From assembly GCA_031266115.1 (NCBI GenBank), contig JAISBQ010000253.1, positions 1 through 36,339 on the forward strand: DNA of 36,339 bases. Reading direction: 5' to 3'. How positions within the stretch are numbered: the first letter of the stretch is position 1; every line of letters starts with the position of its first letter. Shown here one piece after another: positions 1-36,339 of this stretch. Source of the stretch: Bifidobacteriaceae bacterium. Lineage in GTDB: Bacteria; Actinomycetota; Actinomycetes; Actinomycetales; WQXJ01. The notes beneath the pieces are model-generated. The model did no database searches, had not been told where the DNA came from, and saw nothing but the letters and a program-made list of their open reading frames with translations. The position numbers and the translations under genes are program-made.

Positions 1-993
1 CCCCGCGATGGCCCCCTCGGCGAGCGCCCCATCCGCCCCGCCGATCCCGGTGATCTCACCGGCCGCCCACACCCCGCACACCGAGGTGCGCATGTCGCCG
101 TCGACGGCGACAAGCCGGCGTGGAGTCAGCGCACACCCAGCCGCGAGCGCCAGGTCGAGCCGGGGGACGAACCCATGGCCGAGACACGCCGCGTCGACCT
201 CCACCTGGCGGTGTGAGCCCGGAATCGGACGCCAATCGGGGTCGAGGCGGGCGAGGGTAACAGCCTCGACCCGGCCGTCACCATGTGCCGCGACTACCGC
301 CTCGCCGGCGCGCCACGGCACTCGACCCCTGCGCATCGCCCGGACGTAGGTTGCCAGCTCCCCCACCTTGCCCACCGCCGAGACCAGTTCCCACGGCCGT
401 GTGAGCCAGTGTCGCGCCAGGTGTCCACGACGGTTCGCCTCATGAACACCCACCACCGTGGCGCCCACGTCCACCAACGCAGCCGCCACGGGCAGCAGGA
501 ACGGCCCCGTGCCCGCGACAATCACGCGCCGCCCCACCGCGATCCCCTCCCCCCTGGCGAACGCTTGGGCGGCCCCAGCCGTGTACACCCCGGGCAACTC
601 CCAGCCTGGGAACGGGACCATCGCGTCATAGGCGCCGGTGGCCAGCACCAACGCGTCGAATTCCCGCACCTGCACGCACCTGTCCGCCGCGTCCGGTTCG
701 CCGGTCGCGGTGACGAGACGGACGCCATCGTCGGTGCGGGCGATAAGGCACACCTCGGTGGAGGTGGCGATCTCGGTGCCCTGGGCCACGGTGCGGTCAC
801 GCAGGCGGGCAAACAGATCGGGCCGATGGAGCGGCGGGAGGGCGGCTGGAGGATCGCACAGGGGCTGGCGCCAGTATTGGCCGCCAACGCCATCGGCGGC
901 ATCGATGAGAGTGACGTGGGCGCCGACGCGGCCCGCGGCCCACGCGGCCACCAAGCCGGCCGGACCTGCGCCGACCACCGCCACGTGGGTCAT
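1..993 (-). CDS. FAD/NAD(P)-dependent oxidoreductase, HcnB/opine oxidase alpha-subunit-like (partial, runs off the window's left edge)
   Basis: Minus-strand reading from the ATG at 993: MTHVAVVGAGPAGLVAAWAAGRVGAHVTLIDAADGVGGQYWRQPL...VIVAGTGPFLLPVAAALVDVGATVVGVHEAN...CGVWAAGEITGIGGADGALAEGAIAG. It has a GxGPAG dinucleotide fold and the typical AGEITGIGG...ALAEGxIAG ending. Absent from the ORF track, probably because the stop lies outside the window. Confidence 0.85.
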   Translation of the reverse strand, partial: MTHVAVVGAGPAGLVAAWAAGRVGAHVTLIDAADGVGGQYWRQPLCDPPAALPPLHRPDLFARLRDRTVAQGTEIATSTEVCLIARTDDGVRLVTATGEPDAADRCVQVREFDALVLATGAYDAMVPFPGWELPGVYTAGAAQAFARGEGIAVGRRVIVAGTGPFLLPVAAALVDVGATVVGVHEANRRGHLARHWLTRPWELVSAVGKVGELATYVRAMRRGRVPWRAGEAVVAAHGDGRVEAVTLARLDPDWRPIPGSHRQVEVDAACLGHGFVPRLDLALAAGCALTPRRLVAVDGDMRTSVCGVWAAGEITGIGGADGALAEGAIAG

Positions 994-1054
994 TGGCCGA
1001 CCACCGCACGTGGGTGCCATGAGGGGGGCAGCGCCGAGGTGACCGTCACCCTGG

Positions 1055-2608
1055 TCATGAGGTCACCGCCGCTGGGTTGCGGCTCACGGCGTCGCCGTCG
1101 TGGGCGCGGCGCTGGCATGCGCGGATGTCACGGTCGCCGTTGACGGTGACCAGGCAGTCGAAGCAGACGCCGATGCCGCACAGGACGCCACGTGGGGCAC
1201 CTGACCGGGCTGTGCGCCACGCGCGATACCCGCCACCAAGCAGGATCCCGGCGACGGTCTGGCCAGCCCTGCCCCGCACGGCCTCGCCCTCGAACCGAAT
1301 GACGATGTCGCCGCCGCGCCGCGGTGATGCGGGTGCCCGCGGTCCGGAGCCCGGACCGATGTGGGGAGGCCGCGCGCGGGCCGGTGATGGAGGGCGTGCG
1401 GCCGTCGTCGTGGCGGCCGCGGCCGCGCTGAGCGACGGACGCTCGGGCGAGAACGGGGTGGGATCGATCGACGATCCGGCCGCGCTCGGCCTATCCGGCA
1501 AGCCGGCGCCGACCATCAACTCGGCCACCAGATCACCGGTGGCCGGTGCGAGACCGATCCCAGCGCCCTCGTGTCCGGTCGCGCACCACAGACCGGGTAG
1601 GCGATCGAAGCTTCCGATCACCGGCAGATGGTCCGGTACGAACGGGCGAAAGCCCAGGTAGGCACGCATAAGACCGACCTCGGCGAGGAAGGGAAACAGG
1701 GAGATCGCCCGGCGGGCGATCTCGGCGAGCACCATTGGGCGTAGGCCAGCGTCGAAGCCGACCTGTTCGCGGCTCGATCCGATCAGCACCGTCCCGGCGC
1801 GCGTCGATTCCACCACGGCGCTCACCCGCAACCCCGCGGCGGCGGACTGGGTCGCGGCCACGTAGTCGCCGTCGTACACCTTGTGCCGCACCCGCCGTGG
1901 CATCGGCATGGTGACCAGCACCATCCCACGCCGAGGGGACACGGGAAGGTCCACGCCGAGGCGCCGACCCACCTCACCGGACCATGGCCCGGCAGCGAGC
2001 ACCACACCGGCCGCTGACACATCTCCGGCCGTGGTTCGCACACCGCCAAGCCGTCCCCCACGCCCGCCGAGGGGCCCAGTCACCTCGACACCGGGGTGGA
2101 TAGTGGCACCGGCGCGGCGCGCCGAGGCCAGCAGCGCCTGGGTGGCGATCACCGGGTGAAGCTGCGCATCTTGCGGGTAGTGGACCGCCGCGACGATCCC
2201 GTCGGCCAGGTCCGGTTCGAGTTCCCGCCATCGGTCCTCGCTGAGGTTGACAGCGTCCACGCCGGCGCCCCGCCCGGCTCGGGCAAACTCACCCAGCCGC
2301 GCCGCACCGTCCTGCGAAGCGACGGCGACAATCCCGCCCTTGCGCTCAAACTCCAGGCCGGGGAACCTCGGGCCGAGTTCCTCGGCGAGCTCGGCGGCAA
2401 GCTCGGCCCAGCGACGCAGCGACACCAGGGCCATGTCGAGTTCGGGCCCAGGACCCTTGTCTGAGACGAGGAGATTGCCCTCACCGTGGGCGCTTGTCTC
2501 TGCCCCCGGCTGGCCCTTGTCGAGGACCGCGACGCCGACCCCGGCCCGCGCCAGCGCCCGGGCGCAGGCTGCCCCGACGATCCCCGCGCCGATGATCACG
2601 ACATCCAC
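1055..2608 (-). CDS. FAD-dependent amine/D-amino-acid (HcnC-like) oxidase fused to a C-terminal HcnA-like 2Fe-2S domain
   Basis: N-terminal VDVVIIGAGIVGAACARALARAG Rossmann motif; C-terminal IVIRFEGEAVRGRAGQTVAGILLGGG...RGVLCGIGVCFDCLVTVNGDRDIRACQ with Cx4Cx2Cx12C. Proposed GTG start at 2608; the ORF track extends to 2932 but that N-terminus looks non-homologous. Confidence 0.85.
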   Translation of the reverse strand: MDVVIIGAGIVGAACARALARAGVGVAVLDKGQPGAETSAHGEGNLLVSDKGPGPELDMALVSLRRWAELAAELAEELGPRFPGLEFERKGGIVAVASQDGAARLGEFARAGRGAGVDAVNLSEDRWRELEPDLADGIVAAVHYPQDAQLHPVIATQALLASARRAGATIHPGVEVTGPLGGRGGRLGGVRTTAGDVSAAGVVLAAGPWSGEVGRRLGVDLPVSPRRGMVLVTMPMPRRVRHKVYDGDYVAATQSAAAGLRVSAVVESTRAGTVLIGSSREQVGFDAGLRPMVLAEIARRAISLFPFLAEVGLMRAYLGFRPFVPDHLPVIGSFDRLPGLWCATGHEGAGIGLAPATGDLVAELMVGAGLPDRPSAAGSSIDPTPFSPERPSLSAAAAATTTAARPPSPARARPPHIGPGSGPRAPASPRRGGDIVIRFEGEAVRGRAGQTVAGILLGGGYRAWRTARSGAPRGVLCGIGVCFDCLVTVNGDRDIRACQRRAHDGDAVSRNPAAVTS

Positions 2609-2877
2609 CGCTCGTGGAAGGTCCCCGGTGCCCCGCGCCAGAGCCAACCCGTCCACCGCAAGGGAAGGGCCCGCCCGCTCGCGGGCGACCCGCCGGCCCT
2701 GGACCCGGTCCGTCGCTCCCGTGCGGTCTACCGCGTGTGCAGCAGGACCGGACGGTGTCACGCTGGGGCTCCTCGGATCGGGCCGGCCCCACCTCGAAGT
2801 GGGACGCCAACGACGCCCCAACCCTACTGCCCGCCCTGGTGGACTGGCGCGGGAGGCCTGGACCTCGGGTAGTTGGT

Positions 2878-2938
2878 GCCGAGTTGAGCCGTCGGGTAGC
2901 AAATCCTCCCTCCCGGGAGCCCAAACACTCAACTCGGC
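2878..2938. repeat. 61-bp palindromic element, GCCGAGTTGAG arm variant
   Basis: Perfect 11-bp inverted ends GCCGAGTTGAG (2878-2888) / CTCAACTCGGC (2928-2938); same length and CAAAC-proximal right end as the elements at 22539 and 22622. Confidence 0.75.
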
Positions 2939-3009
2939 GGTCTGCGGAGCCCCCGGAGACGGCGAGTCCGAGGGTTCGAGTCGTGGATCCGGCGTTGTGA
3001 GGACTCAAT

Positions 3010-3022
3010 GGCTCAACTCGGC
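3010..3022. repeat. Half-copy of the palindromic element arm (GGCTCAACTCGGC)
   Basis: Perfect 13-bp inverted match to GCCGAGTTGAGCC at 2878-2890, located 38 bp before the ATG at 3060. Confidence 0.5.
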
Positions 3023-3059
3023 AACCACCGTGCGTGGCCGGCGTGAGAGGCTAGTGGCG

Positions 3060-4886
3060 ATGTCCGTCTTCCGGCGCCAGCCGCGCCTTGACCTTAGTGT
3101 CGATCTCGCGCTACCCCTGGGGCCACAGTTCGCGCCGCACGCCGGCAGCGACCGGCTCGACATCGCCGTGCCCGATGCCGCAACTCTCCGGGCGCTGGCG
3201 TGGGCGGACCCGGACGTGTGGCACGGACACACCGTCGCGGTGCACATCGCCCCCTACACCCCGCCGGCTCCGGGGTGGCGCCCCAGGCTTCCCGCGCTCG
3301 GCACCCTCGCTGACTTCACCGTCACCCGCGACGACGCCGGTGGCGGGCTCACCCTAAGACTCACGTTGGCCGAGGCCGCCCCTCTCGCCGCGTTCGCCCA
3401 CGCGCTGGCTGGCGTGGCCGAACCGCTGCCCGCCCGTCTGGCTCAGGCGCGGGCCGCCATCGGCGTCGAGACGCCCGAGCCATTGACGCAAGCACCTACG
3501 GTGCTCGCTGTCCCGGATCCGGAGGGCGGCGACGCCTCGGACCCGACCGTGCCCCCCTGGGATCTGGTCGCCGACTTGGGTCAGGTCCCCGAACCCGGCT
3601 CGGATTCCCTCACCCGCGTGCATGTGCGCACCCCGCGGCCACTCGTCGACCTCACCGTCCACAACCCCGTGGGCAGACCCCCGTTCCGCGCAACCCGCCA
3701 GGCCAGCGCCACCATGGAGTCAGGCACCATACGCCTGACCCCGACGCCACCGTCGAGGCAGCGCGCCGCCGTGGCTCTCCCGGTGGATCGACCGCTCACC
3801 CGGCGGCAAGTCGCGTGGCTTCACCGCTGCGCCTCGTCCCTGGATTGCCGCGCCTTGACCCCCTCCACCGACGATGACGTCCCTCACGTGGCCGCCCGCC
3901 TCGCCGAGATCGCCGCCACGGGGACCGTGCTGCACGGGGTTCCGCGGCCTGCCACCCGGGGGCTCGACGAGGACCTGGCGACGATGATTGCCAGCCCTTG
4001 GTTCCCCGACAAGGCACTGGCCGTGGAAGGTGAGTTGCGCTCGGTCCGGGGGCGCCGACGGGCCCTGCAGGCCCATTCGCTGGCCGCCCGCTGGTTCGCG
4101 CCGGCCGATCCGGGGGCGCCCCCGCCGCTGGTGGCCGCCCCGGAAGTGTCGGTGGTCCTGGCGACGAAACGGCCGGACAACCTCGCGGTGATCGTGCCCC
4201 AGATCGCCGCCGAGTCCTATCCGCGTATGGAGATTCTGGTCGCCATCCACGGCGACGCCGAGGCTCCGGGCCTGCCCCAGCTCCAGGCTTGGGCGGGTGG
4301 CCGCCCGCTCCGTGCCGCCCGCTTCGCGCCGAGCGCCACCCTGGGGGAGATTCTGGGTCGCCTGTCGTCGATGGCTGACGGCCAACTCATCGCCAAGATG
4401 GACGATGACGATCGGTACGGTACCCATCACCTCGCCGATCTGGTGCTCGCCCAGGCGTACTCGCGGGCCGACATCGTCGGCATGGCGTTGTGGCACCGGT
4501 ATTACGTGGCGCGGAATCTGTCCACGGCGGCGAAGCGGCGAACCTCGGAGGGCTACACGCACTTCGTGCCCGGCGGCACCCTGACCATCACGCGCCAGGC
4601 GCTGAGCGAAGTGGGGGGGTGGCGGCCGGTGCCGCGTTCGGTGGATCGAGCGCTGCTGCAACGGGTGCAACGTCTCGGGGGGCTGGTGTATCGGACGCAT
4701 GGGTTTGGTTATGTCTACTGCCGTTACCCAGACGGACACACCTGGAACCCAGATGACGAGGCCGTGATCGCCAAGGCCGGCGACCGCTGGGCCGGCCCTG
4801 CACCCGTTCACCTGGAGATGCCGAACGCGTTCGACCAGGCGACATGCGTGGTGGCTCCGTGGGCTCGCCCAGTGGAATCGGGCTGA
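3060..4886 (+). CDS. Glycosyltransferase family 2-like protein
   Basis: MSVFRRQPRLDLSVDLALPLG...PEVSVVLATKRPDNLAVIVPQIAAESYPRMEILVAIHG...GQLIAKMDDDDRYGTHHLADLVLAQ...HFVPGGTLTITRQALSEVGGW. ATG at 3060 preferred over the upstream ORF extension. Confidence 0.85.
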   Translation: MSVFRRQPRLDLSVDLALPLGPQFAPHAGSDRLDIAVPDAATLRALAWADPDVWHGHTVAVHIAPYTPPAPGWRPRLPALGTLADFTVTRDDAGGGLTLRLTLAEAAPLAAFAHALAGVAEPLPARLAQARAAIGVETPEPLTQAPTVLAVPDPEGGDASDPTVPPWDLVADLGQVPEPGSDSLTRVHVRTPRPLVDLTVHNPVGRPPFRATRQASATMESGTIRLTPTPPSRQRAAVALPVDRPLTRRQVAWLHRCASSLDCRALTPSTDDDVPHVAARLAEIAATGTVLHGVPRPATRGLDEDLATMIASPWFPDKALAVEGELRSVRGRRRALQAHSLAARWFAPADPGAPPPLVAAPEVSVVLATKRPDNLAVIVPQIAAESYPRMEILVAIHGDAEAPGLPQLQAWAGGRPLRAARFAPSATLGEILGRLSSMADGQLIAKMDDDDRYGTHHLADLVLAQAYSRADIVGMALWHRYYVARNLSTAAKRRTSEGYTHFVPGGTLTITRQALSEVGGWRPVPRSVDRALLQRVQRLGGLVYRTHGFGYVYCRYPDGHTWNPDDEAVIAKAGDRWAGPAPVHLEMPNAFDQATCVVAPWARPVESG

Positions 4887-5109
4887 GGCGCGCACCACGC
4901 CACAGACCTCATGTCCACCACGTGAGCTAACCCTTGTCCGCCAAGGGGGTCAACCTCAGTGTCCGTCGCGGCTGGATCCCTCACTGGTAGGCTGGCGCCT
5001 CGTTGCCGGCTTGGTGGCCCTCGACATCGGTGCTCCCACTCGGCGCCAGATCGTCCTTGCCACCTCGTATCTCGCCAGTTGGCATCGCACTTGCTAAGGG
5101 AGCCGCGCA

Positions 5110-8100
5110 ATGCCGCCCAGCCCACGCCCACCGGCAGGCAAGTCCGACGCCGGCGCGCCGACCCGGCGGAGCCCCGAGCAGCGCCGCGCCCTGATCGCCA
5201 AGCTCTTCAACCCCCGCTGGTACGCGCGGCGCCGCTTCACGCCGGATGATGCGCCGGGCACGCCGTCGACGCCCGCCACGGACCTCGACTCCGGTCAGCT
5301 GCTCACGGATTACATCGAATGCGGTGCCGCGCTCGACCTCCCGCCACACCCCCTGTTCGATCCGGTGTGGTACCGCGCCCAGCGGCCGGACCGGGCCAAG
5401 GGTGAACTGCTCGTGGAGCACTATTTGTCGCGCGGCGCGCACCTGTCGCCACATCCGTGCTTCGACCCCGCGTCTCCCGCGGCGAAGGCCGCGCCGCCCG
5501 GGCGCAATCCGCTCCTGTACTACCTGCGCCACTCCGAAACATGGGGGCTTGCTCCCAATCCCTTGTTCGATGGCGCGCGCTACCTGCGCGAATCCCCGGA
5601 CGTCGCACAGGCCGGGGCTCATCCCCTGCTTCACTATCTCCGTGCCGGCCGGCGCGAAGGGCGCGGGACCTTCCCCCGGGTGGATTTGGCCCTCTTCAGT
5701 GCGGTGGCCGGCGGCGTCTCCCGGCAAGGCGCCTTGGTGGATTTCCTCAGCGCGCACCGGCCTTCGGCGGCGGTAGCCAAAGCCGAGATTCCCTTGGCCG
5801 CGATCGAGGAGCCCGCACGGACCGCCACCGCCTTAGAATCAGCGCGCTGGGCCTACACCGAGAAGGCTATTGTGCGCCGGGCGCGTCTCTACGCAGCGGT
5901 TGCCCCACTCTTCGATCCGGAGTGGTATGCCGCACAACGTTTTGGGCCCGACCTCGCCGGTGACCTTGGCGCGCTCGATATTGGGGCCGGTACCCTGCTC
6001 GACGATTATCTTCTGGTCGGTGCGGCGATGGGCCTCGCCCCTCACCCGCTGTTCGATCCACGCTGGTATGCCGGTCGTGTGGGTCATATCCCAGAGAACA
6101 TGGTGGCGGTGGAACACTATCTGACCCATGGTGCGGCCATCTCACCGCACCCCGCCTTCGACCCCACATCGCCAGCAGCCAAGGCCGCTCCCGATGGCGC
6201 AAATCCCCTCGTCCACTATCTGACTCACCCGCAGACGTGGCGCCTGGCACCCAACGACCTTTTCGACGGTGACTATTACTTGGACACGTATTCCGACGTC
6301 ACCTTGGTCCAGATGAATCCGCTCGTCCACTATCTGCTGTATGGGGAGGCCGAAAAGCGTTCTCCTTCACCGCGGTTCAGTCCTGAAGTCTACCGGGGAA
6401 TGGTGGCGGTCCCGGCCGGAGAAAACACCGTCGTCTATTGCCTGCGGCAGCGCGGCGGAGACGATTCTCCCAATACCGAAGGAATCGCGTTCGCGGTGCA
6501 CGAGAGACCGCTCGTGTCGATTGTCATTCCGGTGTACGGCCATTGGGCGCATACCCGTGCCTGTCTCCTCGCGTTGGCCGCCTCGGATCCGGAGCCCAGC
6601 TTCGAAGTGATCGTTGTCGACGATGCCGGTCCGGACCACACCGCTGACCTCCTGGCCGGCGCATCGGGGGTGACGGTGATCCGTCACGAGACCAACACCG
6701 GCTATGTGGGCGCCTGCAACACGGGAATCGCCGCCGCCCGCGGCACCTATATTGCGCTCCTCAATAACGACACCCGTGTCGCCCCAGATTGGCTGGCCCC
6801 CCTGGTGGAAACACTGACGGACGATGGCGTAGGGCTAGTGGGCGCGAAACTCATCTATCCCGACGGTCAGCTTCAAGAGGCCGGCGGGATCATTTTCTCC
6901 GATGGTTCCGGATTCAACTATGGCCATGGCCATCCAGCGGCGAACTCGGAGTTCAATTACCGGAGAGTTGTCGACTACTGCTCGGGAGCCGCCATCGTTG
7001 TCCGCGCCTCGATTCTGCATGAGTTGGGTGGCTTGGACGAGACCTTCGCCCCCGCGTACTACGATGATACAGATCTGGCATTCGCCGTGCGCGCTGCCGG
7101 CTATTCGGTGGTCTACGATCCGCGCGCGGTGGTGATTCACGACGAGGGCGTATCCCATGGCACGGACGAGTCGACAGGAATCAAAGCCTATCAGGTGGTC
7201 AATCAACTCAAGTTCCGGGAAAAATGGGCCGGAGTCTTGACGTGGCAGCTACCCCCCGCACCTGAATTGGTTGAGCGCGCCGCCCGCGCGCATCAGGGGC
7301 GAGACCTCGTTGTGGTGATCGACCACCTCATCCCCGACCCGAATGAGGATTCTGGCTCTGTGAGAATGACCGGGCTGATCAAGGAGTTGATTCGCCAGGG
7401 GCATGGAGTCCTCTTCATTCCGCACCTACCACGAGTCGGCACACGTGAGGGTGCCGCGCTGCGCGCGATGGGCGTGGAAGTCGCCTACGGTCCCCACGAT
7501 TGGCCCGAGTTTCTCGCGGCGCTGGATGGATCAGTCTCGGCGGTGATCGTATCGCGAATTCCCACAGCCCTCGCGTTCGCCCCCGTGGTCCGAGCGGCCT
7601 TGCCGGGGGTTCCGTTGATCTTCGACACGGTGGACCTACACTTCCTGCGGCTCGAACGCGAGGCCGGCATCGCGCCCACACCTGGCGCTCTAGCCGCCGC
7701 CAGCCTGACCCGCGAGTTGGAATTGGCCATGATCCGGGCGAGCGAGACCACCTTGGTGGTCTCGCAGGTGGAGAGGGACTTGTTGGCTCCATTGGTCCCC
7801 GAGGCCAATATCCAGGTCCTGTCGAATGTGCACGAGCGCCTCGCCGATGAAGCGATCGCCGGCGTTGAAGGCCGCGACGGCATAGTCTTCGTGGGTAGCT
7901 TCGCCCACACTCCCAACCAGGACGCGGTGCGGTGGTTTGTCGCCGAAGTGCTGCCGCTCGTCCGCCGCACGCTCCCTGACATGCCGGTACGCATTGTCGG
8001 CAAGAACCCACCAGACATCCTGATCGACGAAGCGCCTCCCGGCGTCGAGTATCTCGGCTGGGTTGAGAGTCTCGCGGGAGTCTATGCTTCGGCCCGGATG

Positions 8101-8412
8101 GCGATCGCGCCGCTGCGGTATGGAGCCGGAGTCAAGGGCAAGATCGGCGAGGCCATGGCCTTCGGGATCCCGGTCATCACCACGTCGGTGGGCGCGGAGG
8201 GTATGGGGCTCGAGGACGGCAAGACCGCGATGGTGGCCGATTCTGCAGAAGGGTTCGCGGCCGCCATCGTCCAGATGGACTCGGACGATGCCCTGTGGCG
8301 GCGCGTGGCGCGCGACGCGCGCGAGCATGTGGACCGCACCCTCGGCACCGCCCGGTTCGCCGAGGTGTTGCGCGATGTGATCACTCCGCCAGGCCAGCTT
8401 GGGGGGCGTTGA
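5110..8412 (+). CDS. Large bifunctional glycosyltransferase: N-terminal HPLFDxxWY/NPLxHYL repeats + GT2 + GT4-like domains
   Basis: GT2: PLVSIVIPVYGHWAHTRACLLAL...VIVVDDAGPDHT...LLNNDTRVAPDWLAPL...AYYDDTDLAFAVRAAGY. C-terminal GT4-like: VFVGSFAHTPNQDAVRWFVAEVLPLVR...GVEYLGWVESLAGVYASARMAIAPLRYGAGVKGKIGEAMAFGIPVITT. RBS-like AAGGGAG 8-9 nt before the ATG. Confidence 0.9.
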   Translation: MPPSPRPPAGKSDAGAPTRRSPEQRRALIAKLFNPRWYARRRFTPDDAPGTPSTPATDLDSGQLLTDYIECGAALDLPPHPLFDPVWYRAQRPDRAKGELLVEHYLSRGAHLSPHPCFDPASPAAKAAPPGRNPLLYYLRHSETWGLAPNPLFDGARYLRESPDVAQAGAHPLLHYLRAGRREGRGTFPRVDLALFSAVAGGVSRQGALVDFLSAHRPSAAVAKAEIPLAAIEEPARTATALESARWAYTEKAIVRRARLYAAVAPLFDPEWYAAQRFGPDLAGDLGALDIGAGTLLDDYLLVGAAMGLAPHPLFDPRWYAGRVGHIPENMVAVEHYLTHGAAISPHPAFDPTSPAAKAAPDGANPLVHYLTHPQTWRLAPNDLFDGDYYLDTYSDVTLVQMNPLVHYLLYGEAEKRSPSPRFSPEVYRGMVAVPAGENTVVYCLRQRGGDDSPNTEGIAFAVHERPLVSIVIPVYGHWAHTRACLLALAASDPEPSFEVIVVDDAGPDHTADLLAGASGVTVIRHETNTGYVGACNTGIAAARGTYIALLNNDTRVAPDWLAPLVETLTDDGVGLVGAKLIYPDGQLQEAGGIIFSDGSGFNYGHGHPAANSEFNYRRVVDYCSGAAIVVRASILHELGGLDETFAPAYYDDTDLAFAVRAAGYSVVYDPRAVVIHDEGVSHGTDESTGIKAYQVVNQLKFREKWAGVLTWQLPPAPELVERAARAHQGRDLVVVIDHLIPDPNEDSGSVRMTGLIKELIRQGHGVLFIPHLPRVGTREGAALRAMGVEVAYGPHDWPEFLAALDGSVSAVIVSRIPTALAFAPVVRAALPGVPLIFDTVDLHFLRLEREAGIAPTPGALAAASLTRELELAMIRASETTLVVSQVERDLLAPLVPEANIQVLSNVHERLADEAIAGVEGRDGIVFVGSFAHTPNQDAVRWFVAEVLPLVRRTLPDMPVRIVGKNPPDILIDEAPPGVEYLGWVESLAGVYASARMAIAPLRYGAGVKGKIGEAMAFGIPVITTSVGAEGMGLEDGKTAMVADSAEGFAAAIVQMDSDDALWRRVARDAREHVDRTLGTARFAEVLRDVITPPGQLGGR

Positions 8413-8455
8413 CCCGACCTCGGCTGATGTCACTCGCTCGTCCCCAGTGGGTCGT

Positions 8456-8500
8456 CTTGCCTCAAACGGGATGGTTGACTTGCCTCAAACGGGATGGTTG
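8456..8500 (+). repeat. Tandem direct repeat, 2 x 22 bp (CTTGCCTCAAACGGGATGGTTG), 23-bp period; candidate operator
   Basis: Exact copies at 8456-8477 and 8479-8500, abutting the GGAGG ribosome-binding site of the DUF4143 gene. Confidence 0.8.
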
Positions 8501-8511
8501 GAGGCCAAGAC

Positions 8512-9783
8512 GTGACTGAGTACCTTCCACGAATTCTTGATGCCAGCCTCGCGGAAGTCCTTGCCTCACTGCCCGCCGTCGCCGTCGATGGCGCCAAAGC
8601 GGTGGGGAAGACCTCGACTGCCAGCCGCGTCGCACGTTCGCTGTTTGCCCTGGACAGCGAACCAACTGCGGCGAGCGTCCGTCTCGACCCCGCACTGCTC
8701 GCCCAGGCCGCCCACCCCGTGCTCATCGACGAATGGCAGCGTGTCCCATCCGTGTGGGACTGGGTGCGCCGTCAGGTCGATGCCAGTGCAGCCCCCGGGC
8801 AGTACATCCTGACCGGCAGCGCGGTTCCTCGTGGCGCCAGCGTTCACTCAGGCGCCGGAAGGATGGTTCGGCTGCAGATGCGACCGTTGTCGCTGGCGGA
8901 ACGCGGTATCGCCGAACCACGCCTTAGCGTCGCGGATCTCTTGATGCAGCCGGATGCCGCTATCCGCGCTCACACGGATGTCACACTGCGTGACTACGTC
9001 CGCGAGATCACGGCCTCAGGCTTTCCAGGAATCCGTGCCCACACGCCCACGAGCCGCCCACGGTTGCTGGACGGGTATATCGCGACGATCGTTGACCGTG
9101 AGGTTCCCGAGCAGGGCACGATGGTGCGTCGGCCTCAGGCACTGCGCAGCTGGTTGCGCGCTTATGCCAGAGCGACAGCAGGCACGGCGCGCTACGAGAA
9201 GATCCTCGATGCTGCCGTGCCCGAGCAGGGCGATAAGCCAGCCAAGAGCACGGCCGCCGCCTACCGTGACACGCTCGCCTCACTGTGGCTCCTGGATCCC
9301 GTGCCGGCGTGGACGCCCGAAGGGTCAGGGCTGAAGAGGCTCGGAAGGACGCCGAAGCATTTCCTCGTTGATCCGGCGATCGCCGCGCGCCTGCTGCGTC
9401 TGACTGAGGCGCGTCTGCTGACCGAGGCCGGACCGGTGCCGCTGGGGCCGCAAAAGGGGGCGATCCTCGGCCGCCTCTTCGAGGCACTCGTCGGTCTCAG
9501 CCTCCACACCTACGCGCTCAGCGCCGGCGCCGAACTATTCCACTTGCGAACCCATGATGGATCCCGCGAGATCGACTTCATCGTCGAGGGCGACGACGCC
9601 ATCATCGCCGTTGAGGTCAAGCTGTCTGCCACCCTCGACGATCACGACGTGCGCCACCTCAACTGGCTGGCCGGCGCGTATCGCGACCGCCCCGTCGCCA
9701 AGATCGTCGTCACCGCGGGGGAGTTCGCCTACCACCGCCCCGACGGCGTCCAGGTGGTCCCCGCCGCCCTCCTCGGACCGTAG
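8512..9783 (+). CDS. DUF4143-type AAA ATPase (ATP-binding protein)
   Basis: Walker A VDGAKAVGKTSTASRVA; LIDEWQRVPSVWDWVRRQVD; TGSAVPRG; C-terminal EIDFIVEGDDAIIAVEVKLS (PD-(D/E)xK-like). GTG start at 8512 with GGAGG 7 nt upstream; the ORF track starts at 8494. Confidence 0.88.
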   Translation: MTEYLPRILDASLAEVLASLPAVAVDGAKAVGKTSTASRVARSLFALDSEPTAASVRLDPALLAQAAHPVLIDEWQRVPSVWDWVRRQVDASAAPGQYILTGSAVPRGASVHSGAGRMVRLQMRPLSLAERGIAEPRLSVADLLMQPDAAIRAHTDVTLRDYVREITASGFPGIRAHTPTSRPRLLDGYIATIVDREVPEQGTMVRRPQALRSWLRAYARATAGTARYEKILDAAVPEQGDKPAKSTAAAYRDTLASLWLLDPVPAWTPEGSGLKRLGRTPKHFLVDPAIAARLLRLTEARLLTEAGPVPLGPQKGAILGRLFEALVGLSLHTYALSAGAELFHLRTHDGSREIDFIVEGDDAIIAVEVKLSATLDDHDVRHLNWLAGAYRDRPVAKIVVTAGEFAYHRPDGVQVVPAALLGP

Positions 9784-9861
9784 GGTGACCCGGCGCCCGG
9801 TTGTCGCCTGTGATCCGCTTTCCGATCAGGGCCAGCGCGCTTGGCGCAGGGGGCACACGAG

Positions 9862-9867
9862 TAGTCT
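9862..9867 (+). promoter_or_regulatory. Candidate -10 box TAGTCT, 6 nt before the GTG start of the HEPN-like gene (leaderless)
   Basis: TAGTCT-ggcccg-GTG; same geometry as at 18665 and 26822-26827. Confidence 0.45.
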
Positions 9868-9873
9868 GGCCCG

Positions 9874-10314
9874 GTGACCTCCACTCGCGTCCATGTCTCG
9901 TTCCGGGAGCTTCGCAGGGCGGTAAGGCACCATGAGGCCGCCGCAGCGCAGATCACGCCTCGCGGCAACCGCTCTGCGATGCTCCTTCTCTTCTACGCGA
10001 CCGAGTGCGCGCTCAAGGCAGTCGTGCTACGCCAAAGGAACGCCGCGTCGACCGAAGCGCTTGACGATTCACTTCGCAGTCACGATCTCGGTGCGCTGAC
10101 GAAGTCGTTGCGAGTCTCTGCCGAAGTTGGCCGCGATGTGGAGGCGACGTATGATCGTCGGGCCAATCAGGGGCGTCCCATGCCCAAGGTCTCGTTGGCT
10201 CGGACTCATGAGGTGTGGCGCTATGGCGCCAACCTGACCGACGACTCGAACGCTCGCGTGAAGGTCTTACTTGACCGGCTGAGGGATTGGGCCAGAAATG
10301 AGTTGTCGTTATGA
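9874..10314 (+). CDS. HEPN-domain-like small protein
   Basis: 146 aa, all-helical look; AMLLLFYATECALKAVVLRQRN ... SHDLGALTKSLRV ... HEVWRYGANL ... VKVLLDRLRDWARNEL, typical HEPN layout. Overlaps the next gene by 4 bp (ATGA). Confidence 0.65.
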   Translation: MTSTRVHVSFRELRRAVRHHEAAAAQITPRGNRSAMLLLFYATECALKAVVLRQRNAASTEALDDSLRSHDLGALTKSLRVSAEVGRDVEATYDRRANQGRPMPKVSLARTHEVWRYGANLTDDSNARVKVLLDRLRDWARNELSL

Positions 10315-13001
10315 CGCCGTCGCCTGAGCCGATCACCTTTCCCGATCACATCTTTACCTGGATCGACTTGGATGATCACATGGCTGCGCTGGCCTCAGAT
10401 GGCCTGTGGCCAAAGTGGCTGCACGAGTGGAGCGCATACTGGGACTCCGCCGAGATGACCGTTGAAGCGGACACTGAGCCGAACGTCATTGCGACGTGGT
10501 TGGAGGGTTCGCTTGGGCCTCTGTCGGTCCGTGCGGCGGCGCAGGGCGTCTATCAGGTTCGGCTCGACAGCCCACCTGACAGTCCCGGGCGCTGGCTTGA
10601 TCTTCGGATCGCCGAGGGCTCGCGCCCGGTTCCCGCTAGGGTTCCCCGCTGGGGGGTTTCCCGCATTACCTCCTCGTTGGCTGACCCGCTTCCCGAGCCG
10701 GGCGAGGCGTTCCCCGGGGGCGTTCAGGTGGTTGCGACCCACTCCTTCAAGGGAGGGGTTGGCAGGACGCTCCATGCCGTCGCTCTGGCCAAGGCGCTTG
10801 CGGAACGCACTGGCGTGCTCTTGGTGGACGCCGACCTTGAAGCACCGGGCATTTCGTGGATGCGCCCCGGCTCCGCGAGCCAGTCCGACTTCAGCTTCGA
10901 GGACTATCTCGCCATCCTCCACGCCAGCCCCACTGGCTCCTTCGACGAGGCTGTGGCCATAGCGCTGCCCTACCTTGCTGGACAGTCAGTGGGAGGCATC
11001 ACCGTCCTGCCGACCCGCCGAGACCTCGCCCGTCTACGTCCCCCACTTCTGGAGCCACTCAATCTGGTTCAGGGAGCATCGAATCCCTACCGCCTGACCG
11101 AGTCGATCGCTGCCCTCGCCGACGCACTGGGGGCGAAAGTGGCGATTGTCGATCTGCGTGCGGGTATCAGCGAACTGTCCTCACCGATACTCCTCGATCG
11201 CCGTGTGCAAAAGCTGCTTGTCACCAGTGCCAGCGCACAATCGCTGGCCGGCACCCGAATGGTCGTGCGCCAACTCTCACGGCTAGCACCGCTCCGCTCG
11301 GACGATCCGCTGCCCAAACTCCTCGTGACACAGTATCGGGAACGAGAAACCGAAGCCCTTGAGTACGAGCTTGGTCCCGTTGTCGAAGAACTCGGCCATA
11401 TGCGCTTTACGGGGGACGACGATTTGTCCGATGCCGCGGCGATTGGTCTTGCACTCGAACCGCTCATGAGCCCTTTCAGAGAGGACCTCCTGCAACTCCC
11501 TGAGCGCTGGACTCATGTCCTGATCCGGATCCAAAAAGTCGGCTTGTCCAGCGTCATGGACCAGTTCGCCGAGGATCTAGCCAGCAGCCTAGATTCGTCG
11601 GATGAGACGCTATCCACGGTACAGATACTCGATCAGAAAGATCGTCGACAGGCACTAGCTGATCACGCCGACAAGCTCGTCCATGCAGAAGGTGAGACGG
11701 GCGATGGGTTCCTCGCCACCACGTCGCTGCGTCGCCTGGTCAATGCGCATCGGGAACAGCTTCCGCTATGTTTGGTCGTCGGGAAGAAGGGTGCTGGTAA
11801 GACCTTTGCCCAGCTCCAGATGATTTATGCGGGAGACTGGCGGGCCTATGCTCGCCTTGTCCTTCCAGGGTCATCCGCAAGAGATGCGACCGTTGTCCCT
11901 GTACTGACATCTGCAAACTTGGGAGATGCAACACGACATCGAATCGACGAGGCAAACCCGGACAGGAATGTGCTTGATCGCGTATCGCGTGCGCGCGAAA
12001 CGATCGGCGACTATCTTTCTACAGAAGCCTCCGAGGCCGATTGGCGTAGACGGTGGCTTACCCTCTTGGCCCGCTCAATCGATTGTGGCGATGTCGACGA
12101 GGCTGATGTCGAGTCAAGATTTCCCGACATCGTGAAAGGCCGACGTGTCGTCTTTGTTATCGATGGCATTGAAGATGCGTTCCAAGAAGTCGAGGATGAG
12201 CCTCAACAGCAGCAAGGACTTCGTGCCCTCATCACCGGAACACTCGACTGGCTGCGCCGCCTTCCCGGCGGACAAGTGGGGCTGATCGTCTTTGTGCGTG
12301 AAGATCAGGTCCGCGCCGCCTTCAAGCAGAACTCCGATCAGCTACTGGCTAGATATCAGGACTATGCGCTGTCGTGGGACCGTGAAGAAGCTGTGCGGTT
12401 GGCCTATTGGATCACGCAAGTCGCTGACCGCAATCCTAAGACTCTGACCTCAGAAGAGTCGGAGCTGATCCAACGCAAGACGTTGGAGGACCTCACAGGG
12501 GATATGCTTCCTATCTGGGGTGAGAAGATGGGAACGACCAAGTCGAGGAAGGCCAGGTCGCTGAAATGGGTATTGGCCGTCCTATCAGATTTCAATGGTG
12601 ACATTCAGGCTCGGGACGTGGTTCGCTTCTTGGCTGAGGCCGCGGACGCATCGGCGAAAGAAAGAGGATGGGCAGATCGCATCTTGACACCCGGCGGAAT
12701 GCGACGCGCAGTGAAACCCTGTGGTGATATGAAGATCCGCGAGATTAATGAAGAGATGCCAAAGGCGCGTAAGGCACTGGCGCAACTCGGGGCTATCCCT
12801 CAAAATGACCGGAAGATACCATTGGCAGTGAACCTTTATCTGGCCGCTGACCAGGTCGCGCTGTTGAAGGACGTGGGGCTAATCTGGACCAACGAGGAGG
12901 GCATGTGGATGACCGAGTTGGTCAGGGAGGGTCTGGGCTTTAGGTCATCGGGTCGCGGACTCCCGCGGGTGCTGGGGGTCGCGGAGCAGGCCGGCCGCTG
13001 A
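10311..13001 (+). CDS. KGGVGR-motif variant (ParA/MinD-like) ATPase fused to a second STAND/AAA-like P-loop NTPase domain
   Basis: First P-loop THSFKGGVGRTLHAVALAKALAERTGVLLVDADLEAPG (KGGVGRT at 10749-10769), then VAIVDLRAGISELSSPILLDRR; second Walker A LVVGKKGAGKTFAQL (11781-11804) with Walker B RRVVFVIDGIED. Confidence 0.85.
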   Translation: MTPSPEPITFPDHIFTWIDLDDHMAALASDGLWPKWLHEWSAYWDSAEMTVEADTEPNVIATWLEGSLGPLSVRAAAQGVYQVRLDSPPDSPGRWLDLRIAEGSRPVPARVPRWGVSRITSSLADPLPEPGEAFPGGVQVVATHSFKGGVGRTLHAVALAKALAERTGVLLVDADLEAPGISWMRPGSASQSDFSFEDYLAILHASPTGSFDEAVAIALPYLAGQSVGGITVLPTRRDLARLRPPLLEPLNLVQGASNPYRLTESIAALADALGAKVAIVDLRAGISELSSPILLDRRVQKLLVTSASAQSLAGTRMVVRQLSRLAPLRSDDPLPKLLVTQYRERETEALEYELGPVVEELGHMRFTGDDDLSDAAAIGLALEPLMSPFREDLLQLPERWTHVLIRIQKVGLSSVMDQFAEDLASSLDSSDETLSTVQILDQKDRRQALADHADKLVHAEGETGDGFLATTSLRRLVNAHREQLPLCLVVGKKGAGKTFAQLQMIYAGDWRAYARLVLPGSSARDATVVPVLTSANLGDATRHRIDEANPDRNVLDRVSRARETIGDYLSTEASEADWRRRWLTLLARSIDCGDVDEADVESRFPDIVKGRRVVFVIDGIEDAFQEVEDEPQQQQGLRALITGTLDWLRRLPGGQVGLIVFVREDQVRAAFKQNSDQLLARYQDYALSWDREEAVRLAYWITQVADRNPKTLTSEESELIQRKTLEDLTGDMLPIWGEKMGTTKSRKARSLKWVLAVLSDFNGDIQARDVVRFLAEAADASAKERGWADRILTPGGMRRAVKPCGDMKIREINEEMPKARKALAQLGAIPQNDRKIPLAVNLYLAADQVALLKDVGLIWTNEEGMWMTELVREGLGFRSSGRGLPRVLGVAEQAGR

Positions 13002-13055
13002 TCATTGGGGCGGGCGACCGCCGACAAAGTCGCGTCTTGACCCGCGAGGACGCGC

Positions 13056-14060
13056 TCACACTCGCGGCGGGGCAACCTGCGAGGCGGATTCCTGATCCTG
13101 GGCCTCGCCAGCGGCCGGGGCGTACTGCATCTGCTTGATCCGCTCCAGCGCGTCCTCCAGCAGGGCACGGTTGGAGCGTTGCAGATCGGCAATCACGAGC
13201 AGTGCGAAGCACAGCAACGACCCGGTGAGCATCGCCGTACCGAAGACCAGGGATTGGATATGGCCGTCTGGGGATCCGGTCACCCAATAGTACAAGAACC
13301 GCGCAAAGGGCAAGAGCCCAGCAACTCCCAGCACGGCACCTATGGTGGCGAACACCATGTACGGCTTGTACATGACATAGGAACGGGCAATGGCTTGTCC
13401 GGACTTCACCATGTGTTGCCCAATGTTCTTGAACAACCGCGATTCGCGTGTCTTCGGATTCGTCGTGATGGGAATGCTCGCGATCCGCAAACGCTTGTTC
13501 CCCGCCTGGATGATGGTCTCCATGCAGTAGCTGAACCTGGTGATGATGTTGAGTCGCATCAGGGCGCCGCGAGAATAGGCGCGAAATCCGCTGGCGGCAT
13601 CGGGCAACGCGGTCCCGGCGGCCGCATTGACCACGTAACTCCCAATCCTCTGCATCGCCTTCTTCACGGGCGAAAAGTGGGAGATGGTCGCAGTTTGGCG
13701 ATCCCCAACCACACGCTCGGCCTGACCCCTCAGTATCGGCTGAATCAGATCGCCGATCCTCGCCTGCGGATATTGGTCGTCTCCGTCGGTGTTGACCACG
13801 ATGTCGGCCCCGTGGGCGAGAGCGTAATCCACGCCGTCGCGAAAGGCTCGCGCCAGACCCATGGTGCTGGTGTGGCGAACAACGTGGACCACGCCGAGAT
13901 TCCGGGCCACCTCGGCCGTCCGGTCAGTCGAGCCATCGTCGATCACCAGAATTTCCACCGTGTCCACGCCGTCGATGCGCCGGGGGATGGTGGCCAGCAC
14001 GTGCGGCAGAGTCGCCTCCTCGTTGAGGCATGGGATCTGAACAAAGAGCTTCATCGGCAT
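13056..14060 (-). CDS. Glycosyltransferase family 2, polyprenyl-phosphate sugar transferase-like, with C-terminal TM helices
   Basis: MKLFVQIPCLNEEATLPHVLATIP...EILVIDDGSTDRTAEVA...NTDGDDQYP; C-terminal hydrophobic helices and coiled-coil-like QRSNRALLEDALERIKQMQ. Confidence 0.88.
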   Translation of the reverse strand: MPMKLFVQIPCLNEEATLPHVLATIPRRIDGVDTVEILVIDDGSTDRTAEVARNLGVVHVVRHTSTMGLARAFRDGVDYALAHGADIVVNTDGDDQYPQARIGDLIQPILRGQAERVVGDRQTATISHFSPVKKAMQRIGSYVVNAAAGTALPDAASGFRAYSRGALMRLNIITRFSYCMETIIQAGNKRLRIASIPITTNPKTRESRLFKNIGQHMVKSGQAIARSYVMYKPYMVFATIGAVLGVAGLLPFARFLYYWVTGSPDGHIQSLVFGTAMLTGSLLCFALLVIADLQRSNRALLEDALERIKQMQYAPAAGEAQDQESASQVAPPRV

Positions 14061-14134
14061 TCCTGGTGTGGGTTTGACCCGGCAAGTCTAGGGCGGCGCT
14101 GCGGGCCGCGCCATCGCCCGCCGCCCTCGGGCGG

Positions 14135-15352
14135 TCAGCGGGTCCGGGCGAGCTGGTCGAGGACGAGACCAGCAACCTGGTCTGCACACGGGCGATCACC
14201 CGGGCGAACGCCCTCGCCGGGCACAGTGATCCACTCCCGCGCGAAAGCACGAGCGTCCTCCTCGGTACTTGCCCCACCGACGATGGCGTCCATCAGCTCA
14301 CCCGGATCGCTCACCACCGGGAACGGAGTCTCGCGGGCGATGTCGGTGTACAGGCCGCGGTCCCGTCGGTACGCCTCCAGGTCCGGGGCGAAGAAGTAGC
14401 AGGGCACGCCGAGCAGTGCCGCCTCGAACACCGCCGAGGAATAGTCGGTGGCGAATGCCGAGGCCACCGAGGCCAGCTCGGCCGTCGTGAACCCGTCGGC
14501 GCTGCGGACTCCGCGGACGGCGGGCGCCAACGGGTGCCGCGAGTGGATCAGGGTCAACCCTCGGCTCGCCGCAGCGCGGGCCAAGGCGGCGACATCGGGC
14601 GGAGTGGATCGGCCCGGGCGGTGAGTGGGGGCATAGAGGACTATCGTGCGTCCCTCCAGGTCGGGGTAGGCCGCCAGGATGCGCCGGCGCACGGACTCAC
14701 GCGCGCGGGGGTCAAGGAGCAGATCCACCCGTGGTAGGGGGGCGATCGCGATCCGCTCACGCACAACACGGAACGCCGAGGCATATGGGTCGCGACACCG
14801 TTCGGAACTCACGAGCACCATGTCATAGCCCCGATGCATCCTCCCGGCCTCGGCGATGGCGCGAGATCGGCCGTCCGGCATCCCCACGGCATCCCATCCG
14901 AACCACTTCAACGCCCCCAACGCGTGCCACAGCTGGACCGTGCGCAGGCGCTGTCCCCAGCTCACGCCGGATACGACGGGCGAATACGTGTCCACCACCA
15001 CCACTCGTGCGGTCGCCGCGAGACGCAGTTGGGCCAGGGTGCCCGCCGAGAACCGCAGCCATCCCCGCAGACCTGGGGTTTGGAAACGGGCATCGACCAT
15101 CACGTCGAGCCTCGGATCCCGCCGCCACAAGGCCTCACGCAGGAGGCGAAAGTCTTCCGGCTCCCCGACCTGTTCGCGCGATAGCATCACCACCCGCCGC
15201 CGTGGCCGACACCCCACGCGAACCATCCAGCCCGCTGCCTGGAGACCGACCTGCATGAGCCGCGCAGGCACAACGCTCCCGGCTACGCGCATACGCTGCC
15301 GCAGCCCCCGCGCGGCTCTGGCTCTCCCGTGAGCCACGCCCCGACCCCTCAC
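14135..15352 (-). CDS. CDP-glycerol glycerophosphotransferase-like protein
   Basis: TVQLWHALGALKWFGWDAVG...TIVLYAPTHRPG...LIHSRHPLAP...FATDYSSAVFEAALLGVPCYFFAPDLEAYRRDRGLY. Confidence 0.85.
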   Translation of the reverse strand: MRGRGVAHGRARAARGLRQRMRVAGSVVPARLMQVGLQAAGWMVRVGCRPRRRVVMLSREQVGEPEDFRLLREALWRRDPRLDVMVDARFQTPGLRGWLRFSAGTLAQLRLAATARVVVVDTYSPVVSGVSWGQRLRTVQLWHALGALKWFGWDAVGMPDGRSRAIAEAGRMHRGYDMVLVSSERCRDPYASAFRVVRERIAIAPLPRVDLLLDPRARESVRRRILAAYPDLEGRTIVLYAPTHRPGRSTPPDVAALARAAASRGLTLIHSRHPLAPAVRGVRSADGFTTAELASVASAFATDYSSAVFEAALLGVPCYFFAPDLEAYRRDRGLYTDIARETPFPVVSDPGELMDAIVGGASTEEDARAFAREWITVPGEGVRPGDRPCADQVAGLVLDQLARTR

Positions 15353-16707
15353 CGTTCACCCCCGATGGGCGCACCCGCCAGGATCAGGCGTTCGGTGATC
15401 CGCCGGGTCGAACGCCCATCGCAAGCGGAGGCGAACTCGGCGAGAAAAGGCGCCAGGACGTCATCGTCCATGGTGGCGGACCTGATCGCCGCCGCCAAGC
15501 CACGCGATTCAGCGACCACCGGCCCGATGAGATACCGCTCGAACGGCCGGTAGAAGTCGCGGCTCACCGTGTATTCATCCAGGTCAGGCGCAAAAAACAC
15601 GATGGGCCGCCGCAACAGAGCGGCCTCGAAGATCGACGAGGAGTAGTCGGTCACCAGGGCGTCGGCGGCGATGAGCAACTCCGTCATCTCGCGTTCATCG
15701 GTGACGTCAATCAAGCCCGGCACTCGCGCCTCGGGCGCGAGTGACCCGACAAAGGGATGCATCTTGACCACGAGCGTCCACTCGGGGGCAAGATCCCGGA
15801 CCAGGCCGGCCCAGTCCACCCAGGACGCGTCGTAGTGGGCGGTCCGCTCCCCGTGGCCCCGGAACGTCGGCGCGAACAGGACAATCTTCGAGCCGGCCGC
15901 CACGCCGAATCGTGCGCGGACGCGAGCGCGGGTGGCGGCGACGGCATCGGTGTCGAAGAAGGCGTCGGTGCGCGGCACGCCCAGCGCATGCACCCGCGTG
16001 CGGGGAATCCCGAAGGACTCGGCGACGTCGGCGCGGACGCCCTCGGCGCTGGCGGTCGCCCAGGTGTAGTTGCGGTGGATGCGCGAACCCGGCACCGGGC
16101 CGCCCGGCAGACCCGCCCGCGAATGACCAACCCGCTTGAAGGCGCCCACGGCATGCCACACCTGGCCGAGCTCGGTCTCGGGACGCAGGGTGACGTGGTA
16201 GATCATCGGGTAGAAATCGTCGAGGACTATCACGCGGCTGCGCGCCATCACCGCAGGCAAGCCCAACGCCTGACGTAGCGAGCGCAACCCTCGGCCCGAC
16301 GCCCGCAACACCGGGACCACCCGCGTCGACGGAGACTGCCTGGCGATCTCGTCGCGCAGATCGGCGAGGTTCCCGGTGAGCTCGCCGCGTGAATCGGACA
16401 GGAACGCCACCTGCCGCGGGTCCACCTGAATGAGGCGCCGGGCGAACGCGTAGGCGGCGATGTAGTACCAGTAGCGCCACCGTGCGGCGAACAGACTCCG
16501 GCGGACGATGGCGCGCACCACCTGCGCCGGACCCATCCGGATGGCGCGGGCGGCCAGGTGCCCTACGCTCTCGTGACGCTCATCGTCACCGGGGCGACGT
16601 CGCCGTGCTCCCATGCGCCGCAGCATCCCTTCTGTCGTGCCGTCGATACCCCACGCCGGCCCCACCCTACTTGGCTGGATGGTCGCTCCGTTCGCCCGCG
16701 GGCCCAC
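15349..16707 (-). CDS. CDP-glycerol glycerophosphotransferase-like protein
   Basis: GQVWHAVGAFKRVGHSRAG...KIVLFAPTFRGHG...LVVKMHPFV...ALVTDYSSSIFEAALLRRPIVFFAPDLDEY. 4-bp ATGA overlap with the downstream paralogue; exact start uncertain. Confidence 0.85.
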   Translation of the reverse strand: MGPRANGATIQPSRVGPAWGIDGTTEGMLRRMGARRRRPGDDERHESVGHLAARAIRMGPAQVVRAIVRRSLFAARWRYWYYIAAYAFARRLIQVDPRQVAFLSDSRGELTGNLADLRDEIARQSPSTRVVPVLRASGRGLRSLRQALGLPAVMARSRVIVLDDFYPMIYHVTLRPETELGQVWHAVGAFKRVGHSRAGLPGGPVPGSRIHRNYTWATASAEGVRADVAESFGIPRTRVHALGVPRTDAFFDTDAVAATRARVRARFGVAAGSKIVLFAPTFRGHGERTAHYDASWVDWAGLVRDLAPEWTLVVKMHPFVGSLAPEARVPGLIDVTDEREMTELLIAADALVTDYSSSIFEAALLRRPIVFFAPDLDEYTVSRDFYRPFERYLIGPVVAESRGLAAAIRSATMDDDVLAPFLAEFASACDGRSTRRITERLILAGAPIGGER

Positions 16708-16774
16708 GCGATGTCGGAAGTCGTTGACCCGTGGGCTGGTACGGACGGATGAGGCGTCCGAGGCGGATGTGACG

Positions 16775-16844
16775 CGAGTTTCACCTGTGCGGGCTGAAAC
16801 TGGCCGGTGGTGTCTGGGGTGGCCCTCAAACCTGAAACTGGGCG
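16775..16844. repeat. Palindromic element, longer diverged copy (70 bp)
   Basis: CGAGTTTCACCTGTGCGGGCTGAAACTGGCC...CCCTCAAACCTGAAACTGGGCG, aligning to the element at 22539 at both ends. Confidence 0.65.
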
Positions 16845-16893
16845 ACGAGGACAGGCCAGAGATCGGGTCTCAGGGGGAGGGGTCGTGGGAGCG

Positions 16894-17061
16894 CATCGAG
16901 ATTGCGGAATACCAGGCTCCACAGGGGTGTCACCGGATCGAGATTGTCGAATACCAGGGTCCGATGCCGAAAACCGGGCCCCAGGGGCGGCGGAAGCCTG
17001 GTATCCGACAATGTCGATCTCGCCCGAGGGTTCCGGAACCTGGTATTCGACACTCTCGATG
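16894..17061. repeat. Nested inverted array of four 27-28 bp repeats (consensus ATCGAGATTGTCGAATACCAGGNTCC)
   Basis: R1 16894-16920 CATCGAGATTGCGGAATACCAGGCTCC; R2 16936-16962 GATCGAGATTGTCGAATACCAGGGTCC; R3 16992-17019 GGAAGCCTGGTATCCGACAATGTCGATC (inverted); R4 17035-17061 GGAACCTGGTATTCGACACTCTCGATG (inverted). Confidence 0.85.
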
Positions 17062-17187
17062 CCCACACGATCGCCCAGCAGGGCCACGACCTCCACACAC
17101 CGGGCCATCCCCGCGTGCCCCTCGCGATACCCCCTCCCCGACCCGCCTGCTGCGACCCCTCAGCCCCCGTCTACCGGTCTCCGGATG

Positions 17188-17248
17188 GCCGAGTTTCGCC
17201 TTTCCGGGCCGAAACCGGCCGATCTGGCCCGCAAACCTGAAAAACTTG
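17188..17248. repeat. Palindromic element, copy with degenerate right arm
   Basis: GCCGAGTTTCGCCTTTCCGGGCCGAAACCGGCCGATCTGGCCCGCAAACCTGAAAAACTTG; 61 bp by alignment to 22539-22599. Confidence 0.65.
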
Positions 17249-17316
17249 ATGGTTTGGTGGAGTGCTGGGGGGATGCCCCTTGTTCGCCCGCGGCGCCGTG
17301 GTGTCCTCGGCGCTGG

Positions 17317-18504
17317 TCAGGGAAACGCGGTCGCCCCGCCGATCGAGGAAAACCAGGCGCCAATCCACCCCGATACCCAGGTTGCCGCCAGCAGCACCAT
17401 CGCGATGAACCATGGCCTTTGCGCGGCCAACGCGCGCGCCGGAGGAAACAGGAGAGGGAAGGCCGGCAGGATGAACCGTGGGAAGCAGACCCAGTAGGAG
17501 GCATTGGTCATCGCAAGCAGCACGATCCCGCAGGCGTAGGCGACGAGCGGCCATCGCATCCGCTGGGCGAAGCACGCGGCGAGGCAGATCAGCGCCCCGG
17601 CCACCGTGACCGCGACCACGGTCACGTTGAGGTAGTGGGGCTGCGCGAGCGCATCGGCGAGGCGGTGCACAAACTCGCTCAGCGGGTTCAGACGCGAGCC
17701 CCAACCGCTGCCCTGGACGTCGAGGTATCCCAGCGGCCGGCCCACCCGCCATCCGACCCACAGGACGAATCCGGTCCACCCCGCCGGCGCCATCACCATG
17801 CCGGCGGCGGCATGCAGGCGCTCGCGGCCCGGTGTCCGGCGCCGGACCAGGGCGATCGCGCAGGCGAGACCGACCACGATCCACAAGGCGATCCCCGTGG
17901 GCCGCGTCAGCCCGGCGACCAGGCTCGCGAGGCCGGCCCAGGCCCACTGTCGGCGCAACACACACCTCAGCGCGATGGCGGCGGGAAGAGTGAACAGCGA
18001 TTCGCTGAACCCGCCGGATTCCACGATCGCGATCGGCAACGCGCCCCATGCCATCGCCGCGACCACGGCCGCCCGCGCGGGCATGACCTCGCGGGCGACG
18101 GCGAAGATTGCCCATGCTGCCCCCATTCCGGCGAGCCACACGACCAGTACCGCCGCGGCAGGAACAGACATGGTCCCGGCCGGGATGATGGCCGCCACCA
18201 ACCGGATGGCCATGGGATAGACGGGGAAGAAGGCGAGGTTGACCTGGTGGTCCGCCGTCCACTCGTCGTAGCCGCGTTCGGCGATGGTGGCGTTCCAACT
18301 CGTGTCCCCGAACAACGCGAGCTGGTGCAGCGGATGGATGGTCGATTCGTCCGGCAGCCCCCACCAATAGACCGCGAGCGCCACCAGCCGCAGAGCCAGC
18401 CACCCGGCTACGGCCACACCGCCAGGACGATGCCGGGCCACGCTCCAGATTCGGCGCACCCACCCGGCGAAAGCACCCGCGGCGGCGTCTGCGGCGGCGT
18501 CCAT
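17317..18504 (-). CDS. Polytopic membrane mannosyltransferase, PIG-V-like (GT-C)
   Basis: Multiple hydrophobic segments; AVYWWGLPDESTIHPLHQLALFGDTSWNATIAERGYDEWTADHQVNLAFFPVYPMAIRLVA. ATG at 18504 preferred; the ORF track starts at 18600. Confidence 0.75.
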   Translation of the reverse strand: MDAAADAAAGAFAGWVRRIWSVARHRPGGVAVAGWLALRLVALAVYWWGLPDESTIHPLHQLALFGDTSWNATIAERGYDEWTADHQVNLAFFPVYPMAIRLVAAIIPAGTMSVPAAAVLVVWLAGMGAAWAIFAVAREVMPARAAVVAAMAWGALPIAIVESGGFSESLFTLPAAIALRCVLRRQWAWAGLASLVAGLTRPTGIALWIVVGLACAIALVRRRTPGRERLHAAAGMVMAPAGWTGFVLWVGWRVGRPLGYLDVQGSGWGSRLNPLSEFVHRLADALAQPHYLNVTVVAVTVAGALICLAACFAQRMRWPLVAYACGIVLLAMTNASYWVCFPRFILPAFPLLFPPARALAAQRPWFIAMVLLAATWVSGWIGAWFSSIGGATAFP

Positions 18505-18664
18505 ACCCGTGCCCCCATCTCGGGGTATCCACAGGTGTCGCGCCCCACGCCGGCGCCGGGAGCGCTGAAGGACGTCATGCTCCGTCGGCACGGCGCCCAT
18601 TGTACGGTCCCACCCGCCGACGCCTGCGCTGTTCAGCGGTTCCGTCGGGCGAACGCCGGAGTAC

Positions 18665-18670
18665 TAGATT
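18665..18670 (+). promoter_or_regulatory. Candidate -10 box TAGATT, 6 nt before the GTG start (leaderless)
   Basis: TAGATT-gacccg-GTG. Confidence 0.45.
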
Positions 18671-18676
18671 GACCCG

Positions 18677-19633
18677 GTGACCCAACCGACCCCTGACCCA
18701 GCCGGCACCCCCGACCCCATGGCCGCCCCGTCCACGCCGTCCAGCCCCGACCGCCCCGGCCGTCAACCTGGTGGGAACCAACCGAACGCCCTCATGAAGT
18801 CCCTCATCAAGGCCGGGTTCATTGGCGGCGGCTACCTCACTCCTCGCCTCGCCGCGAAGACCGGTGCCGCCCTGTGGTGCCGCCTCCCACGCAACCAGGC
18901 CCGACGCAAGGACAACCGGCCTCATCCCGGCGAGATGGCGCGCATCGCCGTCGACGACACCCACCACCTCACTGTCGAATCGTGGGGGCCTGCCGACGCT
19001 CCCGTGGTCTACCTCGTCCACGGGTGGGGCGGGTGGCGGGGACAGGTCGCATCGTTCGTGCCGCCTCTCGTCGAAGCGGGGCTGCGCGCCGTGGCATTCG
19101 ATTGCCTGTCCCATGGCGATTCGGATCCCGGCGAGCACGGTGCGGGCTATTCCTCAGGCGGCGAGATGATCCGCTCACTGAAGGCGGTGGCCGCCATCGT
19201 CGGTCCGGCGCGTGGCGTGATTGCCCACTCGCTGGGATGCGGCGCGACGGCCAGGTCCATCCTCGAATCGGGTCTGAGCGCTGAGCGCCTCGCCTTCATC
19301 GCCCCCAACCCCGACATGGGCGCCATCGCCGCCGATTTCGGACGGTCACTCGGGTTCCCCCCGCGGACAATTCGCCTGATGATCCACGCGATGGAACGCT
19401 GGGCCCATCGCACCGTGGCCGATTTCGACATCGCCGCCATGGGAGCCACAGGCGCGTTGCCACCGGCGCTGGTGGTCCACGATCGCGCCGACAAGGAAGT
19501 CCCGTTCGCGACGGCGACGGACATCGAGGCGCGCTGGCCGGGCTCACGCCTCATGCCTACGCAAGGGTACGGTCACCATCGCATCCTCATCGCTCCGGAG
19601 GTGATCCGGGCCGCCACGGCGCATATGGGATGA
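18677..19633 (+). CDS. Alpha/beta hydrolase
   Basis: VVYLVHGWGGWRGQVASFVPPLVEAGLRAVAFDCLSHGDSD...GVIAHSLGCGAT (nucleophile elbow)...GYGHHRIL. Confidence 0.88.
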   Translation: MTQPTPDPAGTPDPMAAPSTPSSPDRPGRQPGGNQPNALMKSLIKAGFIGGGYLTPRLAAKTGAALWCRLPRNQARRKDNRPHPGEMARIAVDDTHHLTVESWGPADAPVVYLVHGWGGWRGQVASFVPPLVEAGLRAVAFDCLSHGDSDPGEHGAGYSSGGEMIRSLKAVAAIVGPARGVIAHSLGCGATARSILESGLSAERLAFIAPNPDMGAIAADFGRSLGFPPRTIRLMIHAMERWAHRTVADFDIAAMGATGALPPALVVHDRADKEVPFATATDIEARWPGSRLMPTQGYGHHRILIAPEVIRAATAHMG

Positions 19634-19706
19634 GACGTGCACCGACGATGGCGATCCCGGCCATGGTCACGGCGACGTCGCCCGCGCGCGTCTAGGGTTG
19701 GAGGCC

Positions 19707-20711
19707 ATGGAACAGCGCACCTTAGGCAAGACCGGCGTCGACGTGTCCGTCATCGGACTCGGTACCTGGCAATTCGGACCGACATGGCGAGATCTCAGCG
19801 ACACGGAGGCGATGGCGATCCTGGCGACCGCCGCCGACGCCGGCGTCACCGTGTTCGATACGGCCGACGTGTACGGCGACGGCCGAAGCGAGGCGTTGAT
19901 CGGGCGTTTCCTTGCGGAGCACGGCACCGACTACCCCGCCGGGATCACGGTGTTGACCAAGATGGGGCGCCGTGCCAACCCCCACGTGGCCGCAGCCTAC
20001 AACGAGGCCAACTTCCGCGCCTGGCTGGACCGATCGCGCGCCAACCTGCAGGTGGACACGATCCCACTGGTCCAACTGCACTGCCCACCCACCTCCGTCT
20101 ACTCCCGCCCGGACGTCTTCGACGCTCTCGACGCCATCCAGGCAGACGGCATCATTGCCCACTACGGCGTATCGGTGGAGACAGCCGGCGAGGCGATGAC
20201 CGCCATCGGCCATCCCGGTGTGGCGAGTGTCCAGATCATCCTCAACGTCCTGCGCCGCAAACCCCTGGAACGGGTGCTGCCAGCGGCGGCCGCCGCGGGG
20301 GTGGGCATCATCGCGCGGGTGCCGCTCGCATCAGGCCTGCTGACCGGCAAGTTCACCAAGGACACGGTGTTCGCACCCACCGATCATCGGACGTTCAACC
20401 GGCACGGGGAGGCTTTCGATCAGGGAGAGACGTTCTCCGGCGTCCCCTACGAAGCTGGCCTCGAGGCGGCGGCTCAGGTCGAGGCGATCGCCCACACTCT
20501 GCCGGATGCGCCATCGGCCTCCCAACTCGCCCTGCGCTGGGTTCTCGATCAGCCGGGCGTGAGCACCGTCATCCCAGGCGCGTCATCGACCAGCCACGTC
20601 CGCTCCAACGTGGTCGCCGCAGGGTTGCCGCGGCTGTCGGGCGCCACGCTCGACGCTCTGCAGGCCGTCTACGATTCCACCGTGCGCGCCGCGGTCCACC
20701 ACCGCTGGTGA
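19707..20711 (+). CDS. Aldo/keto reductase
   Basis: MEQRTLGKTGVDVSVIGLGTWQFG...TVFDTADVYGDGRSEALIGRFL...VLTKMGRR...GVSTVIPGASSTSHVRSN. ATG at 19707 preferred over the TTG at 19698. Confidence 0.92.
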   Translation: MEQRTLGKTGVDVSVIGLGTWQFGPTWRDLSDTEAMAILATAADAGVTVFDTADVYGDGRSEALIGRFLAEHGTDYPAGITVLTKMGRRANPHVAAAYNEANFRAWLDRSRANLQVDTIPLVQLHCPPTSVYSRPDVFDALDAIQADGIIAHYGVSVETAGEAMTAIGHPGVASVQIILNVLRRKPLERVLPAAAAAGVGIIARVPLASGLLTGKFTKDTVFAPTDHRTFNRHGEAFDQGETFSGVPYEAGLEAAAQVEAIAHTLPDAPSASQLALRWVLDQPGVSTVIPGASSTSHVRSNVVAAGLPRLSGATLDALQAVYDSTVRAAVHHRW

Positions 20712-20736
20712 TGCCGGACCACTCGAAAGGAAACCC

Positions 20737-21723
20737 ATGTCCCTGACCATCCTGTTCATCGGCGGCACCGGCACCATTTCCCATGCCTGTGTCCGGCGGG
20801 CGTTGACCACCGGGCACCGCGTGACCGTCCTCAACCGTGGCCAATCGGCGCTGCGCCCTCTGCCCCCGGACGTGGAACTCGTGACCGCGGACATTCGCGG
20901 CGACGATGTCGCATCAACTCTCGCGGGCCGCACGTTCGACGTGGTGTGCGACTTCCTCAGCTACACACCGGATCATCTGGCCCGCGGTGTCAGCCAGTGG
21001 CGCGGACGCACCGGCCAATATGTGTTCATCTCCTCGGCCTCGGCCTACTCCAAGCCGGTCGCGCGCCTGCCCATCGTGGAGTCCACACCCTTGGTGAACC
21101 CGTTCTGGCAGTATTCGCGTGACAAGGCGGCATGCGAGGACCTGCTGATGGGGCTGATCCGCTCGGAGGGTTTCCCGGCCACCATCGTTCGCCCTTCCCA
21201 CACGTACGACGGCGGGATGACGTTGACCGCCGGAGGATGGACCGACATCGACCGCATGCGTCGCGGCGCGCCCGTCATCGTGCTCGGCGATGGGACGAGC
21301 CTGTGGACGCTCACGCATGCGAGCGACTTCGCGGCGTGGTTTGTGCCGCTGCTGGGGGATCGGCGTGCCGTAGGGGACGTCTTCCACATCACCGGCGATG
21401 AAGTGTTGCCGTGGGATGCCATCTACACCGAGTTGGCGCATGCCGCCGGGGTGCACTCGCCGCACCTGGTCCACGTGGCCTCGGCCACCATCGCTCGCGC
21501 ACTTCCTGAACTCGGCCCGGACCTGTTGGGCGACAAGGCGCATTCGGTGATCTTCGACAACACGAAGGTCCGTTCCATCGCCACCGGCCACGCCCAGAAG
21601 GTGCCGTTCTGGCAGGGGGCTCGCGAGATTGTCGCCTTCCACGACGCCCACCCGGGCCTCCAGGTGGTGGACCCGGTCGCCGACCGGGCATTCGACGCCC
21701 TCGCCGAAGCGGCACTGGGCTGA
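20737..21723 (+). CDS. NAD-dependent epimerase/dehydratase (extended SDR)
   Basis: TILFIGGTGTISHACVRRALTTGHRVTVLNRG...YVFISSASAYSKPV...FPATIVRPSHTYDGG; RBS AAAGGAAA upstream of the ATG. Confidence 0.9.
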   Translation: MSLTILFIGGTGTISHACVRRALTTGHRVTVLNRGQSALRPLPPDVELVTADIRGDDVASTLAGRTFDVVCDFLSYTPDHLARGVSQWRGRTGQYVFISSASAYSKPVARLPIVESTPLVNPFWQYSRDKAACEDLLMGLIRSEGFPATIVRPSHTYDGGMTLTAGGWTDIDRMRRGAPVIVLGDGTSLWTLTHASDFAAWFVPLLGDRRAVGDVFHITGDEVLPWDAIYTELAHAAGVHSPHLVHVASATIARALPELGPDLLGDKAHSVIFDNTKVRSIATGHAQKVPFWQGAREIVAFHDAHPGLQVVDPVADRAFDALAEAALG

Positions 21724-21747
21724 TCCCTTGCACCGTCGGGTGGCGCC

Positions 21748-22146
21748 CTAGGCCCCAGCTCCCAGCACGGGCAGCCCAAGGAGCAGGGCCGCCTCAGCCA
21801 TTCGTTCGTCGAAAGTCACCACAGCTTCGAGATCGTCACCGAGCGTCAGCGCGCTCGCCACATGAATCGCATCCAAGCTCCGCGGTATCGCCGGGTCCAG
21901 GTCTGCTGCCCTGTCGAGGACAGCGAGGTCCACGACAATCAGATCGAGAGATTCAAGAAGCTGTCGCGCGCGAACCTTGGTGGCGAGCGGCTGCGTCCGA
22001 ACCGCTCGCAACAGCTCAGTCCAGGCGATGGCGCTCGATGTGGGGCGCTCGCGCATGTGGGCCCAGATTGCCCGCGCACTGTCGCTTCCAGGTTCCATGA
22101 CGAGAACCTTCACCAACGCGGACGTGTCGACGTAGCACGTCATCAT
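21748..22146 (-). CDS. PIN-domain toxin (VapC-like)
   Basis: MMTCYVDTSALVKVLVMEPGSD...SAIAWTELLRAV...SLDAIHVASALTLGDDLEAVVTFDERM; TAATG overlap with the antitoxin stop. ORF track start 22152. Confidence 0.88.
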   Translation of the reverse strand: MMTCYVDTSALVKVLVMEPGSDSARAIWAHMRERPTSSAIAWTELLRAVRTQPLATKVRARQLLESLDLIVVDLAVLDRAADLDPAIPRSLDAIHVASALTLGDDLEAVVTFDERMAEAALLLGLPVLGAGA

Positions 22147-22421
22147 TACCACCTCTCCGCATCACGCATCTCGGCAAGAACCTCACTGGGAGATGGCTGA
22201 CCCTCGCCAAGTTCCTCTGGCGGACCGAAATCGCGATGGTCGCGCGACGCGGGGCGCAGACGCCCAGCGGCGACCATCCGTTCGCGGCGCGTCGCGGGAA
22301 GGGGGATGATCTGGGCGACTTCAGCGCCCCTGTCTGTGATGATGACTTCTTCGCCCCTTCTCGCCGCTGCTATCGCACCGGCTGGATTCTGACGCAGTTC
22401 ACGGATCCCGACTGACCTCAT
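22146..22421 (-). CDS. Phd/YefM-type antitoxin
   Basis: MRSVGIRELRQNPAGAIAAARRGEEVIITDRGAEVAQIIPL; directly upstream of a PIN toxin. Confidence 0.88.
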   Translation of the reverse strand: MRSVGIRELRQNPAGAIAAARRGEEVIITDRGAEVAQIIPLPATRRERMVAAGRLRPASRDHRDFGPPEELGEGQPSPSEVLAEMRDAERW

Positions 22422-22438
22422 GATCTACATTGTAGGTC
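22422..22438 (-). promoter_or_regulatory. Palindromic operator overlapping a leaderless -10 box (TACAAT)
   Basis: Minus strand GACCTACAATGTAGATC-ATG: near-perfect 17-bp palindrome; TACAAT (22429-22434) lies 7 nt from the ATG. Confidence 0.6.
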
Positions 22439-22538
22439 ACTCACGCCGCCATGGCCACGCTCCCCCGGAGGGCCACGCCCTGCCGCGCCTCGGCGACCCA
22501 TGCCGTCCCCGAGACCCTGTGGCCTGCCCAGACAGAGC

Positions 22539-22599
22539 GCCGAGTTTCACCTTTCCGGGCTGAATCGGGTGTCTTTGCCCCTCAAACCTGAAACTCGGC
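22539..22599. repeat. 61-bp palindromic element, GCCGAGTTTCA arm variant
   Basis: Perfect 11-bp inverted ends GCCGAGTTTCA (22539-22549) / TGAAACTCGGC (22589-22599). Confidence 0.8.
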
Positions 22600-22621
22600 G
22601 ACCCGAGCGCCCGGCCAGAAC

Positions 22622-22682
22622 GTCGAGTTTCAGGTTTGGGGGCCAGATTGGCCCGTTTTGGCCCGCGAAGGTGAAACTCGGC
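22622..22682. repeat. 61-bp palindromic element, opposite orientation to 22539
   Basis: GTCGAGTTTCA (22622-22632) / TGAAACTCGGC (22672-22682), one T-G difference; the reverse complement aligns to 22539-22599. Confidence 0.8.
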
Positions 22683-22765
22683 GGACTGGTGGGTCCGTAC
22701 TCTGCCTGGATCTCTCCGGTCGGCGCGGCATCGTGCCGCGTCGCGGGGGCGATTGCGGTGTTAGG

Positions 22766-23611
22766 TCAACGGAAACCCGTGATGAGGATTGAGCGGACGA
22801 TGTGCTTTTGCGTGAGGACAAACAGGGTCACAATCGGTGCCATCGCGATGACGGCCGCGGCGGTGACGAGGGTCCAGTGGCTGTTGTATTGTCCTTGGAG
22901 TGCCGCCGTCGCGACGGTGAGGACCTGCCACTGTGTGCCAGACGTCACAATCCGTGGCCACATGAACGAGTTCCATTGCGAAACCACGGTGATGAGGGTG
23001 AGCGTGACGATGATCGGCCGGCTGAGGGGGATGACGATCTCGACCAACATGTCCAGAGTTGACACCCCATCCAGCCGAGCAGCATCGACCACTTCTTGAG
23101 GGATAGCCCGGAAACGCTCCCTCAACAAGAAGATCGCATAGGGCGAGCCGAAGCACAGGGGCAGCACCAGACCCCAGAACGTGTCGCGCAGGCCGAATTG
23201 GACCATCATGAGGTATAGCGGCACCACGGTGACCGCTTGAGGGATCATCAGTGTCGAGAGGTAGACCCAAAACAGGGGTTCACGTCCGGGGAATGTCAAC
23301 CGCGCAAAGGCAAAGGCAGCCAGGATAGAGAACGTCACCTGGGTCAGCACCACGAATGCGGTCACCGCCGCGGTCACCCAAATCGAGTGGGTGAGATTGT
23401 GGGAACCGCCGAGCAGTTCGGCGAAGTTGACCGTAGAAGGCGGCTGGGGAGGCGCCAGCGCCGAGTGGGAGGCAAAGTCGCTAGGCGTCTTGATGGCCGT
23501 GGAGACTGTCAGGAGCAGAGGGCCGATGGCGGCCAGTGCCCCTGCCACAAGCAGGGCGTAGACCCCGGCGGCGCGCGCCGGTGTGGCGACGCGCTCACGT
23601 AGAGAGGTCAT
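22766..23611 (-). CDS. Carbohydrate ABC transporter permease (MalG-type)
   Basis: FWGLVLPLCFGSPYAIFLLRERFRAIPQEVVDAARLDGVSTLDMLVEIVIPLSRPIIVTLTLI (EAA loop). Start MTSLRERV at 23611 preferred over 23761. Confidence 0.9.
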   Translation of the reverse strand: MTSLRERVATPARAAGVYALLVAGALAAIGPLLLTVSTAIKTPSDFASHSALAPPQPPSTVNFAELLGGSHNLTHSIWVTAAVTAFVVLTQVTFSILAAFAFARLTFPGREPLFWVYLSTLMIPQAVTVVPLYLMMVQFGLRDTFWGLVLPLCFGSPYAIFLLRERFRAIPQEVVDAARLDGVSTLDMLVEIVIPLSRPIIVTLTLITVVSQWNSFMWPRIVTSGTQWQVLTVATAALQGQYNSHWTLVTAAAVIAMAPIVTLFVLTQKHIVRSILITGFR

Positions 23612-24485
23612 AGGTGGTCCTCTTGTCGAAATACAGTTTCTGGAGTAGCGCCATCGCTGCGAGCAAGATAAACACCACCAGGGCCATCGCTGCGGCCGAG
23701 CCGAATTCGTGATTTTGGAACGCCTCGTAGTAGATGCGTGCACCCACCACATCTGTGGCATACAGCGGTCCGCCGCCAGTCAGGACATAGACCGTATCGA
23801 AGGTCTGCGCCGCCGTGATCGCCGTGGTCAGCAGGACAAAGAACAAGGTTGGCCGCAAGAGCGGCACCGTGATGGTCCAGAAGATGCGCAATCGCCCAGC
23901 GCCGTCGAGCTGGGCCGCCTCGGTGATGGTCTCGGGGATGGCACCGAGGCCTGATAGGAAAAACAGAGTCACATATCCCACCTGCGACCAGACAGAGACC
24001 AACGCCACGGAAGGCAACGCGAGCGCCTGATCGGAGAGCCATTCAATCCGGTGACCGATCAGCGTATTCAACGCTCCGTGCGAGGGGGCCAGCACCCACG
24101 TCCACATGACGCCGACAGCGATCGGGGCGCACACCCACGGCAGGACGTAGAGGGTGCGAAAGAAGCCAGAACCGGGGAGCCGACGGTGCAGGAGGTTCGC
24201 GAAAAACAGCCCCAGCGCGGTTTGAGTAGGGATGACAATGAGCACGAAGGCGCCGGTGACGAGCAGTGAATTCGCGAAGCGGCCGTTCGTCATGATGCCG
24301 ACCCAGTTCGCTAGACCGACAAAGCGCGGCGGGGAGATGAGGTTCCAGCGGTAGAACGAAAGCCAGACGACGATGGCGATCGGCACGAGCATGAACAGGA
24401 CCACGCCAATCAGGCTCGGGGTGAGCAACGCCCACGCCGTCAAAGCCTCGCCGGCCTTGCGTCGCGTACGCCCGAGTGATCGCAT
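23595..24485 (-). CDS. Carbohydrate ABC transporter permease (MalF/UgpA-type)
   Basis: LTPSLIGVVLFMLVPIAIVVWLSFYRWN...GLGAIPETITEAAQLDGAGRLRIFWTITVPLLRPTLFFVLLT. Confidence 0.9.
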   Translation of the reverse strand: MRSLGRTRRKAGEALTAWALLTPSLIGVVLFMLVPIAIVVWLSFYRWNLISPPRFVGLANWVGIMTNGRFANSLLVTGAFVLIVIPTQTALGLFFANLLHRRLPGSGFFRTLYVLPWVCAPIAVGVMWTWVLAPSHGALNTLIGHRIEWLSDQALALPSVALVSVWSQVGYVTLFFLSGLGAIPETITEAAQLDGAGRLRIFWTITVPLLRPTLFFVLLTTAITAAQTFDTVYVLTGGGPLYATDVVGARIYYEAFQNHEFGSAAAMALVVFILLAAMALLQKLYFDKRTTYDLST

Positions 24486-24514
24486 AGCGGCTGGGGATGT
24501 CCCGGCGTCCTCGC

Positions 24515-25843
24515 CTAGTCGGCCAGCGCGGCGTTCGCTTTCTCCTGGGCGTCCCGCAATCCGGCGTCAACCTCGGTGTCACCCAAGAACATCGACTTGA
24601 AGATCGGCGTATATTCGGCCTCCGCCTCTTGCGCGTGAGTCGAGGTGAGAACGGGCAAGGTGAAGGTCTCACCGGCAAAGAACGGGGAGATGTCCACCCC
24701 TTGCGCATCCCAGAACGCGGTGTAGGCGCCGCGCGCGTCGAGAACGGCTGGAACCGCCGATCCGCTGGCGCCGATGGCGGTTGACCCGTCCTGCGAGCCG
24801 AGCCACCGCAAGACCTCGAGTGTCGCCTCCTTGTTGTTGGTGGCAGCGTTGCCGGCGGCGATGATGCCGTTGGTGACCGTCCGAGCGCCGGCTGGTCCGG
24901 CGGGAACCGGAGCCACACCCCACGTGAATTGGGCGCCATCGACAACCTCTTTGAGGTTGTACAGGCCGGTTTCGAACAAGGCGAGGTTCCCCTGAAGGAA
25001 CTGCTCTTTCGAGAAATTGCCGTTTTCGTTGGTGTCCGCCGCCGATGGCGCAACATGGTGCCGTGTGACAAGGTCAACCGCGTAGTGAATCGCCTCGGCC
25101 GAGGCGTCGGAAGCGAACTCGAAGCCGTCTTCCGTGCGCCACGTCCCGCCATTCGAGCCGACATAGTTGAAGATGATGGCGTCTTGATCGAAGGCGGCGT
25201 TGTAGCCATACTGCGCGAGTGCCGACCCGTCGAACTCGGGATCGTCACCGCGGCGGCCCGCGGTATCGACGGTCAGCGCCTTGGCCACATCCACAAAGGT
25301 GTCGGCGCTCTCGGTGGGGCTCCACGCAAGACCCTCAAGATCGCTGTCGTTGAGGCCGGCATCGGCGAGAAGGTCGGCGTTGTACAGGAGCGCCTTGCCG
25401 CCATCGGCCAGTTGCGGAACACCCCAGAGCTTGCCGTCGCGCGTGTACTGGGCGACCACGGCCGGATCCCAGCCGTCTGCGGCACCATCTCCCAACTCGG
25501 CGCCGACGTCAATGAGGTTGTCATTGTCCGCATAGGTGGTGAAGAAGGTGTTGAGCCAGAAGATGTCGGCGGCGGTGCCACCGGCCACATCGGTAACCAG
25601 GTTGTCCCAGTATGTCGCCCACGGATCGACCACGACTTCGACGGTGATGTCGGGATGGGCTTCGGTGAACTGGGCGAACGAGTCCTCATAGGCGGCGGCA
25701 ACCGCCTCATCCCACAGCTTCACGGTGACCACGGCGTCGTCGCTCGACCCACCACCGAGCTTCGGAGCGATGATCGCAGCCGCTCCACCAAGAACAATCG
25801 CCGCGGCGACAACCGTTGCGACAACCTGTGACCTCTTTGCCAT
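24515..25843 (-). CDS. Extracellular sugar-binding protein of an ABC importer
   Basis: N-terminal hydrophobic segment; VTVKLWDEAVAAAYEDSFAQFTEAHPDITVEVVVDPWATYWDNLVTDVAGGTAADIFWLNTFF; RBS GAGGGAG upstream of the ATG. Confidence 0.88.
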   Translation of the reverse strand: MAKRSQVVATVVAAAIVLGGAAAIIAPKLGGGSSDDAVVTVKLWDEAVAAAYEDSFAQFTEAHPDITVEVVVDPWATYWDNLVTDVAGGTAADIFWLNTFFTTYADNDNLIDVGAELGDGAADGWDPAVVAQYTRDGKLWGVPQLADGGKALLYNADLLADAGLNDSDLEGLAWSPTESADTFVDVAKALTVDTAGRRGDDPEFDGSALAQYGYNAAFDQDAIIFNYVGSNGGTWRTEDGFEFASDASAEAIHYAVDLVTRHHVAPSAADTNENGNFSKEQFLQGNLALFETGLYNLKEVVDGAQFTWGVAPVPAGPAGARTVTNGIIAAGNAATNNKEATLEVLRWLGSQDGSTAIGASGSAVPAVLDARGAYTAFWDAQGVDISPFFAGETFTLPVLTSTHAQEAEAEYTPIFKSMFLGDTEVDAGLRDAQEKANAALAD

Positions 25844-26141
25844 TGTGCTCCCTCGCTTCTGTTGTGTGACGTGGTGCCCCGACCGGACATCCTTGGCGGT
25901 CTACCGGCAGTAGTGACAGCACCGGGAGGCTACAGCACCGAGCGCCGAACGGGCGCGGCGCCCCAGCCGCATGAGACTCTGTCACGCTCGGGCCCTCAGC
26001 TATCGCGCCGCAGCCTCGGGCGTGGTGTCCAGACCCTGGTGTGAAGGCCCCTGACGAGCGGCAATGATACGCCACCGGTGTCGTGGCCAGCGCCGCGACA
26101 AGCCGCGTGCGCTCAAGGTCAGGTGTGGTCCGCGTTCCCCT

Positions 26142-26165
26142 CCGCATTCCCCTCGGGGGATGCGG
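26142..26165. terminator. Stem-loop, possible transcription terminator downstream of the second PIN gene
   Basis: CCGCATTCCCCTCGGGGGATGCGG, nearly perfect 24-nt palindrome; no clear U-tract. Confidence 0.35.
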
Positions 26166-26195
26166 GTTCCCGTTCAGGCGGGATGGGTATTCGGC

Positions 26196-26585
26196 TCACC
26201 ACAGGCGCCGCAGCGTGGGCAGGGTGGCGAAGGCACGATCAGCACTCACTAGGGTCGCGTCCTCGATGATGGTCTGACTTGCGAGCATCCGATCAAACGG
26301 ATCGCGGTGCTCCCACGCCAACTGCCCGGCCCGGATGGCATGGCGCCCACGCACAGGCAACAGCACGGATCCGAGCGTTGCCAGGGCTGCGTCGAGATCA
26401 TCAAGCAGCGCAGCCGCCTCAGGCAATCGCCCCTGATGATGCTTGATGCTCATCTCCCACACGCTCGCCGCTGAGACCAGCAATTCGTTGGTCCGGTCAG
26501 CCAATGCCTCGTGGGCCCGCTCGGACAACCGGCCAGGATTCCACGCCATCCACACCAGCACATGTGTGTCCGCAAGCAGTCTCAC
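26196..26585 (-). CDS. PIN-domain toxin (VapC-like)
   Basis: VRLLADTHVLVWMAWNPGRLSERAHEAL...SAASVWEMSIKHHQGRL...HRDPFDRMLASQTIIEDATLVSADRAF. GTG at 26585 preceded by GGAGGGG; GTGA overlap with the antitoxin stop. Confidence 0.88.
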   Translation of the reverse strand: MRLLADTHVLVWMAWNPGRLSERAHEALADRTNELLVSAASVWEMSIKHHQGRLPEAAALLDDLDAALATLGSVLLPVRGRHAIRAGQLAWEHRDPFDRMLASQTIIEDATLVSADRAFATLPTLRRLW

Positions 26586-26815
26586 GTCCCCTCCCACTCC
26601 CGTGCCTCGTCTTCGGTCATCGGGGCGAAGACCTCCAGTGGGATGTCGGCATGACCCAAGAAGCCCAACGCGCGGCGCGCCGGCGCCTCAATCGGTGTCA
26701 AACGGGCCACCGGCTTCCCGGCGCGCGCGACGACAACCTCGGCCCCGTTCTCGACCTCGGCAAGCAACCGCGACAGCGTGGTTTTCGCCTCTTGGACATT
26801 CACCTGAATCGTCAT
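26582..26815 (-). CDS. Phd/YefM-type antitoxin
   Basis: MTIQVNVQEAKTTLSRLLAEVENGAEVVVARAGKPVARLTPIE. Confidence 0.88.
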   Translation of the reverse strand: MTIQVNVQEAKTTLSRLLAEVENGAEVVVARAGKPVARLTPIEAPARRALGFLGHADIPLEVFAPMTEDEAREWEGT

Positions 26816-26821
26816 CCGGTC

Positions 26822-26849
26822 AGTCTACTCGACCAGACCAACCAGACCA
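26822..26849 (-). promoter_or_regulatory. Leaderless -10 box TAGACT plus exact 9-bp tandem repeat (TGGTCTGGT x2), candidate operator
   Basis: Minus strand TGGTCTGGTTGGTCTGGTCGAGTAGACTGACCGG-ATG; TAGACT at 26822-26827 with a 6-nt spacer to the ATG; repeats at 26832-26840 and 26841-26849. Confidence 0.5.
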
Positions 26850-26887
26850 CTCCCCTCGACCCGCGGCCCACAGGCCGTGCGGCCCGG

Positions 26888-29800
26888 CTACCTGACCGTG
26901 ACCCGCGTGGTGGTGGCTCTTGTGCCCGCGGCCTTGACGGTGACGGTGGCCTTACCCTTCGTCAGGGCGACGATCCGGCCTGTCTTGTCGACCCGCAGGA
27001 CTGAGGGATTGCTGGACTTGAAGGTGGGGGTGACGCCAGTGGCGGTTGTCGGCGTCAACCGCACAGCGATGCGGGCGGTCTCGCCTACCGTGAGCTTGCT
27101 CTTGCCTGCCGGGACGGCCGCGTGCAGCGCGATCAGCTTCTTGGCTCGCGGGACCACGGTGACCTTGATCGCCGCGGTCTTGCCGTTGCCGGACCGGACG
27201 GTGATCACGGCCTTGGCGGGACGCGTCACCTTCGCGGCCTTGACAATGCCACTCGCGGACACGGTGGCAACCTTCGGCCTGGAGGACACGAACGTCAGCT
27301 TGGCGTCGGTCGGACTGGCCAAGGCACCTCGACCGACTGCCACCACGGCCGGACGCAGAGTCTTGCCGGATTGGATGTAGACCCTGCTCCCGCTGGTGCG
27401 CAGCGCGCCCACCGCGCGCACAGCCTGGATGGCGACGCGCGCCCGGACGCCGGACCCGTCGGTAGCGATCGCCCGGACCACGACCCGGCCTTCGGCTCCA
27501 GTAAACGTCACGAACCCAGAAGCATCGACGCTGGCCGGTCCGGCGAGGATCGTCCAACTGACGCCGGTCACCGTCGCATTCGCGGGACTGACCTGTGCCG
27601 TCAGGCTCAAGCCGGCGCCGCCGCCGCGGGGAACCTCCCAGACGGTGGGCGCCCCGAGGATGGAGATGGCTGCAACAAGCTGGGAGGGCTGATCCTCCGG
27701 CACCAGGGCGTCCCCGGCGCCTTGCCGGTCCTCGTCGATTCTCCCGGGCAGGTCCGGTTCTGGGCGATTCTGGCGTCCCGGATCCTCATCGCCCGGCCGG
27801 TCCGTATCCTCGTCGCCCGGCCGGTCTGGGTCGTCACCGCCATCGGGTATGGCGATCCACTTGGCGTACACCGTCAACGGTGCGCTCACTCGCGTCTGAG
27901 CGAAGTCGAACAGCGTGGTCAAAGCGCTGTCCGCGAACCAGCCGGCGAACACGAACCCAGCATGGGTGGGATCGGCCGGCCGAGTGACCAAGGCGTTGAG
28001 GCTCGTGGCGACCTGGGTACTGTCACCGTTAGCGCCCAGGTCAAACGTCACCTGGACCGGATCGGCGCCATGCCACAGGGCACACAGGTCTCCGTCTTCA
28101 GTGAACCTCGCGTCGGGGGCGAGTGCTGGCGCACCTTGACCACCCGGGCACAGCGCCCAGCCGTCAAAGATGACCCCGACTCCGACCAGGATCGGCAACT
28201 CCACACGCCCGTTGTAGGCCGCGGTCATCGCTGCGCCAGGTGGCATCCCCGTGACCACCTCGCGGCCACCCGCGTCCAGTCGGAGCTGGACCGGCCCTCG
28301 GTCTTCCCACTGGGCGTACAGCGTCAGGGTTGCCCCAGTCGTCTCGATTCGCGTTGATGCCAGGTCGACGATGGCGCCCCCCGCCACCGCCGGCGACCAG
28401 CCGGCGAACGCGTGGGCGGTCGCGACGGGCTCGGTCACCAGATCGGTGTCGAGATACCCCGATAGCGGCACGGTCTGGGCGGCTGGCAGGCCCTCGGCGT
28501 CGTCGACCTGTCCCGCCGCGAATGCCACCTCGACCACCGTGAGGGCCTCGTCCCACTGCGCGGCGAGGACAACCGGCTCGGTCAGCCGGGTGAGCCCCGG
28601 CACGACCGGCCCGTCCGGGCCGAGCCAACCGGCGAATCGGTGACCCACCACGGTCGGGTCGGGGATGTCGGCGGGAAGGACCGCGTTGTAGGGCAGGGCT
28701 TCGATCGCGTCCGGCCAGGGCGAGCCCGGCGCGAACTCAGCTGGCTCACCGCCCACCGTGCCCGCAGCGAAGGTCACGGTGACCGGGTCGGCCGCTTCCC
28801 AACCGGCGTAGACGGTGGTCGGACCGGTGATCGCTCTGGGCTCCATGTCGCCAGCGAAGGCGAAAGGGATCTCAGCCTCGGCCTCGCGGTACCACCCGGT
28901 GAAGCGCCAGCCTTGGGCCGCGGGAACGGCTTCAGGCATCGCGGCGGGCGTGTCATAGACCACGTGGATGTCGCCTGGCCCTGTCCCTGTCACGGCCGTG
29001 GCGCCATCGGGCACGTTGGTGTCGAACACCACGAGCTGGGCGGGCATGGCCGTCCACCGTCCATAGAGCGTCATGGTGTCCGGCCCATTCGCCCGCAGCG
29101 CGGCCCGATCCTCGATCGGACCGTCCGGTGTCAGGCTCCATCCGTCGAACCGGTATCCAGGTGCACGGGGTTCGGCCGCCGCAGCTGAGTCCAGCGTGTC
29201 GTTGAGCGGGACCGACGCCGGCTCGGGCAGACCACTCGCACCGTCGATCCCAGCGTCGAACTCGACCTGGACGACGGCTGGCGCCGGGTCCCACTGGGCG
29301 GTCGCCGTGGTGTCCTGCCGCAGCCGCGTCACGCCTGGCGTCACGGGCCGCGCGCCGTCGGTCCAGCCGGTGAACCGGTGTCCGATGGCGGCGGGAACCG
29401 CGGTCAGACTCGGCAGCACCGCGTCATAACGGAGCGATGCGACGGCAGCTGGCATTGTGCCCGGCACCACGCGTGCGGCCTCGGCGCCTACCTCACCTGG
29501 TGCGAAAGTGACCGCGATCGCTGGCCGGGTCTCCCACGCGGCAAAGGCCGAGACCGCCGTGGTGTGACGGATCGCCGCCGGCATGCCAAAGAAGGCAAAG
29601 GCGGCTCCACCAGCCGGGGCGGTGTACCAGCCGGTAAACGCATGACCCTCCCATCCGGGCTCTGTTCCCACCGGGGCCGGTACATAGCTGTTGTACGGGA
29701 TGTGGACGATGGCGGGCACGGTGCCGTCGATCGCCTCGCCACCATCGGGGATATTCGCGAGGAAGGAGACGGGGATGCCTGCCATCTTCCGCCATCCGGC

Positions 29801-32800
29801 CTGCAGCGTGATGGGCTCGATGACCGGCGTGGAGTCGAAACTATAGGTCGGGCCGTCCGAAGCCTGGGTGTACCAGCCGGTAAAACGCCATCCTTCGGCG
29901 GCCGGGTCGACCTCGGGCCGCTCGGCGGTGCGGCCCCGCGGCACGATCTGCGCGGCCGGGTCGGCGCCCTGGAACACCGCATCCGGCCCGGTCAGACCCT
30001 CCGGGTCGAGCCTCAGGTCGAACGCGACCTGGCTGGTGGGCGCGTCACCCCACGCGGCATGGAGCGTGATGTTCTCATCGGAGCGCACCGGAGCGAGGAA
30101 ATCGAAGGGGTCGGCGTCCGGTCCTGGCGCTGGCGAGGTGTACCACCCCAAGAACTCCTTGAAGCCCGAAGACTCCACCGGTGTTGTCTGTGGTGGTAGA
30201 ACAGTTGTACCATAGATCACATGCGAATAGTCATGCGGCATCGTGCCATGAATGGTCGTATATCCGTTGGCATCAAAGTTGATGGTCACGGCCGGCTTGA
30301 CCGTCCACTGGGCGTAGACGGTGGCGCTGGCCACGACCGGCGCCGCGAAATCGACGGGGATCGCCGCGTCGGGAGAAGAACTCCATCCGGCAAACAGAGC
30401 GCCGGTCGCCTCGGGCGGTGGTGGCGCGGTCGTGGTCTCGCCTTCCAAGATGGTCTCGGCCACGGGGAAGGTGTCGCCTTGAACGGCCACCCCGAGGGGC
30501 GCGTTCGGGAGATACGTGAAGGTGAAGCGCTGCAACTCCGCCCAGTTCGCATACAGGGTCAACTCGCCGGCGCCCACCCGTGCCACGTCGAACTGGAACG
30601 GCTCGGTCCCGGCCGTGTCGGTGGACCAATACGTGAACCGGTAGCCCGCCAGCGTCGGGAGCTGGGCCGGGAGGGGCACCAGATCATGGATTTTCGCGTC
30701 GACGATGTCGGCGGGCAGGTTCGCGGCCGGCGTCACCACTGGCTCGTTGCCGACGAACCTCACGCGAACAGGGTCCAGCGCCCGCCACCGTGCGTGCAGC
30801 GTCACGGTCCCGGCCCCGGTGACACGCCATGTCGCGAAGTCGACGGGCGGGACGTCATCGTCGGAGCGGGCGTACCAGCCCAGGAACTCGAACCCGGCCG
30901 CACCCGGCGAACCGGGATCCGCCAGCCGTGCCGCATAGGCGACACCGCTGATGGGTCTCAGTGCGTCCGTATAGGGGGACACCGCACCCACGTCGAACGC
31001 CACCGTGACCGGAGCCATGGCCGTCCACGCACCGAAGGCGAACGTGTCCGCCGTGACCCGGTCATTGTCGAAGTCGAACGGCGTGGTCAGCTCGCTGGTG
31101 GTGTACCAGCCGTCGAACCGATATCCGGGCACTACCGGATCGGCCGGACGCGGCACCAGGTCGTGGTAGCGGACCGTGGCCGGTTCGGGGACGGTGCCAG
31201 GTTCCAGCGTCGTTCCGGCCGGCTTCTTGGCGTTGAAGCCGACTTGGAGATCATCCATGGGCTCCCATTGGGCATACACCACCTGAGGATCGACCGTCAG
31301 GCGGCTCACCCCGGGGGTGACCAGCGCGCCGCCTTGCCGGGCCGTGAACCAGCCCAGCCACCGGTAGCCGGGAGCGACCGGCACAGCCAGACCGGTCGGC
31401 AGGAGCGACGCGTAAGGCGCGGTCAGGCCCGGTGGGATGGTCCCAGCCACGGCGTTGGTGTCGGTCGGGGTGTTGGCGTCGAACGCGACCGAGACCTCCG
31501 CCATCGGCGTCCAGGTCGCCACGAGGGTGACATCCTCGGTCAGCCGGGTGGCGGCGAAGTCGAAGGGTTCGCCGTCCACCTTCCACCCGGCGAAGGCGAA
31601 GCCCAAGGCGACCGGCACCTGGGTGGGTTCGGCGACGTGGGCGTTGAAGTCGATGGCCACTGAGGGCGGCGGCATTGTCCCGGTGACCGTTGGGGCGACG
31701 CCTGGCGCGAACGTGACCGTCACGGGCTCGTGAGCCTGCCAGGCTGCGTACAGGGTCTGGTCCGCGCTCACCCGGGTGACCCCGGGAAGGAAGCGCTCGC
31801 CCTCGCCGCCGGGGGCCGTGAACCAGCCAGCGAAGGCCTGACCGGGCACAATCGGTTGGCGCAGCGACACGGGCAGCACCTCGTTGTAGGCGAGAGCCGC
31901 GATCGCCTCGGGCATAGTGCCATCCACCGCTCCCCCGGCAATCCCTGCCGAGAACTGCACCGCGAGGGGGCCGCGGGCCTGCCACTGGGCGTACAGGGTG
32001 GTCGCCTCACGCAGTCGGGTGATGCCGGGCTCCACCGCGTCCCCACCCGCCGATGCCGTGAACCAGCCGGTGAAGACGTAACCGACCGCGAGGGGAACCG
32101 ACAGGTCGGTGGGCATGAGTTGGTCGTAGTCGACCGTCAGCGGGCCCGTGGGGCAGGTCCCGGGAACCACCTGTCTCGACCCCGTCGCCTGGCACTCGAA
32201 ACCGATCTCGAAGTTGGGCTTGGCGTCCCACCGTGCGTAGAGAGTGAGGACTGTCTCATCCGCATCGGTGGACACACGGGTGGTTCCCGGGATGTACTGC
32301 TCGCCGCCATCCGCGGCCGAGTACCAGCCGGTGAACTGGTATCCGACCAGCACCGGGACTGGTAGGTCCCCGGGCAGCAGCGCGTTCAGGGCGAGGGGCA
32401 TGTCGGTGGGCACGGTGCCGGCCACCGGCGTTCCCTCCGGAGTGTTGGCATCGAACCGGACACTGACCGGGGCCGCGCCAGTCCAGGTCGGGACCAGGGT
32501 GATGTCGGTCCACACCCTGGTGACGCCGGGGGTGAAGGCCACCTCGGCATCGGCCTGGCGCCACCCGGCGAACCGGTGGCCGATGGCGGCCGGAGAGGCG
32601 AAGTTCGCCGGCAACGGCGCGGAATAGGCGAGTGCCGGGATGGCGGGCGGCATGGACCCCGGAACCAGCGGGGATTCGTCATCGGGCGCCACGGGTGAGA
32701 ACGAGACCGCGACCGTCCGCGAGGCCGGCTCCCATTGGGCGTGGAGGGTCAGGTTCCCGGTCACGTGAGTGGTTCCTGGCGTGTACCGGTTGCCGCCGGT

Positions 32801-35800
32801 GGGCGCGTCAAACCAGCCGGAGAACCGGTATCCCCCCGAGCCGTCCGCGGCGATGGCGACGGGGTCGCTGACACCGATCGCCGGCAGGACGGCGTCGTAG
32901 GCCAGATCGACGATTCTGGCGGGCATCTCGAAGGCTTCGGCACCCGGCGGGACGTTGGCGTCGAACTCCACGGTGGAGGGAGCGACGGCCTCCCACCCGG
33001 CGTAGACGTGGATGTCCGCACCCGGGTCGGGGATCCTCACGGTTCCTAGGGCTATCTGGTCTTCGCATGCGGTCTGGGAGGAGCAGGTGGTGTACCAACC
33101 GGTGAAGGCGAAGCCCTCGCGGGCTATCTGGGTCTCCGCCGCCGCCGTCAGGTCGGAGACCCGAAGGTCCTGGTTGTTGGCCGGCACCGAGCGGAGGGTA
33201 GGGTCGTCGGCCGCGTTGGCGTGGTAGACCACCCGATAGCGTTCGGGATCGGCCTGCCATTGGGCGTGGAGGGTCGTGGCAGCGGTCAGGCGGAAGGCGT
33301 CTGGACCTGAGAAGGACACGAGCTCGCCGAGGCCCGCCGAGTCGAAGTACCAGCCGATGAACCCGTAGCCGGGCCGGACAATCTGGCTGTCCGGGGGAAC
33401 CAGGGCCGCTGCGTAGGCCAGGCCCTGGTTGTTGGCCGGGACGCCCGCGGCACGGGCCTCGTCATCGTCGTTTGGGTCCCAGGTGACCGAGTACGTGGCC
33501 ACGATCCGCTCCCACTGGGCGTACAGGGTCACGACCACTATGTCGGCGTCGGTAGATACGCGTGTGGTTCCCGGGATGTACTCAGTGCCGCCTTCGGGGG
33601 CGGAATACCATCCGGTGAACCGATAGCCCACGAGGATCGGGGACTGGATTCCTGCCGGCAGTAGAGCGTTCAGTACCTGGGTGGTGGGGGTGTCGGGCAT
33701 GGTGCCGGGAACCACCTGAGTTCCCAGTCCCGACGGCTCGTTCGCGTCGAACTGGACTTGGACAAGGGCCGCCTCGGTCCACACGGGCTTCAGGACGATG
33801 TCGGCGTTGATGCGGGTCACACCAGGGATCACAGCGGTGTCCGGGTCCGCGGCGTCACACCAGCCCGCGAACCGGTGACCCTCCGCGACCGGGCTCGCCA
33901 GGTCCGCGGGGAGGACCGCGGAATACGCCAACGCCGGGATCGGTTCCGGCATGGTGTCTGGCACCAGCGGAGAGCTTGGACCTGGGGTCGGGTCTTCGAC
34001 AAAGGTCACCGCGACCGTCAGGGATTCCGCGCTCCACCGGGCATGCAGGGTGGTGTTCTGGGTGACGCGGGTAGTCCCGGGCGCATATTCCACGCCGGCG
34101 GTCGGGTCGGTGTACCAGCCGCCGAACTCATATCCGCCGCTCGCATCGGTAGCCAACGCGACGGGGGTGAGGGTCTCGGGCATGGTCGCGTCGTAGGCGA
34201 GACCGGCGATGGTTTGCGGCATGCCGGTCACCTCGGAATTGGCCGGGGTGTTCGGGGCGAACTCGATCTGGACCGGGTTCTCGACCACCCATTTCGCATA
34301 CACGTCGATGTCCGCGCCTGGATCGGGAATCCTCACGGTTCCTAGAGCCACCGGATCCGCACATTCGGTCTGCGACGTACAGGTTGCGTACCAGCCGTCA
34401 AACCGATATCCCTCGCGTGCGATCAAGGAGTCTGGTGCAGCGGTCAGCTCCGACACTTTCACGTCCTGGTTGTTGATCGGGGTATCCCTGACAGTGGAAT
34501 CCTCCCCAGCGTTCGCGTGATAGACCACCTCGTAAGAGCGCGCGTTCTCGGTCCACTTCGCATGCAAGGTCACGTTCTGGCCGGGAGAGGGAACCCGGTC
34601 TGTCGGGTCGAATTCTCCGGCGCACACGGTCTGTGACTCACACTCATACCACCAGCCGCGAAATTCGTATCCCACTCGCCCAATCGTTGACGATGCCGCG
34701 CCAATAGTGTCGGAGACACGCAAATCCTTGGTGATGGGGACGCCGAACACGTTCTCATCGTCCCCCGCGTTCGGATCAAACGTGACCGTGTAATTCGACC
34801 CGTCGAGTATCCAGCGCGCATGCACGGTGACATCCTGGCCAGGATCGGGAACCCGGTCGGTCGCATGGAACTCGCCTGTGCACTGGGACTCCGATCCGCA
34901 TGAATACCACCAGCCATCAAACACGAAGCCGGGACGCACCGGGGTCGAGTCTGGCTCCCCTATCGGCTCGGAGACCGCCAACGTCTTGCTTTCCGGCACT
35001 CCCACCACGTCCGGATCGCCCCCAGCATTGGGGTCAAAGGTCACGGTGTAAGGCGTCGAATCCTGAGTCCATGCCGCATGGAGAGTCGTGTTCCCTGATA
35101 TCCGGGTCTGGTCGGAGCCCGCGAACACCACACGGGTCCCAGTCCCGCCCTCGCCGGTCCACCAGCCGGTGAACTGGTAGCCCTGGCGGAGGATCTGGGT
35201 GTCCGGGGATGCTAGCGGGGCCGCATAGTACAGGTCCTGGTTGTTGGTCGGGATATTCACGGCCCGGGATGCGCTGTCGTCGTTGGGGTTCCAGGTGATC
35301 GAATAGGTGGTCGTGTCCACGGTCCAGTGCGCATAGACCGGGGAGGCGATAATGCGGGTTCCGGAAGGTCCGAACGTGACCTGGTTTCCACCATCAGTGG
35401 CCGTGTACCAGCCGGTGAACCGGTAGCCGGTCCCGGTGTAGGCGTCCACGAGCGGGTCTGGGGTGGGTGGGGTGAGGACCTGGGCGTTGTAGGGCAGATC
35501 ATCGATCTGGTCCGGGACCGTACCGTTGACCACCGTCCCATCACCGGCGGGTGGGTTCGGATCGAAAACCAGATCGATGGCAGGCATGGGGGTCCAGGTG
35601 GCGACCAGAGCGATAGTCCTGGCGTCCGTGGTCGTGAACTTGTCCATGGTCAACCGGTCCACCAGCGGATCGAACCGTGCACCATTGATGGTCTGATCCT
35701 GGGAGTTGATAGTCCATCCGTCAAACCGGTAGCCCTCCACGATCGGGCTGGTCGGGGTGATCCGGGTGTTATAGATCTGGTTGGTCAACGTCCCGGGCAC

Positions 35801-36339
35801 GGTGCCGGCCACCGCGGTAGCGTCCGGCGGAACGTTCGGATCGAAGGTGACAGTGACCTGGCCCTGTAGCTGCCAGGTCGCATACCACTGTTGGATGGGT
35901 GGGCCAGCGTCCTCGGTGTCCCATGTCAGTCTGGTCACCCCCGGCACGGCCGTGTCGCCGGGGGAGTCCAGAGAAGCCACCCAGCCGGTGAAATGATAGG
36001 ACTCGATCACTGGGGAGGACAGGTCGGCACGGATCGTGCTGTTGTAGGGGATTCCGTGTTGGGTATCCGGCATCGTCCCGGCTACGACCGCCGTACTGGT
36101 TGGTGCGTTCTGATCGAAAGTGACGGTCAACGTGTCGGGGACGAGTATCCATGTGGCATACAGGGTGGTTTGGCCGGTCAATCGGGTGCCATCGACCCCC
36201 AGCGCAATCGGGTTCCCACCCGATTCGGCGTCATACCAGCCGGTGAACCGGTATCCCTCCACGACCGGCACACCGAGACTGTCCGGGACCGTGCCGTTGT
36301 AGGCGAACGCGTCCCACCCTTGGGGGCATGTCCCGGGGA
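26888..36339 (-). CDS. Giant InlB B-repeat (Flg_new / Listeria-Bacteroides repeat-like) surface protein with C-terminal Big2-like Ig domains; partial, 5' end outside the window
   Basis: 34 repeats of the form VxVTFDxNxP...GTxP...PxVxGYRFTGWYxxxxGG...TRxTxxTTLYAxW; Asp/Pro linker DGGDDPDRPGDEDTDRPGDEDPGRQ; Big2-like ends (VSPANATVTGVSWTI...; KLTFVSSRPKVATVSASGIVKA; PTFKSSNPSVLRVDKTGRIVALTKGKATVTVKA). The frame stays open from 36271 to the window end (PGTCPQGWDAFAYNGTVPDSLG). Confidence 0.9.
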   Translation of the reverse strand, partial: PGTCPQGWDAFAYNGTVPDSLGVPVVEGYRFTGWYDAESGGNPIALGVDGTRLTGQTTLYATWILVPDTLTVTFDQNAPTSTAVVAGTMPDTQHGIPYNSTIRADLSSPVIESYHFTGWVASLDSPGDTAVPGVTRLTWDTEDAGPPIQQWYATWQLQGQVTVTFDPNVPPDATAVAGTVPGTLTNQIYNTRITPTSPIVEGYRFDGWTINSQDQTINGARFDPLVDRLTMDKFTTTDARTIALVATWTPMPAIDLVFDPNPPAGDGTVVNGTVPDQIDDLPYNAQVLTPPTPDPLVDAYTGTGYRFTGWYTATDGGNQVTFGPSGTRIIASPVYAHWTVDTTTYSITWNPNDDSASRAVNIPTNNQDLYYAAPLASPDTQILRQGYQFTGWWTGEGGTGTRVVFAGSDQTRISGNTTLHAAWTQDSTPYTVTFDPNAGGDPDVVGVPESKTLAVSEPIGEPDSTPVRPGFVFDGWWYSCGSESQCTGEFHATDRVPDPGQDVTVHARWILDGSNYTVTFDPNAGDDENVFGVPITKDLRVSDTIGAASSTIGRVGYEFRGWWYECESQTVCAGEFDPTDRVPSPGQNVTLHAKWTENARSYEVVYHANAGEDSTVRDTPINNQDVKVSELTAAPDSLIAREGYRFDGWYATCTSQTECADPVALGTVRIPDPGADIDVYAKWVVENPVQIEFAPNTPANSEVTGMPQTIAGLAYDATMPETLTPVALATDASGGYEFGGWYTDPTAGVEYAPGTTRVTQNTTLHARWSAESLTVAVTFVEDPTPGPSSPLVPDTMPEPIPALAYSAVLPADLASPVAEGHRFAGWCDAADPDTAVIPGVTRINADIVLKPVWTEAALVQVQFDANEPSGLGTQVVPGTMPDTPTTQVLNALLPAGIQSPILVGYRFTGWYSAPEGGTEYIPGTTRVSTDADIVVVTLYAQWERIVATYSVTWDPNDDDEARAAGVPANNQGLAYAAALVPPDSQIVRPGYGFIGWYFDSAGLGELVSFSGPDAFRLTAATTLHAQWQADPERYRVVYHANAADDPTLRSVPANNQDLRVSDLTAAAETQIAREGFAFTGWYTTCSSQTACEDQIALGTVRIPDPGADIHVYAGWEAVAPSTVEFDANVPPGAEAFEMPARIVDLAYDAVLPAIGVSDPVAIAADGSGGYRFSGWFDAPTGGNRYTPGTTHVTGNLTLHAQWEPASRTVAVSFSPVAPDDESPLVPGSMPPAIPALAYSAPLPANFASPAAIGHRFAGWRQADAEVAFTPGVTRVWTDITLVPTWTGAAPVSVRFDANTPEGTPVAGTVPTDMPLALNALLPGDLPVPVLVGYQFTGWYSAADGGEQYIPGTTRVSTDADETVLTLYARWDAKPNFEIGFECQATGSRQVVPGTCPTGPLTVDYDQLMPTDLSVPLAVGYVFTGWFTASAGGDAVEPGITRLREATTLYAQWQARGPLAVQFSAGIAGGAVDGTMPEAIAALAYNEVLPVSLRQPIVPGQAFAGWFTAPGGEGERFLPGVTRVSADQTLYAAWQAHEPVTVTFAPGVAPTVTGTMPPPSVAIDFNAHVAEPTQVPVALGFAFAGWKVDGEPFDFAATRLTEDVTLVATWTPMAEVSVAFDANTPTDTNAVAGTIPPGLTAPYASLLPTGLAVPVAPGYRWLGWFTARQGGALVTPGVSRLTVDPQVVYAQWEPMDDLQVGFNAKKPAGTTLEPGTVPEPATVRYHDLVPRPADPVVPGYRFDGWYTTSELTTPFDFDNDRVTADTFAFGAWTAMAPVTVAFDVGAVSPYTDALRPISGVAYAARLADPGSPGAAGFEFLGWYARSDDDVPPVDFATWRVTGAGTVTLHARWRALDPVRVRFVGNEPVVTPAANLPADIVDAKIHDLVPLPAQLPTLAGYRFTYWSTDTAGTEPFQFDVARVGAGELTLYANWAELQRFTFTYLPNAPLGVAVQGDTFPVAETILEGETTTAPPPPEATGALFAGWSSSPDAAIPVDFAAPVVASATVYAQWTVKPAVTINFDANGYTTIHGTMPHDYSHVIYGTTVLPPQTTPVESSGFKEFLGWYTSPAPGPDADPFDFLAPVRSDENITLHAAWGDAPTSQVAFDLRLDPEGLTGPDAVFQGADPAAQIVPRGRTAERPEVDPAAEGWRFTGWYTQASDGPTYSFDSTPVIEPITLQAGWRKMAGIPVSFLANIPDGGEAIDGTVPAIVHIPYNSYVPAPVGTEPGWEGHAFTGWYTAPAGGAAFAFFGMPAAIRHTTAVSAFAAWETRPAIAVTFAPGEVGAEAARVVPGTMPAAVASLRYDAVLPSLTAVPAAIGHRFTGWTDGARPVTPGVTRLRQDTTATAQWDPAPAVVQVEFDAGIDGASGLPEPASVPLNDTLDSAAAAEPRAPGYRFDGWSLTPDGPIEDRAALRANGPDTMTLYGRWTAMPAQLVVFDTNVPDGATAVTGTGPGDIHVVYDTPAAMPEAVPAAQGWRFTGWYREAEAEIPFAFAGDMEPRAITGPTTVYAGWEAADPVTVTFAAGTVGGEPAEFAPGSPWPDAIEALPYNAVLPADIPDPTVVGHRFAGWLGPDGPVVPGLTRLTEPVVLAAQWDEALTVVEVAFAAGQVDDAEGLPAAQTVPLSGYLDTDLVTEPVATAHAFAGWSPAVAGGAIVDLASTRIETTGATLTLYAQWEDRGPVQLRLDAGGREVVTGMPPGAAMTAAYNGRVELPILVGVGVIFDGWALCPGGQGAPALAPDARFTEDGDLCALWHGADPVQVTFDLGANGDSTQVATSLNALVTRPADPTHAGFVFAGWFADSALTTLFDFAQTRVSAPLTVYAKWIAIPDGGDDPDRPGDEDTDRPGDEDPGRQNRPEPDLPGRIDEDRQGAGDALVPEDQPSQLVAAISILGAPTVWEVPRGGGAGLSLTAQVSPANATVTGVSWTILAGPASVDASGFVTFTGAEGRVVVRAIATDGSGVRARVAIQAVRAVGALRTSGSRVYIQSGKTLRPAVVAVGRGALASPTDAKLTFVSSRPKVATVSASGIVKAAKVTRPAKAVITVRSGNGKTAAIKVTVVPRAKKLIALHAAVPAGKSKLTVGETARIAVRLTPTTATGVTPTFKSSNPSVLRVDKTGRIVALTKGKATVTVKAAGTRATTTRVTVR

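Follow-up and report, generated by a model that had tools for sequence, protein, structure and literature searches.

Dispersed 61-bp palindromes in a Bifidobacteriaceae genome as the candidate solo form of a palindrome-bounded AbiEi-DUF559 unit

Why should two palindromes of equal length in one contig differ in both of their arms at once? The question was raised by a first-pass annotation of a 36,339-nucleotide stretch of DNA (the window), which is contig C339 of G000, the genome of an uncultured Bifidobacteriaceae bacterium (assembly of 2.99 Mb in 408 contigs, 90% complete). The arms of the two 61-bp copies that it compared, at 2878 and 22539, are present as it gave them (Table 1), and so is the T.G pair that it reported in the copy at 22622. 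Altogether, the window contains six copies of this family, family 1. The copy at 2878 forms a doublet with a decayed second unit, the two starts being 83 bp apart, and a family 2 element sits between two other family 1 copies. Some family 1 copies have toxin-antitoxin genes beside or between them: PIN and Phd/YefM in the window (21751-22421, reverse strand), and PIN/antitoxin-like ORFs, recognized by eye, at L052 3457-4093 and L102 5992-6694. The window also encodes a 3127-aa protein (26891-36271, reverse strand), in which 19 stretches match the Listeria-Bacteroides repeat (PF09479) and a Big_2 domain is present.

Table 1. Palindromic elements of the window, palindromes at the full-length AbiEi-DUF559 genes of G000, and mixed-family clusters.
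Location	Feature	Details
Window 2878-2938	Family 1 palindrome, TTGAG subtype, 61 bp; feature under study	Arms GCCGAGTTGAG/CTCAACTCGGC
Window 2961-3022	Decayed second family 1 unit	Covariance model 30.9 bits, E 1.7e-5
Window 16774-16843	Family 1 copy, 70 bp, internal insertion	Covariance model 29.5 bits, E 4.6e-5
Window 16895-17060	Family 2 element, 166 bp, four arms (two direct, two inverted)	ATCGAGATTGnnGAATACCAGG
Window 17188-17250	Family 1 copy, 63 bp	Covariance model 37.5 bits
Window 22539-22599	Family 1 palindrome, TTTCA subtype, doublet unit 1	Arms GCCGAGTTTCA/TGAAACTCGGC
Window 22622-22682	Family 1 palindrome, TTTCA subtype, doublet unit 2	Start 83 bp after unit 1
C1 gene	Family 1 doublet, TTGCC subtype	37 nt past stop codon
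C18 gene	Family 2, upstream	Same family as window 16895-17060
C93 gene	Family 3, after gene	
C405 gene	Family 4, palindromic arms at end	
C365 gene	Fifth family, palindromic arms at end	
L073 6099-7161	Mixed-family cluster	
L091 4270-5018	Mixed-family cluster	
L083 14350-15157	Mixed-family cluster	
Window 16774-17250	Mixed-family cluster	

The family 1 palindrome is not a chance feature, because the pattern GCCGAGTTN{34,60}AACTCGGC occurred at 15 sites in G000 and a reversed control pattern at none. The covariance-model search proposed by the annotation was run on the G000 contigs using a model built from 16 copies. Family 1 was found at no fewer than about 75 places genome-wide, and the copy-bearing contigs (0.66 Mb) held at least 103 distinct copies, 75 of them exactly 61 bp long; another 267 kb of contigs added only approximately four, all weak. 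The spacing was exactly 83 bp in 24 of 27 adjacent pairs. Most copies were intergenic (79 of 103), although approximately 80% of the sequence is predicted to be coding, and they occupied divergent (20), tandem (24) and convergent (16) gene settings. Predicted folds were strong (z of -4.5 to -12). A role as terminators was rejected, as the copies showed no bias towards convergent gene ends, and the 22-bp spacers, at first believed to be palindromic, paired at 3.77 of 11 positions versus 3.15 for random sequence. Viral origin was rejected as well, viral contigs having no exact match to the pattern. In named genomes, the exact-pattern scan returned the Mycobacterium elements described below and three matches judged by eye to be simple repeats. 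The 14-mer GACGATGCCGGCCC has 20 scattered occurrences in the 0.66 Mb of contigs.

In the alignment of 16 copies, the arms appeared to covary: changes were two-sided at 12 of 25 pairs, with a score of 0.205 versus at most 0.080 when slid. Using the 75 unique 61-bp copies, this signal resolved into differences between three subfamilies, TTTCA (about 60 copies), TTGCC/TTGCG (6) and TTGAG (5), with none inside a subfamily. The annotation had named a lack of genome-wide covariation as what would count against its reading; two-sided change was found between the three subfamilies but not within TTTCA, the main one, where the arms vary independently. As paired change is limited to differences among three subfamilies, it amounts to approximately two or three events. 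Among the 60 unique TTTCA copies, the inner arm (positions 12-25) was paired at 9.20 of 14 positions versus 9.38 ± 0.20 for shuffled halves (p = 0.82). Positions 2, 12, 13, 17, 18 and 23 were paired in just 42-48%, and positions 8-11 and 19-20 were invariant in both arms. In the TTGCC/TTGCG subtype, a C:C mismatch is fixed at position 11. Thus, selection for arm pairing was not seen within the main subfamily. Judged from the alignment, each family 1 arm is an inverted copy of a single half-site, roughly GNCGAGTTTCAnnTTynnGGGC, and half-sites that change together fit the symmetric binding site of a putative dimeric DNA-binding protein. Recombination at the palindrome centre between copies may also scramble the halves; pairing is unmaintained either way.

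A candidate for such a protein is the product of the AbiEi-DUF559 genes. Searching G000 with A3, a profile of AbiEi-DUF559 proteins, gave eight loci, five of them full-length. Every full-length gene has palindromic arms at an end, and no two of the five share a palindrome family (Table 1). Family 1 itself, in its TTGCC subtype, is found at the end of the C1 gene; given the abundance of the family, a single gene neighbour has a chance P of approximately 0.05. No gene was found in G000 beside the TTTCA majority or beside the TTGAG subtype, to which the palindrome at 2878 belongs. By itself the C1 protein matches no Pfam family, but it aligns to A3 with 99.8% probability and keeps an EYDG motif. 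In three related AbiEi-DUF559 proteins (C18, C405 and G002 C375; L123, L124 and L140), the ExDG motif has M where E is otherwise conserved, and such members may be nuclease-dead yet keep their palindromes. As for the other families in G000, family 2 (166 bp, four arms) forms 15 clusters in 0.93 Mb with arms mostly at 0/42/123/165, family 3 consists of 51-bp palindromes paired at 136 bp, and family 4 has four arms. Non-coding-looking clusters of 0.4-1.1 kb mix families 1 and 2 or 1 and 3, with family 1 outermost. In G002, a genome of the same genus, loci L111 and L113 carry sister palindromes in arrays of four or five, which have a period of approximately 83 bp and arms similar to GCCGAGTTGGGGG.

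The N-terminal part of these proteins matches models (PF13338, PADLOC AbiEi) of AbiEi, the antitoxin of the AbiE type IV toxin-antitoxin system; here, unlike in that antitoxin, it is fused to a DUF559 nuclease domain. Using the A3 profile, the C-terminal nuclease domain resembles 3hrl (1.8e-10) and, more weakly, 3r3p (E 1e-4, profile positions 236-294). We take 3r3p to be I-Bth0305I. According to a review (PMC3943268), this EDxHD homing endonuclease forms a dimer on a target nearly 60 bp long, close to the palindrome length here, a likeness that supports the idea of a dimer by analogy and not as proof. Unlike the EDxHD homing endonucleases, the present gene is not intron-encoded and has an AbiEi-like N-terminus, and its symmetric putative target flanks the gene and has many solo sites in the genome. 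For the L119 protein, AlphaFold gave a poor model (pLDDT 44), which was set aside. AbiEi-DUF559 is a multicopy gene family of Actinomycetota, detected in 61 of 199 genomes of the phylum (E 1e-20 or better).

The association was evaluated at 31 PF04480 loci of G000 and its relatives, counting palindromes with a score of at least 15 and a span of at least 42 bp. There were 20 in the 92 kb around DUF559 genes versus 14 in 400 kb of control sequence, taken as arbitrary regions of the same genomes, in which palindrome density was 6-fold lower (Poisson P ~3e-10). At this strict threshold, 14 of the 31 loci had a palindrome (P 4e-7), including L150, where it lies far from the gene, and L147, where it lies beside an uncertain reading frame. 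The other 17 had none, a number that fell to approximately 11 at a looser threshold; six further loci had split or weaker palindromes. Genes were flanked on both sides at L132, L134, L138, L141 and L145 and in two public Mycobacterium genomes, where 57-61-bp relatives of the palindrome surround one gene; in the relative G003, palindromes likewise lie on both sides of a PF13338 + PF04480 gene. The two palindromes of a flanking pair match each other and differ from gene to gene.

In a later check, six loci were taken unseen from public records. Palindromes were present at four, including two Tsukamurella CDSs bracketed by cognate palindromes, in both of which the stop codon is no more than a few bases from the downstream palindrome. 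The genes of Tsukamurella WP_170181047.1 and of Mycobacterium BK086 each stand between identical palindromes. Each Tsukamurella palindrome recurs elsewhere in its own strain in solo form, at 20 places in 8 records and at 11 places in 9 records, and neither matched any other organism of the searched collection. Similarly, G025 contains 8 dispersed copies of its own palindrome family, of which three other genomes contain none. Across G000, its relatives and the six public loci, these sequence comparisons argue with high confidence for a strong association of palindromes with AbiEi-DUF559 genes.

We next consider the locus of G025, which was followed across 200 genomes of its family. The neighbouring genes are constant, and in nine genomes two palindromes bracket the gene. 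The gene is inverted in two (G175 and G183), three have a solo palindrome (G148, G187 and G170), and other genomes have neither gene nor palindrome. Within any one genome, the palindromes on the two sides of the gene match, and their sequence varies from species to species. As a species-level comparison, the polymorphism carries no direction or timing of change.

We consider it probable that the full form of a small mobile unit is palindrome, AbiEi-DUF559 gene and palindrome, and that the 61-bp palindrome represents this unit in its solo form, lacking the gene. To judge from the sequences, the AbiEi-DUF559 protein is likely what moves the palindromes. The protein would bind the palindrome as a dimer and recognise the arms through its AbiEi-like N-terminal part, and the C-terminal Vsr/EDxHD-like nuclease domain would cut at or near its own site. 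Repair off another copy would then spread the palindrome, with or without the gene. The palindrome is symmetric, so two of them are direct and inverted repeats at once; recombination between them could therefore either remove the gene, with a solo palindrome left behind, or flip its orientation. The states of the polymorphic locus would be explained in this way. The arm differences between the copies at 2878 and 22539 would represent a switch in half-site specificity between subfamilies and not the upkeep of a hairpin.

It is unlikely, if conceivable, that the palindromes are instead fixed chromosomal sites, serving as operators or nucleoid sites of AbiEi-DUF559 regulators or DNA organisers, with the gene-flanking copies used for autoregulation. 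In favour of this reading are the conserved half-sites with independent arms, the four-arm arrays of constant geometry, the intergenic positions, the AbiEi-like N-terminus and the ExDG glutamate missing from some members. However, the palindromes often sit at the gene's 3' end or flank it on both sides, and divergent, tandem and convergent settings are all occupied. Moreover, related species differ at one locus in having the gene, having it inverted or lacking it, and palindrome sequences are limited to species and strain.

Hairpins of DNA or RNA under base-pairing selection, whether as a structured RNA, a terminator or an mRNA-stability REP, are very improbable. The lack of excess pairing in the main subfamily, the fixed C:C mismatch and the lack of preference for convergent gene ends weigh against them, despite the strength of the predicted folds and the two-sided changes between subfamilies. 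Thus, the annotation's description of one dispersed family of REP/MITE-like elements holds, but not the hairpin selection that it placed behind them. A known RNA was rejected, as the window has no Rfam match, and the suggested structured RNA is not supported, as there are no covarying pairs within the main subfamily. Least probable is that the palindromes are MITEs or the terminal repeats of an ordinary insertion sequence that carries the DUF559 gene as a passenger, since each palindrome family pairs with a different AbiEi-DUF559 gene across many genera and no transposase was found with the palindromes in a search for the Y1 type, although the inverted-repeat elements are dispersed and their movement by DUF559 is putative. 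Like MITEs, the elements are short, non-coding, multicopy and intergenic, with inverted repeats; unlike them, they are almost wholly palindromic. No constant target-site duplication was noticed in the flank list of 103 copies, and a cognate IS was not found, the transposase search being for Y1.

The closest parallel in working is REP/REPIN with RAYT (PMC3116915, PMC3733652). In both systems, many intergenic palindromes are dispersed with doublets at fixed spacing, and a genome contains several families, each tied to a nuclease-type gene flanked by its own palindromes. Against the REP size and copy criteria, family 1 is 61 bp long, of high copy number and intergenic in 79 of 103 cases; the palindromes here are approximately 45-75 bp long versus 20-40 bp in REP. 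No GTAG or CGTC tetranucleotide tag was constant by eye in the aligned flanks of the 103 copies. The partner is AbiEi-DUF559, of the Vsr/PD-(D/E)XK kind, and not a Y1 tyrosine transposase: PF01797 (IS200-like) had no match in G000, which is 90% complete, and did match control genomes. An element driven by RAYT was rejected on this ground. Family 1 resembles REP/RAYT in working but fails its defining test, the Y1 transposase.

In the literature searched, which excluded subscription literature and preprints, no paper was found linking DUF559 with palindromes, and the palindrome-AbiEi-DUF559 unit is apparently an undescribed kind of small mobile DNA. We give even chances to the broader proposal that AbiEi-DUF559 proteins are the enzymes behind an undescribed class of mobile elements, bounded by palindromes and seeding genomes with solo palindromes of family-specific sequence, an analogue of REP/RAYT with an unrelated enzyme of homing-endonuclease type and symmetric, reversible insertion. 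The proposal offers a testable role for a widespread orphan gene family and would account for a class of dispersed actinobacterial palindromes. If it is true, the pairing of dispersed palindromes with a nuclease of their own has arisen for two types of enzyme that are unrelated, and every Tsukamurella or Mycobacterium gene would bring with it a ready candidate target site.

Follow-up and report, generated by a model that had tools for sequence, protein, structure and literature searches.

A HEPN-fold protein paired with a double NTPase: a fused two-gene variant of the defence candidate PDC-M28

Judged by sequence comparison, a two-gene operon in the 36,339-nucleotide stretch of Bifidobacteriaceae DNA that we analysed (the window) is a fused variant of the catalogued candidate PDC-M28 rather than a new family, and we consider it likely that the pair is a mobile, dispensable antiphage module of the abortive-infection type. 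The system appears to be real and conserved, and it is probably defensive.

The two-gene unit and its relation to PDC-M28

The small gene (9874-10314, +; GTG start, from ORF calling) encodes a 146-aa protein with a predicted HEPN fold, which we regard as a diverged PDC-M28A, and the large gene (10311-13001, +; ATG start) encodes an 896-aa double-NTPase protein that corresponds to PDC-M28B and PDC-M28C fused. The first-pass annotation was correct in describing a 4-bp ATGA overlap between these open reading frames: the stop of the first and the start of the second share bases 10311-10314 (+), coupling the two genes, and comparable overlaps are found at the gene junction in several relatives. Position 9862, where that annotation began the operon, lies 12 bases 5′ of the GTG of the HEPN gene. 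Both genes appear to be real, since their protein sequences are kept in far relatives (the pair persists in distant genomes at 34-42% identity in alignments) and since dN is well under dS in near pairs, both for the HEPN (0.10 versus 0.76) and for the ATPase (0.07 versus 0.44). The GC content of the operon (0.604, compared to 0.670 for the window) is among the lowest for any 3.1-kb stretch of the window, which is consistent with horizontal arrival.

The large protein was thought at first reading to join a ParA/MinD-like module to a STAND/AAA-like module, and this architecture is supported by NCBIfam, PADLOC and Foldseek matches and by an intact second P-loop; the KGGVGRT, GKKGAGKT and FVIDGIED motifs are all present where they had been placed. 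The first module is a SIMIBI MinD/ParA-like domain (residues 138-322; 10722-11276, +; NCBIfam and Foldseek), which exceeds the curated cut-off of the NCBIfam AAA_KGGVGR family (NF047398; 145.9 bits versus 90); the best Foldseek matches of the first half of the ATPase model were ParA, FlhG, MinD, Soj and FleN. Within its KGGVGRT motif (residues 147-153; 10749-10769, +), all aligned members of the fused clade retain the signature lysine but have arginine in place of the canonical Walker A lysine. The second module is Sll1717/STAND-like, with a P-loop GKKGAGKT that is an intact Walker A (residues 491-498; 11781-11804, +) and a Walker B, FVIDGIED (residues 615-622; 12153-12176, +), both of which are invariant in alignments of the fused clade. 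Its score against the NCBIfam Sll1717 P-loop ATPase family (NF047389) was below the curated cut-off (43.5 bits versus 75), and the module thus seems related to that family without being a member by this measure. The protein ends in a helix and beta-hairpin that may be winged-helix-like, as suggested by the secondary structure predicted in the AlphaFold model (12843-12998, +).

PADLOC lists PDC-M28 as three genes in the order A-B-C, encoding a HEPN protein, a KGGVGR ATPase and an Sll1717-type ATPase. PDCs are candidates by guilt-by-embedding and mostly unvalidated, according to a secondary account (PMC12988326) whose primary source is the preprint of Payne et al. (2024). The PDC-M28B model matched residues 138-325 of the 896-aa protein (E 2.2e-15), followed along the same protein by PDC-M28C (E 2.2e-10; 8.8e-15 for the Streptomyces copy). 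Thus, the proposal that the system was undescribed was wrong, given that the family already stands in PADLOC as a candidate; with respect to a close match to a known system, the family itself is catalogued, but the form in the window is a diverged fusion of it. We searched the literature for KGGVGR, for PDC-M28 and for the E. coli accessions without finding a study of function.

We compared the window with split and fused relatives. One split plasmid locus, a bona fide PDC-M28 (L086/L087), matched the three models strongly (A 3e-40, B 3e-143, C 3e-165). Many of the split relatives are located on plasmids, where a HEPN-size gene lies immediately upstream of B and a C-size gene lies downstream in all inspected loci but one, in which the annotated stretch ends. 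Split PDC-M28 was also found inside three BREX-2 loci, between pglX and the gene at the PglY position in Thiodictyon and Sphaerotilus, and between pglW and pglX in Streptomyces sp. NBC_01334. On a Nostoc plasmid, a fused two-gene locus adjoins hsdR (A 2e-10, B 2e-41, C 4e-27), and another fused form is actinobacterial (L076). A single fusion event was not demonstrable, as the fused forms L081 and L076 were placed in the trees without support.

Several loci with related domains have other neighbours. On Massilia and Rhizobium plasmids (L083, L084, L085), a gene annotated as an MqsA family antitoxin lies directly 5′ of one for a 620-aa ParA family protein of the KGGVGR type. At L074 (6746-10880), a 976-aa KGGVGRT protein is preceded by a gene that reads as a TIR-type protein, by which reading the same switch domain would have a different effector as partner. 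On an Aeromicrobium plasmid (L082, 4294-6398), an AbiEi antitoxin-domain gene is followed by a stand-alone match to PDC-M28C (E 3e-18).

The HEPN protein and its candidate active site

The initial designation of the small protein as HEPN-like had been a guess from the sequence; it is upheld by structure prediction and by relatives that match a Pfam HEPN family, and we conclude that the protein is predicted to have a HEPN fold. Direct sequence searches of Pfam, NCBIfam and the PDB yielded nothing significant for the window protein, and no Pfam HEPN model matched it. In contrast to these searches, a Foldseek search of the PDB with its AlphaFold model (pLDDT 86.8) gave HEPN domains as all of the best eight matches, at probabilities of up to 0.97 and E values of only 0.07 or worse; the neighbours include the human sacsin HEPN, which came first, TT1696, 4nqf, ST0689 and AF0298 (2hsb). 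HEPNs from distant split PDC-M28 loci match Pfam HEPN (PF05168) with E values of 4.9e-5, which passes the gathering score, and 3.8e-4, which narrowly misses it, and some other PDC-M28A proteins match HEPN_AbiV weakly.

The relation of this protein to PDC-M28A itself is more distant. The PDC-M28A model reached E 0.0033 for the phage copy described below, and had no match in the HEPN of the Streptomyces or E. coli copies. Profile-profile comparison (hhalign) of the window HEPN with PDC-M28A gave probabilities of 51-90%, and the match between the HEPN and the PDC-M28A alignment of three sequences is a weak profile match. On fold, motif, context and bridging loci, we tentatively assign the window HEPN to PDC-M28A, with a direct match that is weak (E 0.025).

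If the HEPN is an RNase, its active site would differ from the familiar one. The Rx4-6H motif is absent at R116 in the window HEPN, as it is in 19 of the 21 family members in a residue table, and RNase activity is not assured because the histidine of that motif is missing in so many. Nevertheless, E44-x3-K48, H70 and R116-Y117 are nearly invariant family-wide, very distant members included. In the model, E44 and K48 lie on helix 2, H70 in the connection between helices 2 and 3, and R116-Y117 at the end of helix 3; Anantharaman et al. (2013) proposed an alternative active site at those helix positions for AbiV/AF0298-like HEPNs (PMC3710099). The window protein has the AF0298/AbiV-type set, namely the retained R116, an insert histidine (H70) and an Ex3K (E44/K48) on helix 2. 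Thus, catalysis by this HEPN is possible.

We considered that the HEPN might instead be a non-catalytic subunit that senses by binding nucleotide or RNA, with killing carried out by the ATPase protein or a host factor. Such a role would fit both the loss of the Rx4-6H motif noted above and the best Foldseek match, since the motif has been described as missing from the human sacsin HEPN. However, the near invariance of the E, K, H, R and Y residues in very distant members goes beyond the needs of a scaffold, and searches of NCBIfam and Pfam recognised no nuclease or other effector domain in the 896-aa protein that could do the killing. On balance, we think a non-catalytic role for the HEPN somewhat unlikely.

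Distribution and genomic contexts of the pair

The first-pass annotation had suggested gene-neighbourhood analysis of the HEPN pairing, and we searched 396 genomes of the class with a HEPN profile based on the copies from the window and from Streptomyces. The profile found 10 genomes, all 10 with the double ATPase directly downstream, and an ATPase profile searched against 396 genomes of this class returned the same ten genomes and no further intact copy. The expected conservation of the pairing was therefore borne out, the pair being obligate in the class in both search directions (10/10 genomes). A scan of contigs with N-terminal patterns returned only the Streptomyces thermodiastaticus copy, and tblastn of the window proteins against plasmids gave no matches.

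The unit is dispensable and turning over, because intact, frameshifted and deleted states coexist within one genus, each in a different species. The deletion is a clean loss of 3.1 kb that left about 70 C-terminal codons (L077 8843-9088, compared to L051 5833-8965). The flanks stay collinear; identity across them is 90-93% where the unit is deleted (G662) and roughly 81-94% where it is frameshifted (G678). A housekeeping function was rejected, as the pair is confined to 10 of 396 genomes and has decayed in sister genomes.

The chromosomal copies of Streptomyces and others occur at ordinary loci, flanked mostly by housekeeping genes. For these actinobacterial copies, the anticipated enrichment of defence islands was not seen when their surroundings were compared by PADLOC with 14 control regions taken from seven of these genomes; the nearby PADLOC matches were mostly kinase-type cross-hits that were as frequent in the controls. 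The sole specific neighbour among these surroundings is in the window, where a gene for an AAA_14 plus DUF4143 protein that matches the candidate defence gene PDC-S01 (8494-9783, +; PADLOC E 3.6e-76, and Pfam) lies on the same strand as the HEPN gene and 90 bp 5′ of it. This match occurs at one of the ten loci and in none of the other nine, which places it outside the conserved unit.

The window has other features of note. The operon is placed in a cell-surface polysaccharide region, with genes of the glycosyltransferase family 2 and CDP-glycerol glycerophosphotransferase types at 13056-16707 and around. Two putative VapBC-like pairs, each an antitoxin with a PIN-type toxin by our reading of the sequence, lie at 21748-22421 and 26196-26815 (-), and an open frame of about 3149 aa that runs to the contig end (26888-36337, -) reads as a repetitive InlB-like surface protein.

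Mobile elements provide a different setting. A scan of viral contigs with the ATPase alignment yielded one full-length relative, in a P2-like phage, where it lies with its HEPN between the portal gene gpQ and the replication protein gene gpA. The DNA of the phage copy led to matches in 11 of 5426 complete E. coli genomes. In all five that we inspected, a HEPN and a 'ParA family protein' form a pair between the tRNA-Leu integrase and psu of a P4-like satellite, with one of these copies annotated in two pieces. The two proteins of the E. coli satellite unit carry the accessions WP_096943773 and WP_016245209. One clade with 100/100 support unites the window copy and eight further actinobacterial copies with the phage copy and an E. 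coli copy. According to the main text of Rousset et al. (2022), the gpQ-gpA interval of P2 and the psu-int interval of P4 are antiphage hotspots, and we found no mention there of cloning or testing of this system (PMC9122126). The defence role proposed at the outset thus gains support from the location of the window clade in the P2 and P4 hotspots and of the split form inside BREX-2, both of which point to a probable function in immunity. In Microcystis phage Mic1 (L118, 4010-4630), a short 'ParA' gene matches the copy of the P2-like phage only over the latter's STAND-like module and is possibly a truncated or decoy relative.

Two further explanations bear on these contexts. The pair could be a toxin-antitoxin system, with a HEPN toxin neutralised by the ATPase and defence a mere by-product: HEPN proteins are common toxins, the genes are coupled through ATGA, and even HEPNs poor in motifs can still be toxic (PMC3710099). 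However, the partner is a double NTPase of 900 aa whose invariant second ATP site brings it closer to a sensor than to an antitoxin, and we regard this explanation as quite improbable. Abortive-infection systems are often conditional toxin-antitoxin systems, and for this reason the toxin-antitoxin and abortive-defence readings overlap. It is quite improbable that the unit is a partition or maintenance module, in which the ParA-like protein would segregate a replicon or prophage and the HEPN would be an accessory or addiction protein, since the ParA/MinD fold, the 'ParA family protein' annotation in E. coli, the many plasmid-borne split relatives and the non-defence cargo of P2 hotspots, including putative partition systems in some P2-like phages (described in PMC9122126), are set against the replaced catalytic Walker A lysine throughout the clade, the additional fused STAND-like ATPase, the HEPN as constant partner with no ParB seen, the ordinary chromosomal loci in Streptomyces and others, and the insertion of the split form within BREX-2.

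Proposed function and comparison with known systems

Returning to the abortive-infection module that we favour, we propose that the HEPN and double-ATPase proteins form a complex in which the MinD-like domain would be a dimer platform that holds nucleotide and hydrolyses it slowly or not at all, and an infection cue would be sensed by the STAND-like module and its winged-helix-like tail. Nucleotide exchange or hydrolysis at the STAND-like module might then release or assemble a HEPN dimer, which would cut or block RNA through the alternative E44/K48, H70 and R116 site, shutting down translation so that the infected cell is stopped in an abortive outcome. The order of these events is conjecture, because the AlphaFold model of the ATPase is only moderate (pLDDT 72). 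We tentatively advance the possibility of a distinct immune design, in which a HEPN effector with a non-canonical site is under the control of a ParA/MinD switch that is locked by the lysine-to-arginine change in Walker A and joined to a STAND-like sensor. Such a design would be common to the chromosomes of actinobacteria, to P2-like phages and to P4 satellites, and would be one not so far recognised in experiments as a defence system.

Through the analysis, two genes known anonymously as 'hypothetical protein' and 'ParA family protein', in a clade that annotation leaves unassigned, become a specified defence candidate open to testing. It also links PDC-M28, a candidate known only from a database, to two experimentally established antiphage hotspots. 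The homologue in the E. coli P4 satellite suits standard phage panels, such that the candidate is directly testable in E. coli. If the proposal is true, immunity is regulated here by a ParA/MinD switch whose Walker A is broken, and the system would put to the test the prediction, made in 2013, that HEPN domains lacking Rx4-6H may work through a different active site.

With respect to known systems, the conflict systems treated in part by Kaur et al. (2020) offer a precedent by analogy for the architecture of the window protein, in that MinD/ParA-like domains predicted to be inactive are joined there to AP-ATPases, which are STAND-type NTPases (PMC7159879). Those systems differ in being peptide-processing or ternary systems of multicellular bacteria, with no HEPN partner seen in that account, and the likeness rests on architecture. 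The window HEPN resembles the AbiV/AF0298-type HEPNs (HEPN-T, PF05168) in the retained arginine, the absence of the Rx4-6H histidine, the insert histidine and the Ex3K on helix 2 (PMC3710099), but it has no significant direct match to either Pfam family and has an obligate double-NTPase partner. With the P2 (gpQ-gpA) and P4 (psu-int) hotspot systems it shares location, as its clade-mates occupy exactly both of these hotspots (PMC9122126). The closest likeness in gene content is to PDC-M28, which has a HEPN, a KGGVGR MinD-like ATPase and an Sll1717/STAND-like ATPase in the identical order. In contrast to the three separate genes of PDC-M28, the window and all of its clade-mates encode B and C as a single protein; the PDC-M28A model does not detect the window HEPN with confidence (E 0.025), and long branches separate the window clade in both the B and C trees.
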